Origin: Phycisphaerae bacterium
GTDB lineage: Bacteria; Planctomycetota; Phycisphaerae; Phycisphaerales; SM1A02
Reading direction: 5' to 3'
Assembly: GCA_002709295.1 (NCBI GenBank)
Contig: PAQL01000011.1
Coordinates: forward strand, 1-64,000
DNA length: 64,000 nt
Shown here: positions 1-64,000 of the stretch, one piece after another
How positions within the stretch are numbered: position 1 is the stretch's first letter
Layout of the letters: each line of letters opens with the position of its first letter
Position numbers and translations under genes: made by a program
Notes under the pieces: generated by a model
What the model was told of the DNA's origin: nothing
The model's input: the letters and a program-made list of their open reading frames with translations, nothing else
The model's database searches: none

Positions 1-2
1 AC

Positions 3-1460
3 TGCGGATGCGGCATCGCCGACACCGACAGCGACGCCGACGGCACCCCCGACTGCCTCGACGGCTGCCCCGAGGATCCCGACAAGACCGAACCCGGCGA
101 ATGCGGATGTGGCGTGGCCGACACCGACAGCGACGCCGACGGCACTCCCGACTGCCTCGACGGCTGCCCCGACGACCCCGAAAAGACAGCTCCCGGGGCG
201 TGTGGATGTGGCATCGCCGACACCGACAGTGACGCCGACGGCACCCCCGACTGTCTCGACGGCTGCCCCGAGGATCCCGACAAGACCGAGCCCGGCGAAT
301 GCGGATGCGGCATCGCCGACACCGACAGCGACGCCGACGGCACCCCCGACTGCCTCGACGGCTGCCCCGAGGATCCCGACAAGACCGAGCCCGGCGAATG
401 CGGATGTGGCCTTCCGGAAACCGATTCCGATGGCGATGGAGCTCCGGACTGCATCGATGCACTCTTCGAGGTGCCGTCGAACTTCCCCACGATCTCCGAT
501 GCGATTGCCGCGGCCTTCGACGGGGTCACGATCCAGGTCGCTCCGGGCATCTACAACGAATCAATCGACTTCGAAGGCAAGGGCATCACCATCATCGGGG
601 ACCCTGACGATCCCTCGAGCACGACCATCGACGGGCTCGGAATCATCGGTTCCATCGTCATGGCGACCAGCGGCGAGGACGCGACCAGCATCCTGTCCGG
701 CCTCAGGATCTCGGGAGGAGTGATCGGAAGTCCGATCTCGGAGGCCCCGGACGCCGTGAGGGCCGGCGGCGCCCTGTTCATCGCCGACAGTTCCCCGCTC
801 ATCGAGAACTGCCTCTTCACGCAGAACCAGTCAATCCATGGTGGCGCGGTCTACTGCACCGGATCCGGCGCCCTGTTCCGAGAATGCGTGTTCGAGGGGA
901 ACTTCGCGGGGCGGGGAGCCGGCCTTGCGCTCGTGGACTGCCCGAACGTGGTGATCCGTACATCCATGATCCGTCTGAACACCGCCACCTCGGACGGTGG
1001 CGGGATCATGGCCAGCAACGGCACACCTCGAATCATCGAATGCGTGATAGAGGAGAACCTCGCGGCCCAGCTTGGTGGCGGCATCGCATGGACCTCGAAC
1101 GACGAAGCGACACCGCTCCTCATCGATGCCACCCAGGTGGTCTCCAACACGTCCCTGGAATCCGGTGGCGGTCTTTCGAGTGCCGGTGCGCCGGCATCAG
1201 TCGGGAACTCCGTCTTCTGCGACAACGATCCCGACCAGATCGTCGGTGAGTTCACCGACCTTGGTGGCAACGAGATCTGCACCGAGACCTGCCCCGGCGA
1301 CTTCAACGGCGATGGCACGGTCGGCGGATCGGACCTGGGGGTGTTCTTCACCTTCTGGGGCGACTGTGACGCCCCCTGCGAGGCCGACTTCAACGGGGAC
1401 GGAGAGGTGGACGGGCCCGACCTCGGCGTGTTCTTCTCGTTCTGGGGCCTCTGTCCCTGA
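3..1460 (+). CDS. Secreted repeat-rich beta-helix protein with C-terminal dockerin-like pair (5' partial)
   Basis: The reading frame is open from the left edge, so the gene starts upstream of the window. It opens with four 33-residue Cys/Asp-rich repeats resembling thrombospondin type-3/calcium-binding repeats (DTDSDADGTPDCLDGCP core). Next comes a right-handed beta-helix region of the pectate-lyase-like type, introduced by a segment typical of such folds (PTISDAIAAAFDG then VQVAPGIY-like residues). It ends with two dockerin-like calcium loops (GDFNGDGTVGGSDLGVFF and ADFNGDGEVDGPDLGVFF). The Asp-rich loops suggest Ca2+ binding, and an extracellular location is expected for this architecture. 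The substrate or partner is unknown; it could be an adhesin or a polysaccharide-binding protein rather than an enzyme. Confidence 0.85.
   Translation, partial: CGCGIADTDSDADGTPDCLDGCPEDPDKTEPGECGCGVADTDSDADGTPDCLDGCPDDPEKTAPGACGCGIADTDSDADGTPDCLDGCPEDPDKTEPGECGCGIADTDSDADGTPDCLDGCPEDPDKTEPGECGCGLPETDSDGDGAPDCIDALFEVPSNFPTISDAIAAAFDGVTIQVAPGIYNESIDFEGKGITIIGDPDDPSSTTIDGLGIIGSIVMATSGEDATSILSGLRISGGVIGSPISEAPDAVRAGGALFIADSSPLIENCLFTQNQSIHGGAVYCTGSGALFRECVFEGNFAGRGAGLALVDCPNVVIRTSMIRLNTATSDGGGIMASNGTPRIIECVIEENLAAQLGGGIAWTSNDEATPLLIDATQVVSNTSLESGGGLSSAGAPASVGNSVFCDNDPDQIVGEFTDLGGNEICTETCPGDFNGDGTVGGSDLGVFFTFWGDCDAPCEADFNGDGEVDGPDLGVFFSFWGLCP
21..416 (+). repeat. Four in-frame 99-bp tandem repeats
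   Basis: Copies begin at 21, 120, 219 and 318, each exactly 99 bp (33 codons), and a degenerate fifth copy fades out after about 416. Copies 1, 3 and 4 are nearly identical. Copy 2 differs at several codons (DDPEKTAPGA in place of EDPDKTEPGE). The array runs off the left edge, so the full copy number is unknown. Such arrays expand and contract by recombination and can collapse in short-read assemblies. Confidence 0.92.
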
Positions 1461-1532
1461 ACATGGCGCCGGACCCCGGATCCGAAACGTCAAAAGTCGT
1501 ACCCTGGCGGAGAATCCCGAGGAGATCTCCGC

Positions 1533-2030
1533 ATGAGCCCCAGCCGTAGCACCAGTCGCCGGGAATCCGCCCGACGATTCTGGCTCGTCAAGACCGAGCC
1601 CCACGCCTACTCGATCGACGATCTCAAGCGAGACCGGACGACGGGGTGGGATGGCGTGAGGAACCATCAGGCTCGCAACTTCATGCGGGACGAGATGAAG
1701 AAGGGCGACCTTGTACTCGTCTATCACTCCAATGCCGACCCGCCGGGCGTGGTCGGAATCGCCACCGTGAGCCGCGAGGGGCACCCGGATCCGACCGCCT
1801 TCGATCCGAAGGATTCCCACTTCGATCCGAAGTCCGATCCCGACAACCCACGCTGGATCCAGGTCGAGTTGAGGTTCAAGCGGAAGTTCAAGCGGATGAT
1901 CCCCCTCGCCGAGCTCAAGGAGGCTTCAAGACTGAAGGGGATGCCCCTCCTGCAGAAGGGACAGCGGCTTTCCGTGCAGCCGGTCACCGAGGCCCAGTTC
2001 GAGGTGGTGGTGGCCATGGCGGGCTCGTGA
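1533..2030 (+). CDS. EVE domain-containing protein
   Basis: A 165-aa soluble protein matching the EVE (PUA-like) family, related to thymocyte nuclear protein 1. Visible family features are FWLVKTEP near the N-terminus, WDGVRNHQARNFM, a GDLVLVYHS strand and GVVGIATV. EVE domains bind modified nucleobases in RNA or DNA. Many bacterial copies are single-domain housekeeping proteins of about this length. The start follows a GGAG-type ribosome binding site 9-10 nt upstream. The gene stands alone between two secreted-protein genes, so context adds nothing about the ligand. Confidence 0.9.
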   Translation: MSPSRSTSRRESARRFWLVKTEPHAYSIDDLKRDRTTGWDGVRNHQARNFMRDEMKKGDLVLVYHSNADPPGVVGIATVSREGHPDPTAFDPKDSHFDPKSDPDNPRWIQVELRFKRKFKRMIPLAELKEASRLKGMPLLQKGQRLSVQPVTEAQFEVVVAMAGS

Positions 2031-2330
2031 AGGCGGATTTTCCTCCCTTTGAGTCCGATATCCTGCGAGACGGCTTTTTTCTCGGTAGAGCCAGCCCGAT
2101 TGGTCGACACCCAGAAAATCGGTGCCACTATCAAGTGCTGCCATTGCCCCTTCGTGGGTTCGGACCCGCTTCCGGTTCTGACCTTTTCGTGGCAGCCCGG
2201 CGTGGATTGCCGCCGGTTCTGGAAGCAGGAAAAGGGTCGTTGAAGGCGATTGGAACCCCTTCAATGACATGAGATGGCGGATGCCGTCTCAGATCCCGAG
2301 TGCCCTCGGGAAGTGGAAAAGGACCCAGAC
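2031..2330. other. 300-bp intergenic leader region
   Basis: No credible gene is seen here. A 64-codon open frame at 2049-2243 has no family resemblance. The stretch is less GC-rich than its surroundings and probably holds the promoter and leader of the downstream secreted-protein gene. It includes an inverted repeat at 2240-2264. Confidence 0.5.
2240..2264. repeat. Inverted repeat upstream of PEP-CTERM-like gene
   Basis: Perfect 7-bp arms (TTGAAGG and CCTTCAA) are separated by 11 bp, ending 66 bp before the start at 2331. It could be an operator or a 5'-UTR hairpin. Nothing further can be read from the sequence. Confidence 0.4.
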
Positions 2331-3011
2331 ATGTCAGCGATTCGTTTCACGGTGCCAGCCGTGCTTTCATTCGTGTCCGTTGCTCATGCAGACCTCGACC
2401 TTCAGTGGGACGGGATGCTCGCATTCGAGCAGATCTACTACTCCAACGTCTCCAGCGACAATTCGGTCTCCTGGGATGCCGCGGAACGAGAACGATCCAG
2501 CTATGCCCACGCCGGCATCCTCGACATCAACGATGGAGCCCTGAATCTCGTCTGCATCGAACTCGCTCAGAGTGTGACCTCGGAATCAGTTCCGTACACC
2601 ATCTCCCCCTTCGAATCCGGTGACGATGACTACGAGCGCAGCCTGCTGCTCTCCAGTCTCTTCACCAACAGCTTCGATGCCGTTCTGGCCAGTGAATCCA
2701 CCGCGATGGCCGCGGCCTTCGCGATGATGACCTGGGAGATCATGACGGAGAACTTCGACGGTGGCCCCGAAGACATGGTCGATCAGGTGGACATCGAACT
2801 CGGCGCGGTCCAGTTCGGCGACTATTCGGTCGCCGCCCGCGAGTTCTTCGACGCCATGAAGGCCGACCTCTTCGTCGCGAGCAGCAGTGACAACCTGATC
2901 ACCTACCGCAACGATGAATATCAGGACTTCGCCGGCCAGGTCCCCGGGCCCGGCGGCCTCGCCCTGCTGTTCACGTCCGGCCTCCTCACCCGCAGACGCC
3001 GCCGCTCCTGA
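2331..3011 (+). CDS. PEP-CTERM-like secreted protein
   Basis: A 226-aa exported protein of unknown function. The chosen ATG follows AAGGA and begins a signal peptide (MSAIRFTVPAVLSFVSVAHA, cleavage after AHA); an in-frame ATG at 2274 lies upstream without a leader. The C-terminus has the tripartite sorting-signal form: a VPGPGG turn, a short hydrophobic stretch (LALLFTSGLL) and an Arg cluster (TRRRRR). This is the architecture of exosortase substrates, though it reads PGPGG instead of a strict PEP. The exosortase at 58254-60125 is the obvious candidate for processing it. The body resembles the Cys-containing domain common in planctomycete PEP-CTERM proteins, but I cannot assign a role. Confidence 0.82.
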   Translation: MSAIRFTVPAVLSFVSVAHADLDLQWDGMLAFEQIYYSNVSSDNSVSWDAAERERSSYAHAGILDINDGALNLVCIELAQSVTSESVPYTISPFESGDDDYERSLLLSSLFTNSFDAVLASESTAMAAAFAMMTWEIMTENFDGGPEDMVDQVDIELGAVQFGDYSVAAREFFDAMKADLFVASSSDNLITYRNDEYQDFAGQVPGPGGLALLFTSGLLTRRRRRS

Positions 3012-3044
3012 AAGATCGGGGACCGGTGAAAGATCGGGGACCGG
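3009..3044 (+). repeat. Perfect 18-bp direct tandem duplication at a stop codon
   Basis: The unit TGAAAGATCGGGGACCGG occurs twice back to back (3009-3026 and 3027-3044). The first copy carries the TGA stop codon of the preceding gene. It looks like a recent slippage duplication. Confidence 0.9.
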
Positions 3045-3069
3045 CACCGGCCCCACCGAACACGATTTC

Positions 3070-3102
3070 AACGACCCGGCCTTCCCTGGAGGCCGGGTCG
3101 TT
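3070..3102 (+). terminator. Hairpin terminator-like element
   Basis: Perfect 13-bp arms (AACGACCCGGCCT and its complement) around a 7-nt loop, 58 bp after the PEP-CTERM-like gene. There is no T-run after it, so it may act as a weak intrinsic terminator or mRNA 3' stabiliser. Confidence 0.6.
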
Positions 3103-3128
3103 GCTACCCCCCTTCCGGGATCGGGGCG

Positions 3129-3134
3129 TAAGCT
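3129..3134 (+). promoter_or_regulatory. -10-like TAAGCT, 6 nt before ATG (leaderless candidate)
   Basis: A TANNNT hexamer ends exactly 6 nt before the ATG at 3141. A transcript from it would start at or next to the A of the start codon. No Shine-Dalgarno and no convincing -35 are visible. Confidence 0.4.
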
Positions 3135-3140
3135 GGAATC

Positions 3141-4448
3141 ATGGAAGACACTCCACGATCACCGGGACGACGCCGCGTCCTGACCGCAGGGGCGGCGACG
3201 GCTCTCGCCACGATCATGCCGCTTCCCTCGGCCCGGGCCGGTCGGGACGGCATCAACCGGTCCACCGGTCGCCCCCTGCGGTTCGGAGTCTTCGGCTACG
3301 GAATCCGAAGCCGGAATCTTCTCGATCGCTTCATGCAGCAACCCGGCATCAGACTGGTGGGCATCGCGGAAATCGAGCCCGACCGTCTGGCAGCGGGCAT
3401 GAAACGAGTGGGTGGCGACTCCCGCGGCATGCTGTGCCGAGGCTATGACGACGGCATGACCATGCTCGAGGAGGCGGACCTCGATGCGGTGATGATCGGA
3501 ACCCCCGATCACTGGCACGCGGTCCCCGCCATCGAATCCTGTCGCCGCGGAATCCACGTCTACTGCGAGAAGCCGCTCTCGAGGACCATCGTCGAGGGAC
3601 GAGGGATCGCGGACGCGGCTCGCGAGAGCGGCGTCGTCTTCCAGGTCGGCAGCCAGCAGCGATCCGAGTTCGGACGTCACTTCGCGCGAGCCGCCGAACT
3701 CGTGAGGGATGGCGCGATCGGCGACGTCGAAAAGGTACGCATCGGAGTCGGTGACCCTCCGGTTCCCTGCGAACTGCCCGAGGAGCCGTTGCCCGGCTCG
3801 ATGAGCCCGGAAGCATGGGACCGATGGCTCGGTCCGGCGTCGAAACGGGCCTTCCACTCCGACCTCTGCCCGATCGGGGTTCACGATCGATATCCGGCAT
3901 GGCGGAAGTACCGTGAGTTCGCCGGCGGCGGCCTTGCCGACATGGGCGCTCATCACTTCGACATCGCCCAGTGGGCGTTGCGACGGGACGACACCGGACC
4001 GACACGAGTACTGCCTCCAGACGATCCCGAGGCCCTTCGCGGTCTTCGGCTCATCTACGCCGATGGCGTGGAGATGATCCACGAGGGCTCGGTCGACTGC
4101 CGTTTCGAAGGTACGGATGGCTGGATCGAGGCGGGGCGGGGCTACCTCCGGGCCAGCGATCCCCTCCTGCTGGAGGCCACGGTGTCCGATGGCGCCGGAC
4201 TGCCGAGACCTGCCGATCACATCACCGACTGGGTGGAGGCGATCCGCGAGGGACGAGGGACGATCGCCCCGGCGGAAGCCGGGCATCGCACCGCCACCCT
4301 CTGCCAGCTCGCCGCGATCGGCTACGAGCTCCGCAAGCCACTGACCTGGAATCCGGATCGTGAATGGTTCGAAGGTGATCACGCTCCAGCTGCCAACGAC
4401 CGCAGGAGTCGCCCCGGTCGGATCGAGTGGACCGGACACGGGTCCTGA
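3141..4448 (+). CDS. Gfo/Idh/MocA family oxidoreductase, Tat-exported
   Basis: A 435-aa NAD(P)-dependent oxidoreductase. A twin-arginine signal (GRRRVLTAGAATALATIM) occupies roughly residues 9-30. The Rossmann fold follows (FGVFGYGIRSRNLL, then VGIAEIEPDR). The family signature is present (VMIGTPDHWHAVPAI, then YCEKPLS with its catalytic lysine), and a GGGLADMGAHHFDIAQWAL motif in the substrate domain. Homologues oxidise or reduce sugar hydroxyls, often at C3. The DUF1080 gene converges on it 14 bp away, a pairing that suggests 3-keto-glycoside chemistry in the periplasm; the substrate is not predictable. An export signal on a cofactor-dependent enzyme fits Tat transport. Confidence 0.9.
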   Translation: MEDTPRSPGRRRVLTAGAATALATIMPLPSARAGRDGINRSTGRPLRFGVFGYGIRSRNLLDRFMQQPGIRLVGIAEIEPDRLAAGMKRVGGDSRGMLCRGYDDGMTMLEEADLDAVMIGTPDHWHAVPAIESCRRGIHVYCEKPLSRTIVEGRGIADAARESGVVFQVGSQQRSEFGRHFARAAELVRDGAIGDVEKVRIGVGDPPVPCELPEEPLPGSMSPEAWDRWLGPASKRAFHSDLCPIGVHDRYPAWRKYREFAGGGLADMGAHHFDIAQWALRRDDTGPTRVLPPDDPEALRGLRLIYADGVEMIHEGSVDCRFEGTDGWIEAGRGYLRASDPLLLEATVSDGAGLPRPADHITDWVEAIREGRGTIAPAEAGHRTATLCQLAAIGYELRKPLTWNPDREWFEGDHAPAANDRRSRPGRIEWTGHGS

Positions 4449-4462
4449 CCGGTGGCCGGACG

Positions 4463-5182
4463 TCAGGAGGAGCCGGAGTCGACCGACTGCCAGGCCACGA
4501 TCGGGCGAAGCTCCACGGTCCGGAACTCGATGTGGGCCCCCTCGCTCTGCAGGCCGATCCGCCCGGGGACCTGCCGACAGTCGGTCGCCTCGTTCTGAAC
4601 CAGTCCGTTCACCTCGAGGGTCAGTGCTCCCCGATCGAGTCTGATCCGGTAGCGGTTCCACTCTCCGAGCGGCTTCTCGTTGGTCTCGTGAGCCTTGATC
4701 GTCCGGCGCCCCCGGGTGCGCGACGCATCCGCCTTCATCGGGAACTCACCGATGTTCCAGATGTCTCCGGCGTTCCGGGAGTGCAGCTGGGCCTCGATGC
4801 AGTTCGGCCAGACGGTGTCCTCGCCGATGGTTCGCAGCAGGACGCCGCTGTTGCCCGCCCCCTTCGTCGGATCGAATCGCCATTCCAGCACGAGTTCGTA
4901 GTTCTCGAATTCCATCTCCGTCTGCAGATAGCCGATCGGCTGCCCCTTGCAGACGAGGATTCCATCCTCGACGGACCATGCCTGACCCGCATCGCTGGAG
5001 CCGTCACGGAAGTGGACTCGCCATCCCTCCAGCGACCTGCCGTCGAAGAGGCGGATCTTCTGCCCGAAGACCGGCTTCAGAGTGCGTTCGATCTCCGTCT
5101 TCGAGGAGGCGCCCCCGGTCGCGACGAATGCCAGAAGCAGGATCGCCGCGAGAAGCGGCCCGGTGATGGCGAGCTTTGTCAT
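4463..5182 (-). CDS. DUF1080 (3-keto-disaccharide hydrolase-like) protein
   Basis: A 239-aa exported protein. The start at 5182 begins a hydrophobic leader (MTKLAITGPLLAAILLLAFVA), probably a signal peptide or anchor. The remainder is one DUF1080 concanavalin-like domain: LFDGRSLEGW at its start, ENYELVLEWRF, GNSGVLLRT, and a closing GRIGLQSEGAHIEFRTV. The family (PF06439) includes enzymes that hydrolyse 3-keto-glycosides. It is convergent with a Gfo/Idh/MocA gene that could supply a 3-keto substrate. A TATCGT hexamer lies 6 nt before the ATG and no Shine-Dalgarno is seen. A lectin-like binding role is the alternative. Confidence 0.85.
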   Translation of the reverse strand: MTKLAITGPLLAAILLLAFVATGGASSKTEIERTLKPVFGQKIRLFDGRSLEGWRVHFRDGSSDAGQAWSVEDGILVCKGQPIGYLQTEMEFENYELVLEWRFDPTKGAGNSGVLLRTIGEDTVWPNCIEAQLHSRNAGDIWNIGEFPMKADASRTRGRRTIKAHETNEKPLGEWNRYRIRLDRGALTLEVNGLVQNEATDCRQVPGRIGLQSEGAHIEFRTVELRPIVAWQSVDSGSS

Positions 5183-5188
5183 GCCCGG

Positions 5189-5194
5189 ACGATA
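5189..5194 (-). promoter_or_regulatory. -10-like TATCGT, 6 nt before ATG (leaderless candidate)
   Basis: Read on the minus strand, TATCGT ends 6 nt before the ATG at 5182. This fits a transcript starting at the start codon. Confidence 0.4.
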
Positions 5195-5214
5195 CCGGAG
5201 TCCCTCGATTGAAA

Positions 5215-5242
5215 GGGCCGCGAACCCGGAGGTTCGCGGCCC
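5215..5242 (-). terminator. Intrinsic terminator of the M43 protease gene
   Basis: 12-bp perfect arms (GGGCCGCGAACC) with a 4-nt loop, followed on the minus strand by TTTC. It lies about 30 bp past the stop of the minus-strand protease gene. Confidence 0.75.
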
Positions 5243-5273
5243 GATGATCTGGAATCGATGATGGGATCGGAGG

Positions 5274-7373
5274 TCAGCAGGGACCCCACGCTCCAAGGAC
5301 GAGACCGAGGTCCGCACCGTTGATGATCCCGTCGTCGTTGACGTCGGCATCAGCGTCGCTGGTTCCCCAGGCTCCCAGCAGGAGCCCGAGGTCCGCACCG
5401 TTCACCACGTCATCACCGTTGATGTCCTCGGGGCAGTCGTTTCCGCCGATGGGCTCGCAGGAGATGTCGAGGACGCCGTTGCCTTCATCGTCTTCGACCG
5501 GCGAACCGACCCTGATGTAGAGGACCTGGCCCTCGAACACGAGAGTCTGACCGGTCGCATCGTCGCCACAGCCGTCGTCGCCGCACAACACGACGCCGGA
5601 CCCGTTCGTCGGGCAGGAGCCGTTGTAGGCACTGAAACGGGAGTTGAAGGCCGATCCGCAGGTCTCGATGGTCATGAACCCGGTGCAAGGCGCCGTGAAG
5701 CGGAACCAGACGTCGGCGAAGACCTGACCACCGGTCGAGGTCGAGCAACTCAGTGCATCGTCGAATCCGGAGGAGGTGGCATCCACCGTGGTGAAGGTGG
5801 TCTGACCGACTCCCACCTCGGTGGCGTCCGCACAGTCGTCGTTGGACGGAGGATTCGTGATGTCGTCGAACTGGAGATCGAGCGTGAAGTTGCCGGACTG
5901 ACCCGAGGGGCTGCCGACCTGGATGATCAGCTGCTGACCGCCGAGGACCAGGGTGGTGAGGACGGCATCATCCCCGCACTCGTTGTCCCCGCAGGCCACG
6001 ATCGGAGATCCCGTCGAGGGGCACGAGCCACCGTTCCACACGACGATCCTGGAATCGAAGGCCGCCCCGCAGGTGCCGAGCGTGAGAAATCCGTTGTCGG
6101 GAGCGGTCCAGCTGAACCAGACGTCGTTCTCGACCTGCGGTCCGTTGACCGAACTGCACGAGATCGGAGCATTCACACCCGACGTGGTCGCCCCGGTGCT
6201 GCTGGCATCGTTCGGTCCCGAGACCAGGGCGATGGCCCCGGAGCAGTCGTCGTTGTCGGGAGCGGTTCCGCAATCATCACAGGGAAGCTGGACCCGGTAG
6301 TGATCGAGGATGCACCTCATCCGCTTGTTCTGCTCCTCCGTGAAGTTGTTCATGCAGGAGTCCTGCGAGTAGTCCATGTAGTTCCGAGCCGGGTCCGGCG
6401 TGCCGCAGGAGGTCTGCGTGCACCCGGTGTAGTTGGGCTGGGCCTCGGGGTTGGTGTCGCAGATCAGGTCGCCGTTCTGATAGCAGTTGCTCGCATTCGC
6501 GCAACCACCACTGAACGTGTGCTCGAGACCGAGGTAGTGCCCCACCTCGTGGGTGCACGTCCGGCCGAGGGTGTAGGGGGACGACGTGGCGCAGTCTCCG
6601 AAGGCGGAGTAGAGGACCACCACGCGGTCCTGGGCCTGGCCGTCGATGTTGGCGCATCCGAGGGCGGGCACGTAGCCGAGAGCGCCGCTGGCGCTGTTGG
6701 TGTAGATGTTCAGGTACCGGCTGGTGTTCCATGCCAGCGAGTTGTAGTAGTTGCCGTTGTCGTTGAACCAGGTGGAGTTCTGCGAGTAGGTGATCCCGTT
6801 GGTCGGATTGCCGCTGGGGTCCTCCGTGGCGAGGAAGAACTCGATGCGGGCGTCGTTGCCGGGAGCGCCGTTGGTTCCGGGGATCGCGTTGAAGTCCTCG
6901 TTGAGGATGTCGATCTGGCTCTGGACACAGGCCTCGGAGATGAAACCCTGGGTTCCACTGGAGTTCTGGATCACGTGAACGACGACCGGAATGCGATAGA
7001 TCTCGCCGTTGGCCGGGTCGTAGGTCGCGGAGGGACTGGTCCTGCTGCAGGAGCAGTCGTTCGAGGAACCGCCGGCCACGCCATCCTGGGCGGGGTCGAT
7101 GGGTTCGCCGATCAGTCGCTCGTTCTCGGGAGGAAGACCGCAACGCTTGCCGTTCTTCATGAACCAGTCCGAACCCACGTAGTCGTGGATGTCATGGAAG
7201 ATCAGGCGTCCGTCGGGACCGTTGACCTCGACCGTTCCATCATCATGAATCCAGAAGGCCGGGCCTCTGGTCGGTCCTTCGAGCGTCGTGGCCGCGGGTC
7301 GCCCCTGAGCCATCGCGACGGCGGTGACCGCCAACGCGCAGATGCCTGTCGTGAGGAGGTGATTGATTCGCAT
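5274..7373 (-). CDS. Secreted M43-type zinc metalloprotease with dockerin-like C-terminus
   Basis: A 699-aa protein with a signal peptide ([23 protein letters not shown]). The catalytic motif [11 protein letters not shown] (H275, E276, H279, H285) and the later [15 protein letters not shown] met-turn are typical of pappalysin/cytophagalysin (M43) proteases. Two copies of an immunoglobulin-like pre-peptidase domain follow ([10 protein letters not shown]... and [10 protein letters not shown]..., each with DVWF and a GDD/GDN-EC motif), then two dockerin-like loops ([34 protein letters not shown]). It probably digests extracellular protein. A longer open frame extends to 7562, but the signal peptide fixes the start at 7373. 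About 190 bp of untranslated DNA precedes it. Confidence 0.9.
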
Positions 7374-7625
7374 CTTCGGTTGACTCCAGACACTGGTGCG
7401 GGAATTGGGGCGCGGGGCTCCCCCGGAGAAGGCCATTCGTGCGAGTTGGCCAATGGAAACACTGCCAGGACAGACGCCGAGGTCCACCTCTGGCTCTCCA
7501 TTATGAAGGCGGAAAGGCCATGGAGACGCCAAAACCCCCCAGATTGACCCGGGAACAGCCATATCACCAAAAATCAGGCCCTGACGAACATCCTGATGAC
7601 TGTGGGATTCCGGTCAATATCCGTT

Positions 7626-7631
7626 TATCCT
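7626..7631 (+). promoter_or_regulatory. -10-like TATCCT, 6 nt before ATG (leaderless candidate)
   Basis: TATCCT ends 6 nt before the ATG at 7638. The same hexamer is the -10 of the tRNA-Glu promoter at 53900-53905. Confidence 0.4.
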
Positions 7632-7637
7632 CAGAGC

Positions 7638-10600
7638 ATGCCGAATCGACGCAGAATCCTGGTTCTCGTGCCCGGAGCCGCGCTCCTCGCCGGCACGACG
7701 CTCCTGGCCTCTGTTTCGGCACCTTCCAACAACACCGAAGAGCCTGCCGCCGTCCGATACGGACGGGATATCCGGCCGCTGCTCTCGGACCGCTGCTTCT
7801 CATGCCACGGAACCGATCCCGAGACCCGGGCGGCCGATCTGCGACTCGATTCCTTCGACGATGCGACCCGTGATCTCGGTGACGGCTACCGCGCGATCGT
7901 TCCGGGCGATCCCGATGCGTCGCTTCTGCTCGAACGAATCTCCGCCGTGGATCCCCACGAGCAGATGCCACCCCCGGAGGCGAACAAGCCGGCGCTGTCT
8001 CCGGAGGAGATCGAAGCGGTCCGAGCGTGGATCGCGGCCGGAGCCGAGTACGAGGATCACTGGGCGTTCGAAGCACCTCGAAACACCCGGGCCCCGGACC
8101 TCGAGGACGACTGGTGCCGGAACGACATCGACCGGTTCATTCTTCAGCGTCTCGATCAAGCGGGGATCCAGCCGAACGGCCCCGCGGATCGAAGCACCCT
8201 CGTGCGTCGCGCTTTCCTGGATCTCACCGGCCTCCCACCCACGCCCGAGGAGGTCGCGGTCTTCGAACAGGACCAGCGGCCGGATGCCTGGGAACGCCTG
8301 CTCGATCGACTGATGACCACGGAGCCGTACCTCACCCGGTATGCGGAGCGCATGGCGACACCGTGGCTCGATCTGGCCCGTTATGCCGACACCGCCGGCA
8401 TCCACATGGACGCGGGCAAGCAGATGTGGCCGTACCGCGACTGGGTGCTCAAGGCGTTTCGGGAGAACATGCCCTTCGATCAGTTCACGATCGATCAGCT
8501 CGCCGGCGACCTTGTCGAGGAGCCGACGCTGGACCAGCTGATCGCCAGTGGCTTCCATCGAAACCACGTGACCAGCGACGAGGGCGGAGCCATTGCGGAG
8601 GAGTACCTGCTCGAGTACGCGGTCGACCGTGTCGAGACCACCAGTGCAGTCTGGCTCGGACTCACCGTGGGCTGCGCGAGATGCCATGATCACAAGTTCG
8701 ATCCGATCACCCAGGAGGACTTCTACGGTCTGATCGCCTTCTTCAACAACGTGGATCAACCCGGCATCTACAGTCAGATTCCGGATGCGAACCGGGCCTT
8801 CGAACCCGCGATCGAGATACCACGTCCGGAGTCCGCGGCGCGGCTCGCGGCCATCGACGGGGAGATCACGGAGATCGAGCGGGCCAGAGCCACTCCCACT
8901 GCGGAAGAGCTCCAGGCCCTGAACTCCTATCTGGACGGTCTTCGCGGCGAGGAGGGATTCGTCTGGCGGCGGGGAAAGGTCCTCGAGGCCCGAAGCGAGG
9001 GAGGCGCCGCGATGCAGGTGCTCGACGACGATTCGGTCCTTGCGACCGGAGCAAGCCCCTCGGAGGACCACCATGTGGTGACCCTGCGTCTGGGCGAGGG
9101 TCGCTTCGACGCGATCCTCCTCGAGGCCATGACCCACGAGAGCCTCGCCGCCGGCGGCATCGGTCGGGCGTCGAACGGCAACGCGATCCTCTCCGGGATC
9201 ACGGTCGAGGCGGTCTCGTCGGTCGATCCCGCCGAACGTCGATCGGTCGAGCTGGGCTGGGCATGGGCCGACCACGAGCAACCCGACGCCGACTACCGGG
9301 TGGTGAACGCCCTGCGACCCGACGACGGAAGAGTCTGGGCCCCACAGTCCCACTCCCTGCCGGGGCCCCGGACCCTGCTGTTCCTCGCCGACCGACCCTT
9401 CGGGTATCCGGGCGGCACCGATCTGGTCGTCAGAACCTCATACGAATCGCCCTACGCCCAGCACGTGATCGGAAGGACTCGGATCCATGCCGCACGATCC
9501 TCCGATCGGCTTCGAGCCACGCTTCCGGTCGCGAACTCGAACTGGTACATCACCGGCCCCTTCCCGATCGCGAACGGTCCGGAGGGTTACGACACCACGT
9601 TCGGACCCGAGCAGGTCCGGATCCTCGATCTCGGGGCCCGATTCGTCGTCGACGAGGACGGAAGTGGTGGAGACGGATGGCGGTTCGCTCCGGGAGTGGT
9701 CGACGGCACACCGGTCGGTCTGGCGCAGGGTCTCGGGGCCGAGTTCATCGCTCGGGAGTTGTGGAGTCCTGACGCCCGGGATCTTCCGATCTCGGTGGGT
9801 TCCGACGACGGCGTGCAGATCCACCTGAATGGAGAACTCGTACTCGAGGACCGGACCGACCGCGGGGTCGCCCCGGACCAGAACCGGGCCGTGCTCAAGC
9901 TTCGACCGGGCTACAACCTGCTCGTCTACAAGGTCGTGAACACCGGAGGCCCCGCCGCGATGTACTACCGGGCCGATCCTCCGGAATCGCAGCTCCCCCC
10001 ACAGGCGGTGGCCAATCTGATTCCCGATGATCTGGTGCGGCCCGCGGTCGCGGCCGCAGGCGAGGAGTCCCTTCGGATACGGGTCTCCCCTCGCTACCGA
10101 ACCCTCGGCGAGCGGGTCGCCTCCCTTCGCGAGGAGCGAACCGGCCTTCTGGATGACGTGCCTAAGACGTCGATCATGAGGGAAAGGGCGATGCCTCGTC
10201 CGACCTACGTGATGAATCGCGGGTTGTACGACGACCCCGATGAGACCCGTCCCGTGGAACGCGCGGTTCCGGCGGTCCTGGGATCCCTGCCCGCGGATCT
10301 GGAGAATCCCGATCGTCTCGATCTCGCGAGGTGGATCGTCGGCCCCGACAATCCCCTCACCGCCAGGGTGATCGTCAATCGATTCTGGCAGCAGCTCTTC
10401 GGCCGGGGGCTGGTGGAGAGTGTGGAGGACTTCGGATATCAGAGTGCGTGGCCCAGCCATCCGGAGCTTCTGGACCATCTCTCGATCGAGTTCCGGGATG
10501 GTGGCTGGGACGTCCGAGCCCTTCTGCGAAGGATCATGAACAGCGCGACCTATCGGGAATCGGCGCGAATCAGACCGGACGTGTCGGAAGCGGATCCTGG

Positions 10601-11264
10601 AAACGAACTGCTCGCCCACTTCCCCCGCCAGAGACTCGAGGCGGAGCAGATCCGGGACCAGGCGCTCTATGCGTCCGGTCTGCTGATCGAATCCTTCGGC
10701 GGCCCCAGCGTGAAGCCCTACCAGCCCGAAGGCCTCTGGCGCGAGGTGGCGATGCTGCAATCCAACACCCGCAACTACGAGCGCGGCTACGGGGACGATC
10801 TTCATCGTCGAAGCCTCTACACCTACTGGAAACGGGCCTGCCCTCCACCCTCGCTGCTCGCCTTCGATGCCCCGACCCGCGAGTACTGCAACACCCGGCG
10901 ACTCACCACCAACACCCCTCTGCAGGCCCTGGTGCTCTGGAACGATCCCCAGTTCGTCGAAGCGGCACGGATGCTCGCGGCCCGAGTGCTGCTCGGCCTC
11001 CCTGACGCGGACGACCGGACACGTCTCGATCGGATGTTCCGACTGGCGACCGCCAGCCCGGTTCCCGATGCCGTCGCCCCCGTCGTTCTGGAGACCCTCG
11101 AAGGATTCCGAACCAGGTACGCCGGAGACCCCGAAGCCGCGAACGGACTTCTCGCGGTGGGTGACATCCCGGTGCCGGAGGGCGTCGATCCCTCCGAACT
11201 CGCGGCCTGGTCGATGATCGCCAACGCGGTTCTCTCCAGCGATTCGGCGATCGTGAAGGACTGA
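7638..11264 (+). CDS. Planctomycete cytochrome C (PSCyt1)/DUF1549/DUF1553 protein
   Basis: A 1208-aa exported protein with the standard planctomycete order. It has a signal peptide (RRRILVLVPGAALLAGTTLL), then a PSCyt1 haem-binding domain with CFSCH (C53, C56, H57). DUF1549 follows (DRFILQRLDQAG, FLDLTGLPPTPEEV, and a second CARCHDHKFDP). A middle beta-rich insert contains SNWYITGPFPIANG, and the C-terminal DUF1553 has ARVIVNRFWQQLFGRGLV, RLEAEQIRD and TNTPLQALVLWNDPQFVEAARM. The biochemical role of this abundant family is unproven; redox chemistry on polysaccharide or other exported substrates has been suggested. The start at 7638 was chosen for the signal peptide; an upstream GTG/ATG at 7596 adds 14 unlikely residues. 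Confidence 0.92.
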   Translation: MPNRRRILVLVPGAALLAGTTLLASVSAPSNNTEEPAAVRYGRDIRPLLSDRCFSCHGTDPETRAADLRLDSFDDATRDLGDGYRAIVPGDPDASLLLERISAVDPHEQMPPPEANKPALSPEEIEAVRAWIAAGAEYEDHWAFEAPRNTRAPDLEDDWCRNDIDRFILQRLDQAGIQPNGPADRSTLVRRAFLDLTGLPPTPEEVAVFEQDQRPDAWERLLDRLMTTEPYLTRYAERMATPWLDLARYADTAGIHMDAGKQMWPYRDWVLKAFRENMPFDQFTIDQLAGDLVEEPTLDQLIASGFHRNHVTSDEGGAIAEEYLLEYAVDRVETTSAVWLGLTVGCARCHDHKFDPITQEDFYGLIAFFNNVDQPGIYSQIPDANRAFEPAIEIPRPESAARLAAIDGEITEIERARATPTAEELQALNSYLDGLRGEEGFVWRRGKVLEARSEGGAAMQVLDDDSVLATGASPSEDHHVVTLRLGEGRFDAILLEAMTHESLAAGGIGRASNGNAILSGITVEAVSSVDPAERRSVELGWAWADHEQPDADYRVVNALRPDDGRVWAPQSHSLPGPRTLLFLADRPFGYPGGTDLVVRTSYESPYAQHVIGRTRIHAARSSDRLRATLPVANSNWYITGPFPIANGPEGYDTTFGPEQVRILDLGARFVVDEDGSGGDGWRFAPGVVDGTPVGLAQGLGAEFIARELWSPDARDLPISVGSDDGVQIHLNGELVLEDRTDRGVAPDQNRAVLKLRPGYNLLVYKVVNTGGPAAMYYRADPPESQLPPQAVANLIPDDLVRPAVAAAGEESLRIRVSPRYRTLGERVASLREERTGLLDDVPKTSIMRERAMPRPTYVMNRGLYDDPDETRPVERAVPAVLGSLPADLENPDRLDLARWIVGPDNPLTARVIVNRFWQQLFGRGLVESVEDFGYQSAWPSHPELLDHLSIEFRDGGWDVRALLRRIMNSATYRESARIRPDVSEADPGNELLAHFPRQRLEAEQIRDQALYASGLLIESFGGPSVKPYQPEGLWREVAMLQSNTRNYERGYGDDLHRRSLYTYWKRACPPPSLLAFDAPTREYCNTRRLTTNTPLQALVLWNDPQFVEAARMLAARVLLGLPDADDRTRLDRMFRLATASPVPDAVAPVVLETLEGFRTRYAGDPEAANGLLAVGDIPVPEGVDPSELAAWSMIANAVLSSDSAIVKD

Positions 11265-11457
11265 TCCGCGTCCCGATGGCCTCTGAAGGGTTCGAGGCTC
11301 CCCGATTCCCGACCGCGGCCTCCGCAAATCGTCCAATTCATGCATTGAGCGTTGACGTTGGGCAAAAAAGCGATCAATGTATGACTGAATCCGGGTTCTC
11401 TGCATGACCGCAGGTCCAGCGATGACGCCGGGCCACTGCCGGAGGACATCCAAAGAC

Positions 11458-13212
11458 ATGGTCTCTTCACACCAGAGTGACTTCGATTGCGACGTGGCGA
11501 TCATCGGAGGCGGCCCGGCAGGTTCGACCCTCGCATCGATCATCCTGACGCATCGCCCCGACACCCGAATCACGATCCTCGAGAAGGAGACCTTCCCTCG
11601 GGATCACGTCGGCGAGAGTCAGCTGCCGGCGATCGGCGCGATCCTCGACGAGATGGGCTGCTGGGACAAGGTCGAACGAGCCGGATTCCCCCTCAAGGTC
11701 GGTGCGACCTACCGCTGGGGACGAAGCTCGGAACTCTGGGACTTCGACTTCATCGATCCCGAGATCGTGGAAGCCGTCGAACGCCCCACTCCCTACGAGG
11801 GGCCCCGGGTGCACACGGCCTTCCAGGTCGACCGGGCCATCTACGACGAGATCCTTCTCGACCACGCCGCCGAGCTGGGCGCGAACGTCCGGCAGGCGAC
11901 CCAGGTACGAGAGGTCCTCCGGGACGGGGATCGGATCGAATCGCTCGAACTCGACGATGGAAGCTCCGTCCGGGCCCGCTGGTACGTCGACGCCAGTGGT
12001 CATGTCGGACTTCTCCGACGCCGCATGGGCGTCGAGACCCGGCCCGAGACCAACCTTCAGAACATCGCCTTCTGGGACTACTGGGAGAACGCCGAATGGG
12101 CGGTGGAGATCGGCGTCGGGGCGACCCGGGTCCAGGTCCTCAGTCAGCCCGCCGGCTGGATCTGGTTCATTCCCATCGGTCCCACCCGGACCTCGATCGG
12201 GTACATCCTCCCCTCCTCCCATTTCAAGACACTTCGGAAGTCGCCGACCGAGGTCTATCACGAGACCATCGCCGCCGACCCCCGGGTGGCGGCCCTGACC
12301 CGGAACGCCACCGCTCGCGGCATGGTCGAGGCGACCAAGGACTGGTCCTTCACCGCCGAACGAGGCCACGGTGAGAACTGGTTCCTGGTCGGAGAGTCCC
12401 TCGGCTTCGCGGATCCGATTCTCGCCGCGGGCATGTCGCTGGCCCACACCGGTGCTCGCGAACTCGGCTACACCCTCATGGAACTCCTCGACGGTGCGAA
12501 ACCCGAGGACGAGGAATGGCTGAAGGATTCGATCAGCACCCAGCAGCTTCGACGCGTTCGACAGCACATCAAGTTCGCGGACTTCTGGTACGCGGCCAAC
12601 GGCCAGTTCACGGATCTTCAGGAACACTGCCGGGTGATCGCCGAGGAATCCGGCATGAAGATGAAGCCGGATGCGGCCTGGCGATGGCTCGCCCAGGGGG
12701 GCTTCACCACGGACAGCGGAGTCCACGCGACGGCCGGTTCCTTCGATCCCGGAACCCTGAAGCAGGTGCAGTGGATGCTGACCGACCGGGTCTCCGGCTG
12801 GCAGGTCAACAAGTACAACGTCTACAAGCTCAACCTTCGCAACGCCGAACGACGCCGACTGGCGATCTATCACGAGGGCAAGGTGCAGCGTCGGGAGTGC
12901 CTGGTCCGGGGGGACAACATCCTTCCCCTCGCCGGCTGGTACGGGGTGCTCGTGGATCTGATCGAGATCGACGGACGCGTGGACCGCATCTTCCAGTCGA
13001 TCGCGAAGAACTACGGCGGCGAATCCGGAGTCGCCTCCCCCCAGCAGCTCTGCATGCAGGCCCTGGAGGTGCTGCTCACCGACAGCTGGGTCATCGGCCG
13101 CCTCGACAAGAAGGTCCCCCGACTGACGGTCCAGTCCTCGGACGAGGAGACGCTCTTCGTGCACTGGAACCGCGATGAGTGCCCGGAGGAGCGGACTTCG
13201 GAGTCCACCTGA
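11458..13212 (+). CDS. Flavin-dependent halogenase-like FAD oxidoreductase
   Basis: A 584-aa protein of the tryptophan-halogenase/FAD-monooxygenase superfamily. The N-terminal dinucleotide motif is GGGPAG (residues 17-22). The halogenase-type WIWFIP motif is at residues 234-239, and a lysine in PLKVGATYRW (K80) sits where halogenases keep their catalytic Lys. ESLGFADPILAAGMSLAH forms the second flavin-contact motif. Residues beyond about 400 form an extension I do not recognise. The start is the ATG 12 nt after GGAGG. It lies between the DUF1549/DUF1553 and DUF1501 genes on the same strand. It could be a non-halogenating monooxygenase or reductase of the geranylgeranyl-reductase type. Confidence 0.82.
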   Translation: MVSSHQSDFDCDVAIIGGGPAGSTLASIILTHRPDTRITILEKETFPRDHVGESQLPAIGAILDEMGCWDKVERAGFPLKVGATYRWGRSSELWDFDFIDPEIVEAVERPTPYEGPRVHTAFQVDRAIYDEILLDHAAELGANVRQATQVREVLRDGDRIESLELDDGSSVRARWYVDASGHVGLLRRRMGVETRPETNLQNIAFWDYWENAEWAVEIGVGATRVQVLSQPAGWIWFIPIGPTRTSIGYILPSSHFKTLRKSPTEVYHETIAADPRVAALTRNATARGMVEATKDWSFTAERGHGENWFLVGESLGFADPILAAGMSLAHTGARELGYTLMELLDGAKPEDEEWLKDSISTQQLRRVRQHIKFADFWYAANGQFTDLQEHCRVIAEESGMKMKPDAAWRWLAQGGFTTDSGVHATAGSFDPGTLKQVQWMLTDRVSGWQVNKYNVYKLNLRNAERRRLAIYHEGKVQRRECLVRGDNILPLAGWYGVLVDLIEIDGRVDRIFQSIAKNYGGESGVASPQQLCMQALEVLLTDSWVIGRLDKKVPRLTVQSSDEETLFVHWNRDECPEERTSEST

Positions 13213-13306
13213 GCACGGTTCGTGGGACTCCCGCATGGTTCCGGGGATTCAGAGTCGGCCTCGATCCGCGACGGGGTATCCTCATGAGGAGTCTCGGAGA
13301 TCAGAC

Positions 13307-14812
13307 ATGAGCCAGAGTCAGCCTCAAGAAGACTGCCACGATCCCCTCGAGACGTACCTGCGCAATCTGACCCGCCGTCGATTCTTCGGAAACATGGCCG
13401 GCGGTCTGCTGGGCGGGATGGGCGTGACCGCGCTGGGCTCCCTCGCGGGCGATCGCCCGGCATTCGCCGGAACCAGGGTCGACGAGGTCGACCGGATCCT
13501 GAACTCCCTCCCTCACCACGCCCCGAAGGCCAAGCGCGTCATCTACATGCACATGGAGGGGGCACCGAGCCAGCTCGACCTCTATGACTACAAGCCGGCC
13601 CTTCACGAACGATTCGACGAGGACCTCCCGGACTCGATCCGGAACGGCCAGCGCATCACCACGATGACCAGTGGCCAGTCGCGATTCCCCGTGGCTCCCA
13701 CGATGTTCAAGTTCGAACGCCATGAGAACAACGAGGACGGCGTGATGCTGTCCGAGCTTCTTCCGCACACCGGCCGTATGGCGAAGGACATCTGCTTCAT
13801 CCATTCGATGAAGACCTCGGCGATCAACCACGAGCCGGGCATCACCTTCTTCCAGACCGGAAGCGAGATCCCGGGACGACCGTGCTTCGGTTCATGGATG
13901 AGCTACGGTCTCGGGAGCATGAACAACGACCTGCCGACCTTCGTGGTCATGATCACCCAGGGGATCGGCAACATGCAGGCCCTGTCGGCACGGTTCTGGG
14001 GAAGCGGCTTCCTCACCAGCGAACATCAGGGCTGCAAGCTCCGAGCCGGCCGGGACGCGGTGCTTCACCTCCGGGATCCCGACGGGGTCAGCCGCGAGGA
14101 TCGCCGACGGATGCTCGACCTCGCCGCACGACTCAACGAGGAGGAGTTCGCGAACTCGCTCGATCCCGAGGTCAACGCCCGAATCGCCCAGTACGAGATG
14201 GCCTATCGAATGCAGATGTCGGTGCCCGAGCTCACCGACTTCAGCGACGAATCGCAGGACACCCTCGAGATGTACGGTCCCGATGTGAACAAGCCCGGCA
14301 GCTTCGCAGCCAACTGCCTGCTGGCCCGACGTCTCTCCGAACGAGGCGTCCGATTCGTGCAGCTCTACATGCGTGGATGGGACCAGCACGGGAACCTCCC
14401 CAACGAGATCCGTGCCCAGGCCGGCGCGGTCGATCAGCCCCAGGCCGCCCTGCTCGCCGATCTCAAGCGACGCGGTCTGCTCGACGAGACCCTCGTCCTC
14501 TGGGCCGGCGAGTTCGGACGCACCGTCTACTGCCAGGGCCGACTGGCCCGCGACAACTACGGTCGTGACCATCACCCGCGTTGCTTCACGGTCTGGCTGG
14601 CCGGCGGGGGCATCAAGCCCGGCATCTCCTACGGCAGGACCGACGACTTCTCCTACAACATCGAGGAGAATCCCGTCGAGGTCCACGACCTCCACGCGAC
14701 CATGCTGCATCAGCTCGGACTCGATCACGAGAAGACCGTGTACCGCCACCAGGGTCGCGACTACCGACTGACCGATGTCCACGGGAAGCTGCTGAAGGAC
14801 ATCATGACCTGA
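13307..14812 (+). CDS. DUF1501 domain-containing protein, Tat-exported
   Basis: A 501-aa protein with a twin-arginine signal (TRRRFFGNMAGGLLGGMGV, residues about 22-40), followed by a full-length DUF1501 domain, which has a sulfatase/alkaline-phosphatase-like fold. Typical segments are KRVIYMHMEGAPSQLDLYDYKP, HEPGITFFQTGSEIPGRPCFGSW, GSFAANCLLARRLSERGVRFVQLY, WAGEFGRTVYCQG, and GRDHHPRCFTVWLAGGGIK near the end. DUF1501 genes usually accompany DUF1549/DUF1553 genes in planctomycetes. Here the pair is split by the halogenase-like gene. The start at 13307 was chosen because the frame upstream overlaps the previous gene and lacks a leader; the enzymatic activity is unknown. Confidence 0.9.
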   Translation: MSQSQPQEDCHDPLETYLRNLTRRRFFGNMAGGLLGGMGVTALGSLAGDRPAFAGTRVDEVDRILNSLPHHAPKAKRVIYMHMEGAPSQLDLYDYKPALHERFDEDLPDSIRNGQRITTMTSGQSRFPVAPTMFKFERHENNEDGVMLSELLPHTGRMAKDICFIHSMKTSAINHEPGITFFQTGSEIPGRPCFGSWMSYGLGSMNNDLPTFVVMITQGIGNMQALSARFWGSGFLTSEHQGCKLRAGRDAVLHLRDPDGVSREDRRRMLDLAARLNEEEFANSLDPEVNARIAQYEMAYRMQMSVPELTDFSDESQDTLEMYGPDVNKPGSFAANCLLARRLSERGVRFVQLYMRGWDQHGNLPNEIRAQAGAVDQPQAALLADLKRRGLLDETLVLWAGEFGRTVYCQGRLARDNYGRDHHPRCFTVWLAGGGIKPGISYGRTDDFSYNIEENPVEVHDLHATMLHQLGLDHEKTVYRHQGRDYRLTDVHGKLLKDIMT

Positions 14813-14832
14813 ACCGGTCGACCGACCGTCCG

Positions 14833-15537
14833 TCAGGCGTCCGCCGGATTCGACTCGAACTCGCGGCCCCTCGCATCCAGACCGAATCTCCTCGACAACC
14901 GCCCCAGCAGCGGAAGCGTCGCCACGTACAGGATCAGTCCCCCGACCACGCAGATCAGGTGATGCTCGTGCACCAGCATGGTGCTGATCGAGACCGGGAC
15001 GGCCCAGGCGAAGGCGAGCCATGTCCACGGTCCCCCGAATCGTCTGGCGACGACGGTCGCCACGGTCAACGAATAGGTGACGTGCAGGGAGGGCGTCTGA
15101 TTCCACTGCGAGACGTTCTTCATGCCCAGGGGCTCGAAGAGCCAGGTCCCCCACACTCCGGTCTCCATGTCGTTGGTGTAGACGTTCTCGATCGGAAGCA
15201 GGACGAAGAACGGAGCGGCGATCACCCCCTGGATCAGAAGAAGTCCCATCGGAGCCATCGCCTCCCGGCAGGACCGGAACAGGAACGGCAGACAGATGAC
15301 TGCGACATCGAGGCTGAAGTAGACGGGAAGGATCCAGCCCTGGAACGGAATCCTCGATTCCCATTCGAAGGTCAGCGGAAGCCTCCGCGCCCAGAGGTCG
15401 CTCAGTTCGTGGGCCCCGCTCCAGATCAGCGAGAAGAGGATGAAGTAGATGACGGCGACCAGGAGGGCTCCGGGCCTTCCGGCCGGAAACCTGTCCATCC
15501 AGCTCCTCGATGTCTCTTCTGGTTCGTTCATTGGCAT
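14833..15537 (-). CDS. PAP2-superfamily membrane protein with altered third motif
   Basis: A 234-aa integral membrane protein with about six hydrophobic segments. It carries the second PAP2 motif (QTPSLHVTYSLTVAT). The third motif reads STMLVHEHHLICVVGG: the nucleophile-type His is kept, but the acid usually found four residues later is Cys. The arrangement is closest to the inositolphosphotransferase/Aur1-like branch of PAP2 proteins, which transfer head groups between lipids. The substitution may alter or abolish phosphatase activity. It is convergent with the DUF1501 gene and divergent from an amino-acid permease, so context gives no substrate. Confidence 0.75.
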   Translation of the reverse strand: MPMNEPEETSRSWMDRFPAGRPGALLVAVIYFILFSLIWSGAHELSDLWARRLPLTFEWESRIPFQGWILPVYFSLDVAVICLPFLFRSCREAMAPMGLLLIQGVIAAPFFVLLPIENVYTNDMETGVWGTWLFEPLGMKNVSQWNQTPSLHVTYSLTVATVVARRFGGPWTWLAFAWAVPVSISTMLVHEHHLICVVGGLILYVATLPLLGRLSRRFGLDARGREFESNPADA

Positions 15538-15624
15538 TCGACGCCACCGGGTCTGGTCGCGATCGTACAGAGCTCCTTCCTGCGGTGCGGCACCCCTCGG
15601 CTTTCCACCCGGACGCCGCGGGGT

Positions 15625-15630
15625 TAGGGT
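15625..15630 (+). promoter_or_regulatory. -10-like TAGGGT, 6 nt before ATG (leaderless candidate)
   Basis: TAGGGT ends 6 nt before the ATG of the APC permease at 15637. It is weaker than the other hexamers of this set. Confidence 0.3.
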
Positions 15631-15636
15631 CCTGAG

Positions 15637-17082
15637 ATGGAAACCACCCCCGAGCGGACCTCGGACCGACAGAAGAGGGTCATCTCAGGTCTCAGTGCGA
15701 TGGGCATCTGCATCGCGTCGACGATCGGAAGCGGCATCTTCACCGTCACCGGGGTCATCGGACCGGGACTGGTCACCACCAGCAACCTGATGATCGGATG
15801 GATCGTCGGCGGCCTCGTCGCGATCTGCGGCGGACTGGCGGTCGCGGAACTGGCCGCCATGCGTCCCCAGGCGAGCGCGCAATACGTCGTGGTCCACGAG
15901 GCGCTCGGCCCGTCCTTCGGCTACCTCAAGGGAATGATCACGCTGCTGATCGGCTACATCTCCGCTCTCGCCGCGGTCGCGATGGTGGCCGGCAGCTACA
16001 TCGAGAATCTCGTCCCCGCCATGGATCCGAGGATCAGTGCCACCGCCCTGCTCCTGATCCTCGGCACCATCCAGGCGATCACCGTGCTCGGCGGCCAGCG
16101 CTTCAACGACGTGCTCGTGGCGTTCAAGGTGACCCTGATCGTCGCGTTCATCGTGGTCGGCTTCATCCTCATGGGCGAACCCCTGCTGCCTTCGAACGAA
16201 CTGATCGCGGCCGCGAAGTCCGCCGACCCGGGATCGGTGCTCGCGACCGTTCCGGCTGGAGGCTCCGCCGCGGAGATCGAATCCCACCTCCGTTCCGCCG
16301 TCGGCCCCGCCGCCTTCTCGGGCGTGATGGGCCTCGCGATCATCAGCATCAGCTTCGCCTATCTCGGCTGGTCCACTGCGGCCGAGGTCGCCGGTGAGAT
16401 CCGCCGTCCGGGTCGGAATCTTCCCCTCGCGATCATCGGAAGCGTGATCCTCATCGGCATCCTCTACCTGCTCATGAACGTGGTCTACACCACGGCGATC
16501 CCTCCCACCGCGATGGTCGAACTGGGCTCCGGAGGAGGGATCGAACCCATGGCCGACATCGGTGCCGTGGTCGCCGACCACATCCTGGGTCGACGGGGAG
16601 GCATGCTGGTGACCGGTGCCATCGTGTTCCTCATGATCTCGACCCTCAGCACCGGATTGATGACCGGAGGTCGAACGATCGCCGCCATGAGCTGGCGGGG
16701 CGAGCTTCCCGCGCGGGCCGGCATGCTGAACCGCAACGGCGCCCCCACCATCGCCATCGTCTCGATGCTGGCCCTCACGATCCCGATCGTCTGGAGCTCG
16801 ACGATCGCCTCGCTCTTCGAATATGTCGGACTGCTCACCACGATCGCGATGATGCTGGCGATGATCTCGGTCATCGTCATGCGATTCCGGAATCCGACCC
16901 TTCCCCGTCCCTTCAGGATTCCGCTCTATCCGGTACCCCCCCTGATCTCCCTGGGCATCGGCGGCTGGCTGGTGGCCAGCGCAATCGTGGAGAACTGGGT
17001 TCCGGTGCTCGTCACCGGGCTCACGATCGCGGCGATCATCGGCCTTCGGCCGCTGCTCACCACGGACGCGAAGTCGTCCTGA
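15637..17082 (+). CDS. APC-family amino acid permease
   Basis: A 481-aa inner-membrane transporter with about 12 predicted helices. The first helix carries the APC signature (ICIASTIGSGIFTVTG), in which the GSG kink binds the substrate's alpha-carboxyl group. Later landmarks are FNDVLVAFKVTLIVAFIVVG and FAYLGWSTAAEVAGEIRRPGRNLPLAI, the conserved helix 6 region with its E-I-P/R-P-loop. The C-terminal part contains RNGAPTIAIVSMLALTIPIV. The gene probably imports an amino acid by H+ or antiport coupling; specificity cannot be read. It is a single-gene unit facing the SDR gene downstream. Confidence 0.92.
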   Translation: METTPERTSDRQKRVISGLSAMGICIASTIGSGIFTVTGVIGPGLVTTSNLMIGWIVGGLVAICGGLAVAELAAMRPQASAQYVVVHEALGPSFGYLKGMITLLIGYISALAAVAMVAGSYIENLVPAMDPRISATALLLILGTIQAITVLGGQRFNDVLVAFKVTLIVAFIVVGFILMGEPLLPSNELIAAAKSADPGSVLATVPAGGSAAEIESHLRSAVGPAAFSGVMGLAIISISFAYLGWSTAAEVAGEIRRPGRNLPLAIIGSVILIGILYLLMNVVYTTAIPPTAMVELGSGGGIEPMADIGAVVADHILGRRGGMLVTGAIVFLMISTLSTGLMTGGRTIAAMSWRGELPARAGMLNRNGAPTIAIVSMLALTIPIVWSSTIASLFEYVGLLTTIAMMLAMISVIVMRFRNPTLPRPFRIPLYPVPPLISLGIGGWLVASAIVENWVPVLVTGLTIAAIIGLRPLLTTDAKSS

Positions 17083-17101
17083 TCGGTTCTCCTCGAACAG
17101 T

Positions 17102-17719
17102 TCAGGCCTCGGGCAGACCGATGGTCTCGCCGTCACGCCCGCTCTCGATCAGTCGTCGATAGACCTTTGCGAGATCCGCGGCGGCGACGGTGTCCATCCC
17201 CGAGAAGAAGTCCAGCACCGCCTGGGGCGACTCCCGGACGAGCCCCGGAGACACCACGCAGGTACGAACCGTGCGCTGCTCGGTCCCGGCCGAGAGGGCG
17301 AAGGCCCTCAGGGCGGCGTTGATCATGGACAGATGGCTCATCCCCGGCATCGGACGACGCTCGAGGATGCCGCTGGTGAGCACCACCGCCCCGCCGGGCC
17401 GCACGAATCGTGGAGCGGCCCTGGCCACCGCGATCTGACCGAACAGCTTCGGACGAAGCGCCTCCAGCGCCGCGGACGGATCGAGATCCTCGACCATCCC
17501 CGGCATCCCACCGCCGGCGCAGACCACCACCGCCTCGTGGATCGGACCATCCGCGAGTCGATCGGCCAGACGATCGATGCTCGTCGAATCCGAGAGATCC
17601 ACCGCGGGATCGCTGCTTCGTCCCGCCACCTCCACGTGATGATCGGTCGACAACTCCCTGACCACCGCGCTGCCGATGGTGCCGGTTCCGCCGATGACGA
17701 GGACTCGACGCTCGCTCAT
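17102..17719 (-). CDS. Short-chain dehydrogenase/reductase-like protein lacking the YxxxK motif
   Basis: A 205-aa single-domain Rossmann protein. VLVIGGTGTIGSAVV at the N-terminus is the glycine-rich cofactor loop, AGRS fits NADP preference, and VVVCAGGG and VVLTSGILERRPMPGMS are SDR beta-strand landmarks. Where classical SDRs have Tyr-x-x-x-Lys, this protein reads SHLSMINAALRAF, so both catalytic residues are absent. The same pattern is known in a small group of about 200-aa SDRs and is not a sequencing error. It is translationally coupled to the transglutaminase-esterase gene (ATGA overlap). A binding or regulatory role, or a non-standard reductase, is possible. Confidence 0.82.
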   Translation of the reverse strand: MSERRVLVIGGTGTIGSAVVRELSTDHHVEVAGRSSDPAVDLSDSTSIDRLADRLADGPIHEAVVVCAGGGMPGMVEDLDPSAALEALRPKLFGQIAVARAAPRFVRPGGAVVLTSGILERRPMPGMSHLSMINAALRAFALSAGTEQRTVRTCVVSPGLVRESPQAVLDFFSGMDTVAAADLAKVYRRLIESGRDGETIGLPEA

Positions 17720-19992
17720 GGTGTCTCCTCTCCCGGAATCACGATCTCCGCGGTGAACACGCCGGAGGGATCTCCCCGCTCCGCCAGCGTGCGCTCGATG
17801 ACCTCCCGGGTCCGGGGCACGATCCCCTCGAAGACGGTTTCATCGCCACGGACCACCCGGACCTCCCGGTCCAGGTCGACCATGGAATCGTCGAGCCGGA
17901 TCCGAAGTCCAACTTCCCCGCCTTCGATGATGCGGATCGTGTTTCCATCGCGTTCGGCCACGATCCGGTGTCGCGCCTTCGGTTCGTCGACCGCCAGCCA
18001 GTAGAAACGGTCATGGGTCACATCGTCCTGAAGCCAGACGATTCGTTCCGGTCGGAGATCCCTGCGGTGCCGGGCCATCCACGGCACCGCGACCGCGTCC
18101 TCCCGCTCCATCCAGTGGCCCTTCCCCTCGTGAATCACGACTTCGTGCGGATAGCCGCCCTCGTCCGAGGCCGCCAGTTCCGCGAGGGACTTCTTCCACT
18201 GTCGGGCGATTCCATTCCGGTTGTACGCACCGTCCTCGCCCCCCATGTGCAGGGTGAAGGGGAGATTTCGAAGTCCATCAGGTCTCGTCTCGTTCGGGTG
18301 ACCGGCCATCATCGCGGCGGCGGCCAGACGATCCGCCATTCGCGGAGCCAGCTGATAGACGCCGTCGCCTCCGGCCGAGTAGCCCATGAAGTAGACCTTG
18401 TCGGGATCGACGCCCTCGAAGACGATGAGATTCTCGATGAGTCGGTCGTAGAAGTCGTCGATGTGGGCTCGATGCCACAGGTTCCAGGTGTCGGTGGGTG
18501 CTCGCGGAGCGAGGTAGACGCCCTCCGCAGGCTTGTAGAGACGCTTCTGGTTCTCCCACTGCTGGTCGTTGACCGCCGGAGGTGCTCCGCCTCCGCCATG
18601 CATCGAGATGTAGAGACTGCGACCCTCCCCTTCCGGCGGATCGCCGTGGACCGCGTACCAGAACGGCATGCGGTGATCACCGATCTCGAGGACCTTCGCC
18701 TGCATCTCGCCGGCACGCTGGCGACGGATCATCCTCGCATGCCGCTTGTTCATCGTGTCCGCCAGGCGTCCGGCCCCGGCTTCGGAGAGTCCCCGGCCTC
18801 CGACCTTCGCGGGCGGATCCGTGACACGGATCGAGGTCGAGGCGTCGAGCAGCTGTTCGTCGCGGCGGAATGCCTGCCCCGCCTCCATGGTTCCATCGGG
18901 AAGTTCGAACCGGACCGTCACCTCGGAACCGAGGGGGACCACGAACTCGAGGTGATCGTTGGCGTCGAAGGAATCGTCGCGGGTCCTGCCCCGGGCCGCC
19001 TCCTCGCCGTCGACCATGAGGATCGCGGGCATCGCCAGTCGACGACCGGTGTCGAGGTCGCGCAGTCGGACGTAGAGCCTTCCCCGACCCTCGGGAACAT
19101 CCACCGGATCGGACGTGTATCGATCGGAGACGTTGACCGCGCGAACGGAGGGGTCGCCTCCCGCCCAGACCATGGGGAAGTGGGCGGGCGACTCGTTCCA
19201 GGTCGTCGCCCACACCGCACGACGTGGATCGTCGCGAACCGCGCCTCTGGCTCGACCCGTGAACCATCCGCGATCCAGGTCCATGCCGGTCGGCTCGGCC
19301 GCTCCGGTGAACCTCCATTCACCGTCGTCCCAGATCTCGACCCAGCTGTGGTTGCCACTGCCATCCGACCACAGGGGGACGCCGACGAATCGGGCCGGCA
19401 CTCCGACCGACCTGCAGGCCTCGATCAGCAGGACGCTCAGGCCGGTGCAGGAGGCCAGGCCGGCGTCGATCGACTCGAGACCGGACTGATCGGCCTTCGG
19501 TCGCCGGGTGGAGTACTTCACTCCGACCATGGGAAACACCTTCTGATTGAGCAGGGCCGTCGCCTCGGATGGACTGCCGGCCTCCGCCACGATCGAACCG
19601 AACCGGTCGCGGAAATCCCCCCGCCAGTCGTCGCGTCGTTCGTTGATCACTGCATAGGGAAGCACGGCATCGAGGAAGATCTCCTGCGGAACCGCCTTCG
19701 CCCAGGGGGACGACTCGCGAGCCTCGAAGGCCAGCCGGCAGTTCTCGATCAGATAGTCGGCATCGAGGGACCGAAGGTCCCGCTCGGGCATCCTTTCGAC
19801 CAGCCACTTCATGGCGTCACGCTGGGAATCGGGAACCCCTTCGATTGCGCGTTCGATCTCGGGCCGGTTGGAGCCCGCCTTCTCCAGAGAGGATGCGAGA
19901 TCGTCTCCGGTCCCAGTCGCCGCCTCGATCGGCAGCAGGACCGCGAGACCGAGGGTGACGACGGCGAGCCGCCGAATGGTGTGTGCAGACAT
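17716..19992 (-). CDS. Transglutaminase-like domain fused to alpha/beta-hydrolase esterase
   Basis: A 758-aa exported protein with an N-terminal signal peptide (RRLAVVTLGLAVLLPIEA). Residues of about 100-240 form a transglutaminase-like Cys protease fold: ASCTGLSVLLIEACRSVGV has the nucleophile C182, and NHSWVEIWDDGEWRF supplies the His and Asp. A beta-sandwich middle part follows. Residues of about 410-650 are a feruloyl-esterase/PHB-depolymerase-like hydrolase with SMHGGGG (oxyanion loop), GYSAGG (S539) and a late EGKGHWM with the His. It may cleave both amide and ester bonds of an extracellular polymer. The start follows GGAGGT. Its stop overlaps the SDR start by 4 nt, so the two genes form one unit. 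Confidence 0.87.
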   Translation of the reverse strand: MSAHTIRRLAVVTLGLAVLLPIEAATGTGDDLASSLEKAGSNRPEIERAIEGVPDSQRDAMKWLVERMPERDLRSLDADYLIENCRLAFEARESSPWAKAVPQEIFLDAVLPYAVINERRDDWRGDFRDRFGSIVAEAGSPSEATALLNQKVFPMVGVKYSTRRPKADQSGLESIDAGLASCTGLSVLLIEACRSVGVPARFVGVPLWSDGSGNHSWVEIWDDGEWRFTGAAEPTGMDLDRGWFTGRARGAVRDDPRRAVWATTWNESPAHFPMVWAGGDPSVRAVNVSDRYTSDPVDVPEGRGRLYVRLRDLDTGRRLAMPAILMVDGEEAARGRTRDDSFDANDHLEFVVPLGSEVTVRFELPDGTMEAGQAFRRDEQLLDASTSIRVTDPPAKVGGRGLSEAGAGRLADTMNKRHARMIRRQRAGEMQAKVLEIGDHRMPFWYAVHGDPPEGEGRSLYISMHGGGGAPPAVNDQQWENQKRLYKPAEGVYLAPRAPTDTWNLWHRAHIDDFYDRLIENLIVFEGVDPDKVYFMGYSAGGDGVYQLAPRMADRLAAAAMMAGHPNETRPDGLRNLPFTLHMGGEDGAYNRNGIARQWKKSLAELAASDEGGYPHEVVIHEGKGHWMEREDAVAVPWMARHRRDLRPERIVWLQDDVTHDRFYWLAVDEPKARHRIVAERDGNTIRIIEGGEVGLRIRLDDSMVDLDREVRVVRGDETVFEGIVPRTREVIERTLAERGDPSGVFTAEIVIPGEETP

Positions 19993-20164
19993 GTATCGAC
20001 CTCCAGTCGGAGACTAGCAGAGGCGGCCCCGCGGATCGTGATGTCGTGCCCGAAAAGGACGAGGCGGTCTCCTCGGGCCGGAGGACCCGATCCCGAACCG
20101 GCCTCGACACCCACCGGGGACGCCCGGCGCGTTACAAGTGACCTGCACCCCCCGGAGAATCACG

Positions 20165-21130
20165 ATGAAGAGGACCCTCGATCGTCGTTCCCTGCTTGCC
20201 GGCATCGCCGGAACCGCCGCCGCCGCCGCTGCCGGCTGCGACACCACGCCACGATCACGCTCGGACGAACGCCCCCCTCGCTGGCAGGGCGGAAGGAGCC
20301 CGTGGCCGGTCTGCCTCGACACCGCAACCATCCGGCCGGCGTCGCTGGAGGAGAAGGTTCGAGTGGCGGCCCGGGCCGGGTTCGATGCCATCGAACCGTG
20401 GGAGGGCGAACTCCGTTCGTACGAGGCCGATGGCGGCTCCCTGAGCGATCTTCGGAAGATGATCGAGGATGCCGGGCTCTTCGTGCCCAGCGTGATCGGC
20501 CTGTGGAACGCGATCCCCCCGACCCGGGAGGGATGGGAGGCAGGGCTTCCCGCCTCCCGAGAACGGATGAGGATGGCATCCGCGATCGGTTCGCAGCAGA
20601 TCCAGGTCGTTCCCCAGCCCGAACGGCCGTGGTCCGAATTCGATCTCGCCTGGGCGAGCGCCCGGTACCGGGATCTTCTCGAGATCGGCATCAACGACTA
20701 CGACCTCGTGCCGGCCATGGTGTTCGTGGAGTTCCTTCCCGGCTGCGCCCGACTCGGCCAGGCCGCCGCCATCGCACTCGATGCCGATCATCCGCAGGCG
20801 AGGATCATCCCGGACGCCTTCCACATGCACATCGGCGACTCGGGCTTCAACGGCCTTCGAAGGCTTCAGGGGGATTTCATCGCGATCTTCCAGTTCAACG
20901 ACGCGCCCGCATCACCGCCGAAGGAGGAACTCCGGGACGAGCACCGGGTCTTCCCCGGAGACGGGATCCTGCCGCTCGAGCAGTGCATCCGCGATCTGGA
21001 CGAGATCGGCTTCAGAAGATGCATCTCCCTCGAGCTCTACAACCCCGGGTACTGGAAGAGGGATCCGATCGAGGTGGCTCGCGAGGGTCTGGAGAAGACC
21101 GTCTCGGTCGTGGAGCGGGCTCTGGCATGA
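20165..21130 (+). CDS. Sugar phosphate isomerase/epimerase-like TIM-barrel lipoprotein
   Basis: A 321-aa protein. The leader combines a twin-arginine motif (LDRRSLLAGIAG) with a lipobox-like AAAAAAGC, so a Tat-exported lipoprotein is likely. The mature part is a xylose-isomerase-like TIM barrel (PF01261): FDAIEPWEGELR, LRKMIEDAGLFVPSVIG, GSQQIQVVPQ, DAFHMHIGDSG with metal-ligand residues, FQFNDAPA, and FRRCISLELYNPGYW at the end. Such proteins isomerise or epimerise sugars, and relatives act with Gfo/Idh/MocA oxidoreductases on keto-sugars. Two such oxidoreductases lie elsewhere in the window but not adjacent. The start follows GGAG at about 20155; an in-frame start at 20138 precedes the ribosome binding site. 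Confidence 0.85.
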   Translation: MKRTLDRRSLLAGIAGTAAAAAAGCDTTPRSRSDERPPRWQGGRSPWPVCLDTATIRPASLEEKVRVAARAGFDAIEPWEGELRSYEADGGSLSDLRKMIEDAGLFVPSVIGLWNAIPPTREGWEAGLPASRERMRMASAIGSQQIQVVPQPERPWSEFDLAWASARYRDLLEIGINDYDLVPAMVFVEFLPGCARLGQAAAIALDADHPQARIIPDAFHMHIGDSGFNGLRRLQGDFIAIFQFNDAPASPPKEELRDEHRVFPGDGILPLEQCIRDLDEIGFRRCISLELYNPGYWKRDPIEVAREGLEKTVSVVERALA

Positions 21131-21257
21131 AGTCCGAAGTGACCATCGTGAGGGACGGCCTCGACCCGGGCGGATTCCACCCCCGACTCCGGAAGGGCTG
21201 AAGTAGACTCCGCCCTCGAAGATCACACCGTGATCGCGCTTCAAGGAGATCCGATCG

Positions 21258-21839
21258 ATGAGCAAGACCCATCGCCTTCTTCTCCCCGGCCTTCTCGCCG
21301 CCGCTCTGGGGGGGATGCTTCTGTTGCCGGCCTGCGAATCCGTGCCCACCTCCGCGGAAGGCATGGCCGAACGACGCGACAAGGTGGTTCCCGAAGCCCG
21401 CGGCACGCTCGAGACCATGCGGGCCGAGGATCCCTCGATCGACGACGTTCTGAAGGGTGCCTACGGATACGTGGTGTTCCCCACCGTGGCCGGCGGTGCC
21501 CTGATCATCGGCGGCGAGGGCGGCGATGGAGTCGTCTTCAAGGGCGACGAGCCCTGGGGCCTGGCGAGGCTGGCCAAGGGATCCATCGGCGCTCAGATCG
21601 GAGGCAAGGCCTTTTCCCAGCTGATCATCCTGACCACCGAGGCTTCGTTCAGGAAGTTCACCGCCGGTGACTTCTCGTTCTCCGCGTCGGTGAGCGCCAC
21701 CGCCATCAAGGCGGGGGCCGCCAGATCCGCCCCCATCAGTGACGGCATCATCACCATGGTCATGACCAAGGGCGGACTGATGGCGAGTGCCGCGGTCGGA
21801 GGCCAGGACTTCACGTGCCACCCATTCGACACCAACTGA
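21258..21839 (+). CDS. SYLF domain lipoprotein
   Basis: A 193-aa exported protein. A hydrophobic leader ends in LLLPAC, a plausible lipobox. The rest is a SYLF (Ysc84-type) lipid-binding domain: DDVLKGAYGYVVFPTVAGGALIIGGEGG, GSIGAQIGGKAFSQLIIL, and a SVSATAIKAG-type strand. SYLF domains bind phosphoinositides in eukaryotes. In bacteria they occur as secreted or lipid-anchored proteins of unclear role. The start follows a strong AAGGAG. A second SYLF gene lies 1.8 kb away on the other strand, beyond a cation antiporter. Confidence 0.9.
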   Translation: MSKTHRLLLPGLLAAALGGMLLLPACESVPTSAEGMAERRDKVVPEARGTLETMRAEDPSIDDVLKGAYGYVVFPTVAGGALIIGGEGGDGVVFKGDEPWGLARLAKGSIGAQIGGKAFSQLIILTTEASFRKFTAGDFSFSASVSATAIKAGAARSAPISDGIITMVMTKGGLMASAAVGGQDFTCHPFDTN

Positions 21840-21876
21840 CCCGCATCGACCCGGGTCTTCTCGAGGCGCCCTTCTG

Positions 21877-23610
21877 ATGGAAGCGACCGAGAGCTGGCGA
21901 TTCCTCGGCGAACTGCTCCTCCTCCTCGGGGGTGCGGTCGCCGCCGGGGCGGCTCTGGAGGCGATCGGGGTCAGTGCGATCATCGGATACCTCCTCGCCG
22001 GGGTGGTGCTGGGACCCGGCCTCACCGGGCTGGTCCCCGACGTCGAGTCGTTCCAGCTGGTCGCCGAACTCGGCGTCGCCCTCCTGCTGTTCTCCATCGG
22101 TCTGGAGATGACCCCCGCGAAACTCCGCGGCTTCGGCATGCGGGGGCTCGTGGTGGGTTTCAGCCAGGTGATCGTGACCCTCGGCGTCGCCGCCGGAGTG
22201 GCCCTGCTCTTCGGACTCGACATGAAGGCGTCGATCGTGATCGGCTGCATCGTGGCGATGAGTTCGACCGCGGTGGTGGTGAGGCTGCTCGTCGATCGTG
22301 GCGAACTCGATGCGCCACGTGGTCGGGAGGCCCTTTCGGTCCTGCTGGCCCAGGATGTGGCCGTGGTTCCGATGCTGGTGCTCGTGGGGGTCCTCGGATC
22401 GACCGCCAGAAGCGGGGCCGAGGACATCGCGACCGCCGCCCGCGAACAACTGACCGACGCCGCCATCGGACTGCTTCTGGTCGTCGCGGTGCTGGCCTTG
22501 ATCGGGGTGGCGGTGCTCCCGCGACTGCTCGGCGCTTCGGTCTTCCGGAAGAACCGCGACTTCGCGATCGTCATCGCGATCATCACCTGCATGGTCGCGG
22601 CGTGGGGAAGTCATGCTCTGCACCTCTCCCCCGCCCTCGGCGCGTTCGTCGCCGGGGTGGTCCTCGCGCGGGTCTCCTTCGCTCGGCAGATCAGGGCGGA
22701 CACCGGGGCCCTGCGGGCGGTCTTCCTCACCCTGTTCTTCGCATCGATCGGGCTTCTGGCCCAGGTGAACGACTTGCTGCAACCCCGGATCCTCGCCATG
22801 GTCGCGGGAATCCTGGTGCTCGGACTGCTCCTGAAGGTCCTCGTGACCTTCCTTGCGATCCGTCTGACCGGCGGCCACCGGACCGTGGCTCTGGGAGCGG
22901 CACTGTGCCTCGCCCAGTTCGGTGAATTCAGCTTCGTGGTCGGCAGCGAGGCCCGTGCCAGCGGAGTGATCGACGAATCGCTCTTCCAGGCCACGATCGG
23001 GGCCTCTCTTCTGAGTCTTCTCGCCACTCCGTTCCTGGTCTCGCGATCGAAGCCTCTGGCCATGGGCATGAACTCCCTCCTCATGCAACTGCGGATCTGG
23101 AAGCCCGTCGCATTGCAGGAATGGGAGGAGGAATCGAAGCCCTCCGGTCACGTGATCGTGATCGGATTCGGTCCGGCCGGTGAGGAGGCGGCAAGGACCG
23201 TCCGCCTTTCCGGGCTCGATCCCTGCGTGCTCGAGATGAATCCCAGGACCGTCCGACGCATTCGGGGCGAGGGGATGCGGGCGGAGATCGGTGACGGCTC
23301 CAATCGGGAGATCCTCGAACACATGGGTGCCGCGGAGGCATCCGCATTCGTGGTCACCATTCCGGACCCCGAAGCCGCGATCGCCGCCGTGAATCAGATT
23401 CGAACGATCAACACCGAGGCCATGGTCGTGGTGCGTGGTCGGTATTCGCGACGGCTTCCGGAGCTCACGGCCGCCGGCGCCGACCATGTGCTCGACGAGG
23501 AATCGACGGTCGGCACCCTGCTCGGAGCCACCGTGATCAAGCATGGCACCGGCTATGCCGGCAGAGACGAGGAGACGTGGCCCCGACCCCGGGACCGTTC
23601 GGAGGAGTGA
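21877..23610 (+). CDS. KefB-type CPA2 cation:proton antiporter with RCK-N domain
   Basis: A 577-aa membrane protein. Residues 1-390 are a CPA2 sodium/hydrogen-exchanger domain with about 12 helices: GYLLAGVVLGPGLTGL, ELGVALLLFSIGLEM, and VAMSSTAVVVRLL. After a short basic linker, residues of about 425-560 are a TrkA-N/RCK domain (VIVIGFGPAGEEAARTVR, AEIGDGSNREILEHMGA, AGADHVLDEE) that binds a nucleotide and gates K+ flux. The architecture matches glutathione-gated K+/H+ antiporters but without the KefC C-terminal extension. The start at 21877 sits 37 nt after the SYLF stop; the open frame upstream overlaps SYLF codons. Confidence 0.92.
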   Translation: MEATESWRFLGELLLLLGGAVAAGAALEAIGVSAIIGYLLAGVVLGPGLTGLVPDVESFQLVAELGVALLLFSIGLEMTPAKLRGFGMRGLVVGFSQVIVTLGVAAGVALLFGLDMKASIVIGCIVAMSSTAVVVRLLVDRGELDAPRGREALSVLLAQDVAVVPMLVLVGVLGSTARSGAEDIATAAREQLTDAAIGLLLVVAVLALIGVAVLPRLLGASVFRKNRDFAIVIAIITCMVAAWGSHALHLSPALGAFVAGVVLARVSFARQIRADTGALRAVFLTLFFASIGLLAQVNDLLQPRILAMVAGILVLGLLLKVLVTFLAIRLTGGHRTVALGAALCLAQFGEFSFVVGSEARASGVIDESLFQATIGASLLSLLATPFLVSRSKPLAMGMNSLLMQLRIWKPVALQEWEEESKPSGHVIVIGFGPAGEEAARTVRLSGLDPCVLEMNPRTVRRIRGEGMRAEIGDGSNREILEHMGAAEASAFVVTIPDPEAAIAAVNQIRTINTEAMVVVRGRYSRRLPELTAAGADHVLDEESTVGTLLGATVIKHGTGYAGRDEETWPRPRDRSEE

Positions 23611-23628
23611 CGGCGGGATCCGCCGGAG

Positions 23629-24291
23629 TCAGCCCCCGATCGACTTCCAAAGCGTCGCCGCACCCGCGGGGATCGGCACGTCGCGATCGTCGAGCACCTG
23701 CCTTGGGGTGACGTGCTCGCCGTATCCCATCTTCATCATCGACGTGTCGACGCTCACCCCGAACCCGCCGATGACCGCCCCCCCGTAGAGACCGCCCATC
23801 GACGAGACCACATCGACCGTCTCGGGATCGAGCGGATTCCCCGCCGCTCCGGTGGCGTTCCATGCGGTCCCCGAGGCCTCGGCAAGGAACTGGGTCCCCT
23901 CGAAGACGAACGTCTCGAAGGACGCGGAGTCCCGGAAGATCATGATGAGGCGGCCTCCCTCGCCACCGATCTGAAGACCGACGCTTCCCGCGATGATGTC
24001 GAGGGGAAGCGGCGGAGACCAGCGATCATCCAGTCGACGAACCGCGACTCCATGACCGATGGTCAGCCCGATCCCGAATCCACCACGACCGACCTCCAGA
24101 ACCACGAGACCGGCGGCATCGCTGAAGCTCGAGTCGTCGATCCTTCCCTCGAGACGGAACTGATCGAGAACCCTGGCCTCCTGAATGCTCTGATCGGCGA
24201 GGGTTCCCGGGGTGCCGCACCCCGAAGCGGCGACCATGCTCACCACCGACAGAAGGAGGAGGAACCGGAAGAGGACCTGTGTCTGGCGCAT
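23629..24291 (-). CDS. Second SYLF-like domain lipoprotein
   Basis: A 220-aa protein with a signal peptide and lipobox (VSMVAASGC). The mature part resembles the SYLF/YSC84 family: GLVVLEVGRGGFGIGLTIGHGV, AGSVGLQIGGEGGRLIMIF and GGAVIGGFGVSVDTSMM. It is more diverged than the copy at 21258-21839 and longer at the C-terminus. The start at 24291 follows GGAG with a normal spacing; a longer open frame to 24390 adds residues without family resemblance. It converges on the antiporter gene (18-bp gap). Function is unknown beyond likely envelope lipid association. Confidence 0.78.
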   Translation of the reverse strand: MRQTQVLFRFLLLLSVVSMVAASGCGTPGTLADQSIQEARVLDQFRLEGRIDDSSFSDAAGLVVLEVGRGGFGIGLTIGHGVAVRRLDDRWSPPLPLDIIAGSVGLQIGGEGGRLIMIFRDSASFETFVFEGTQFLAEASGTAWNATGAAGNPLDPETVDVVSSMGGLYGGAVIGGFGVSVDTSMMKMGYGEHVTPRQVLDDRDVPIPAGAATLWKSIGG

Positions 24292-24396
24292 CGATGATGC
24301 TCCGCGATGGGGAATGAATCGGGCCGGGGTCGACCGCCCGACGTCAGGGCAGCATATGCGGGAGGGAACATCGGATTCCAAGGCCTCCATGACAAA

Positions 24397-24426
24397 CCGG
24401 GCCGCGTCGATCTCGACGCGGCCCGG
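24397..24426 (-). terminator. Intrinsic terminator of the DUF1080-Gfo/Idh unit
   Basis: 14-bp arms (CCGGGCCGCGTCGA and its complement) form a near-perfect palindrome, followed on the minus strand by TTTG. It lies 28 bp beyond the stop of the minus-strand oxidoreductase gene. Confidence 0.75.
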
Positions 24427-24453
24427 TGAAGTGTTCAGGGAGGCCCTCCGGGC

Positions 24454-25809
24454 TCAGAGGCCCTTGACCTGCCACCCGTCTCGATAGGTCCGGGTGAGGT
24501 ACTTGTCCGCATCGGGCTTGCCGACGAACTTCATTCCGGCGGCATCCCACTGGAGCTTCTCGTTGGGATAGCGGCTGGCCAGAGCACCGATGGCAAGAGT
24601 CTCGGAGATCCGGCCGCCGTACTCGATCGGGGTCAGGCAGGGCATGTCGCCGCCTCGGGCCCGATCCACCCAGAGGTGCCAGTGACTTCCGCCACGAGCC
24701 TCGGGCATCTCCATCGGGCGCTGCATGCCGCGACGGAAGTAGGCATAGCCGTCTCCACCCTGCGGGACCATGATGGTCCCCCGCTCGCCGATGATGACGA
24801 CCACGTTCTGGGGCATCTGATAGTCGGCCGGAAGACCGAGCGCCGACGGTTCGGGAAGAAGCTTTCCGTCGTACCAGGTGAAGGGAATCGGATCCCCTTC
24901 GGAGAAGCGGTTGCCCTTGATCTCCATGCGGACGATCTCCTTGGAGGGGAACTGATCGTCCGTGCTGTCGGTCGCCTCGCAGATCACCGTGGTGGGGTCG
25001 CCGAGCTCGAGGGGCTGGAACGCCGCATCGACGATGTGGCAGGCCATGTCGCCCAGGGCTCCACAACCGAAGTCACGGACGCCCCGCCAGTTGAAGCCAT
25101 GATAGGCCCCGTTCTTGTACGGTCGCTCCGGAGCGACGCCGAGCCACAGATCCCAGGAGAGGGATGCCGGCACCGGATCGGTCCCCTTCGGACGAGGGTT
25201 GCCCTGCGGCCAGATCGGGCGATCGCTCCAGGCGTGGATCTCCTTGATCTTGCCGAGGTTTCCATCCTTGATGAACTTCATGCATCGCTGCTTCATGGGA
25301 CGCGAGGCGTTCTGCGTGCCCATCTGCGTGGCGAGGTCCGGATTGGCCGCGGCCGCCCTGGCAAGGGCGCGGTTCTCGTGGACCGACCAGGCCAGGGGCT
25401 TCTGGCAGTAGACGTGCTTGCCTTCGTTCATCGCCATCATCGCGTAGATGGCGTGCATGTGGTCCGGAGTGGTGATCGACACGGCATCGAACTCGTCATC
25501 CATGGCGGAGAACATCTCGCGACCATCCGCGAACTTCCTCGCATCGGGATGCAGATTGCCGGCCTTCCCGAGGTTGTTGGCGTCGGTGTCGCAGAGCCCG
25601 GTGATGACGACCTCCGGGTGGGAGGCGATCTGGGCCAGGTCGGAGGCACCCATGCCACCGACGCCGATCGAGGCGACATTCAGCTTCTGCAGGACGCCAC
25701 CACGTCCGAGGGTGGGCTTCCAACCGGCGAGCACGACACCGGCCGCAGCCGCCGTCTTGATGAAGGTACGACGTCCGGCAAGGGCATCGGTGCGAAGGGG
25801 GGCGGTCAT
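24454..25809 (-). CDS. Gfo/Idh/MocA family oxidoreductase, Tat-exported
   Basis: A 451-aa enzyme. The leader has GRRTFIKTAAAAGVVLAG, a twin-arginine signal. The Rossmann part begins VASIGVGGMGASDLAQI and TGLCDTD. The family signature is VSITTPDHMHAIYAMMAM and YCQKPLAW, with Gln in the usual Glu position before the catalytic Lys. DFGCGALGDMACHIVDAAF is in the substrate domain. It belongs to the planctomycete-type branch with a long C-terminal extension. It follows a DUF1080 gene on the same strand by 90 bp and ends at a strong terminator, so the two are probably co-transcribed. Role inferred: oxidation of a glycoside at one hydroxyl. Confidence 0.9.
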   Translation of the reverse strand: MTAPLRTDALAGRRTFIKTAAAAGVVLAGWKPTLGRGGVLQKLNVASIGVGGMGASDLAQIASHPEVVITGLCDTDANNLGKAGNLHPDARKFADGREMFSAMDDEFDAVSITTPDHMHAIYAMMAMNEGKHVYCQKPLAWSVHENRALARAAAANPDLATQMGTQNASRPMKQRCMKFIKDGNLGKIKEIHAWSDRPIWPQGNPRPKGTDPVPASLSWDLWLGVAPERPYKNGAYHGFNWRGVRDFGCGALGDMACHIVDAAFQPLELGDPTTVICEATDSTDDQFPSKEIVRMEIKGNRFSEGDPIPFTWYDGKLLPEPSALGLPADYQMPQNVVVIIGERGTIMVPQGGDGYAYFRRGMQRPMEMPEARGGSHWHLWVDRARGGDMPCLTPIEYGGRISETLAIGALASRYPNEKLQWDAAGMKFVGKPDADKYLTRTYRDGWQVKGL

Positions 25810-25899
25810 TCGGGACTCCTCGATGCGGCGGTCGTGACCGCCATGTCTGCTCTGAAGGCCGCCTTGGCGACCCGATACGAGTGATTCAAGCTCACGATG

Positions 25900-27060
25900 C
25901 TACCGGCCGGAGGGCACTTTTGTTCCAGAAACCGGCCGAACCCGGAGATCCTTGAAGTGAACCACGTCTCCGTGACCGCAGAAACCGAGGTGGCCGGCCG
26001 TCCGGTCCGCTCCCGGATGATCGCGGCCACTGAGGGTTCCGTTCTTCCGGACCTCGTCCAGATCCACCTCGAGGATGACCTTTCCGTTGAGAACGACCCG
26101 GGCCTTCCTCCCCACCACCGTGATCTCCTCATGGTTCCATTCCCCGGGGGGCGCCTGATATCCGCGCAGAGCCGGGGCCAGACCGTAGATCGAACCGTGG
26201 AACTGCCAGTCCTTCAATCCCGCGTACTTGGGATGGCTGTTCTCCAGAACCTGGAACTCCATTCCCTGGTAGGCGGCGTCCCCTCCCATTGGAGCGCGGA
26301 CCGCGATGCCGTTGTTCGCCCCGGGTGGGACCTTGAAGGCGAAGCGGAAGACGAAGTCGTCGAACTGATCCGCGGTGTAGAGATTGCCTCCGGCCCGGCT
26401 CGGAAAGGTTCGGATCGCCCCATCCTCCACGCCGTAGCCCTCGGTGTTGCCGGCCCAGCCCTCGAGATCCGTGCCGTTGAAGAGGGAGGTGAAGCCCTCC
26501 TCGTCCCGAACGATCCTGGACACGGAGGCCTTGTCCAGCAGGATCGGGGCGGAACCGTGATTGCTGAACCGGACGGAGCACGGTCCGGGGCGGGACCACT
26601 TGACCGGGAATTCGAACTTCGCGAACCCTCGCCGCCAGTTGGGCCCGGTCGCGATCGTCCTCGCCGGATTCGTGCTCCAACCGTCGCTCGCACGGACATT
26701 CACCCGCAAAGCCTCATCGGAGGAACCGGAGCCCTCCTGCATCGCATTGATGCCGACGAAGAGCCGGTCACCGGGGACGAACTCACCGGGAATCTCATGC
26801 ATCACCGAATCACCGGGGAGAAGCCTGATCACGGTGCCATCCCACCACTCCGACTCCCCCTCCGGACGATCGAGGACGGTCTTCAGAGGTGCCGAGCCGT
26901 GGTACACCCAGGTCGAGCCATCGCCCGAATCCCCGGCCACGAAATCGAACTCGGAGTCCTTGATCTCGATCGGTTCATGGGCCTCCGGCGCCTCGGCGGC
27001 GATGGATCCGGTGGCGGCAAGAAGAAGTGTTCCAAGCAGGCTCTGGGTGATGGTCATCAT
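25900..27060 (-). CDS. Two-domain DUF1080 protein
   Basis: A 386-aa exported protein (signal peptide about residues 1-22, LLGTLLLAATGSIAA). Residues of about 25-180 form a beta-rich N-terminal domain with no family I can name; it looks like a carbohydrate-binding jelly roll. Residues of about 195-380 are DUF1080: FTSLFNGTDLEGWAGN, DDFVFRFAFKVPPGANNGIAVR, MEFQVLENSHPKYAGLK and a closing GHLGFCGHGDVVHFKDLRVR. The family includes 3-keto-glycoside hydrolases. It is upstream of a Gfo/Idh/MocA gene on the same strand. A TACAGT hexamer 7 nt before the first ATG favours 27060 over the next ATG at 27057. Confidence 0.87.
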   Translation of the reverse strand: MMTITQSLLGTLLLAATGSIAAEAPEAHEPIEIKDSEFDFVAGDSGDGSTWVYHGSAPLKTVLDRPEGESEWWDGTVIRLLPGDSVMHEIPGEFVPGDRLFVGINAMQEGSGSSDEALRVNVRASDGWSTNPARTIATGPNWRRGFAKFEFPVKWSRPGPCSVRFSNHGSAPILLDKASVSRIVRDEEGFTSLFNGTDLEGWAGNTEGYGVEDGAIRTFPSRAGGNLYTADQFDDFVFRFAFKVPPGANNGIAVRAPMGGDAAYQGMEFQVLENSHPKYAGLKDWQFHGSIYGLAPALRGYQAPPGEWNHEEITVVGRKARVVLNGKVILEVDLDEVRKNGTLSGRDHPGADRTAGHLGFCGHGDVVHFKDLRVRPVSGTKVPSGR

Positions 27061-27067
27061 GTGTCAC

Positions 27068-27073
27068 ACTGTA
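27068..27073 (-). promoter_or_regulatory. -10-like TACAGT, 7 nt before ATG (leaderless candidate)
   Basis: On the minus strand TACAGT ends 7 nt before the ATG at 27060. No Shine-Dalgarno sequence is visible. Confidence 0.4.
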
Positions 27074-27131
27074 CGCGCCTCCGGTCCCGAGTCCAGGCCT
27101 CCCATCTGCGATCGACCCCTTGCTTCCCCCC

Positions 27132-27944
27132 ATGACCGCTCTTCGAGACGACCAGCTTCCCGACGGCACCCTCCTGCTCCGCTCCAACCTCCTGGAGTCG
27201 CAGGGCTTCCCGCACGCCTTCTCGACCGCGATCGGACCCGACGGCCGGGACTTCGATCTGAGTCGCCCCGGGCACAGTCCCCTGGAGACGCCCGCGGACC
27301 GGCTGGACCTCGACATCACACGTTTCACCCGTGCCGTTCTTCCCGAGGGAACCCTGAACTCACCTCGTCAGGTTCATGGAATCGACATCGTCGATGCCTG
27401 CGAAGCCGACGACACGGAGGCCGATGCCGCCTGGACCGCGGATCCTGCTCGAATCGCGGCGATCAGAACCGCGGACTGCGTGCCGATCCTTCTGGCGTGT
27501 CCTCAGCGGAACGAGGTGGTCGCCGTTCATGCCGGCTGGCGCGGACTCGTCGCCGATGTTCCGGGAGCCGCGATCAGGATGCTCGTCTCGAGAGGCTCGA
27601 ACCCGGAATCCATGGTCGCGGCCATCGGGCCCGCCATCGGGGTCGAGGTGTTCGAGATCGGACCGGAGGTCGCGATCGAATTCAAGCGGGCGGGCCTGTC
27701 GGACGCCCTTCGATCCGGTTCGCCCCGACCGCACGGTGACCTGCACATGGCCGCCGTCCAGCGACTCCGGGCCGGAGGCCTCCCCGCCACCGGAATCGAC
27801 GGTGAACCGGCCTGCACCGCCTCCTCCCCGAGGTTCTTCAGTCACCGCAGGGACCATGGACGCACCGGGAGACACCTTGCAGCCATCGCCCCACGGACCG
27901 TCGCTGGATCGGATCCCACCGATCTGCGAACATGTGTTCGATGA
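27132..27944 (+). CDS. pgeF: Polyphenol oxidase/laccase-domain protein, PgeF/YfiH family
   Basis: A 270-aa protein of the multicopper-like laccase-domain family (DUF152). Landmarks are PHAFSTAIGPDG, the SPRQVHGIDIV segment with the first metal His, TADCVPILLACP with the Cys, VHAGWRG with the second His, and CTASSPRFFSHRRDHGRTGR at the end. Characterised members act as purine nucleoside phosphorylases/deaminases or as editors of peptidoglycan precursors (PgeF). The start at 27132 is the nearer of two in-frame ATGs. Its stop overlaps the next gene's ATG (ATGA), so expression is coupled to the kinase. Confidence 0.9.
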   Translation: MTALRDDQLPDGTLLLRSNLLESQGFPHAFSTAIGPDGRDFDLSRPGHSPLETPADRLDLDITRFTRAVLPEGTLNSPRQVHGIDIVDACEADDTEADAAWTADPARIAAIRTADCVPILLACPQRNEVVAVHAGWRGLVADVPGAAIRMLVSRGSNPESMVAAIGPAIGVEVFEIGPEVAIEFKRAGLSDALRSGSPRPHGDLHMAAVQRLRAGGLPATGIDGEPACTASSPRFFSHRRDHGRTGRHLAAIAPRTVAGSDPTDLRTCVR

Positions 27945-30481
27945 CCGAGGGTGACCAGAACGAACGAGACCGGGGAGATCGGGATCGCGTCCGGGCCCAG
28001 CTCGAGATCGCCGGTCGCATCCTCAGCATCGACGATCAGGAGGCATGGCCACGGATGCTCACCGAGGCCCTCGTCGACTCCGACGATCGATCGGCCGGCC
28101 CCTTCAGCATGGTGGCGGTGGTCGAGGCCCGATCGCATCCGCGCATCCTTCATGCCACCGGCGAGGTCCGCTCGGACGAATCGGTGAAGGGACATGCCTC
28201 GGAGGTCCTCGATTCGATCGGCGACGATCCGATCATGCCCTCCGCGGATGGCTGTCTGCTCGGTGCACGCATCGACGCGGAGCACGCCCTCGTCGTGACC
28301 CCGGCACCCGGCTTCGAGAAGGAGACTCCGGATCGTCTTCGGGAGGCCCTGCTCGTCTTCAGCCCCGCGATCCTCGCGGTCGATCGGGGCAACCGACTGG
28401 TCGAGACCTCGCGAAGTCTCGAGAACCACCGCCTGCTCGAGAGACGCATCGCGGAGAAGCTCAGCCGGGTCGCGAACATCCGTGATCTCGGTCAGGCGGT
28501 CACCGACCTCGCCGTTCAGCTGTTCGACATCGAATTCACCGGCATCTACTTCCGGGATCCCGAGTCGCACAATCTTCGACTGGTCGGAGCACGGGGTCTC
28601 GACGCCGAGGAGATCCGGGAGGCCGAGAGGACCGCGTGGGAACGACATCCCGGCCGGGTCATCCGGCAGGGCGAGCCGATCATGGTCGACGACACCCGTG
28701 AGGATTCGAGTCACCGAAGCGTGACCTCCCCGCATCGTCGGGTGGAGATCCGAAGCCGGTGCTACCTCCCGGTCAACTCCGGCGGCGAGATCGTCGGCAC
28801 GCTCGGACTGGCCTCCAGTCGGCCCGGGGCGTTCGGCGACTCGCATGTCGAGGACATGGAGTTTCTCGCCGATCTCGCGGGACTGACCTGGAGTCGACTC
28901 CTCGAACAGCGTCGCCGGGAGACCCGCGACCAGATCCTGATCGCGGCGGGTGACGCGGCGGAACACCTCCTCGGAGCACGTCATTGGAAGGACGTGCTAC
29001 CGGGAATCCTCGACATGATGAGGAGGTCCTTCAAGGCCGAGGCCGCCTGGTTCATCGAGGCCGGCGGCGAGGCCGTCGGGACCGACGGCAGCAGCAGCTT
29101 TCCTGCGGAGTTCGTCCGAGCGGTGGTCGAGTGCGAGCAAGGCGGCATCGCGGGAGACGGCTCCAGACCCGCACCGGGTTTCGACGCGATCGATCACCGG
29201 CTCGCCCACCCGTGGGTGGCGGCCATGGTGTCCACCCGACCCGACGGCGAGGATTCGATCCTTCTGGTGGCGGACGCCTCCGACGCCCGCGTGCACGACA
29301 ACCACTCCATCGCGGCGATTCGTGCGTTCGCGGAACCCCTCGCCGCCAAGATGGCCCGCGACGGACTCGAACAGCGACTCACCCATTCCGACCGGATGGA
29401 GCTGCTGGGACAGATGGCCAGCGGCGTCGCCCACGACATCAACAACCTCCTCACCCCCATTCTGGGAAACGCCTCCGCCCTCGCGGTCGATGAAACCGTC
29501 TCCGAACGCCGCAGGAAGCTCGGCGACATCCAGCTCGCGGCCGAACGCGGCAGGGACTTCGTCGAACAGATCCTGCTGCTGACCCGACGCCGCATCGCGA
29601 CCGACGAACGCACCAATCTCGCGGAGGTCGTGCAGGAGGCGATCACCCTTCTGTCACCCTCGACTCCAGAGAACATCAGCCTCGAGACGAGCATCGAGGA
29701 TTCCAACTTCGGCGTGATCGGTGATCGGACGGCCGTCCTCCGACTGGTCCAGAATCTCGTCACCAACGCCCGCCATGCCATTCACGAGGGACCGGGCAAG
29801 GTCCTGATCCGACTGCGTCGGGGCGAATCCGACGATCTGGTCGTGCTCGAGGTCATCGACGACGGATCAGGCATGCCGGAGGACGTCCGATCCCGGCTCT
29901 TCGATCCCTTCTTCACCACCCGTCGGAGCAGATCCGAACGCGGCCTCGGACTGACGATCGTGCACCGGATCGTGTCCGAACTCGGTGGCGAGATGCAGGT
30001 TCGAAGCCAGGAGGGCCGAGGCTCGAACTTCCTCGTGACGCTTCCCTGCATCTCCATCGAACCGGCGGGTTCCGGAGACGAACCCGCCACGTCCGGAGAG
30101 GACTCCACCATGGGCACCGGACGGATCCTCGTGGTCGATGACGACGAGATGGTCCGTTCCACGACCGAAGCCCTCGTCGCATCCCTGGGCTACGAGGTCG
30201 ACACCGCGAGCGGTGGCGAGGAGGCGATCGCCCGATCGGAATCGGTCTCCTACGACCTGATCCTCACCGACCTGAGCATGCCGGGCATGAACGGTCTCGA
30301 GCTGATCGAAAATCTTCGGAAGAAGGGATTCCAGTCCGCCGCCGCGGTCTTCACCGGCTACGGGGAGGATGCGATCGCCACCGCCGCGGAGTCCGGCGTC
30401 GACGAGGTCATCCGAAAGCCGATCTCGAGACAGGAGCTGGGAACCACCATCCGCAGACTCATCGATCGGATCCCCTCGTGA
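27941..30481 (+). CDS. Hybrid sensor histidine kinase with GAF domains and receiver
   Basis: An 846-aa cytoplasmic protein with no membrane segment. Residues of about 20-150 are a weak GAF-like region, 165-310 a clear GAF domain (TGIYFRDPESHNLRLVGA, GTLGLASSRPGAF) and 325-460 a third GAF-like region. HisKA carries H498 in SGVAHDINNLLTPIL. HATPase_c has QNLVTNARHAI, DDGSGMPEDV and RGLGLTIVHRIV. The C-terminal receiver begins ILVVDDDEMV and has phospho-acceptor D777 in LILTDLSMPG and Lys in VIRKPIS. The start at 27941 gives an ATGA overlap; an ATG at 27932 is possible. It overlaps the sulfatase start by 4 nt. The signal and output are unknown; a partner regulator may lie elsewhere. Confidence 0.92.
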   Translation: MTEGDQNERDRGDRDRVRAQLEIAGRILSIDDQEAWPRMLTEALVDSDDRSAGPFSMVAVVEARSHPRILHATGEVRSDESVKGHASEVLDSIGDDPIMPSADGCLLGARIDAEHALVVTPAPGFEKETPDRLREALLVFSPAILAVDRGNRLVETSRSLENHRLLERRIAEKLSRVANIRDLGQAVTDLAVQLFDIEFTGIYFRDPESHNLRLVGARGLDAEEIREAERTAWERHPGRVIRQGEPIMVDDTREDSSHRSVTSPHRRVEIRSRCYLPVNSGGEIVGTLGLASSRPGAFGDSHVEDMEFLADLAGLTWSRLLEQRRRETRDQILIAAGDAAEHLLGARHWKDVLPGILDMMRRSFKAEAAWFIEAGGEAVGTDGSSSFPAEFVRAVVECEQGGIAGDGSRPAPGFDAIDHRLAHPWVAAMVSTRPDGEDSILLVADASDARVHDNHSIAAIRAFAEPLAAKMARDGLEQRLTHSDRMELLGQMASGVAHDINNLLTPILGNASALAVDETVSERRRKLGDIQLAAERGRDFVEQILLLTRRRIATDERTNLAEVVQEAITLLSPSTPENISLETSIEDSNFGVIGDRTAVLRLVQNLVTNARHAIHEGPGKVLIRLRRGESDDLVVLEVIDDGSGMPEDVRSRLFDPFFTTRRSRSERGLGLTIVHRIVSELGGEMQVRSQEGRGSNFLVTLPCISIEPAGSGDEPATSGEDSTMGTGRILVVDDDEMVRSTTEALVASLGYEVDTASGGEEAIARSESVSYDLILTDLSMPGMNGLELIENLRKKGFQSAAAVFTGYGEDAIATAAESGVDEVIRKPISRQELGTTIRRLIDRIPS

Positions 30482-31881
30482 AGCGTGGATGGAGATCACG
30501 GGCCGCGGCCATGCTGGCGATACCCGTCCTCGCGATCGTCGCGGTGGCCGGAGAGGCGGACGATGACGCCCCGCCCTCCATCGTGATCCTGCTCGCCGAC
30601 GATGCCGGCTGGGCGGACTTCGGATTCCAGGGCGGCGACGGCTTCGAAACCCCCGCCCTCGACCGACTGGCTTCGGAAGGCCTCGTGCTCGAGGCCTGCT
30701 ACGTCACCGCCTCGGTGTGCAGTCCGTCGAGAGCCGGACTCCTCACCGGTCGACACCAGCAGCGATTCGGGCACGAGTACAACCTCCCCGGGACGGCGCC
30801 TCGATCCACGGGCGGACTTCCGCTCGAGGAACGCACGATCGCGGACCGGCTTCAGGCGGTCGGATACGTCACCGGGCTGATGGGCAAGTGGCATCTCGGA
30901 CTCGACGACGTGTTCCTCCCCACGCACCGGGGCTTCGACGAATTCCGCGGCTTGAGAGCGGGAAGCCGTTCCTACTTCGGAAGCGACAAGCTCGAGGGTT
31001 CCGACCGGGCATGGGAGCGCATCGACGCCGACGGCCACCGGACCACCCCCGAGTCGGAGATCACCTACGTCACCGATCTGATCGCCGACGAATCGGTCGA
31101 CTTCATCCGACGGCACGCCGGTCGACCCTTCCTGCTGGTGGCATCGTTCACCGCACCACACACCCCGATGCACGCGCTTCCCGAGGATCTCGAGGCGGTT
31201 CCGGACGGAGTCGGACCGGATCGGAGACGCACCTGTGCCGCCATGACCATCGCACTGGACCGCGCCTGCGGCAGAATCGTGGAGGCCCTCGACGCCGGCG
31301 GTCGCGATTCGATCGTCATCTTCCTCGGGGACAACGGTGGTGCCACCAACAACGGTTCGGACAACGGGCCCTTGCGCGGGATGAAGGGGTCGCACTTCGA
31401 AGGCGGCATCCGGGTTCCCGGCATCTGGCGCAGTCGCGACGGCCGGTCGGGCCGCATCCCGCAGCCGGTGAGCGTGCTGGACATCGACGCCACGATCCTC
31501 GAGATCGCCGGAGCCGACCTCGAGGGACTCGACGGTGTCGATCTCCGGCCGTGGATCTCGGAGGATCGGACCGACCGCCCTCGCCGGCTCCTGCACTGGC
31601 GACGTGGTCCGGTCGCCACCATTCGCGACGGCGACCTCAAGGCCATCAGGGTCGAGGGACGACAGACGCTGCTGTTCGACCTCGAGCAGGATCCGGGCGA
31701 GACCCGGGATCTCTCCGGCGAACGGCCGGGACGGGTGGTGAGCCTGCTCGCCCGACTGGCGGCCTGGGAGCGGGAACTCTCGGATCCGGAATGGACCACC
31801 GGTCAGCGCTGGCGGAACAACCTGCTTCGCAAGCACGATCAGTCCGTGATCGGGCGAGAGGCGGAGCGTCGACTCCCGTGA
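30478..31881 (+). CDS. Type I sulfatase
   Basis: A 467-aa exported sulfatase starting with GTG, which overlaps the preceding stop as GTGA. A signal peptide (AAAMLAIPVLAIVAVAG) precedes the domain. IVILLADDAGWADFGFQG supplies metal ligands. The formylglycine motif is CSPSRAGLLTGR with C81, the residue a formylglycine-generating enzyme must oxidise. LMGKWHLG and FLGDNGG are further active-site segments. It hydrolyses sulfate esters, presumably from algal or other sulfated polysaccharides, in the periplasm. It lacks a second subunit and has the usual length for arylsulfatase A-like enzymes. The substrate cannot be inferred. Confidence 0.92.
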   Translation: MKRGWRSRAAAMLAIPVLAIVAVAGEADDDAPPSIVILLADDAGWADFGFQGGDGFETPALDRLASEGLVLEACYVTASVCSPSRAGLLTGRHQQRFGHEYNLPGTAPRSTGGLPLEERTIADRLQAVGYVTGLMGKWHLGLDDVFLPTHRGFDEFRGLRAGSRSYFGSDKLEGSDRAWERIDADGHRTTPESEITYVTDLIADESVDFIRRHAGRPFLLVASFTAPHTPMHALPEDLEAVPDGVGPDRRRTCAAMTIALDRACGRIVEALDAGGRDSIVIFLGDNGGATNNGSDNGPLRGMKGSHFEGGIRVPGIWRSRDGRSGRIPQPVSVLDIDATILEIAGADLEGLDGVDLRPWISEDRTDRPRRLLHWRRGPVATIRDGDLKAIRVEGRQTLLFDLEQDPGETRDLSGERPGRVVSLLARLAAWERELSDPEWTTGQRWRNNLLRKHDQSVIGREAERRLP

Positions 31882-32873
31882 GCGGGCGGACACCACCAGT
31901 CTCCGAGGAGGGACCGCCCGAAGCGTGGATGTCCAGAGTCCGTGAGGACTACGAGGATCACCCGGGAATCGCGGATCGGATCCTCGGCAACGTGAGCGAT
32001 CCACGCTGGCGAGGCCTTCGGCTGAACTCCCTCCGCGGCGATCCGGACCGGACCCGGCGTGAACTCGAGGATGCCGGCATCGCGGGGGAATCCCTGCCGT
32101 GGTTCGAGGATGCGATCGTCGTGGACGAGGGGACCGCACAGCGGGCGAAGGACCATCCTGCATGGAACGAGGGACGCATCATCCTGCAGTCCCCCAGTTC
32201 ACTGGCCGCAGTCCGAGCCCTCGACGCTCGACCCGGCGAACGGATCCTCGACCTCTGCGCCGCTCCCGGTGGCAAGTCCGCTGCGATCGCGGCCTCGACC
32301 GGAGGCCCCATCGACCTGGTGGCCAACGACCGCAGTCGGAACCGGTGCCATCGGATGCGGGCGCTCTTCGAAACGCTCGGCGTCGAGGCGGGCATCCGGA
32401 CCGGCCCCGGAGAACGCATGCCCGGTCCCCGGGAGGGCGGATTCGACCGGGTGCTGGTGGACGTCCCCTGCTCGGGCGAGGGTCGGTTCCATGTCGATGA
32501 CCCACGCACCTGGGCCGAGTGGACGCCGAAGGCGACTCGCAGACTCGCCTCGCTCCAGAAGTCGCTCCTGCATGCGGCCATCCAGCTGGTGAGGCCGGGA
32601 GGTCGGATCGTCTACTCGACCTGCACCCTGGGGCGCACCGAGAACGAGGCGGTGATCGCACGAGCCCTGCAGCGTTACGGAGATGAACCGCATCGAATCG
32701 TGCTCGATCCGCTTCCGGAGGAGATCCCCGAAGGTGTTCCCCTGATCGATCCTCCGGATGAGGTCCATGCCGATTCGAGCATGCGGCGTTTCGTCCCGGA
32801 CGGCACCGGTTCCACGGTGCGAAGAAGCCTCGACGGCTTCTTCATCGCCGCCCTCCGCACCCGGGGGGGCTGA
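31878..32873 (+). CDS. RsmB/NOL1/NOP2-family RNA cytosine-C5 methyltransferase
   Basis: A 331-aa SAM-dependent methyltransferase. RWRGLRLNSLRGD starts the N-terminal part. ILDLCAAPGGKS is the SAM-binding motif I, FDRVLVDVPCSGEG carries C198 (product release), and IVYSTCTLGRTENE carries C249 (nucleophile). The C-terminal segment SSMRRFVPDGTGSTVRRSLDGFFIAALR is typical. It methylates C5 of cytosine in rRNA or tRNA; the target position is not predictable. I chose the GTG at 31878 because it gives a GTGA overlap with the sulfatase stop; an ATG at 31929 would shorten it by 17 residues. It is the last gene of the coupled set. Confidence 0.88.
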   Translation: MSGRTPPVSEEGPPEAWMSRVREDYEDHPGIADRILGNVSDPRWRGLRLNSLRGDPDRTRRELEDAGIAGESLPWFEDAIVVDEGTAQRAKDHPAWNEGRIILQSPSSLAAVRALDARPGERILDLCAAPGGKSAAIAASTGGPIDLVANDRSRNRCHRMRALFETLGVEAGIRTGPGERMPGPREGGFDRVLVDVPCSGEGRFHVDDPRTWAEWTPKATRRLASLQKSLLHAAIQLVRPGGRIVYSTCTLGRTENEAVIARALQRYGDEPHRIVLDPLPEEIPEGVPLIDPPDEVHADSSMRRFVPDGTGSTVRRSLDGFFIAALRTRGG

Positions 32874-32929
32874 CACCCCTGCATCCTCCTCGAGGATCGA
32901 ACCGATCCATCAACCGCCGATGTCGGCGA

Positions 32930-32935
32930 TACGCT
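32930..32935 (+). promoter_or_regulatory. -10-like TACGCT, 6 nt before ATG (leaderless candidate)
   Basis: TACGCT ends 6 nt before the ATG of sthA at 32942. No ribosome binding site is visible. Confidence 0.4.
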
Positions 32936-32941
32936 GTAGGC

Positions 32942-34471
32942 ATGTCGCAGAAGAAGAACAGCTACGACCTGCTCGTGATCGGCAGCGGCCCCGCCGGTCA
33001 GTCGGCCGCCATCCAGGCTTCGAAACTCCACAAGCGGGTCGCGATCGTCGAGAAGGAACCAAGAGTGGGCGGTGTCTGTGCCTTCACCGGCACCATTCCC
33101 TCCAAGACACTCCGAGAGGCGATCCTCGAATCGGTGGGTCCCGCCCGCTTCGGCGGGAGCGAGTGGCACCTCACCCGTCGACCGGAGATGTCCGAGCTGC
33201 TCGACCGGGTCCGTCAGGTGATGCGATCCGAGGCGGCGGTGGTCCGCGACAGTCTCGCCCGCAACGACATCGAGGTCATCGAGGCCGAAGCATCGTTCAA
33301 GGACCCCCGCCACATCGTGCTCAAGGAGGGACACGGAGACCGCATCATCGAGGCTGATCGCGTCCTGATCGCCTGCGGCACCGTGGCCGCCTCACCTCCC
33401 ACCGGTCCGAGCGACGGCCAGCGGATCCTCACCAGCGACGACATCACCCGACTCGAGGAACTTCCATCGAGTCTCGCGGTCGTGGGCGGTGGCGTGATCG
33501 GGGTCGAGTACGCCTCGATCTTCGCGACCGCCGGCGTGCAGGTGACCCTGATCGATCGACGGGAACGACTGCTCGACTTCGTCGATCGGGAGATCGTCGA
33601 CGAACTGATGCACCAGATGCGGAACTTCGACGTGACCTTCCGGCTCGGAGAGGCGGTGGCCCGGGTGGAGCTCTTCGAGGAGGGGAACCGCAGCGAGGTC
33701 GACCTCGAACTCGAAAGCGGCAAGCGGATCGTCTCGGAAGCGGTGCTGTTCTCGATCGGAAGGAAGCCGGTCACCGAACCCCTGCACCTGGGACATGCCG
33801 GCGTGGAGACCGATGCCAAGGGAAGAATCCCGGTCGACGAGTCGTTTCAGACCAGCGTCCCGGGGATCTACGCGGCCGGCGACGTCATCGGTTTCCCCGC
33901 CCTCGCCGCCACCAGCAGCGAACAGGGCCGGATCGCCGCGTGTCGCATGTTCGGCCATGAGGTCTCCGACTTCGACCGGGTCTATCCCTACGGGATCTAC
34001 GCGATCCCCGAGATCTCGATGTGCGGCGACAACGAGGAGCAGCTCACCGAGGCCCGCGTTCCGTACGAGATCGGAGTCGCTCGATACCGCGAGACCGCCC
34101 GGGGACAGATCATGGGCGACGACACGGGCATGCTGAAGATGATCTTCCACCGGGAGACCCGGAAGCTGCTGGGTGTGCACTGCATCGGGACGCACGCCAC
34201 CGAACTGATCCACATCGGCCAGGCGGTGATCGCCCTGGACGGGGGCCTCGACTACTTCCTCAACGCCGTGTTCAACTACCCCACCCTCGCCGAGGTCTAC
34301 AAGATCGCGGCCCACAACGCGGCGAATCGGCTCCGTCATGTCCGGCCCCCGAGGACCTCCGGCCCCAAGCCCGGCGGTGATCCGGTGCTCGCCGCCGAGG
34401 TTCCCGAGAACGACGACCCTCGCCCGCTTCCCGCCACCCGGCTGACCGAGCGGACCGAGACGACCGACTGA
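32942..34471 (+). CDS. sthA: Si-specific soluble NAD(P)+ transhydrogenase
   Basis: A 509-aa flavoprotein of the pyridine nucleotide-disulfide oxidoreductase family. The FAD motif is GSGPAG (residues 14-19). The region homologous to the redox disulfide reads CAFTGTIPSK: the second cysteine is Thr, as in soluble transhydrogenases and unlike dihydrolipoamide dehydrogenase. The NAD(P) motif is VVGGGVIGVEYASIFA. The C-terminal dimerisation domain carries HCIGTHATELIHIGQ, and a 30-40-residue Pro-rich tail extends beyond the usual length. It interconverts NADH and NADPH in the cytoplasm. It is a single-gene unit. Confidence 0.92.
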   Translation: MSQKKNSYDLLVIGSGPAGQSAAIQASKLHKRVAIVEKEPRVGGVCAFTGTIPSKTLREAILESVGPARFGGSEWHLTRRPEMSELLDRVRQVMRSEAAVVRDSLARNDIEVIEAEASFKDPRHIVLKEGHGDRIIEADRVLIACGTVAASPPTGPSDGQRILTSDDITRLEELPSSLAVVGGGVIGVEYASIFATAGVQVTLIDRRERLLDFVDREIVDELMHQMRNFDVTFRLGEAVARVELFEEGNRSEVDLELESGKRIVSEAVLFSIGRKPVTEPLHLGHAGVETDAKGRIPVDESFQTSVPGIYAAGDVIGFPALAATSSEQGRIAACRMFGHEVSDFDRVYPYGIYAIPEISMCGDNEEQLTEARVPYEIGVARYRETARGQIMGDDTGMLKMIFHRETRKLLGVHCIGTHATELIHIGQAVIALDGGLDYFLNAVFNYPTLAEVYKIAAHNAANRLRHVRPPRTSGPKPGGDPVLAAEVPENDDPRPLPATRLTERTETTD

Positions 34472-34495
34472 GGACGGCGATCGTCAGAAATGAAA

Positions 34496-34525
34496 GACGG
34501 GCCGCGGCATGAGCCGCGACCCGTC
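34496..34525 (-). terminator. Hairpin between convergent genes
   Basis: 13-bp arms with one mismatch around a 4-nt ATGA loop. On the minus strand it is followed by TTTCATTTC, so it fits termination of the PEP-CTERM-like gene. It may also serve sthA. Confidence 0.7.
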
Positions 34526-34546
34526 TGTGGGAACGCAGGTGTCGGA

Positions 34547-35206
34547 TCAGTCTCGTCGTCGCCGCGCGCCGAAGCCGCAGACGAGGGCCAGAGAGATCAC
34601 ACCGGGGGTGGGAATCACGGTGTACGAATTGGACATCGGACTCGATGATCCGCTGCCCCATCCGGGCTGGACGTCGTTCGTGGAGAGGAGGTCGATCGCA
34701 GGATCGCTCTCGCCTCCACCCGTCGTGCCGATGTCGAAGTTGAAGGTGTCTCCGAGCTCGAGCCCGAGATCCGCAAGAGCCATCCGGTAGGTGATGCGAT
34801 CACCCTCCCAGTCGACCTCGGGGCTCACACCACCGGTGCCGATCCAGTCGCCGGAGCTGTCCATCCTGTAGGCGCCGCCCCCACCGCCCCCGTCGATCCA
34901 GCTGCCCATGAAGGCGTCGATCCCGGAGGGCGTCGTGATCTGGCGACCCCATGGATTCTCGAGGGACTGATTCTCGAAGCCGACGCGATCGATCAGCATC
35001 ACGTACTTGCCCCAGTCGGCATTCAGATCGAGGAAGTCGATCGACACCACGAGATCGAAATCATCGTTGGTGATCTCGGCCCCGATGATGTCGAGGTTCG
35101 TCAAGCCACCGTCGAATATGTCGGCGGCGTCGTCGGTGTAGTAGTCGGCGGCAGCGAATCCGGTGGTACCGAACACGGCCATGGCGCATGCGACGGATCT
35201 CAGCAT
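34547..35206 (-). CDS. PEP-CTERM-like secreted protein
   Basis: A 219-aa exported protein. AAGGAG precedes the ATG at 35206, followed by a signal peptide (MLRSVACAMAVFGTTGFAAA). The body is Asp/Gly-rich and contains beta-strands and a glycine run (WIDGGGGGGAYRMD). The C-terminus is IPTPGVISLALVCGFGARRRRD: a Pro turn, a hydrophobic stretch and an Arg cluster, the shape of an exosortase sorting signal. I do not recognise the body domain. The longer open frame to 35359 lacks a leader and was not used. Confidence 0.82.
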   Translation of the reverse strand: MLRSVACAMAVFGTTGFAAADYYTDDAADIFDGGLTNLDIIGAEITNDDFDLVVSIDFLDLNADWGKYVMLIDRVGFENQSLENPWGRQITTPSGIDAFMGSWIDGGGGGGAYRMDSSGDWIGTGGVSPEVDWEGDRITYRMALADLGLELGDTFNFDIGTTGGGESDPAIDLLSTNDVQPGWGSGSSSPMSNSYTVIPTPGVISLALVCGFGARRRRD

Positions 35207-35256
35207 GTCTCTGTCTCTCCTTGGGAAATCGACGCCGGCGGGAACCGATGTCGCTG

Positions 35257-35290
35257 GGAAATGCGGGACTGGGTGTGATCCCGCATTTCC
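35257..35290. repeat. 12-bp perfect inverted repeat upstream of PEP-CTERM-like gene
   Basis: Arms GGAAATGCGGGA and its complement are separated by 10 bp. It lies about 50 nt upstream of the start at 35206 and also about 95 nt past the ABC operon's last stop. It could terminate the ABC operon or act in the leader of the downstream gene; there is no T-run. Confidence 0.5.
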
Positions 35291-35383
35291 AATATCCCCG
35301 CCCGGGGGCCCGCAAACAAGGATTGATCCGGAAATTCGCGGTTGATCCCCCGAAAGCACCCGTTGAGTGGGGACCAGAAGCCT

Positions 35384-36496
35384 CTAGAGAGGTTCCGGGC
35401 CGAGACGCCGGCCGTTGCTTCCGGACTCGAAGACATGGATCCCCTCCTCGAGGGCACCGAGACGCACTCGGAGGCCCTCGGCCGGAAGATCGACCGCCGA
35501 GCCGCGATGCACGAGTCGCTCCTGCCCGCCACCGTCCACGAGCCTCAGCCAGGCATCCCCTCGATCGCCGTACCGCTCGACCGCATCGATCTCCACGAGC
35601 GGACCCCTTCCGGTTGCTTCGGGCTCGAATCCGATCGATTCCGGACGGAGTCCGAGGACCGCGGGACCACGATGTTCGATCGGAGGAAGCGTGATCTCAC
35701 CGCCCGACGAGACCTTGAAGACCGGTCCGCGATCGCCGTCCACGATTCCGCCCTCGAGCATGTTCATGGCGGGACTGCCGACGAAACTCGCGACGAACCG
35801 GTTCACCGGGCACCGATACACGTCCATCGGGCTGCCGACCTGCTGCACGTGCCCCTCGTGCATCACGACCAGACGATCACCGAGGCTCATCGCCTCCTCC
35901 TGGTCGTGGGTCACGTAGAGCATCGTGGCCTCGAGACGACGGTGGAGCACGCGAAGCTCCGCCCGGGTCTCCACCCGGAGACGGGCGTCGAGGTTCGAGA
36001 GCGGTTCATCGAGCAGGAACACCGCGGGATCGCGGACCAGGGCCCTCCCCACGGCGACCCGCTGCCGCTGACCGCCGGAGAGCTGCCGGGGAAACCGGTC
36101 CAGCAGGGAATCGATCCCGAGGCTTGTCGCGGTCTTCTCCACCCTCCCTGCGATGTCGGCGCGGGAGAGCCCGAGCTTCCGGCGGCGACGCTCCAGACCG
36201 AACGAGAGGTTTCTTCGCACGTCCAGATGCGGGTAGAGGGCGTAGTTCTGAAAGACCATCGCGACGTCGCGATCCCGGGCCGCGACCTCGTTCACCACCC
36301 GGTCCCCGATGCGCAGCGTCCCCTCGGAGATGTCCTCGAGGCCCGCGACCATGCGAAGGGTGGTGCTCTTTCCACAACCGGACGGTCCGACGAGGACGAC
36401 GAACTCGCCGTCCGCGATGTGCAGATCGACGCCTTCCACCGCCCGGACGCCTCCGGGGTAGATCTTTCCGATCGATTCGAGGGTGACGCTCGCCAT
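35384..36496 (-). CDS. MalK/UgpC-type carbohydrate ABC transporter ATPase
   Basis: A 370-aa ATP-binding protein. Walker A is GPSGCGKST (residues 37-45), the Q-loop is VFQNYALYPHLDV, the signature is RQLSGGQRQRVAVGRAL, Walker B is VFLLDEPLSNLD, and the switch His is in LYVTHDQEEA. Residues beyond about 240 form the OB-fold regulatory extension typical of MalK/UgpC/MsmX, which energises sugar import. It is the third gene of the transporter operon, 24 bp after the second permease. No gene follows it on this strand for 177 bp. Confidence 0.92.
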   Translation of the reverse strand: MASVTLESIGKIYPGGVRAVEGVDLHIADGEFVVLVGPSGCGKSTTLRMVAGLEDISEGTLRIGDRVVNEVAARDRDVAMVFQNYALYPHLDVRRNLSFGLERRRRKLGLSRADIAGRVEKTATSLGIDSLLDRFPRQLSGGQRQRVAVGRALVRDPAVFLLDEPLSNLDARLRVETRAELRVLHRRLEATMLYVTHDQEEAMSLGDRLVVMHEGHVQQVGSPMDVYRCPVNRFVASFVGSPAMNMLEGGIVDGDRGPVFKVSSGGEITLPPIEHRGPAVLGLRPESIGFEPEATGRGPLVEIDAVERYGDRGDAWLRLVDGGGQERLVHRGSAVDLPAEGLRVRLGALEEGIHVFESGSNGRRLGPEPL

Positions 36497-36520
36497 GAGT
36501 GGTATCCAGAGTCCGCCGAA

Positions 36521-37396
36521 TCAGCCCTTGACCGCCCCCGCCCCCAGACCCTCGATGAACTGGCGTTGCGCCGCCACGAAGATCAGGACGCACGGGATCA
36601 TCGTCACCACCGAGAGGGCCATGAGCAGGTGCACGTCCTCGAGTCCTCCGAACTGGGTGCGGAAGGCGTTGAGGGCGACCGCGAGCGTGGCCTGGTCCTC
36701 GGAGTGAAGGTAGATGAGGGGCAGGAGGAAGTCGTTCCAGGTGAAGATGAAGGTGAACACCGCGGTGATCGCGGCGACGGGTCTGGTGAGCGGCATGATG
36801 ATCCGCCACCAGGTCTCGAGCCAGCCGCAGCCGTCGAGCCGGGCCGCCTCGAAGAGGGCCTCGGGAAGCTGGGCCACGAACTGCCGGTACATGAAGATGT
36901 GGAAGGCGCTGCCGAAGAAGGCCGGCACGATCAGGGGGAGCAGCGTGTCGACCCATCCGAGCGATCGGAAGAGGATGAAGAGCGGGATCATCGTGACCTG
37001 GGCCGGAAGCATCATCGTCGCAAGCATCAGCACGAAGGTCGGACGGCGTCCCCGGAATCGAAGCCGCGCGAACGCGGTTCCCACCAGACTCGAGGACAGG
37101 ATCGTCCCCACCACCACGAGAACGGTCACCACGATCGAGTTGGACAGGGCGTCGATGAAGCCCCACCAGGGCATGGTTCCCACCTCCTCCATCGCCTGGC
37201 CGTAGTTCGAGAACTGCGGGTCGGTCGGAAAGGCTCCGAAGGGACTGCCCGAGGCGAGTGCCGCTCCGGCCCGCTGCTCGGTCTCGAGACTCAGGGCGAG
37301 CATCCACCAGAGCGGGAAGATCATCGCGACCGCCCCGGCGATCATCGGGAGGTACCACCACCGGCTCGAACGCATGCTGGAGGAGACGGCGCTCAT
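36521..37396 (-). CDS. MalG-type carbohydrate ABC transporter permease
   Basis: A 291-aa integral membrane protein with six predicted helices. The EAA loop reads PEALFEAARLDGCGWLETWWRIIMPLTRP, the coupling-helix motif of type I importer permeases, here close to MalG. RWWYLPMIAGAVAMIFPLWWML is the first helix. The start at 37396 overlaps the stop of the upstream fusion gene (ATGA), so translation is coupled. It pairs with the permease half of that fusion to form the membrane channel. Confidence 0.92.
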   Translation of the reverse strand: MSAVSSSMRSSRWWYLPMIAGAVAMIFPLWWMLALSLETEQRAGAALASGSPFGAFPTDPQFSNYGQAMEEVGTMPWWGFIDALSNSIVVTVLVVVGTILSSSLVGTAFARLRFRGRRPTFVLMLATMMLPAQVTMIPLFILFRSLGWVDTLLPLIVPAFFGSAFHIFMYRQFVAQLPEALFEAARLDGCGWLETWWRIIMPLTRPVAAITAVFTFIFTWNDFLLPLIYLHSEDQATLAVALNAFRTQFGGLEDVHLLMALSVVTMIPCVLIFVAAQRQFIEGLGAGAVKG

Positions 37397-39774
37397 GCTC
37401 TCATCCCCTCGTAGTGGACGCGGCTGCCGCCGACGCGAAGCACCAGCGCGGTGAGCACCAGCACCACGACCAGAAGCAGCCATGCCAGGGCCGACCCGTA
37501 GCCCATCTCGTACCAGTCGAACGCCTGGTTGTAGAGATAGAGGACGTAGAAGCGGGTGTCGTCACCCGGACCGCCGCCGGTCATCACGAACGCCTGGGTG
37601 AAGACCTGGAAGCTTCCGATGATCGCCATGATCCCGTTGAAGAGGATCACCGGCGAGAGCATGGGAAGCGTGACCCGGACGAACCGCGATAACGGCCGGG
37701 CACCGTCGATGTCCGCCGCTTCGAGAACCTCTCTTGGAATGTTCCGGAGTCCGGCGAGATAGATGAGCATCGATCCGCCAACCAGCCAGAGATTCATGAT
37801 CGCGAAGGCCGGCGGTCCGGCCCACGAGGCGTCGGCCTGGAACCACTCGGGGGGTCGAAGTCCGAAGGGTTCGAGCATCGGCTCCAGCAGACTGTTCATG
37901 AGTCCGCCGTCGGAACGGAAGACCCAGGTCCAGAGCACCGCCATTCCGACCCCGGCGAGCACGCTCGGCAGGTACCAGGCCGCACGGAACGCCTCCACGC
38001 CACGAAGCCGGGAATTCAGGATCACCGCCGCGAGGAGGGCGAAGACCTGCCCGAGCGGAACCGCGAGGATCGCGTAGTAGGCCGTGACCTGGAGACTTCT
38101 GATGAACGTGGGATCACCGACCAGGATCTCCCGGTAGTTGCCGATCCCCACGTACTCCGCGGTGTCCAGCGTGTCGATCCCCTTCCAGCGGGCGAGGGAC
38201 AGCAGCAGGGAGAGCACGATCGGTCCCAGCATGAAGAACACGAACCCGAGCACCCAGGGCATCACCATGAACCATCCGGCGCGCTCCTCCCGTCGAGCGA
38301 GATCGGATTCCGGCCGGGTCCGGGCGAGCCAGATCCACTTGAGGAGTCCGAGACCGGCGACCACCGCCGCGATCACCAGACCGATCACCCCCCACGGCAT
38401 CCGGGGGAAACTCCGGGTCGGGGCCAGTGGCGAGGCCTGTCGTGCCGCCCACCATGCATCGAAGGCGGCCACCTGTTCGTCGACGTCGCCTCCGGTGCGC
38501 AACGCCACGTCGAGGGTTCTCTGGAACTGATCCTGGAAGGCGGGGTCGATCGGCCAGGGCGGCACCCGGGCGACGTCGACCGCGTCGAGATAGGCCCGGT
38601 CGTTGCGTGGAGGCACCGACGGATCCACGAAGGCATCGCTCTCCGCGACGGATCGCAGGGTGGGAATCGCGAGGCCCAGGCGTGACTGGGCATCCTGGGA
38701 TTCAGGGCCGGTTAGCCACTTCAGGAGACGCCACGCCTCCTCCGGATGCTCGGATCGGCTCGACATGCTCCAGGCGATGGTGGCGATGACGTTGGCCCGC
38801 GCCTCTCCGGCGGGCAGGGGTGCGAAGTCCCATTCGAAATCCTCGATGCTCCGGTAGCTCGGCACCACCCAGCGACCGAACGGACCGACCATGCCGATGC
38901 GTCCGGACAGGAAGAGCGAGCCCGGATCGATGCCCTCGGCCTCGGCTCGAGCGAGGAAGCCCTCATCGCCGAACCGCCAGTCGCGCAGCTCTCGAAGCGC
39001 CGTCACCGTCCGGTCGTCGGCAAGTCGCAGTTCGTCGAAGTCGCCGCCCTCGCCGACGACGCCCGCATCGCGGGACCAGAGGTACCCGCGAAGGACGAAG
39101 GGCCAGGTCACGAGTTCCGCACCAGTCACGCCTTCCAGGGCATCGATGCGTCGCCCCGCCTCGGCGAAGTCGTCCCAGGTCCAGTCGTCGGTGGGATGCG
39201 TCGCTCCGGCACGGTCGAAGAGATCCCGGTTCCAGTAGATGCCGACGGTGGTGAAGTCCTTGGGGACGCCGTACAAAGGCCCCTCACCCATCCGCCCATC
39301 CCGAAGGCGGAAGGCATCGACCGCAGGGGCGAAGAAGTCGTCGACCGGAAGCGCGTCCGGATCATCGCCTGCCGCCTCGGCATCGAACCAGGCATCCAGC
39401 TTCTCGAGCTGTCCGGCCTCGGCGAACGGTGCCATGCGACCGAAGTCCATGTAGAAGATGTCCGGAGGCTCGCCCGCCGCCATCATGGTCTGCAGCTTGG
39501 TGAAGTACTGGCCGCTGTCCCCGGGGTTGATCCGCTTCACCCGGACCCCGGGATTCCGCTCCTCGAAGGCACGGATCGACGCCTCGACGATGTCGTCCTC
39601 CTGCTGACCGCCACCTCCGGACCAGTGCATCAGCACGAGCTCGACACCACCCTCCCCGTCCTCGGAGAAGAGGCGGCCGACCTCCCGCCAACCCACCCTT
39701 GCAAACGCCCCAAGAACCAGCACCACCGCCACCACCAGCAGACACGCCCGATAGGCGCCGGCAAGGCGTTCCAT
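37393..39774 (-). CDS. Fused solute-binding protein and MalF-type sugar ABC permease
   Basis: A 793-aa fusion. Residues of about 8-27 are a membrane anchor. Residues of about 44-430 are a carbohydrate-binding cluster B solute-binding domain (VELVLMHWSGGG, AFEERNPGVRVKRI, GEPPDIFYMDFG, YGVPKDFTTVGIYWNRDLF, GRIGMVGPFGRW, EEAWRLLKWLTGPESQ). Residues 461-482 are a second helix and 500-793 a six-helix permease with the EAA motif EVLEAADIDGARPLSRF (E685). The topology puts the binding domain in the periplasm and the permease N-terminus in the cytoplasm. In most systems these are separate genes. The start at 39774 follows GGAAGA; the open frame upstream has no homology. It heads the three-gene importer operon. 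Confidence 0.9.
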   Translation of the reverse strand: MERLAGAYRACLLVVAVVLVLGAFARVGWREVGRLFSEDGEGGVELVLMHWSGGGGQQEDDIVEASIRAFEERNPGVRVKRINPGDSGQYFTKLQTMMAAGEPPDIFYMDFGRMAPFAEAGQLEKLDAWFDAEAAGDDPDALPVDDFFAPAVDAFRLRDGRMGEGPLYGVPKDFTTVGIYWNRDLFDRAGATHPTDDWTWDDFAEAGRRIDALEGVTGAELVTWPFVLRGYLWSRDAGVVGEGGDFDELRLADDRTVTALRELRDWRFGDEGFLARAEAEGIDPGSLFLSGRIGMVGPFGRWVVPSYRSIEDFEWDFAPLPAGEARANVIATIAWSMSSRSEHPEEAWRLLKWLTGPESQDAQSRLGLAIPTLRSVAESDAFVDPSVPPRNDRAYLDAVDVARVPPWPIDPAFQDQFQRTLDVALRTGGDVDEQVAAFDAWWAARQASPLAPTRSFPRMPWGVIGLVIAAVVAGLGLLKWIWLARTRPESDLARREERAGWFMVMPWVLGFVFFMLGPIVLSLLLSLARWKGIDTLDTAEYVGIGNYREILVGDPTFIRSLQVTAYYAILAVPLGQVFALLAAVILNSRLRGVEAFRAAWYLPSVLAGVGMAVLWTWVFRSDGGLMNSLLEPMLEPFGLRPPEWFQADASWAGPPAFAIMNLWLVGGSMLIYLAGLRNIPREVLEAADIDGARPLSRFVRVTLPMLSPVILFNGIMAIIGSFQVFTQAFVMTGGGPGDDTRFYVLYLYNQAFDWYEMGYGSALAWLLLVVVLVLTALVLRVGGSRVHYEGMRA

Positions 39775-39810
39775 CACTGATCTTCCGGGTCGGGGAGACA
39801 TCGCCTGACG

Positions 39811-39816
39811 AGTATA
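39811..39816 (-). promoter_or_regulatory. -10-like TATACT of the ABC transporter operon
   Basis: On the minus strand this hexamer lies about 36 nt before the ATG at 39774, leaving a normal leader of about 30 nt with GGAAGA. It overlaps the plus-strand hexamer of the amylase gene by four bases. Confidence 0.4.
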
Positions 39817-39818
39817 TT
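39813..39818 (+). promoter_or_regulatory. -10-like TATATT, 7 nt before ATG (leaderless candidate)
   Basis: TATATT ends 7 nt before the ATG of the alpha-amylase gene at 39826. It shares four bases with the minus-strand -10 of the transporter operon. Confidence 0.4.
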
Positions 39819-39825
39819 GTCGAAG

Positions 39826-42270
39826 ATGCCGCACCCCGGTCTCCATCGGATCACCGCTGCTCTTGCACTGGTCCCCGTTCTCACCGGCTCCGTTCAGGCC
39901 GGGGCCTCTGACTGGCCGCCCGGCGAGCCTCCGGCGGAGATGCCGCGGGTGCGTCCCGCCCGGACGCCGAGAAGCGTGAGCGCCACCCCGCTTTCGGACG
40001 GACGATGGAGAGTGGTGTTCCGGATCGAAGGGGTCGAGACCGATCGCATGCGGGTCGCCGGTTCGTTCAACGGATGGAACCCGAATGCGGACGAGATGCG
40101 CCGCGACGAGAACGACCGTTGGTCCGGCGTCCTCTTCCTGGAGGACGGCACCCACCACTACAAGTTCGTCGCGGACGGGAACCGATGGCTGCCCGATCCG
40201 GTCAATCTCGATCGGGTCCCCGATGGACATGGCGGCGAGAACACCGTGCTCACGCTGGGCGTGGAGGCCCTCTTCGATCCCTCGAAGGCCGCCCGAGGCG
40301 ACGGTCGGGTCCTCGGCGCCGCCCTCCGGCACGATCCCACGGACTGGCGGGACCTGCAGCCGCTTCCCGACGAGGGGGTCCGCCTTTCCGTCCGGACCCT
40401 CTCGAACGACGTCGAGGGAGTGGAGATCGCCTTCGAGGACGGATCAAGGATTCCGCTCGAATCCAGACACACATCGAACCGATTCGAACGCTGGAGGATC
40501 GATCTCCCGACCGGTCGGGACGGACTCGACTACACGTTCCTCTTCCAGGATGGAGACAACAGGGTGCGTGACCCCCGGACCTACACCCTCGACCGCTCAT
40601 CGGCATCCGACGTCCGAACGCCCGACTGGGCCAAGGACGTCACGTGGTACCAGGTCATGGTCGAGCGATTTCGAGACGGCGATCCCGGCAACGATCCCGA
40701 ACCGGTTCAACCATGGACGGCGCCCTGGTACGAGGCGAGTCCCTGGGAGGGGCGGGACGGGCAGTCCTTCTACAAGTACTTCATCTTCGATCGTCACTAC
40801 GGAGGCGATCTTCAGGGGCTGAAGGAGAAGCTCCCCTACCTCCAGGAACTCGGGGTCGACGCGATCTACCTCAACCCCGTGTTCCAGGCGACCACGCATC
40901 ACAAGTACAACGCGACCGACTACCGTCACATCGACGAGAACTACGGCACCGGCAAGCCGGACTTCCAGGAGACCATCGCCGGTGAGGATCTCGCGGATCC
41001 CGACACCTGGACATGGTCCGCAAGCGACCTCGTCTTCCTCGACTTCCTCAAGGAGGCCAAGAGCCGTGGATTCCGGGTGATCCTCGACGGCGTCTTCAAC
41101 CATGTCGGAACCAACCACCCCGCATTCATCGACGTGAGGGAACGCGGGATCGATTCCCCCTTCGCCGACTGGTTCAGCATTCGCTCCTGGGATCCGTTCG
41201 AATACGACGGCTGGGCGGGTTTCGGTGAACTCCCCGCCTTCCGGAAGAGTCCGGAACACGGGCTCGCCTCGAAGACCCTGCGCGACCACATCTTCGCGGT
41301 CACCCGCAGGTGGATGGATCCGGACGGGGACGGCGACCCCTCCGACGGCATCGACGGATGGCGTCTGGACGTGCCGGAGGAGGTCCCGATGGCGTTCTGG
41401 ATCGAGTGGTGCGAGCTCGTCCGTTCGATCAACCCCGATGCGTACATCGTGGGCGAGATCTGGAAGACGAAGCCGGAGTGGCTCGATGGCCGCACCTTCG
41501 ATGCCGTCATGAACTACCCCTTCGCGGAGATCGCCTTCGCCTGGATCGGCGATCGCGAGAACCGGATCTCCGCCTCGGAGGCGGCTCGTCGTTTCGAGGA
41601 GCACCGCGAGGCCTACCCCGCCGAGGTGACCTACGCCCTGCAGAATCTCGTGGACAGCCACGACACCGATCGACTCGTGTCGAAGCTCCACAATCCCGAC
41701 CGGCCCTTCGACAGCGGGAATCGAGAGCAGGACGACGAGACCTACGACGGATCGAAGCCGCCGCCCGAGGCGTATGCCCGGGCAAGACTGATCGCCATGC
41801 TGCAGATGACGTCTCCCGGCGCCCCGATGATCTACTACGGCGACGAGGTGGGAATGTGGGGTTCGGACGACCCGAACAACCGGAAGCCCATGCTCTGGAA
41901 GGATCTCGAGCCATTCGAGGAGTCCGGCCAGGAGGTGATGGACGAACACCTCGCGTTCTACCGCGATGCGATCGCACTGCGGAAGGCGCACCCCGCGCTC
42001 CGGACCGGCGGCGTCTCGACCATCCTCGTCGACGACGAACAGGACGTCATGGCGTTCGTCAGGGACAACGAGGACGAGGAGGTGCTGGTGGTCATGAATG
42101 CGGGCGAGAACCCCGCATCGATCTCGCTTCCCGTCGCGGCCGACGGATGGACCATGGTCTTCGGAGGCGTCGGAACCCCCGGCTTCCCGGGAGTCGATTC
42201 CGTGGAGGACGATCCGCCGGAGGTCACCGTGCCGGGAATCTCCGCTCGCGTCTGGGTCCGGTCGAAGTGA
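39826..42270 (+). CDS. Exported GH13 alpha-amylase family enzyme
   Basis: An 814-aa enzyme with a signal peptide (ITAALALVPVLTGSVQAGA). Residues of about 60-130 form a CBM48/E-set glycogen-binding domain (VAGSFNGWNPNADEM, HHYKFVADGNRWLPDP). A second beta-domain follows, then a GH13 (beta/alpha)8 barrel: LDGVFNHVG, GWRLDV with nucleophile D515, GEIW with acid/base E544, and DSHDTD with D613. YYGDEVGMWG precedes the C-terminal beta domain. It resembles cyclomaltodextrinase/neopullulanase-type enzymes. It is divergent from the sugar ABC operon and precedes malQ by 19 bp, so it likely produces maltodextrins for import. An in-frame TTG at 39817 is the alternative start. Confidence 0.92.
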   Translation: MPHPGLHRITAALALVPVLTGSVQAGASDWPPGEPPAEMPRVRPARTPRSVSATPLSDGRWRVVFRIEGVETDRMRVAGSFNGWNPNADEMRRDENDRWSGVLFLEDGTHHYKFVADGNRWLPDPVNLDRVPDGHGGENTVLTLGVEALFDPSKAARGDGRVLGAALRHDPTDWRDLQPLPDEGVRLSVRTLSNDVEGVEIAFEDGSRIPLESRHTSNRFERWRIDLPTGRDGLDYTFLFQDGDNRVRDPRTYTLDRSSASDVRTPDWAKDVTWYQVMVERFRDGDPGNDPEPVQPWTAPWYEASPWEGRDGQSFYKYFIFDRHYGGDLQGLKEKLPYLQELGVDAIYLNPVFQATTHHKYNATDYRHIDENYGTGKPDFQETIAGEDLADPDTWTWSASDLVFLDFLKEAKSRGFRVILDGVFNHVGTNHPAFIDVRERGIDSPFADWFSIRSWDPFEYDGWAGFGELPAFRKSPEHGLASKTLRDHIFAVTRRWMDPDGDGDPSDGIDGWRLDVPEEVPMAFWIEWCELVRSINPDAYIVGEIWKTKPEWLDGRTFDAVMNYPFAEIAFAWIGDRENRISASEAARRFEEHREAYPAEVTYALQNLVDSHDTDRLVSKLHNPDRPFDSGNREQDDETYDGSKPPPEAYARARLIAMLQMTSPGAPMIYYGDEVGMWGSDDPNNRKPMLWKDLEPFEESGQEVMDEHLAFYRDAIALRKAHPALRTGGVSTILVDDEQDVMAFVRDNEDEEVLVVMNAGENPASISLPVAADGWTMVFGGVGTPGFPGVDSVEDDPPEVTVPGISARVWVRSK

Positions 42271-42289
42271 TCGAGGCGGACGACCTGCG

Positions 42290-43774
42290 ATGAAGATCCA
42301 TCCCCTCCTCTCGGAAAGGACCGCAGGCGTCCTCCTTCATCCGACCTCGCTGCCCTCCGTTCATGGAGCATTCGGCATCGGCGACCTCGGTCCCACCGCA
42401 CGTTCGTTCATCGAATGGATGCGGGAGGCGGGACTGACCCGGTGGCAGATGCTTCCCGTCGGGCCGGTCGGCGCCGGCGACTCGCCCTACAGCGCCCTCT
42501 CGAGCTTCGCGATCGAACCCATGCTCGCCTCGGTCGCGGATCTGGTCGAGGACGGTCTGCTCCCTCGATCGGCGATGCGGATGCCCGCGGATGCCCGGAC
42601 CACAGACGATCGTGGACGGGCGTCCTGGCGGAACGTCCGCGCCTGGAAGATCCCGCTTCTGGAGAGGGCCTTCGAGACGTTCTCCCGCACCCGCGGAGCC
42701 GGGGGCCCGAACGGCGGACGCCACACCGGGTTTCGAGAACGCAGCGCCCCGTGGCTCGACCACTGGTGCGACTTCGCAGTCGCCCGGGCGCGACGCCGAC
42801 GCGGGGCGAACGCGATCCAGCTGGCACCCGGGTACCACGCCTTCCTCCAGTTCATCCTCGACCGCCAATGGTCCGCGCTCCGAAGACACGCCCTCGCCAA
42901 CGGCGTCCGTCTGATCGGCGACCTCCCGATCTTCTGCGGGGCGGACAGTGCGGACGTGACGGGCCGACCGGATCTCTTCCGTCTCGATCGTGACGGAAGA
43001 CCGACCGTCCTCACCGGATGCCCGCCCGACGCCTTCACCCGGGACGGGCAGCTCTGGGGACACCCCCACTATCGATGGTCGGCACATCGCCGGGAGCGGT
43101 TCGCATGGTGGCGATCCAGGGTCGCGACGACCCTCGATCGATTCGATCTCGTCCGGATCGATCACTTCATCGGTTTCGCCCGGGCCTACGAGATTCCGGG
43201 AGACGCCCGGAATGCACGGAAGGGACGCTGGGGCCGGACGCCCGGTCGGGAGCTGCTCAGCCACCTGCAGGAGGACCTCGGCACGCCGCCGTTCATCGCG
43301 GAGGATCTCGGCGACGTCACATCCGCGGTGCACCGGCTCCGCGACGACTTCGCCCTGCCGGGGATGCGGATCCTGCAATGGGCGTTCTTCGACCCGAAGG
43401 GCCGCTCCAACGACCTCCCCCACAACCACCCGCGTCATTCGGTGGTCTACCCGGGGACCCACGACAACGACACCGTCGCCGGCTGGTTCCGATCCCTGCC
43501 CGGGGACGTCCGACGCCGGTTCAGGGCGTACTCCGGTGCCGAATCCGCGGCGAACCCCTCCGATGCGATGGTCCGGCTCGCGTTCACCAGTCCCGCCAAC
43601 ACCGCGGTGGTCCAGATGCAGGACATCCTGGGCCTGGGACGCTCCAGTCGGATGAACGTCCCCGGCAAGCCCCGCGGCAACTGGACCTGGCGTCTGCGGC
43701 GATCCGAACTTCCCGCCGGCACCGCGGGGAGGATGTCGGATCTGGTGCTCGCCTCGGGCCGGAGTTCAGGCTGA
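42290..43774 (+). CDS. malQ: 4-alpha-glucanotransferase (amylomaltase)
   Basis: A 494-aa GH77 enzyme. The N-terminus RTAGVLLHPTSLPSVHGAFGIGDLG and the WQMLPVGPVGAGDSPYSALSSFA segment are diagnostic for amylomaltases. The catalytic nucleophile region is FDLVRIDHFIGFARA, the acid FIAEDLGDVT, and the stabilising Asp YPGTHDNDTVAGW. It disproportionates maltodextrins in the cytoplasm, lengthening them for the phosphorylase. The length matches bacterial MalQ of the plant D-enzyme type. The start at 42290 follows the amylase stop by 19 bp; the frame upstream overlaps amylase codons and is not coding. Confidence 0.93.
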   Translation: MKIHPLLSERTAGVLLHPTSLPSVHGAFGIGDLGPTARSFIEWMREAGLTRWQMLPVGPVGAGDSPYSALSSFAIEPMLASVADLVEDGLLPRSAMRMPADARTTDDRGRASWRNVRAWKIPLLERAFETFSRTRGAGGPNGGRHTGFRERSAPWLDHWCDFAVARARRRRGANAIQLAPGYHAFLQFILDRQWSALRRHALANGVRLIGDLPIFCGADSADVTGRPDLFRLDRDGRPTVLTGCPPDAFTRDGQLWGHPHYRWSAHRRERFAWWRSRVATTLDRFDLVRIDHFIGFARAYEIPGDARNARKGRWGRTPGRELLSHLQEDLGTPPFIAEDLGDVTSAVHRLRDDFALPGMRILQWAFFDPKGRSNDLPHNHPRHSVVYPGTHDNDTVAGWFRSLPGDVRRRFRAYSGAESAANPSDAMVRLAFTSPANTAVVQMQDILGLGRSSRMNVPGKPRGNWTWRLRRSELPAGTAGRMSDLVLASGRSSG

Positions 43775-43860
43775 AACCGGCAGAGTCCGGCCGAGCCGCC
43801 CCACAACCCCCGCGACTTCGGCGATGATCCGGGTCCATCGTTCGCCCGGATTCATTCCAG

Positions 43861-45978
43861 ATGACACCCGCCACCCGAACCACCCCCGATCAGATCGTCA
43901 CTCGACTCCTCTCGCTGGCCGAAGACCTCGGCTGGAGCTGGAGAGAGCCCGCTCAACGCCCGTTCGCCATGCTCGACCCGGTGGCGTGGGAGGCGACCAA
44001 TCACGCGCCGATCGAGACCGTGATTCGAACCTCGCACGCCCGCATCGAGGCCGCGGCCTCCGATCCGAGATTCCTCGAGGTGCTCTCCGAGGCCGAGCGG
44101 CTCCTCGCCGCGAGCCGACGGGCACGCCACTGGTTCCCCTCGAACCATCGGGGCAGGGATCGACGACTGAAGGTCGCGTACTACTGTTCCGAGTTCGCGA
44201 TCCATGAATCGATGCAGCAGTATTCGGGCGGACTCGGGGTGCTGGCCGGCGATCACGTCAAGAGCGCCGATCAGCTCGGCGTCCCCCTGGTGGGAGTCGG
44301 CCTGCTCTACCGGCACGGCTACTACCGACAGCAGTTCGAGGCCGACGGACGACAGCGTGTCCTCTACCCGACCTACGACTTCGACCATTATCCGATCGAG
44401 GAGACCGGGGTGTCGGTCGCCTGTCCGATCGGCCGTCGAACGGTCACGGCACGAATCATGCGACTCACGCTCGGCAACACGTCGCTGCTCCTGCTGGACG
44501 CCGACCTGCCCGAGAACCGACCCCAGGATCGTCTTCTGACCGAGGGGCTCTACAAGGGGGAACCCGATCTCCGCATGCGACAGCAGGTGCTGCTGGGGGT
44601 CGGAGGCGCCATGGCGCTCGAGGCGATGGACGAGAAGGTCACCGTCCATCACCTCAACGAGGGACACGCCGCATTCGCCGCGGTGGAACGGGTCGCCCGG
44701 ATCATCGAGGACGGTGGGGATCTCGACTCCGCGATCGAGCAGGTTCGATCCAGCACCGTCTTCACGACCCACACGCCGGTGCCCGCCGGTCACGATCGGT
44801 ACCAACCGAAGGCCGCGGCCGCCGCGATGAGCAGGGTGCTCAAACGAGCCGGACTCGCTCCCCGCGCCTTCGCCGATCTCGGACGGGAACGCCCCGGAGA
44901 TGCCGTTGAGCCCTTGTGCATGACGATCCTCGCCCTGCGACTCGCGGCCCATGTCAACGGGGTCGCGAAACTCCACGGCCGGGTGAGCCGCGAGATGTGG
45001 AGGAACGTCCATCCCGAGGCGAAGAGGATCGATGACGTGCCCATCGGTTCGATCACCAACGGCGTCCATCCCGGCACCTGGATGAATCCCGCCGCGGAGG
45101 AGTTCTGGAGACGGACCATCCGACTTCGTCCCGAGGAGGCGCAACCGACCGAGAAGGCCTGGTCGCGGGCGACCGACGTCGACCCTGCCGAGGCATGGGA
45201 CCTGCGCAACCGGATGCGGTCCGGTCTGGTGAGATTCATCCGGGACCGGGCGGTCCGCCAGGCCACCGAGCGGGGATGCACACCGGACCAGACGCTCGCC
45301 GCGAGTCGGGTGCTTCGCGAGGATGCCCTGACCATCGGCTTCGCCAGACGGTTCGCGACCTACAAGCGGGCTCCGCTGATCTTCCGGGATCGCAGGCGTC
45401 TGGCCGCCATCCTCAACGATCCGGACATGCCCGTGCAGCTCGTGTTCGCGGGGAAGGCTCATCCCCGGGACGAGGGCGGGCAGGCCTTCGCGAAGACGAT
45501 CTTCGAGATGTCACGACGACCCGAATTCCGCGGGAAGGTCGTGATTCTCGAGGAATACGACATGCGGATCGGTCGGGAACTGACGTCGGGATGCGACGTC
45601 TGGCTGAACAACCCCATCCGACCCCACGAAGCCAGCGGCACCAGCGGCATGAAGCCCCCGATGCATCTCGGCATCAACTGCTCGATACTCGACGGCTGGT
45701 GGCCGGAGGGATTCGACGGGCGGAATGGATTCGCGATCGAGGGTGAGCCGAAGCGGGCCGGTGATGCGGCTCGTGATGCCGCGGATGCCGAAGCGCTCTA
45801 CGAGATCCTCGAGAACCGGCTGGTGCCTGAGTTCTACAAGCGGGGACGGGACGGAGTTCCGAAGCGTTGGATGAAGCGGGCGCTTCGAAGCGCCGCGACG
45901 ATCCCCTCCGCCTTCAGCACCCATCGAATGGTGGCGGACTACGTCGAACAGGCCTACCTGCCCGCGAATCGAAGCTGA
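43861..45978 (+). CDS. glgP: Alpha-glucan phosphorylase (short form)
   Basis: A 705-aa GT35 enzyme of the shorter alpha-glucan family, lacking the long N-terminal regulatory region of glycogen phosphorylase. KVAYYCSEFAIHESMQQYSGGLGVLAGD is the conserved N-terminal glycine-rich region, HHLNEGHAAF and FTTHTPVPAGHDRY follow, and the pyridoxal phosphate lysine is K598 in EASGTSGMKPPMHLG. It releases glucose-1-phosphate from alpha-1,4-glucans. The gene follows malQ by 86 bp on the same strand and ends at a bidirectional hairpin, completing the maltodextrin route. Confidence 0.93.
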   Translation: MTPATRTTPDQIVTRLLSLAEDLGWSWREPAQRPFAMLDPVAWEATNHAPIETVIRTSHARIEAAASDPRFLEVLSEAERLLAASRRARHWFPSNHRGRDRRLKVAYYCSEFAIHESMQQYSGGLGVLAGDHVKSADQLGVPLVGVGLLYRHGYYRQQFEADGRQRVLYPTYDFDHYPIEETGVSVACPIGRRTVTARIMRLTLGNTSLLLLDADLPENRPQDRLLTEGLYKGEPDLRMRQQVLLGVGGAMALEAMDEKVTVHHLNEGHAAFAAVERVARIIEDGGDLDSAIEQVRSSTVFTTHTPVPAGHDRYQPKAAAAAMSRVLKRAGLAPRAFADLGRERPGDAVEPLCMTILALRLAAHVNGVAKLHGRVSREMWRNVHPEAKRIDDVPIGSITNGVHPGTWMNPAAEEFWRRTIRLRPEEAQPTEKAWSRATDVDPAEAWDLRNRMRSGLVRFIRDRAVRQATERGCTPDQTLAASRVLREDALTIGFARRFATYKRAPLIFRDRRRLAAILNDPDMPVQLVFAGKAHPRDEGGQAFAKTIFEMSRRPEFRGKVVILEEYDMRIGRELTSGCDVWLNNPIRPHEASGTSGMKPPMHLGINCSILDGWWPEGFDGRNGFAIEGEPKRAGDAARDAADAEALYEILENRLVPEFYKRGRDGVPKRWMKRALRSAATIPSAFSTHRMVADYVEQAYLPANRS

Positions 45979-46019
45979 ACCTCCGTGGATCCGCAGGGAA
46001 GTCCTGTGAAAATGGAGAC

Positions 46020-46044
46020 GGGCCGTGTCCGAAGAACACGGCCC
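46020..46044. terminator. Bidirectional hairpin between convergent genes
   Basis: 9-bp arms (GGGCCGTGT) with a 7-nt spacer. On the minus strand it is followed by TTTT within about 16 nt. It separates glgP from the dockerin gene. Confidence 0.6.
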
Positions 46045-46078
46045 GCCGTTCCTGATTCAGGAACCCTCTGGTCCCGCA

Positions 46079-47344
46079 TCACGGCCCGCAGTCGCAGTTC
46101 TGCTCCGCGAGGCCCGCACAAAAGTCATCCCAGATCGCCGAGCAGCACACCTCGTCGATGGCACAGACGATCGATTCGCATACCGAGTCGGAACATCCCG
46201 GCAGGTCGAAGTCGTTGGCGAAGTTGCAGTCGCCGCAACCCTCTTCTCCACCACCGCCCCCGGGGCAGTCGCCCCACACGGCAAGGATGAGACCGACGTC
46301 GGCACCGTTCACCACGCCGTCTCCGTTCATGTCCTCCGAACAGCCGAGGCACTCGCCCCAGACGGCCAGCATGAGACCGAAGTCGGCTCCGTCGACGACG
46401 CCGTCTCCGTTGAAGTCGCCGGAACAGCCGCCGCCACCGCCCCCTTCGGTCTTGACGATCGCATACTGCTCGCCCTCGATGTCGGCGAAGTTCACGAACC
46501 GGGGCTCACCGAGATTGCCACCCGAAAGCAGCGGTCCCATGACCTGGTTCGAGACGAAGTCGTGGCCGCTTCCGTTGACGAACGCGTTGACGAGGATGTC
46601 GTCACCCGGGGTGTGGCCGAGGACGGAGAGCGGAATCGAGATCTCGATGCCGGTGATGACTCCCGCCCCGCCATCGGGCTCGGGCTGATCGCCGCCGGTG
46701 ACTCCGCCCACGTTCGAGTTGTCGATCGCGACCTCGATGAAGTTGTCGGTGATCAGGACGCCGGAGGCGCCGGAGCTTCCCGGCCCGGCGAATCCGAAGC
46801 TTCCGGAATCCCCACCGTCGGTGAGGAGCTCCGCGTAGCTCATGTAGGTGTCGTAGGGCGTGACGCCCTTCTTGTCCGGAGTGCCGGCCCCGCCGGTCAC
46901 GGTGATCCAGAAGTCGGCGGTGAAGTCCGTGTCGAAGGTCAGTCCGGGCTGGACCTCCCCGGTCTTCTTGTCCTCGAATCGACCCATGCGGTTCAAGGCA
47001 CCGAAGTCGACGTCGGGGTTGTTGCCGAGCAGCGGGCTCTGGCCCTCGCCGGGAATCGCATCGAGGAACACCTCGAGCTTGTTGTAGTTGCTCTCGAGAT
47101 TGCCTGCGATCAGGAGATACAGCGTGTCTCCCTCGACCACTCCGTAGAGAAGATCGATCTCGGAGCCGTTGCAGAAGCCCTCTTCTCCCATGTCCGCGTT
47201 TCCGAACTGGGTCTGGACCTGCTGCACGAGCAGTCCGTCTCCGTAGGACTCATCGGCGACGCCGTCGACCACGATGCCCTGACCACAGACGGCGGTCGAC
47301 ATCAACAGGGGCGCGGCAAGCCCGAACAGGTGACGCATCTTCAT
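46079..47344 (-). CDS. Secreted dockerin-like protein with Cys-rich tail
   Basis: A 421-aa exported protein. GGAG precedes the ATG at 47344, and MKMRHLFGLAAPLLMSTAVCGQ is the signal peptide. Residues of about 22-280 form a module also present at the C-terminal half of the neighbouring GH13 protein (shared segments AGNLESNYNKLEVFLDAIP, NRMG, YDTYMSYAELLT, GGAGVITGIEISIPL, LGEPRFVNF). It is followed by two dockerin-like loops (GDFNGDGVVDGADFGLML, DMNGDGVVNGADVGLIL). The tail carries about ten Cys, including VCCSAIWDDFCAGLAEQNC, a pattern seen in planctomycete secreted proteins. It has no catalytic motif I recognise and may bind glucans or a partner of the GH13 enzyme. Confidence 0.83.
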   Translation of the reverse strand: MKMRHLFGLAAPLLMSTAVCGQGIVVDGVADESYGDGLLVQQVQTQFGNADMGEEGFCNGSEIDLLYGVVEGDTLYLLIAGNLESNYNKLEVFLDAIPGEGQSPLLGNNPDVDFGALNRMGRFEDKKTGEVQPGLTFDTDFTADFWITVTGGAGTPDKKGVTPYDTYMSYAELLTDGGDSGSFGFAGPGSSGASGVLITDNFIEVAIDNSNVGGVTGGDQPEPDGGAGVITGIEISIPLSVLGHTPGDDILVNAFVNGSGHDFVSNQVMGPLLSGGNLGEPRFVNFADIEGEQYAIVKTEGGGGGGCSGDFNGDGVVDGADFGLMLAVWGECLGCSEDMNGDGVVNGADVGLILAVWGDCPGGGGGEEGCGDCNFANDFDLPGCSDSVCESIVCAIDEVCCSAIWDDFCAGLAEQNCDCGP

Positions 47345-47360
47345 CTCGCATTCTCCATGA

Positions 47361-47383
47361 ACGACCGTTTGGAACACGGTCGT
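47361..47383 (-). repeat. 8-bp perfect inverted repeat in the leader
   Basis: Arms ACGACCGT and ACGGTCGT are separated by 7 bp and end 17 nt before the ATG at 47344. It would form a hairpin next to the ribosome binding site, or be an operator. Confidence 0.5.
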
Positions 47384-47499
47384 CGGTGTTGATCCGGGTA
47401 TCCAGAAAATAGCAACTGGGGTGCTCGATTTGAACTCCCTTGAAGCAGGAAAACGACTGTGGATGAAAGGACCTCGAGTGGATCCGATAGATCAGCCGC

Positions 47500-50406
47500 T
47501 CAGGGGCACTGACCCCAGACCGCCAGCAGCAGTCCGACGTCCGCCCCATTGACCACCCCGTCCCGGTTGAGATCGGGTTCACACCTCTTGCAGGGACCCC
47601 AGGCGGCCAGGAGCGAACCGAAGTCCGCACCATTGACCACTCCGTCCCCGTTGAAGTCGCCCGGACACGGTGGGATCTCGGCTTCGACGACGACCACGTG
47701 CTGCAGGCCGGGAATCTCCTCGAAGTCGACGACCCGGGGTTCCCCGAGGTTGGGCGAACCACCAAGCGGCCCGATGACCTGGTTGGAGAGGTAGTCGTGG
47801 TTGGAACCGTTCACGAAGGCCGCGACCGAGATGCCGTTTCCATCGGTGTTCCCGAGCACCAGCAGCGGAATCGCCAGCTCGATGCCGGTGACCACGCCCG
47901 ATCCGTCGTCGATGCCGTCCCCACCGGAGACCCCGGCGGTGTTGGAGTTGTTGATCGACGCGATGATGCCGTTGCCGGCGAAGATCGCCAGTCCGGCTCC
48001 TGATCCTCCCGGTCCCGCGAATCCCCAGCCACCCTCGTCACCGCCACCGGTGAGCAGGGGCGACCAGTTGATGAAGGTGTCGTAGCTGACCCCGAACTCG
48101 CCTCCCCCGGTGAAGTCGATCCAGAAGTCGGGGGCGAACCCCTCGTCGAAGCGGAGTCCCGGCTCGTCTCCATCGCCGGGCCCTCCCATCCGGTTGAGCC
48201 CCCCGAACTTCACGTCGGGATTGTCGTCGCGCAGCCGGTTCTGCCCGGCGTCGGGAATCGAGTCGATGAAGATGTCGAGCTTGTTGTAGTTGCTCTCGAG
48301 GTTGCCGGCGAAGAACAGGTAGAGGACGCCGGACTCGACCCTGGCCGAGAAGGAGTCGAGTTCGGAACCGTTCGCGTAGTTCACGAGCCCGAGATCGTTG
48401 TCGCCGAAGCCGGTCGAGGTGTCCTGGATCACAAGAGGATCGCCGTAGAGCTCGTCCCGCTCGCCGTCGACGAGGATCGGACCGTTCTGGTCGCCGCCGC
48501 CACCACCACCGTCATCGGGCCGCTCCTGGGAGAAGATCAGGGCGGTGTACGGCGGGATGTCGAGCTGGGCGCTGAAACCCATCCCGTCCCAGGCCACGGC
48601 GTCGGCCTCGACCTGGATCGGACCGCCCCCGGTGAAGGCCGGGTCGTAGCCCGTGGCGTTGGAGTTGAAGACGCAGTACCAGGTGCCTCCGCTCGGGAAG
48701 CCGATTCGATATGAACCGCGGTACTCGCTCTTCCAGTTCGTGACCACCACCACGTCGTCTCCCGCCCCACCCTGGTCGTAGCGGTGCCAGGCTCCGATCT
48801 TGTCGGAGTCGTTGAGGTGATGGAAGTTGGTGTTGTTTCCGGTGAGGCCGCGGCTGGCACCTCCTCGATTCCTGCGAAGCGAGATGAGGTCGCAGTAGAG
48901 CTGGAAGATCCCGTTGAACGAGTCCTTTCGACCCCAGTCCATGGGGGCGGCGTCGGTCCATGTGCCGTCCTCGAAGAACTCCTGCCCCTGGAAGATCATC
49001 GGAATGCCCGGGGACGTGAACACCACCGATGCCGCAAGGGTGGATCGCTTCTTCGCCTCCCAGCTGTCCGCGTTGGCGGGCCAGATCACCTCCGGAAGTC
49101 GAGGCTGGTTGGCCGCCTCGTCGTGACTCTCGGTGAAGACCACTCTCTGGGTGGCCTGACCGTTGAAGGACTTCAGCACCGAGTCTCGAAGCTCGAACAT
49201 GCTGCGATCCTGGTCATCGACGATCGAGGCCAGCGCCCGCACCGGGTGAAGGAACACGCCGTCCCACTGACTCTCGAATCCCGCACCACCTTCGCCGACG
49301 CTGCGGCTCATCCACTCGTTGTCGCCCCAGTCCTCGGCGATCGTGATCTTCCAGGGCTGGGTCGCGTCGATGGACTCGTTGATCCACTGCATCAGGGACC
49401 AGCCTTCGGGGATCTCGACCCCGGCCTCGGGAACGCCGCGAATGTACTTCGTGGCGTCGAAACGGAGACCGTCGAGGCGGAACTCGTCGAGCCAGAGCAT
49501 CGCGTTGTCGTGAATGTAGGTCCTGACCTCGCCTCGTCCGAAGTCGGGACGAGGTCCCCATGGAGTGTCGGCCTTGAGGTCGTCGTTGTAGAAGAAGATG
49601 CCCCCGTAGCCGTTCTGGCTCCATCCGTCGTACTGCCAGAGATCGAGATCGCTCGGGCCCCAGTGGTTGTAGAGCACGTCGAGAATCACCGCGATCCCGC
49701 GGGCGTGGCACGCATCCACGAAGGCCTTCAGCTGGTCGGGTCCCCCGTAGGAGCTCTCGACCGACCATGGGTAGGCGAGGTTGTAACCCCAGTTGATGTC
49801 TCCGGTGAACTCGTTGATCGGCATCAGCTCGACGCAGTTGACCCCGAGCTCCATGAGGTGGTCGAGGTTGTCGATGCAGTCCTGGAAGCCGGCGGGAACC
49901 GGATCGCCCGGAAGCGCTCCGTAGGTCCCGATGTGCATCTCGTAGATGACCAGTTCGTTCCAGGGCGGCATGGTGAAACCGTCGGCCTGGAACTGGTATG
50001 CATCCTTGTCGTAGACCAGCGGATCCCCCACCGAGTTGGTGAGCCTTCGCGCCCAGGGATCCCGGCGCCAGAGTTCCTGACCGTTGTTGCGGATGACGAA
50101 CTTGTAGCGGGCGCCCTGTCCCACGTAGGGGACGTCGATCGACCACCAGCCGTCGCCTTCACCGGTCAGGAAGTGGGTGTTGGGGTTGAACGAATTGAAA
50201 GAACCCGCGACCGAGACGCTGTCCGCATTGGGCGCCCAGGTCCGGAAGGTCACCCCGTTGCCGTCTGCATCGTCGTAGAGCGTCGCACCGACGCCCGGTC
50301 GCGAGGACTGGGCCTGCACCATGGAGATCGGAGCGATGGCGGTGACGAGGAGGAGCCGGAGACCCCACTTCGTGATGCTGCTGGTGACCGAACGCGCCCG
50401 TTGCAT
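47500..50406 (-). CDS. Secreted GH13 branching-enzyme-like glucanase with dockerin-like pair
   Basis: A 968-aa exported enzyme. GGAG precedes 50406 and the signal peptide is WGLRLLLVTAIAPISMVQAQ. A CBM48/E-set domain (TFRTWAPNADSVSVAGSFN, ARYKFVIRNN) precedes a GH13 barrel: LDVLYNHWGPSD, GLRFDATK with D317, AEDWG with E358, and FTESHDE with D429. The order of domains matches branching enzymes and malto-oligosyltrehalose hydrolases, though an extracellular alpha-amylase is equally plausible. Residues of about 650-910 are the module shared with the adjacent dockerin protein. Two dockerin-like loops end it (GDFNGDGVVNGADFGSLL, DLNRDGVVNGADVGLLL). Confidence 0.9.
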   Translation of the reverse strand: MQRARSVTSSITKWGLRLLLVTAIAPISMVQAQSSRPGVGATLYDDADGNGVTFRTWAPNADSVSVAGSFNSFNPNTHFLTGEGDGWWSIDVPYVGQGARYKFVIRNNGQELWRRDPWARRLTNSVGDPLVYDKDAYQFQADGFTMPPWNELVIYEMHIGTYGALPGDPVPAGFQDCIDNLDHLMELGVNCVELMPINEFTGDINWGYNLAYPWSVESSYGGPDQLKAFVDACHARGIAVILDVLYNHWGPSDLDLWQYDGWSQNGYGGIFFYNDDLKADTPWGPRPDFGRGEVRTYIHDNAMLWLDEFRLDGLRFDATKYIRGVPEAGVEIPEGWSLMQWINESIDATQPWKITIAEDWGDNEWMSRSVGEGGAGFESQWDGVFLHPVRALASIVDDQDRSMFELRDSVLKSFNGQATQRVVFTESHDEAANQPRLPEVIWPANADSWEAKKRSTLAASVVFTSPGIPMIFQGQEFFEDGTWTDAAPMDWGRKDSFNGIFQLYCDLISLRRNRGGASRGLTGNNTNFHHLNDSDKIGAWHRYDQGGAGDDVVVVTNWKSEYRGSYRIGFPSGGTWYCVFNSNATGYDPAFTGGGPIQVEADAVAWDGMGFSAQLDIPPYTALIFSQERPDDGGGGGGDQNGPILVDGERDELYGDPLVIQDTSTGFGDNDLGLVNYANGSELDSFSARVESGVLYLFFAGNLESNYNKLDIFIDSIPDAGQNRLRDDNPDVKFGGLNRMGGPGDGDEPGLRFDEGFAPDFWIDFTGGGEFGVSYDTFINWSPLLTGGGDEGGWGFAGPGGSGAGLAIFAGNGIIASINNSNTAGVSGGDGIDDGSGVVTGIELAIPLLVLGNTDGNGISVAAFVNGSNHDYLSNQVIGPLGGSPNLGEPRVVDFEEIPGLQHVVVVEAEIPPCPGDFNGDGVVNGADFGSLLAAWGPCKRCEPDLNRDGVVNGADVGLLLAVWGQCP

Positions 50407-50589
50407 GCCTGCTCCCGGAGAGTGCTGGAAATCCCGACCCGAGTCTAGCACCGAAAAAGGGGAAGTCGAAGGATCAGATCCCCTCTTGGAGCGCCGAAAA
50501 GAGGACCACCAATCCCCCGAAGGAGGATGGGTGGCCGGACAATCGACGATCTTGAAGTCCGGGAATCGGTTCCCGGCCCGCAGAACCGA

Positions 50590-51378
50590 TCACCAGGCGC
50601 GTTCACGCTCGGGAAGCGGTCGGACCCAGATGTTGGCGAAGTTGATGGGATCACCATGGTCCTGGAGCTTGATCCGGCCCTCGGTGTCGTGCTTTGAGTA
50701 CTTCGCCTTCGATCCGTGGGAGGTCAGACCCATGAACTCGGAGTGGTTCTGAACCACCACCCCGTTGAAGAACACCGTCGCGGTGGCGGGAGCGAGCAGA
50801 CTTCCGTCCTCGGCGAAACGGGGTGCGGTGAAGATGATGTCGTAGGCGTTCCACTGACCGTTGGGACGGCAGGGGTTCACCAGCGGCGGATACTGGCCGT
50901 ACATCGAACCCGCCTGCCCGTCGGGGTAGGTCTGGTTCGGATTCGATCCGAGGATCTGGACCTCGTACTTCCCATCCTGGAAGAAGACGCCGCTGTTGCA
51001 GCCTGCCTGGCCGTTGCACTCGCGATCCGCGGGGATCATCCATTCGATGTGAAGCTGGCAGTCGCCGAAGGAGGCCTTGGTGAGGGTGTCACCGGTGCCG
51101 GGCTTCACCTGCATGACTCCGTCCGCGAAGGTCCACTTGCCGTTGGACCACGCATCGAGACCGGAGCCCTCGGAGAGCAGCACGATCGCATCGCTGGGAG
51201 CGGTTCCAGGACGCTCGCCGGTGCTCGCTCGTCCGGGCTCGACCATGTCGGGCTGGGGACGGTCCTTGGCATGGACCTTCCACGTTCTCCCATCGTCCTG
51301 CATGGCGGCGGCGCCGAGGCCGGCGGCGATGGCGAAGATGCCGATGACGGCGAGGACACGGCTGGTTCGAGGGGACAT
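50590..51378 (-). CDS. DUF1080 domain protein
   Basis: A 262-aa exported protein (SRVLAVIGIFAIAAGLGAAAM leader, start at 51378 after GGAG). Residues of about 60-250 are DUF1080: IVLLSEGSGLDAWSNGKWTFADG, DCQLHIEWMIP, CNSGVFFQDGKYEVQIL, GQWNAYDIIFTAPRF, TVFFNGVVVQNHSEF and GDPINFANIWVRPL. It is the third DUF1080 copy in the window but has no adjacent Gfo/Idh/MocA gene. Two Cys flank GQAG and may form a disulfide. Substrate unknown. Confidence 0.87.
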   Translation of the reverse strand: MSPRTSRVLAVIGIFAIAAGLGAAAMQDDGRTWKVHAKDRPQPDMVEPGRASTGERPGTAPSDAIVLLSEGSGLDAWSNGKWTFADGVMQVKPGTGDTLTKASFGDCQLHIEWMIPADRECNGQAGCNSGVFFQDGKYEVQILGSNPNQTYPDGQAGSMYGQYPPLVNPCRPNGQWNAYDIIFTAPRFAEDGSLLAPATATVFFNGVVVQNHSEFMGLTSHGSKAKYSKHDTEGRIKLQDHGDPINFANIWVRPLPERERAW

Positions 51379-51503
51379 GATCTGGTCTCCGATCTCGTGG
51401 CCGGCGGATGCTGAAGCGATGAAGACACGATCCACCGGGCCGTGCCGTCGGGGAAGAGCGTCGCAGGCCGGACCCCGGGCGTCAAGATCGCGGAGGGATC
51501 CGC

Positions 51504-51896
51504 TCAGCCCCGATTTCGCATGAAGTCGGCCACCTGGGTGAAACGGGCGTCGAGAAAGGCCCTCAATTCTCCCTCCAGACCCAGTTCATCCATGGCCAGC
51601 GTCATGCATTCCAGCCACTGATCCCGTTCGGCATCCCCGATCGGGAACGGGGCGTGCCGCATGCGGAGTCGAGGATGTCCGTGCTTCTGCACGTAGTGCT
51701 GGGGACCGCCGAGCCAGCCGCAGAGGAAGTCGTGAAGCTTGTCCCGACTCTCCTCCAGCGATTCCGGGTGGAGCCTGCGGATGACCTCGAAGGGTGGATC
51801 GGCATCCATGTGGTCGTAGAAGGAATCGACCAGTCGGCGCACGACCGGTTCTCCACCGATCGCATCGAAGGGGGTGTTGTCCGGACCGAAGCTCAT
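51504..51896 (-). CDS. Group II truncated hemoglobin
   Basis: A 130-aa single-domain globin of the 2/2 fold. FDAIGGEPVVRRLVDSFYDHMDADP is the typical N-terminal helix with the GGxxxVRxLVDxFY pattern, LCGWLGGPQHYVQKHGHPRLRMRHAPFPIG contains the proximal His region and the W residue group II proteins use at the distal side, and the C-terminus continues with RDQWLECMTLAMDEL. It binds haem and small ligands such as O2 or NO. Its ATG overlaps the heptosyltransferase stop (ATGA), so the two are translationally coupled. Confidence 0.9.
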   Translation of the reverse strand: MSFGPDNTPFDAIGGEPVVRRLVDSFYDHMDADPPFEVIRRLHPESLEESRDKLHDFLCGWLGGPQHYVQKHGHPRLRMRHAPFPIGDAERDQWLECMTLAMDELGLEGELRAFLDARFTQVADFMRNRG

Positions 51897-52945
51897 GATC
51901 CCGAGGACTCCTTGGTCGAACCGATCCGATCGAGGGCCATCTCGACCACCTGCTCGACCGGGATCCCGCGCATCAGTCGATCGCCGAGCGTTCGATCACG
52001 ATAGTGGACATCACCACCCGCCTCGGACGAACGAATCGTGTCCTCGATTCGACCATACGGCCCGCACACCGCGGGATCCGTGGGACCGAAGAGACCGACC
52101 AGGGGAGAGCCGAAGCCCGCAGCGGCGTGGAGCATGGCGCTGTCGTTGCCCAGAAGGATCGCAGCCTCACGCACCGCCGCCATCGACCATGCGAGCGGAC
52201 CCTCCCCCGCCAGCGAGCGGAAGGCATCCCGCCCGCCGATCGCCTCGTGGATCAGCTCCGATTCCGACGGCGCCCCGAGCATCAGAACGGTCCCGACCCG
52301 TCCCGACTCCAGCAGACGCTCTCCCACCGCGATCCACCGGTCGATGGGCCACTGCTTGCTGAGCCAGCGGGAGGTTGGCGCGATCGCCGCATGTCGCGTG
52401 GATCCGAGGTGCGTCGCCCGCCAGGCGGACCAGCCAGGATCCACGTCGCCCGGAACGTGCAGGGTGAGATCGGCGACCGGAGGGATCCCGGCCCCCTCGA
52501 GCAGGGCGAGCATCCGATCGACCGCGGAGAGATCCCTCTCCACGCGTATCCGACGGTTGGAACCCACCCAGCCGAACTCCCGGGCGTCCGCGAAACCGAC
52601 GCGCTCCCCCGCCCCGCTGAAGATCGCCATCGCACCGCTTCGAGCGAGCCCCTGGGCGTCGATCGCGAGGTCGTAACCGTTTCGAAGCGACCGGAGGAAC
52701 CGCGCGGTCCGGCGCCAGCCATCAAGAGGACGCCAGAATCCGTCGAGTTCACGACGTGGAAACGGAATCACCCCGGAGACGCCGGGATGGGCGCGGACGG
52801 CATCGATGAACTCCGTCTGGACCACCCAGTCGAGCGGAACGCCGGGGAATCGACGATTGATCGATGCCACCAGCGGCACGGAGCGGAAGACGTCTCCGAG
52901 GGCACTGGGTCGGATCAGGAGGATGCGACGAGGGGTGTCTGTCAA
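51893..52945 (-). CDS. Glycosyltransferase family 9 (heptosyltransferase-like)
   Basis: A 350-aa protein in the ADP-heptose:LPS heptosyltransferase family. RRILLIRPSALGDVFRSVPL is the family N-terminus, AIAPTSRWLSKQWPIDRWIAVGERL the nucleotide-sugar site, and ILLGNDSAMLHAAAGFGSPLVGLFGPTDP the C-terminal signature. No ATG lies near the homologous N-terminus; I used the TTG at 52945, four codons before RRILLIRP. The longer frame to 53236 starts in sulfotransferase antisense and is not coding. It probably adds a heptose or related sugar to a surface glycan. It is divergent from a sulfotransferase gene. Confidence 0.85.
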   Translation of the reverse strand: MTDTPRRILLIRPSALGDVFRSVPLVASINRRFPGVPLDWVVQTEFIDAVRAHPGVSGVIPFPRRELDGFWRPLDGWRRTARFLRSLRNGYDLAIDAQGLARSGAMAIFSGAGERVGFADAREFGWVGSNRRIRVERDLSAVDRMLALLEGAGIPPVADLTLHVPGDVDPGWSAWRATHLGSTRHAAIAPTSRWLSKQWPIDRWIAVGERLLESGRVGTVLMLGAPSESELIHEAIGGRDAFRSLAGEGPLAWSMAAVREAAILLGNDSAMLHAAAGFGSPLVGLFGPTDPAVCGPYGRIEDTIRSSEAGGDVHYRDRTLGDRLMRGIPVEQVVEMALDRIGSTKESSGS

Positions 52946-53041
52946 CGGACTGACTTGCCGGGAGGGGTGCGGGCACCGAGAATACCGGGGTCGGCCCGCC
53001 CCGCGTCGCCGGCCATCCACCGGCCCCCTCTCCGGACCCTC

Positions 53042-53881
53042 ATGCCCCTCTTCAAGGACTGGTTGAACCGACGGCCTCGCCTCGACTTTCTCGTCGTGGG
53101 CGCGGAGAAGGCGGGCACGACCGCGATGTTCTCGTATCTCAAGCGGGTTCCCGGGGTGTACATCCCGCTCCCGAAGGAACTGAACTTCTTCGACCGCCCG
53201 GCGTGGGGGGACGGCACGGACTTCTCCCACCTCCACCGCTGGTTCATGCTCGCACCCCGCGGCTCGATCCTCGGCGAGGCCACGCCGACCTACCTGATGA
53301 ACCCCGGATGCTTCCCGAGGATCCGGTCGTACAACCCGGAGATGCGGATCATCGCGATCCTGCGTTCACCGATCCGCCGGGCCTTCAGTGCATGGAACTT
53401 CCGCCGGGTCCGCTTCCGGGACAAGCGTGACTTCTCGACCGCGGTCCGGGTGGAGATCGAATCGAACGGAGACCTCGCGGTCGCCCGCGAGAACAAGTAC
53501 CGCTACATGTCCGCCGGGCTCTACGCCCCCCAGATCCGGGCCCTGCGGGAGACCTTCGACGAGGACCAGCTGCTCCTCATCAAGTTCGAGGACTTCAACC
53601 GCGACCAGGAGACCTGGGTGCGGGAGGCGGCCCGGTTCATCGGCGCGGACGCCGACTTCCCCTTCGAACGCACCCGCCGGACCAACGTCTGGAAGTACAA
53701 GCACCGGCTGGAGAAGAGCCAGTTCGAGGAACTGCTGCCCTACTACGAGCAGGACATCGCGGAGGTCGAGGCCCTCACCGGTTGGGACTGCAGCGACTGG
53801 CGTCGGTACGAGAAGACCGCCGGAACCGCTTCCGAGGAGGCTGCGGGGTCGCCCGCAGGGACCGAGAAGTCGAGCGGTTGA
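53042..53881 (+). CDS. Sulfotransferase
   Basis: A 279-aa cytoplasmic PAPS-dependent sulfotransferase. The 5'-phosphosulfate loop is VVGAEKAGTTAMFSYLKRVPGV and the 3'-phosphate site is IIAILRSPIRRAFSAW; KELNFFDRP and YRYMSAGLYAPQI are further NDST/heparan-type landmarks. It transfers sulfate to a glycan or lipid-linked sugar, fitting the neighbouring GT9 enzyme and the sulfatase elsewhere in the window. The start at 53042 is the ATG before LFKDWLNRR. Its last codons overlap the -35 of the tRNA promoter. Confidence 0.9.
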   Translation: MPLFKDWLNRRPRLDFLVVGAEKAGTTAMFSYLKRVPGVYIPLPKELNFFDRPAWGDGTDFSHLHRWFMLAPRGSILGEATPTYLMNPGCFPRIRSYNPEMRIIAILRSPIRRAFSAWNFRRVRFRDKRDFSTAVRVEIESNGDLAVARENKYRYMSAGLYAPQIRALRETFDEDQLLLIKFEDFNRDQETWVREAARFIGADADFPFERTRRTNVWKYKHRLEKSQFEELLPYYEQDIAEVEALTGWDCSDWRRYEKTAGTASEEAAGSPAGTEKSSG

Positions 53882-53905
53882 CACTCGCCACGGGTGGGCT
53901 ATCCT
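53878..53905 (+). promoter_or_regulatory. Promoter of tRNA-Glu
   Basis: TTGACA (53878-53883) is a perfect -35, 16 bp before TATCCT (53900-53905). The -35 overlaps the sulfotransferase stop codon. The tRNA begins 30 nt after the -10. Confidence 0.8.
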
Positions 53906-53935
53906 TCCTGATTCGCCGGTGATCACCGGCCCGAC

Positions 53936-54007
53936 GGCCCCATCGTCTAGCGGCTAGGACACCAGGTTCTCATCCTGGGAACGGGAGTTCGATTCTCCCT
54001 GGGGTCA
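53936..54007 (+). tRNA. tRNA-Glu (anticodon CTC)
   Basis: A complete cloverleaf: acceptor GGCCCCA pairs with TGGGGTC (one G-T), the D arm GTCT/AGGAC, the anticodon stem CCAGG/CCTGG with loop TTCTCAT (anticodon CTC, reading GAG), and the T arm GGGAG/CTCCC with TTCGATT. The discriminator base is A at 54007. No CCA is encoded. Confidence 0.95.
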
Positions 54008-54009
54008 TT

Positions 54010-54043
54010 GAAGAAGCCCCTCCCTTGCGGGAGGGGCTTCTTC
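54010..54043 (+). terminator. Intrinsic terminator of tRNA-Glu
   Basis: 15-bp perfect arms (GAAGAAGCCCCTCCC) around TTGC, starting 3 nt after the discriminator base. The stem is strong, but it is followed by GTCG, not a T-run. Confidence 0.8.
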
Positions 54044-54076
54044 GTCGGCCTGCCACTCGATCGACGATCCAGTCCG

Positions 54077-54469
54077 TCAGAAGGGACGGTTCGTGTCGTC
54101 GAGAAGGGTCTCGTGCACGTGCTGCGAACTGGTTCGCTTGCGAGCCGCCTGGGCCGCTTCGTTGTTGGGGAAGGTCCTCGAGCTGTATTCGAGGACGGTC
54201 TGACCCAGTTCGATCTCGGCACCATGCTCGAGGGGAACGGGAGAGTGCATCGCCTTCCCGTTGCACCAGCTTCCGTTGGTGCTCTTCATGTCCTCGGCGA
54301 TGTGCTGACCGCTGCCCTTGTCGAAACTGATCTGCAGATGCACCCGCGAGGTCTTCTCGTCGTGGAGGGTGATGCCGCAGTCGTCACCTCGACCGATGGT
54401 GACCGCATCCTCTCCAACCGAGAATGCGTCGCCGTCGTCGGGGCCCTTGATGATGTAGATCGTTGCCAT
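54077..54469 (-). CDS. FHA domain-containing protein
   Basis: A 130-aa single-domain protein. VTIGRGDDCGITLHDEKTSRVHLQI contains the phospho-threonine-binding GR and SRVH residues, and STNGSWCNG the loop near the ligand. The start at 54469 follows AAGGAA; the longer open frame to 55075 is the antisense of a membrane gene's neighbourhood and lacks homology. FHA proteins read Ser/Thr kinase output, and planctomycetes have many such kinases. No kinase is adjacent. The C-terminal 25 residues are polar and probably flexible. Confidence 0.87.
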   Translation of the reverse strand: MATIYIIKGPDDGDAFSVGEDAVTIGRGDDCGITLHDEKTSRVHLQISFDKGSGQHIAEDMKSTNGSWCNGKAMHSPVPLEHGAEIELGQTVLEYSSRTFPNNEAAQAARKRTSSQHVHETLLDDTNRPF

Positions 54470-54561
54470 GTTGGTTTCCTTCCGGGGGTCCGTCGATCCT
54501 AGCAAATCATCCGCTCGATCGCGGGTGGAGGCCGAACGCCGACCCCGCGGACTCCGATTGC

Positions 54562-54930
54562 TCAGGCCTCGGAGGCTCGACGAGCCGCGATGAAGCTCCG
54601 GATACCGAGGATCAGCAGGACGAGGCAGAGCCCCGACATGGTCAACTGCACGCCGGTCTTCTCGTTGAGCTCGAATCCCTCGCTGAAGGACTTCGCAAGC
54701 CTCATCCAGGGCGCGACCGCCCCGAGCAGGGCGAACACCATCGCGACGTGCATCGCATGCTTCCGGGCACCGGGCTTGGCGGCGATGAGTCCGCAGATCA
54801 GGATGGGAAGGCCGGCAAAGGCGGGAATCATCGCGGTGATGCTGCGGGCATCGGGATCCGAGAGCAGGAAGTAGGCGACCAGCCCGAGGATGATCAAGAG
54901 GGTGCCGAAGAGCACGACGATGCGATGCAT
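54562..54930 (-). CDS. Small four-helix membrane protein
   Basis: A 122-aa membrane protein with four hydrophobic segments (HRIVVLFGTLLIILGLVAYFL, IPAFAGLPILICGLIAA, HVAMVFALLGAVAP, TGVQLTMSGLCLVLLILGI). The start at 54930 follows GGGAG. Its C-terminal basic end suggests the cytoplasm. I do not recognise a family; similar small proteins occur beside FHA genes in planctomycetes, but the role is unknown. The gap to the FHA gene is 92 bp, so co-transcription is possible. Confidence 0.75.
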   Translation of the reverse strand: MHRIVVLFGTLLIILGLVAYFLLSDPDARSITAMIPAFAGLPILICGLIAAKPGARKHAMHVAMVFALLGAVAPWMRLAKSFSEGFELNEKTGVQLTMSGLCLVLLILGIRSFIAARRASEA

Positions 54931-55040
54931 GATGGATGTCTCCCGTGAGATGGTTCGGACCGGCGGCGGTCCCGGATTCCCCGCATTGAACCATGAAGCA
55001 CGGACCCACGCCCGCGAGCCCGGGTCGCTTCGATGAGAAA

Positions 55041-55066
55041 GGCCCGCGACCATTCGATCGCGGGCC
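55041..55066 (-). terminator. Intrinsic terminator of dockerin gene
   Basis: 9-bp arms (GGCCCGCGA) with an 8-nt loop; on the minus strand a TTTC follows. It lies about 35 bp past the stop at 55102. Confidence 0.65.
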
Positions 55067-55101
55067 CTTATCCATTCTCTGAAATGCTCGTTGAATCGGC
55101 T

Positions 55102-55944
55102 TCAGCCGGTCCAGGCGGCGACCAGCAGACCGAGGTCCGCCGAGTTCACGACGCCGTTCCCGTTGAGGTCGGCGGGGCAGCCCTTGCAGGGACCCCAGGT
55201 GCCGAGGAGCAGGCCGAGGTCGGCTGAATTGACGAGCCCGTCTCCGTTCAGATCGCCGAACACCGAATCGGGGACGTAGACGCCGGTCATGCTGACGTTG
55301 CTGAGGTTCACGTCCGCGATGAGGGTCACGGAGTTCACCCCGCCGGGCAGGTTCTTGGGATCGACCTCGAAGACGATCTGGTCGATCGCGAAGTTGTCGA
55401 TGAAGACGATGCCGTCCTCGGCATCGACCCGGCAGTCGAAGGCCTGTTCGGCGACGTCGTTGAAATCACCCGAGATCGTCTCGGAGATCGCTCCACCGAT
55501 CTGGGCGTTGAACGAGAAGCTCGGATTGAACAGGGCGTTCGGAAAGCTCACGGCCCCGTTGGAGGCGATGTCGCCCACCAGGGTCTCCGCGATGCCCAGG
55601 TTGAAGTTGGAGACCGAGACGTCGGCGTTGAGGAGACACCCGAAGATCGTGCAGACGAACTCGTAGTCGAGACTGGCGTCCGTGAGATCGAGGCTCAGAT
55701 CGTTGATCGAGATCTCCGAGAAGGGCTCGTCCCCGATGAGGTCGGCCGCCGCATCACCGCTCACCGTGACGGTGGTCGAATCGGTGTCGTTGTCACCGCC
55801 GAGGAAGGTCGAGATCTCGACCCTCAGCTGGACGGATGCGGACGAGCCGGTATCCACGGTCAGCTCGGCGATCGAATCCGCGGAAGCAGCTCCGACGAGC
55901 ATGGTGGTGCCGAGAATGGCCGTTGTGGAAGCAAGGCGGTTCAT
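55102..55944 (-). CDS. Secreted dockerin-like protein
   Basis: A 280-aa exported protein. AAGGAG lies upstream and the signal peptide is LASTTAILGTTMLVGAASA. The body is a beta-rich domain of about 190 residues with no family I can name (strands such as FSFNAQIGGAISETIS and GGVNSVTLIADVNLSN). The C-terminus has two dockerin-like loops (GDLNGDGLVNSADLGLLL, DLNGNGVVNSADLGLLV), which bind Ca2+ in the wider family. A single Cys pair in CTIFGCLL may form a disulfide. Its partner is unknown. Confidence 0.8.
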   Translation of the reverse strand: MNRLASTTAILGTTMLVGAASADSIAELTVDTGSSASVQLRVEISTFLGGDNDTDSTTVTVSGDAAADLIGDEPFSEISINDLSLDLTDASLDYEFVCTIFGCLLNADVSVSNFNLGIAETLVGDIASNGAVSFPNALFNPSFSFNAQIGGAISETISGDFNDVAEQAFDCRVDAEDGIVFIDNFAIDQIVFEVDPKNLPGGVNSVTLIADVNLSNVSMTGVYVPDSVFGDLNGDGLVNSADLGLLLGTWGPCKGCPADLNGNGVVNSADLGLLVAAWTG

Positions 55945-55991
55945 CTTGTCTCTGACTCCTTGTGGGGACGGCCGGCAAAGGCCATGAGCGA

Positions 55992-56016
55992 GGGCCGGAG
56001 GGGCTCTCTCCGGCCC
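55992..56016. repeat. 9-bp perfect inverted repeat in divergent intergenic region
   Basis: Arms GGGCCGGAG and CTCCGGCCC are separated by 7 bp. It lies about 50 nt upstream of the minus-strand dockerin gene. Confidence 0.5.
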
Positions 56017-56048
56017 ACGGTATGGAAAGAGGGTGATGAAGGACAGTT

Positions 56049-56071
56049 CGATCGGCCAGAATTGCCGATCG
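56049..56071. repeat. 8-bp perfect inverted repeat in divergent intergenic region
   Basis: Arms CGATCGGC and GCCGATCG are separated by 7 bp, the same spacing as the element at 47361-47383. It could be an operator for either divergent gene. Confidence 0.45.
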
Positions 56072-56312
56072 CAGGTCCGAGACCCCCTCTCCGAGACATT
56101 GAAGCCCCATTCCCTCGGTCTCCAGAGGTCTCAACGAACGTTCACCGACCACAGATCTCGAACCCCGAGAACCCGGTTTTCAGGCCGGGATCAGGGTCGC
56201 ATCGAAAATTCTCGACCTGTCGTGTGAGATCACCCCCGCACTCCCGGAAGTCGATGGCGGGAGGCCGACGGCCACCCCCGACGAGTCTCAACCCCCTGCT
56301 GGGAGAACCACC

Positions 56313-57989
56313 ATGAACCGCACCACGATCACCACCCTCCTGACCACGACCGGCTGCCTCGCCACCACCGTCCTCGCCGCCCCCCCGACCTGGGAGGATC
56401 TGCCTCTCGGCTCGGCCTTCGCGACCGGTGACAACACGACGAGCGACGGCGTGGACGTCAACTTCGACTGCTTCGAGTGGTCGAGCGGCGGCGCCTTCTG
56501 CGGAGGTGAAGCCACCGTCGAAGGCCAGATCCCGGGCTGCAACAGCGGCCAGCGGATCCAGCTCAACAACATCAACGCCGTCTTCGACTACGCCGGATCG
56601 CTCGGCGTCCAGGACGATCCGATCTTCACCTTCGGCGAGTACGGCGGGAACATCAACCTCGCGATCAACGGGGACTTCATCAACTTCACGGACTTCGTGG
56701 ACATCGACGGCATCCCGCTGGGTGGCTGCGTCGTGAAGGTTCTGGCCGGCGGCGACGGCAACGACTGCGGTCGCGTGCAGTTCGTCGGCACGGTCGAGAA
56801 GCTCCTAGTCGGCGGCCAGGAGTTCTGGTGGGACGGAACCCCCGACTGCGACATCGCCTTCGAGGATCTCACCCTCGGCGCGGTCTATCCCGCGGTCTCC
56901 ACCTTCGTCGCGGACGGGGTCCCGGTCACCATCCGTGAACTGATCCCCCCCGCCGGCCCCCCCATCGCCGGCGACGCGATCGTGGGCGACGCGGGCTACG
57001 CCTGCGGCGTCGGTCACGAACTGAACCTCGACAACTCGCGAGCGAGCTTCCAGTTCCTCGCCGGCCCCGGACCGGTCAACGACCTCACCATGGAATTCGG
57101 CGAGTACGGCGGCTTCATCAACGTGTCGATCAACGGTGATCTCCGCGTCGTCGCGAACTTCAAGGACCTCGACGGTGCCACCGTCGGTGGTACGACGATC
57201 AGCATCCCGACCGGCGGCCTCGGCGGCGACTGCGGCGAGATGCAGGTCTCGGGCATCATCAACGAGTTCGAGGTCGGCGGCCAGGAACTCTGGATCGACT
57301 GCCTTCGTTTCGAGGCCGATCCGAACGGTGGCGGTGGTGACGAGTGCGAGAACGCCCACGTCGATCATTCCGACCTCCCCTCCGCCGGATTCTGGTCCCC
57401 GGGAGACACCCTGAGCACCGGTGGCGTGGACGTCACCATCCGGAACTTCATGTCCTCCGTCGGTCCCCTCTCCGGCAACGCCGTCACCTCCAGCTCGCAG
57501 CTCGCCTGCGGTGACGATCTCGAGCTGGCGACCTACAACACCCGGGCCACCTACGACTTCGCCGGATCGATCGGCGCTCTCGCCAACGTCACGGTGCTGG
57601 TCAGCGACCAGGGCGGCGAGGTCAACCTCGGGATCAACGGTGTCGGCACCTGGGCCCGCGACTACGCCGATCTCGACGGCACGGTCTACGACGGCGTCAC
57701 CATGACCGTGGAGTCCGGGGGTCGGGACGGCGACTGCACGGTGCTCTTCCTCCAGGGAACGGTGGAAAACCTGACCCTCGGCGGCCAGCAGCACTTCATC
57801 GACTGCATCTGGGCCGAGGACATCATGCCTCCCCAGACCCGCGGCGACTTCAACGGCGACGGATGCGTGGATTCATCCGACGTGGGCATCCTCCTCGGTC
57901 TCTGGGGCACCGCCGACGGCGACCTCAACGGAGACGGCACCACCGACTCCGCGGACTTCGGAACCCTGCTCGGCAACTGGGGCTGCTGA
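56313..57989 (+). CDS. Secreted triplicate-repeat protein with dockerin-like pair
   Basis: A 558-aa exported protein (TTTGCLATTVLAA leader; start after CTGGGAGAACCACC). The body is three tandem copies of a roughly 160-180-residue domain. Each has a FGEYGGNINLAINGDF-type motif (FGEYGGFINVSINGDL, VSDQGGEVNLGINGVG) and ends in VGGQEFW, VGGQELWIDC or LGGQQHFIDC, with conserved Cys. Two short dockerin-like loops follow (GDFNGDGCVDSSDVGILL, DLNGDGTTDSADFGTLL). It has no catalytic motif I recognise and is probably a surface or binding protein. The three copies diverge clearly, so the duplication is old. Confidence 0.85.
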   Translation: MNRTTITTLLTTTGCLATTVLAAPPTWEDLPLGSAFATGDNTTSDGVDVNFDCFEWSSGGAFCGGEATVEGQIPGCNSGQRIQLNNINAVFDYAGSLGVQDDPIFTFGEYGGNINLAINGDFINFTDFVDIDGIPLGGCVVKVLAGGDGNDCGRVQFVGTVEKLLVGGQEFWWDGTPDCDIAFEDLTLGAVYPAVSTFVADGVPVTIRELIPPAGPPIAGDAIVGDAGYACGVGHELNLDNSRASFQFLAGPGPVNDLTMEFGEYGGFINVSINGDLRVVANFKDLDGATVGGTTISIPTGGLGGDCGEMQVSGIINEFEVGGQELWIDCLRFEADPNGGGGDECENAHVDHSDLPSAGFWSPGDTLSTGGVDVTIRNFMSSVGPLSGNAVTSSSQLACGDDLELATYNTRATYDFAGSIGALANVTVLVSDQGGEVNLGINGVGTWARDYADLDGTVYDGVTMTVESGGRDGDCTVLFLQGTVENLTLGGQQHFIDCIWAEDIMPPQTRGDFNGDGCVDSSDVGILLGLWGTADGDLNGDGTTDSADFGTLLGNWGC

Positions 57990-58027
57990 CCCACGCCTCG
58001 ACCACCCGTTCTCATCCTCCAGCACGA

Positions 58028-58058
58028 ACCGCCCCCGCGCCTCCGGCGCGGGGGCGGT
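58028..58058 (+). terminator. Intrinsic terminator
   Basis: 14-bp perfect arms (ACCGCCCCCGCGCC) with a 3-nt loop, followed by GCTTTGG. It lies 39 bp after the triplicate-repeat gene. Confidence 0.75.
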
Positions 58059-58253
58059 GCTTTGGAAACCGACAGGTTCCCGGTCCTCTCCCGCGCCTCC
58101 GGTCGAGGATGGAACATGAACTTCGCCGCTCTCGGATCGACCGTGACCCGTTCGAGCCTTCCAGATGGGATACTGATGGTCGATCCTCCGGAGGGCGGAC
58201 GCCCTCCCGGGATCGACGATCCGGGGTCCGGACACGTGGAGCACGCTCGAGCG

Positions 58254-60125
58254 ATGGCACAGGCGCAGGAAGCAACCGGCTCGAAGGAACCGAACCAGCC
58301 GGGCTGGATCGTTCCGACTCCGATCGTCGCCGCGGTGGTCGCGGTCGCGATCCTCGGCGCCTTCGGCTTCGCCTTCCGCGACTTCTTCATCCTCCAGTAC
58401 CACTACGCGACGGTGAATGCCGCCGACTGGGGGCACACGCTCTTCATCCCGCTCATCGCGCTGTACGTCGTCTTCCTGCACAAGGCGGACCTCTTCGAAC
58501 GACCGTTCGGAACCGGATGGGCGGGCATCGGACTCATCCTCTTCGGAGTCGCCTGGTACGCCTTCACATGGCTGGGACCTGACTCGACGTTCATCAACAG
58601 TCACAACGTCCGGGCGATCGGCGTGTTCGCATCGCTGCTCGGCATCTGCATCGCCATCCTCGGATGGCGGTCCGTCCTCTGGCTGTGGTTCCCGCTTCTG
58701 TACGTCTTCGTCTTCGGGCAGAAGATCACCGACAAGGTGCTGCTGGAGATCACCCTGCCCATGCAGGGCATCGCGACATGGGGGTCGTGGCACGCCCTCG
58801 ATCTTCTCGGATACGACGTCCTCCCCCGGGAGGGCAACTCCATCACCATCCTGCTCGCCAACGGCGACCAGTACCCGCTCGACGTCGCCGAGGCCTGCAG
58901 CGGCATGCGGATGCTGATGGCCTTTCTCGCCCTCGGGACGGTGATCGCCTACGTGGGCCTGGACCGGTGGTGGCTCCGCCTGATCCTGATCACGAGCGGG
59001 ATTCCCATCGCGATCCTCGTCAACGTGCTCCGCATCTGCACCCTCGGGATCCTCGGCATGAGGGGCGACGAATTCATGTTCGGAGACTTCCACTCGCTGA
59101 TCGGCCTGGTCTGGATGATTCCGACCTTCGGGCTCTACATGCTGATGATGTGGTTTCTCCAGCCTCTCGACGAGGACGAGGAGGGAAACCGCCTCCGCCG
59201 CGGAGCCGGCTCGGCCGAGGATCGAAGTGCCATGCCCCCTCGCTTCCCGCGCACCGTCCTGCCCGCGACCATCGCGGTCATGGCCGCCCTGCTGGTCGGG
59301 GGTGTGTCGGTCAACGCGGCCATCGACGCCCTCGGACTCCACATCGTGAAGAAGCCGGTGGTTCCGGCGGCGGCTCTCGAATCGCTCCCCACCACGATCG
59401 GACGATGGAGCAAGGTCGGAGAGGACGAGATCTTTCGAGACACGACGGTCGAGGTCCTCGGCACCGAGCGGTATCTGCAGCGGACGTACGCGATCGACGG
59501 CGACCCCCGCAACGGGATGCTGACCCTTCATCTCGCGTACTACACCGATCTCGCGGGCACCGCGCCCCACGTTCCCGAGAGATGCTGGGCGGCGGGCGGC
59601 CTGGTTCCGGTCCGGCTCCCGGAGCCCATGTCCCTCGACCTTCCGGAGCTCGGGGAACCGATCGAACGCAGACACCGGGGCACCGACCTGCCGTATCGCG
59701 TCATCTCGGTGGAGGATGAACTCCGTGGAACCCGGACCCTGCCCCTGCCCTCCGGACCGATCGCTCCCCGGACCACGATGTTCACCGACCGGCAATCCCC
59801 GCTGATGCGGCAGATCGGCGGCTACTTCTTCGTGGCCAACGGCCGGACCACCGGAAGCGCTCTCGCGGTCGAGAACGTGGCCTTCGATCTCACATCCCCC
59901 TATGCCTACTATTGCAAGGTCCAGTTGAACTTCGTCTCCCGGTCCCTGGACGACGATGCCGCGATCGCGCGATATCGCGAACTCGCCACCGACTTCCTGA
60001 CCGAACTTCTTCCGGAACTCGCGCTGATCCTTCCCGACTGGCGGGACTACGAGGCGGTGGACGGACGAGTCGAGGTGGATGTCCGGGACGACACGGAATC
60101 GACTTCAACCGCGACCGGACGGTGA
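58254..60125 (+). CDS. Exosortase fused to EpsI-like (DUF3485) domain
   Basis: A 623-aa membrane protein. Residues of about 15-310 are an exosortase with eight or more helices and the catalytic triad: C215 in EACSGMRML, R260 in NVLRICTLG and H280 in DFHSLIGLVWM. After a linker, one helix (IAVMAALLVGGVSVNAAI) leads into an EpsI-type periplasmic domain with LPTTIGRWSK, RYLQRTY, and HVPERCWAAGG carrying a conserved Cys (C444). It should process PEP-CTERM-like tails such as those at 2331-3011 and 34547-35206. The open frame extends to 58062; I chose 58254 because codon use upstream is irregular, but ATGs at 58116 and 58176 remain possible. Confidence 0.88.
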   Translation: MAQAQEATGSKEPNQPGWIVPTPIVAAVVAVAILGAFGFAFRDFFILQYHYATVNAADWGHTLFIPLIALYVVFLHKADLFERPFGTGWAGIGLILFGVAWYAFTWLGPDSTFINSHNVRAIGVFASLLGICIAILGWRSVLWLWFPLLYVFVFGQKITDKVLLEITLPMQGIATWGSWHALDLLGYDVLPREGNSITILLANGDQYPLDVAEACSGMRMLMAFLALGTVIAYVGLDRWWLRLILITSGIPIAILVNVLRICTLGILGMRGDEFMFGDFHSLIGLVWMIPTFGLYMLMMWFLQPLDEDEEGNRLRRGAGSAEDRSAMPPRFPRTVLPATIAVMAALLVGGVSVNAAIDALGLHIVKKPVVPAAALESLPTTIGRWSKVGEDEIFRDTTVEVLGTERYLQRTYAIDGDPRNGMLTLHLAYYTDLAGTAPHVPERCWAAGGLVPVRLPEPMSLDLPELGEPIERRHRGTDLPYRVISVEDELRGTRTLPLPSGPIAPRTTMFTDRQSPLMRQIGGYFFVANGRTTGSALAVENVAFDLTSPYAYYCKVQLNFVSRSLDDDAAIARYRELATDFLTELLPELALILPDWRDYEAVDGRVEVDVRDDTESTSTATGR

Positions 60126-60145
60126 CTTCGGAAGGGCTTCCACGC

Positions 60146-61108
60146 ATGCGGATCCGTGCCATCGACAGTCACACCGAAGGCGAGCCGACCCGGGTGGTCC
60201 TCGACGATGCCCCGGCCCTCGCGGGTGGATCCGTCGCCGAACAGGCCCGTGACCTGACGGAGAATCACGACGGACTCCGACGAGGGCTCGTCCTCGAGCC
60301 GCGCGGTTCCGACGTCCTGGTCGGCGCGTTGCTGGTGCCTCCCGCCGATCGGGAGGCGGATGCCGGCGTGATCTTCTTCAACAACGCCGGGGTGCTCGGC
60401 ATGTGCGTCCATGGCACGATCGGAGTCGTCCGGACCCTCCAGCACGCAGGACGGGTGCCGACGGATCCGGGGACCGGGATCCGTCTCGAGACTCCGGTCG
60501 GAATGGTCACCGCCTCGATCTTGGAGGATGGTGCGATCTCGGTGGAGAACGTCCCCTCCCACCGGGCTTTGAGGAGGATCGAGGTTCCGCTCGCGGATCG
60601 AGTGGTTCATGCCGACATCGCATGGGGAGGAAACTGGTTCGCCCTGGTCGACGACCACGGGGAGGAACTCGACCGTTCCCGCATTCCCGAACTCACTCGA
60701 CTCGCCACCGAGATCCGACACACCCTCAACCAGCGAGGAACCGACCGTGGATTCGACCGGGACGGCCGACCCGTCGGGGGCGAGGTCGATCACGTCGAGT
60801 TCTTCGGTCCGCCGGCCGCGGGGGGCGACTCCCGGAACTTCGTCCTCTGTCCCGGCGGGGCCCACGACCGCTCGCCCTGCGGGACCGGCACCAGCGCCCG
60901 ACTCGCGTGTCTCGCGGCCGACGGAACACTCGAGGCCGGAAGGTCCTGGATCCAGGAATCGATTCTCGGGAGCCGGTTCACGGGTCGCTATCGACCGGGG
61001 TCCCGAGCCGGGGAGATCATCCCCACGATCTCGGGACGGGCCTGGATCACCGCCGAGCTGGAGCTTCAACTGGATCCGGACGATCCGTATCGGTTCGGCA
61101 TCGACTGA
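60146..61108 (+). CDS. Proline racemase family, 4-hydroxyproline 2-epimerase-like
   Basis: A 320-aa enzyme. DSHTEGEPTRVVLDDAP is the family N-terminus, MCVHGTIGV has the first catalytic Cys (C87) and SPCGTGTSARLA the second (C245). Both cysteines present point to a racemase/epimerase; the dehydratase branch has Thr in the second place. 4-hydroxyproline 2-epimerase converts trans-4-hydroxy-L-proline to cis-4-hydroxy-D-proline. The DHDPS-family gene downstream and the aldehyde dehydrogenase beyond it complete the degradation scheme. The start at 60146 lies 20 bp after the exosortase fusion stop. The open frame extends upstream to 59912 but without homology. Confidence 0.87.
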   Translation: MRIRAIDSHTEGEPTRVVLDDAPALAGGSVAEQARDLTENHDGLRRGLVLEPRGSDVLVGALLVPPADREADAGVIFFNNAGVLGMCVHGTIGVVRTLQHAGRVPTDPGTGIRLETPVGMVTASILEDGAISVENVPSHRALRRIEVPLADRVVHADIAWGGNWFALVDDHGEELDRSRIPELTRLATEIRHTLNQRGTDRGFDRDGRPVGGEVDHVEFFGPPAAGGDSRNFVLCPGGAHDRSPCGTGTSARLACLAADGTLEAGRSWIQESILGSRFTGRYRPGSRAGEIIPTISGRAWITAELELQLDPDDPYRFGID

Positions 61109-61178
61109 GGACCGGCGGAGCGGAGTCGGGATCGGTCTCGGGTACCCTTTCGCAGCAGTCAGCTCGAAGGGACCTCCG

Positions 61179-62093
61179 ATGCAACGAACCGACTGGCAGG
61201 GCGTGATGCCCGCCATCACCAATCCATACCGACCCGATCTCTCGGTCGATCACCAGCGTCTCGCGGACCTGGTCGTCAGGCTCGCGGATGCCGGCAGCAC
61301 CGCGATCGTGACCCCGGGCTCCCTTGGTGAAGGCGGCGCCCTCTCCCTCGAGGAGAAGGTGGCGATCTGGACGACCTGCACCGAGGCCCTCGAAGGGCGC
61401 GTTCCGGTGGTCGCCGCGGTCAGCGCGGTCTCCACCGACCAGTCGGTGACGATCGCCCGGGCCGCGGAATCGGCGGGCTGCCGGGGGCTGATGGTCCTTC
61501 CGGCCTACGCCTACGACGGGCCGTGGTCGGAGATCCGGGCGCACTTCGCCACCATCTTCGAAGCGACCGGCCTCTCGTGCATGCTCTACAACAATCCGAT
61601 CGCCTACCGGGTCGACGTCCGCCCCGACCGGCTCGCGGAGCTGGCTGCTGCGCATCGCAACCTGCACGCGGTCAAGGAGTCGAGCGGCGACATCCGCAGG
61701 GTCCGGGAGATCCGGGGCGTCCTCGAGGACCGCCTCGCGATCTTCGTCGGCATCGACGACATGGCGGTCGAAGGCGCCGCGGCCGGCGCCGACGGCTGGA
61801 TCGCCGGGCTGGTGAACGCCCTTCCGGAGGAGTCGATCCGTCTCTGGGAACTCGCCGTCGAGGCGCGTCGGACCGGCGAACGCGAGGAGCTCGAGTCGCT
61901 CTACCAGTGGTTCCTCCCGCTGCTCCGTCTCGACGCGGTTCCGGAATTCGTCCACCTCGTGAATCTCGTGCAGGCGGAGTTCGACATGGGAGACGAGCTG
62001 GTGCGGGGACCCCGCCGACCCCTGGAGGGTCCGGTGCGCGAACACGCCCTGAAGGTGATCGCCGAGGCGAAGCGGACCCGTCCCGGACTCTGA
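61179..62093 (+). CDS. DHDPS-family protein, putative 4-hydroxy-pyrroline-carboxylate deaminase
   Basis: A 304-aa class I aldolase-type TIM barrel. TPGSLGEGGALSLEEK is the family substrate-binding loop, MLYNNP carries Y137 and LHAVKESSGDIRRV the Schiff-base K166. In hydroxyproline-degrading operons such proteins convert 1-pyrroline-4-hydroxy-2-carboxylate to 2-oxoglutarate semialdehyde. Position right after the epimerase and convergent with a semialdehyde dehydrogenase-like gene supports this over dihydrodipicolinate synthase. The ATG at 61179 is preceded by GAAGGGACCT, an acceptable ribosome binding site. Confidence 0.83.
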   Translation: MQRTDWQGVMPAITNPYRPDLSVDHQRLADLVVRLADAGSTAIVTPGSLGEGGALSLEEKVAIWTTCTEALEGRVPVVAAVSAVSTDQSVTIARAAESAGCRGLMVLPAYAYDGPWSEIRAHFATIFEATGLSCMLYNNPIAYRVDVRPDRLAELAAAHRNLHAVKESSGDIRRVREIRGVLEDRLAIFVGIDDMAVEGAAAGADGWIAGLVNALPEESIRLWELAVEARRTGEREELESLYQWFLPLLRLDAVPEFVHLVNLVQAEFDMGDELVRGPRRPLEGPVREHALKVIAEAKRTRPGL

Positions 62094-62115
62094 GTCGGAG
62101 CCGACTCGCTGCCGC

Positions 62116-63633
62116 TCACTGCAGCCAGGCGGGAAGTCGGCGGGCCTCGACCCCGTCCCAGCACCGTCGCATCGAGAACCGCTCGATGCCGGTGGGCATC
62201 CCGACCGCGGTGAAACCGGGATGTCCCGTCGCAGGGAACGGACCGCCGTGCACCATCGACGGCACGACCGCGACGCCGGTGGGCATCTTGTTCTCGAGCA
62301 ACCGTCCGCATCGCGCCCGCAGCACCGAGGACAACGCCATCCAGGCGTCGTCATCCACCCCTCCGGACCCGGTGCAGATCGTGGTGGTGAGCTGCCCCTC
62401 GAACATCTCCGCGACCGCCACCGCGGACGCGAGGTCCTCGGCGCGGACCACCATCCCCACCGGACCGAAGAGCTCGGCCGAGAGGACGTCGAACCGGTTC
62501 ATCAGAACGTCGGCGCCGACCTCCAGAAGGGTCGGTTCGAATCCGAAACCCGATCCGGCCGGACGCCCCCCCACCACCAGCTTCGCACCCGCCTCGACGG
62601 CGGCCTCGACACCGGCGGAGAGTCGCTGGACGCCCGCGGACGAGAACAGGATGCCGGGAGGCGCGGACCCGAGCACCGCTGCGGCCGCATCCACGAACGA
62701 CCCACCTTCAGGACCGATCACGATCGCGATGCCGGGCTTGGTGCAGAACTGACCCGCCCCCATCATGATCGATCCCGCCCAGGCCTCTGCATGGCCGGTC
62801 GCATCTCCAGCGAGGGCTCCGGCCGCCAGGAACACCGGATTGACGCTCGACATCTCGAGATACGCGGGAGTTCCGGACCCGTCGGCCGCGGTCTTGATCG
62901 CGAGACCCGCCTCGCGACCTCCCGTGAATCCGACCGCGGCGATCCTGGGGTCGCGTACCAGCCGGAGTCCGTCCTCCGGTTCGCAGTGATGGAAGTACTG
63001 GACGGTCGCGGGGTGGAGCCCCGCCTCCATCACCGCCTGGTGGGCGCATTCGGCGAGCAGGCGCCCGGTCTCCGGATGAAGAGGATGACCCTTGGCGATC
63101 ACCGGATTGCCCGCGGCGATCGCGGACGCGAAGTCACCACCCGACACGGCATGGAAGGCCAGCGGGAAGTTGTTGGGACCGATGCAGAGAACCGGGCCGC
63201 CCAGCGGGCCCCGGTCGCTTCGGATGTTCGTGTCCACGTCGATCAACGGCTGCCGCCAGGACTCCGGCGAAACGTCCTTCGCGCCCTCCGCGGCCTGACG
63301 AAGCTGACCGAGCATCCGGTCGAACTCGATCACCGCGAGTCTCGGATCGAGGGGGAGTCCGGTCTCCTCGTGCGCGACCGCGGCGATCCCGGCTCGACGA
63401 TCATCGAGACGGTCCGCCATGAGCAGGAGACATCGCGCGATGCGCCCCGGCTCGCTCCCGGCATCACTTCGGGCCGCGTCCATCGCGGCGGAGGCCATCA
63501 GATCGAGATCCTCCCAGGTGGAGATGGGAAAGGACCGTTCGATCGCCTTCCCGGTGGTCGGATTCCAGGCGTGGAAGGTCCCGCGATCCGATGGCGCGTT
63601 CACCCAGGTACCGGCAGTGAGTGTGGTCGACAT
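62116..63633 (-). CDS. Aldehyde dehydrogenase, putative 2-oxoglutarate semialdehyde dehydrogenase
   Basis: A 505-aa enzyme of the ALDH superfamily. CIGPNNFPLAFHAV is the cofactor/substrate entry, VGFTGGREAGLAI the Rossmann turn, YLEMSSVNPVFL carries the general base E260, and GAGQFCTKPG the nucleophile C297. QFCTKPG-type motifs are typical of the KGSADH/fucose-aldehyde branch, which oxidises 2-oxoglutarate semialdehyde to 2-oxoglutarate with NADP+. It is convergent with the putative deaminase and could complete hydroxyproline use. A TACCAT hexamer is 6 nt before the ATG at 63633; the open frame to 63879 overlaps the divergent gene and is rejected. Confidence 0.87.
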   Translation of the reverse strand: MSTTLTAGTWVNAPSDRGTFHAWNPTTGKAIERSFPISTWEDLDLMASAAMDAARSDAGSEPGRIARCLLLMADRLDDRRAGIAAVAHEETGLPLDPRLAVIEFDRMLGQLRQAAEGAKDVSPESWRQPLIDVDTNIRSDRGPLGGPVLCIGPNNFPLAFHAVSGGDFASAIAAGNPVIAKGHPLHPETGRLLAECAHQAVMEAGLHPATVQYFHHCEPEDGLRLVRDPRIAAVGFTGGREAGLAIKTAADGSGTPAYLEMSSVNPVFLAAGALAGDATGHAEAWAGSIMMGAGQFCTKPGIAIVIGPEGGSFVDAAAAVLGSAPPGILFSSAGVQRLSAGVEAAVEAGAKLVVGGRPAGSGFGFEPTLLEVGADVLMNRFDVLSAELFGPVGMVVRAEDLASAVAVAEMFEGQLTTTICTGSGGVDDDAWMALSSVLRARCGRLLENKMPTGVAVVPSMVHGGPFPATGHPGFTAVGMPTGIERFSMRRCWDGVEARRLPAWLQ

Positions 63634-63639
63634 CCGTTC

Positions 63640-63645
63640 ATGGTA
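63640..63645 (-). promoter_or_regulatory. -10-like TACCAT, 6 nt before ATG (leaderless candidate)
   Basis: On the minus strand TACCAT ends 6 nt before the ATG at 63633. A divergent -10 lies only 22 bp away. Confidence 0.4.
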
Positions 63646-63667
63646 TCGAGCCGACCCTTCAACGCCG

Positions 63668-63673
63668 TACGAT
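63668..63673 (+). promoter_or_regulatory. -10-like TACGAT, 6 nt before ATG (leaderless candidate)
   Basis: TACGAT ends 6 nt before the ATG at 63680. It faces away from the minus-strand hexamer at 63640-63645. Confidence 0.4.
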
Positions 63674-63679
63674 GCGGGA

Positions 63680-64000
63680 ATGAGCAAGCAACCGCCTCCC
63701 ACCGATCCCACCATGATCCATCCACCCGAACTCCGGTTCCTCGAGGGACCCCAGAACAGGAAGTTCGAGCTCGGACGTCTGCTCAGGATCTCCGCGGAGT
63801 TCCTCCGGGGATTCCGACGGCTCCACTTCGTCGGACCGTGCGTGACGGTCTTCGGTTCGGCCCGGTTCGAGGAGGACAACCGCTGGTATCAGCTCGCCCG
63901 CGAGACCTCGGGACTCCTCGCCCGATGCGGTTTCACCGTCATGACCGGTGGCGGCCCGGGCATCATGGAGGCCGCCAACCGGGGCGCCCGGGAGGCGGGA
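63680..64000 (+). CDS. LOG-family (TIGR00730) protein, 3' partial
   Basis: The first 107 codons of a gene that runs off the right edge. After a short polar start, LRFLEGPQNRKFELGRLLRISAEFLRGFRRLHF precedes the Rossmann strand CVTVFGSAR and the loop MTGGGPGIMEAANRGA, which is the N-terminal part of the LOG/lysine-decarboxylase-like fold. Such proteins are often cytokinin riboside monophosphate phosphoribohydrolases or nucleotide 5'-monophosphate nucleosidases. The later PGGxGTxxE motif lies beyond the window. The start has a TACGAT hexamer 6 nt upstream and no ribosome binding site. Confidence 0.8.
   Translation, partial: MSKQPPPTDPTMIHPPELRFLEGPQNRKFELGRLLRISAEFLRGFRRLHFVGPCVTVFGSARFEEDNRWYQLARETSGLLARCGFTVMTGGGPGIMEAANRGAREAG

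Follow-up and report, generated by a model that had tools for sequence, protein, structure and literature searches.

In Escherichia coli, MalE is a separate, periplasmic protein and MalF carries a large P2 loop. GlnPQ is a homodimer. A transporter with MalE fused to MalF, published in 2019, reportedly comes from Bdellovibrio. Solute-binding domain (SBD)-permease fusions are thus already known, as far as the source titles and excerpts go: MalE-MalF in a maltose/maltodextrin ABC transporter (Licht et al., 2019, Res Microbiol 170:1-12), GlnPQ and OpuA. The gene described here, which lies in a window of 64,000 nucleotides (the whole stretch of DNA that was analysed) from a Phycisphaerae bacterium, adds a planctomycete case. 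No paper on planctomycete fusions of solute-binding protein (SBP) and permease was recognised among the open-access matches listed, the excerpts of PMC4807772 describe none, and those of PMC11212667 treat PTS and CUT1.

The window gene resembles the MalE-MalF protein, compared by the title of that paper, in having a single SBD fused to MalF, and it resembles GlnPQ and OpuA in that the SBD is covalently joined to the transmembrane domain. For OpuA, the excerpted text describes a short linker of 11 residues and a transmembrane anchoring sequence that is not conserved (PMC11065425), much like the linking helix of the window gene. According to the same partial sources, the substrates of GlnPQ and OpuA are glutamine/glutamate/asparagine or glycine betaine, and their complexes contain at least two SBDs, whereas the window SBD is of the family-1 sugar-binding kind and would sit singly on one half of a putative MalF/MalG heterodimer: the SBD-bearing subunit does not appear to occur twice per complex, its presumed MalG partner being a protein of 291 aa without an SBD. 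As in E. coli MalEFGK2 and UgpABEC, a MalF/UgpA-type core is found together with a MalG/UgpE partner and a MalK/UgpC ATPase, but the predicted helices of the core leave no space for a loop of the P2 type of E. coli MalF.

The fusion gene and its junction

The gene and its parts are as follows:

37393..39774, minus strand: SBD-MalF fusion gene, 793 aa; one open frame with SBP_bac_1 and BPD_transp_1 in one protein
39667..39771, minus strand: N-terminal helix and presumed membrane anchor (residues 2-36); predicted continuous helix with a hydropathy segment at 10-24
38434..39648, minus strand: solute-binding domain, residues about 43-447; Pfam, and Z 43.7 to 5f7v
38320..38394, minus strand: linking transmembrane helix, residues 461-485, between the SBD and the beginning of the permease; predicted helix
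37426..38277, minus strand: MalF/UgpA-type permease core, residues 500-783; PF00528, UgpA model and PDB permeases
37663..37722, minus strand: EAA loop of the fusion, residues 685-704, EAADIDGARPLSRFVRVTLP

The open reading frame starts with ATG and runs for 793 codons without interruption. In Pfam, residues 61-360 match SBP_bac_1 (E 1.1e-41) and residues 596-778 match BPD_transp_1 (E 7.7e-12), with both PF01547 and PF13416 above cut-off in the SBD. An AlphaFold2 model of the fusion alone, without MalG and MalK, reached a mean pLDDT of 92.3 and a pTM of 0.89 from an alignment of 52 sequences, 35 covering the permease only and 17 also covering the SBD. The model predicts a helix at 2-36, the first SBD strand at 44, a helix at 461-485 and permease helices from 491 onwards. 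A sequence-only reading had described one gene encoding a helix, a binding domain, a second helix and a MalF-type permease with its EAA motif; frame, Pfam and model bear this out, and the predicted topology is consistent with its placement of the binding domain outside, over the channel.

The SBD is complete and of family 1: over model residues 42-449, 381 residues were aligned to 5f7v at Z 43.7 (VIA-align). This cycloalternan-binding protein was the best of the structural matches, which are family-1 oligosaccharide-binding proteins over the whole length of the SBD. A PDB chain spanning SBD and permease was found neither among 53 sequences nor among the best 60 of 64 in a second search. The fold-match lists for the fusion were filled by the SBD, so that they hardly bear on the permease. 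The PDB permeases 7cad and 8ja7 match residues 488-779. The NCBIfam UgpA model NF007852 scored below its equivalog cut-off (E 2.5e-27, 96.5 of the 335 bits needed) and the MalF model NF008232 likewise (54.6 bits against 392), and by these profile scores the permease is related to both equivalogs but belongs to neither.

The same reading had named a frameshift or assembly join between residues 430 and 500 as a finding that would overturn the fusion, and checking this stretch gave no support for either. Five relatives (62-86% identical) showed 0-2 unaligned codons of 70, and most differences fell on codon position 3, although narrowly so in L006 (30/29/33). In four of these relatives, amino-acid changes were more numerous than synonymous codons, which is expected because the linking helix is unconserved. 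Homologues with the same domain order are frequent: full-length single-frame fusions occur in 55/201 genomes of the order and in 26/392 across the phylum, the window's own genome included in both counts, and partial fusions in six genomes (G073, G079, G096, G130, G160, and G187) are cut by contig ends. All rows of the window's clade are fused (62/62, and 60/60 on an enlarged tree). An assembly join or lost stop codon confined to this genome would have to coexist with the full-length frame in 54 further genomes from the order and with alignment and codon-position patterns that run unbroken across the junction, and is vanishingly improbable; frameshift, join and lost stop were therefore ruled out by relatives, junction alignment, contig-end checks, and trees.

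The N-terminal and linking helices

Whether the SBD is held at one end or at both depends on the fate of the N-terminal helix. The window fusion has A-F-A at residues 23-25, a possible signal-peptidase site, and cleavage there would leave only the linking helix to hold the SBD, the arrangement seen in SBD fusions with a single tether. Across 42 aligned fusions, A-x-A occurs at this site in 16 and a looser small-residue rule is passed by 25, while 26 are without A-x-A, among them the 79%-identical L003. Directly past the site, V27 and R30 are nearly invariant (98% and 100%), and the predicted helix continues unbroken up to residue 36. The length of the uncharged N-terminal stretch does not discriminate, being 12-20 residues in the fusions and thus no longer than the 7-25 of separate SBPs. 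A Hydrogenedentes fusion (L024) resembles, by eye and by Pfam, a signal peptide followed by SBD, helix and MalF. Taken together, cleavage is the less probable outcome, though one that retains real weight: the A-x-A and conservation patterns favour an anchor over a signal peptide without settling the matter, and the N-terminal helix is likely an uncleaved anchor that would be retained in the mature protein.

The linking helix is hydrophobic and, apart from an invariant W461, unconserved across the 42 fusions. That conservation is found in the N-terminal helix and not in the linking helix was less expected.

Neighbouring genes, putative substrate and transport cycle

The following genes adjoin the fusion:

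36521..37396, minus strand: MalG-type partner permease of 291 aa without an added domain; PF00528, EAA at 183, 10-aa insert relative to the family profile
35384..36496, minus strand: MalK/UgpC-type ATPase, 370 aa; PF00005 and PF17912
39826..42270, plus strand: alpha-amylase family protein, divergently oriented, with an apparent signal peptide; PF00128 (1.9e-52), start read from the sequence
42290..43774, plus strand: 4-alpha-glucanotransferase (MalQ, GH77); PF02446 (2.4e-131), NF011080 above cut-off
43861..45978, plus strand: carbohydrate (glycogen/maltodextrin) phosphorylase; PF00343 (1e-18) and PF11897 (2.9e-20)

The malG start overlaps the fusion stop as ATGA. PF00528 is above cut-off in both permeases, with EAA loops at 685 in the fusion and 183 in MalG. 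MalK has Walker A, LSGGQ, Walker B, D-loop and His switch, with PF00005 and PF17912 above cut-off and TOBE_2 slightly under (20.1 of 21 bits); the PF00128 score of the amylase refers to a reference begun 7 codons downstream of its start. A promoter scan returned no sigma-70-like site (0.5 expected), and two terminator-like sites were observed against 1.9 expected. In testable loci of the window's subclade, MalG is co-directional in 44/45 and the amylase divergent in 38/42, while MalQ is present in 9/15 (not found in 6) and MalK in 9/14 (not found in 5).

A family-1 SBP domain, two distinct permeases with EAA loops and a MalK-type ATPase with a C-terminal OB-fold region are features of a CUT1 importer, and the amylase, 4-alpha-glucanotransferase and phosphorylase neighbours point to maltodextrin as the substrate imported with a captive SBD. 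The locus probably encodes a CUT1 (MalFGK-type) importer of alpha-glucan oligosaccharides with the SBD built into its MalF subunit. I infer the substrate from the gene neighbours, because the matches of the SBD are mixed: maltose-binding 6dtq, 3uor, and 8art are among the best 50 structural matches listed, but so are beta-glucan and other binders, and the best PDB sequence match is the arabino-oligosaccharide-binding AbnE (6rjy). These matches, and the finding of no amylase in the 8 testable loci among 12 more distant ones of the 62-row clade, would fit an importer for another oligosaccharide (e.g. arabino- or beta-glucan) beside which the alpha-glucan genes are incidental. The adjoining glucanotransferase and phosphorylase genes and the recurrence of amylase and MalQ within the subclade speak against this, and it appears clearly unlikely.

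For an alpha-glucan importer, the following cycle may be proposed. The secreted amylase would cleave starch-like glucans outside the inner membrane, and the SBD would catch an oligosaccharide while being held above the channel by the N-terminal and linking helices, each joined to it through roughly 7-14 residues. The closed SBD would then dock on MalF/MalG, and ATP binding by the MalK dimer would open both SBD and channel so that the sugar passes to the cytoplasm, where glucanotransferase and phosphorylase would process it.

This cycle would operate without a free SBP. By profile, no free SBP open reading frame was found in 61 fetched loci of the clade, although the flank was often only ~1.5 kb, and Pfam found none elsewhere on the window's contig. 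Four other SBP-domain regions exist elsewhere in the genome, one of them (on contig C28) with its own MalF/MalG, and a diffusible SBP from such a region might help or replace the fused SBD. However, next to the C28 SBP lie permeases of its own and a homologue of MalK, which together with the clade loci makes outside help very improbable.

The sequence-only reading had further proposed that the fusion makes one ligand site per transporter obligatory. Canonical MalFGK2 already docks one MalE and so has a single site; what stands is the 1:1 tethering, and the change brought by the fusion is that this becomes permanent and that no excess of SBP exists. The fusions form an extensive natural set of sugar importers in which SBP and transporter are apparently locked 1:1. 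In the model of Norris et al. (PMC8168909), how abundant the binding protein is affects the half-saturation of ABC uptake, and uptake is limited by slow diffusion of the binding protein. On this model, a captive SBD should abolish the gain in affinity as well as the limit set by diffusion, and the fusions would therefore allow a direct test of this trade-off, with the genome's own unfused system as a natural control. They would also bear on whether the transport cycle ever needs SBP release.

Fused and unfused systems in the phylum

Separate genes in close relatives had been considered as evidence against the fusion. Ordinary unfused systems do occur in the order, as in the window's own genome, but the supported set around the window is fused throughout. 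In one unfused pair, L194, the SBP gene ends in a stop and MalF has a separate start, and the permease is 49% identical to that of the window; the pair was rejected as a close unfused relative since its nearest rows on a 165-row quick tree are Caldilineaceae, far from the window's clade. Profiles found at least 12 further unfused SBP and MalF neighbours in loci of the phylum.

Quick trees gave 7 changes between the fused and unfused states (139 rows), 6 (139 rows relabelled) and 8 (165 rows), the last count being inexact because the contig-cut permeases L204, L208, and L210 bear the unfused label. In the relabelled and 165-row trees, L149 and L153 were taken as fused after inspection and the contig-cut L178 was left uncounted. 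Constraints holding fused clades together on the 139-row tree were not rejected (62+11 rows, p 0.429; 62+7 rows, p 0.662), and the same holds for one common origin of the three main clades of fusions (80 rows, AU p 0.374), in trees with a weak backbone and with clade groups named once the tree was seen. L134, L148, and L024 are also fused and fall outside these three clades.

The MalG partners in two other fused clades of the phylum carry inserts of 267-506 aa. It is conceivable, if rather doubtful, that the Planctomycetota rebuilt some CUT1 importers with a captive, doubly anchored SBD and that MalG in these two clades gained a large extracytoplasmic domain; both halves of the transporter would therefore bear an outer domain there. 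When eight MalG proteins were compared with Pfam, five hit nothing beyond the permease family or a single weak unrelated model. The inserts of L150 and L153 showed short PF02449 stretches above cut-off, and that of L178 one below it, which are read as a short repeated motif and not as an enzyme.

Architecture and predicted fold of the fusion

The sequence-only reading described one gene encoding a solute-binding domain (SBD) and then a MalF-type permease with its EAA motif, and this was borne out: the gene is a single open frame of 793 aa, Pfam places SBP_bac_1 (61-360) and BPD_transp_1 (596-778) in the same protein, and the EAA loop lies at residue 685.

The fusion gene and its surroundings in the window
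37393-39774, minus strand: SBD-MalF fusion
Overlapped at its start by the fusion stop codon (ATGA): MalG-type permease, 291 aa
24 bases after MalG: MalK/UgpC-type ATPase, usual motifs present
Opposite strand, divergent from the fusion: alpha-amylase family gene
Same divergent strand as the amylase: 4-alpha-glucanotransferase gene
Same divergent strand as the amylase: carbohydrate phosphorylase gene

Two structure models, the first from an alignment of 18 fusions (pLDDT 77.7, pTM 0.73) and the second from 17 fusions supplemented with 35 stand-alone MalF relatives (pLDDT 92.3, pTM 0.89), agreed on a helix at 2-36, the SBD from 44, a helix at 461-485, and then the permease helices. In structure comparisons of the model, alignments to oligosaccharide-binding proteins spanned the entire SBD (5f7v: Z 43.7, rmsd 2.6, 381 residues; maltose-binding 6dtq: Z 39.8, rmsd 2.9, 374 residues). 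Family-averaged hydropathy over 42 aligned fusions gave two segments apart from those of the permease, 10-24 and 465-478: the first runs out in a conserved stretch (V27 98%, R30 100%), and the linking segment 464-483, preceded by invariant W442 and W461, has no residue conserved above 40%. Residues 484-498 past the linking helix are arginine-rich, as expected for a cytoplasmic loop. An ordinary MalF permease core has six helices, and the helix layout together with this arginine-rich stretch suggests that the linking helix takes the chain from an SBD in the periplasm to a six-helix MalF that begins in the cytoplasm. A similar arrangement appears in OpuA, where a linker of 11 residues and a membrane anchor of unconserved sequence attach the SBD (PMC11065425); what the fusion has in addition is the conserved N-terminal helix.

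This N-terminal helix had been called an anchor. Its presence in both models stands, its retention less firmly: the window's fusion carries A-F-A at residues 23-25, which would suit a cleaved signal peptide, but A-x-A occurs at this site in only 16 of the 42 fusions (25 by a looser rule). A lipobox pattern was found in the N-terminal region of 1/42 fusions versus 41/62 separate solute-binding proteins (SBPs). From these patterns, a putative retained anchor is favoured.

Distribution and origins

The same domain order proved to recur in homologues, as the sequence-only reading had proposed to check. A search of named genome contigs returned 160 related stretches, of which 79 loci were kept. Both halves shared one frame in 19, 17 of them under planctomycete record titles and the others being L010 (titled Chitinophaga) and L024 (a Hydrogenedentes genome). 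SBP and permease were separate ORFs in 55 loci, every record titled with another phylum; L020 and L021 reached a contig end inside the gene, and L057, L059, and L079 gave no permease match. The L010 locus, titled Chitinophaga pinensis, is very close to planctomycete L009, so the record is probably mislabelled or misbinned. The fusion in L024 (5437-8268) has, by eye, a seemingly cleavable signal peptide.

Counting the window's genome, full-length single-frame matches were found in at least 55 of 201 genomes of the order Phycisphaerales (query start <=47, end >=789), 38 of them in the window's family SM1A02, and in at least 26 of 392 genomes across the phylum (start <=68, end >=789); these are lower bounds because cut or partly aligned fusions were excluded, six partial fusions of the order search being cut by contig ends. 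With few candidates scored per genome, no match was reported in 66/201 and 212/392 genomes, respectively. In these genomes, MalF relatives that are not fused occur commonly, at about 30-49% identity.

In a quick tree of the permease part alone (139 rows), the window fell in a starred clade of 62 rows, all fused. Fused rows also formed clades of 11 and 7 and stood singly as L134, L148, and L024; the backbone was weak, and uniting the three fused clades in one was not rejected. A second quick tree added 26 rows, unfused phylum relatives among them (165 rows). Separate ORFs in close relatives, which the earlier reading had named as evidence against the fusion, were absent from the window's 53-row (support 100) and 60-row (support 91) sets, which were entirely fused. 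In the next-larger set (69 rows, support 93), a single row, L208, bore the label unfused; its permease begins at a contig end, and it may be either fused or not. In an unfused SBP and MalF pair of the window's order (L194:1402-3718, minus strand), the SBP has an extended hydrophobic run at its N-terminus, with no lipobox seen, and may thus also be membrane-anchored.

Gene neighbourhood and proposed mechanism

Around the fusion, context was counted over those of 49 further loci of the window's subclade with enough flank: MalG was co-directional in 44/45, the amylase divergent in 38/42, MalQ present in 9/15, and MalK in 9/14. Among the clade's remaining 12 loci, MalG was found in 12/12 and the amylase in 0/8. 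Profiles detected no free SBP ORF in 61 loci of this clade, within limited flanks. ORFs in L172, L173, L174, and L175 scored 332-350 bits against the SBD profile with no permease match in the fetched stretch; they may be free-standing proteins related to the captive SBD.

Plausibly, the fusion would serve a maltodextrin importer operating as MalFGK2 does, with its SBD captive; in this scheme, substrate, docking, and independence from free SBPs are inferences. Four further SBP-domain regions occur in the window's genome. One of them, on another contig (G000:C28, L143:2729-5934), is a canonical system of separate SBP, MalF, and MalG genes, adjoined by a MalK homologue 55% identical; this unfused system is a natural control for the fusion. 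The principle of fusing SBD and permease is already known from GlnPQ, OpuA, and a MalE-MalF system reported in 2019. Searches of open-access literature turned up no paper recognised as dealing with the planctomycete family.

MalG inserts and secreted-looking proteins near the fusion

In the 11- and 7-row clades, an insert separates the first helix of the MalG partner from the remainder: 267-396 aa in 8/8 readable proteins (L146, L155, L158, L160, L161, L162, L170, L171) and 341-506 aa in 6/6 (L149-L153, L177). It came to <=20 aa in the measured loci of the window's clade and 98 aa in L134, outside the three clades. Left out were L141 (overlapping L157) and L147, with no MalG match, L159, cut by the contig, and L178, with a MalG ORF of 667 aa. 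Pfam gave no trusted domain for the insert in eight MalG proteins, and one group has short repeats like KYGSIEALNAAHG; one guess is that the insert adds another surface that holds sugar above the channel. The SBD profile match is split in the fusion ORFs of L155, L158, L159, L161, and L162, the pieces lying about 110-137 residues apart, seemingly owing to an inserted segment.

Downstream of the window's ATPase gene, an ORF without Pfam match (34547-35257, minus strand) has at its C-terminus a short hydrophobic segment and arginines, resembling a PEP-CTERM-type sorting signal. GDFNGDGVVNGAD-type repeats stand at the C-terminal ends of two secreted-looking proteins (46079-47377 and 47500-50451, minus strand). 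One of the two belongs to the amylase family of enzymes, and the first-listed matched a dockerin model slightly under the cut-off.
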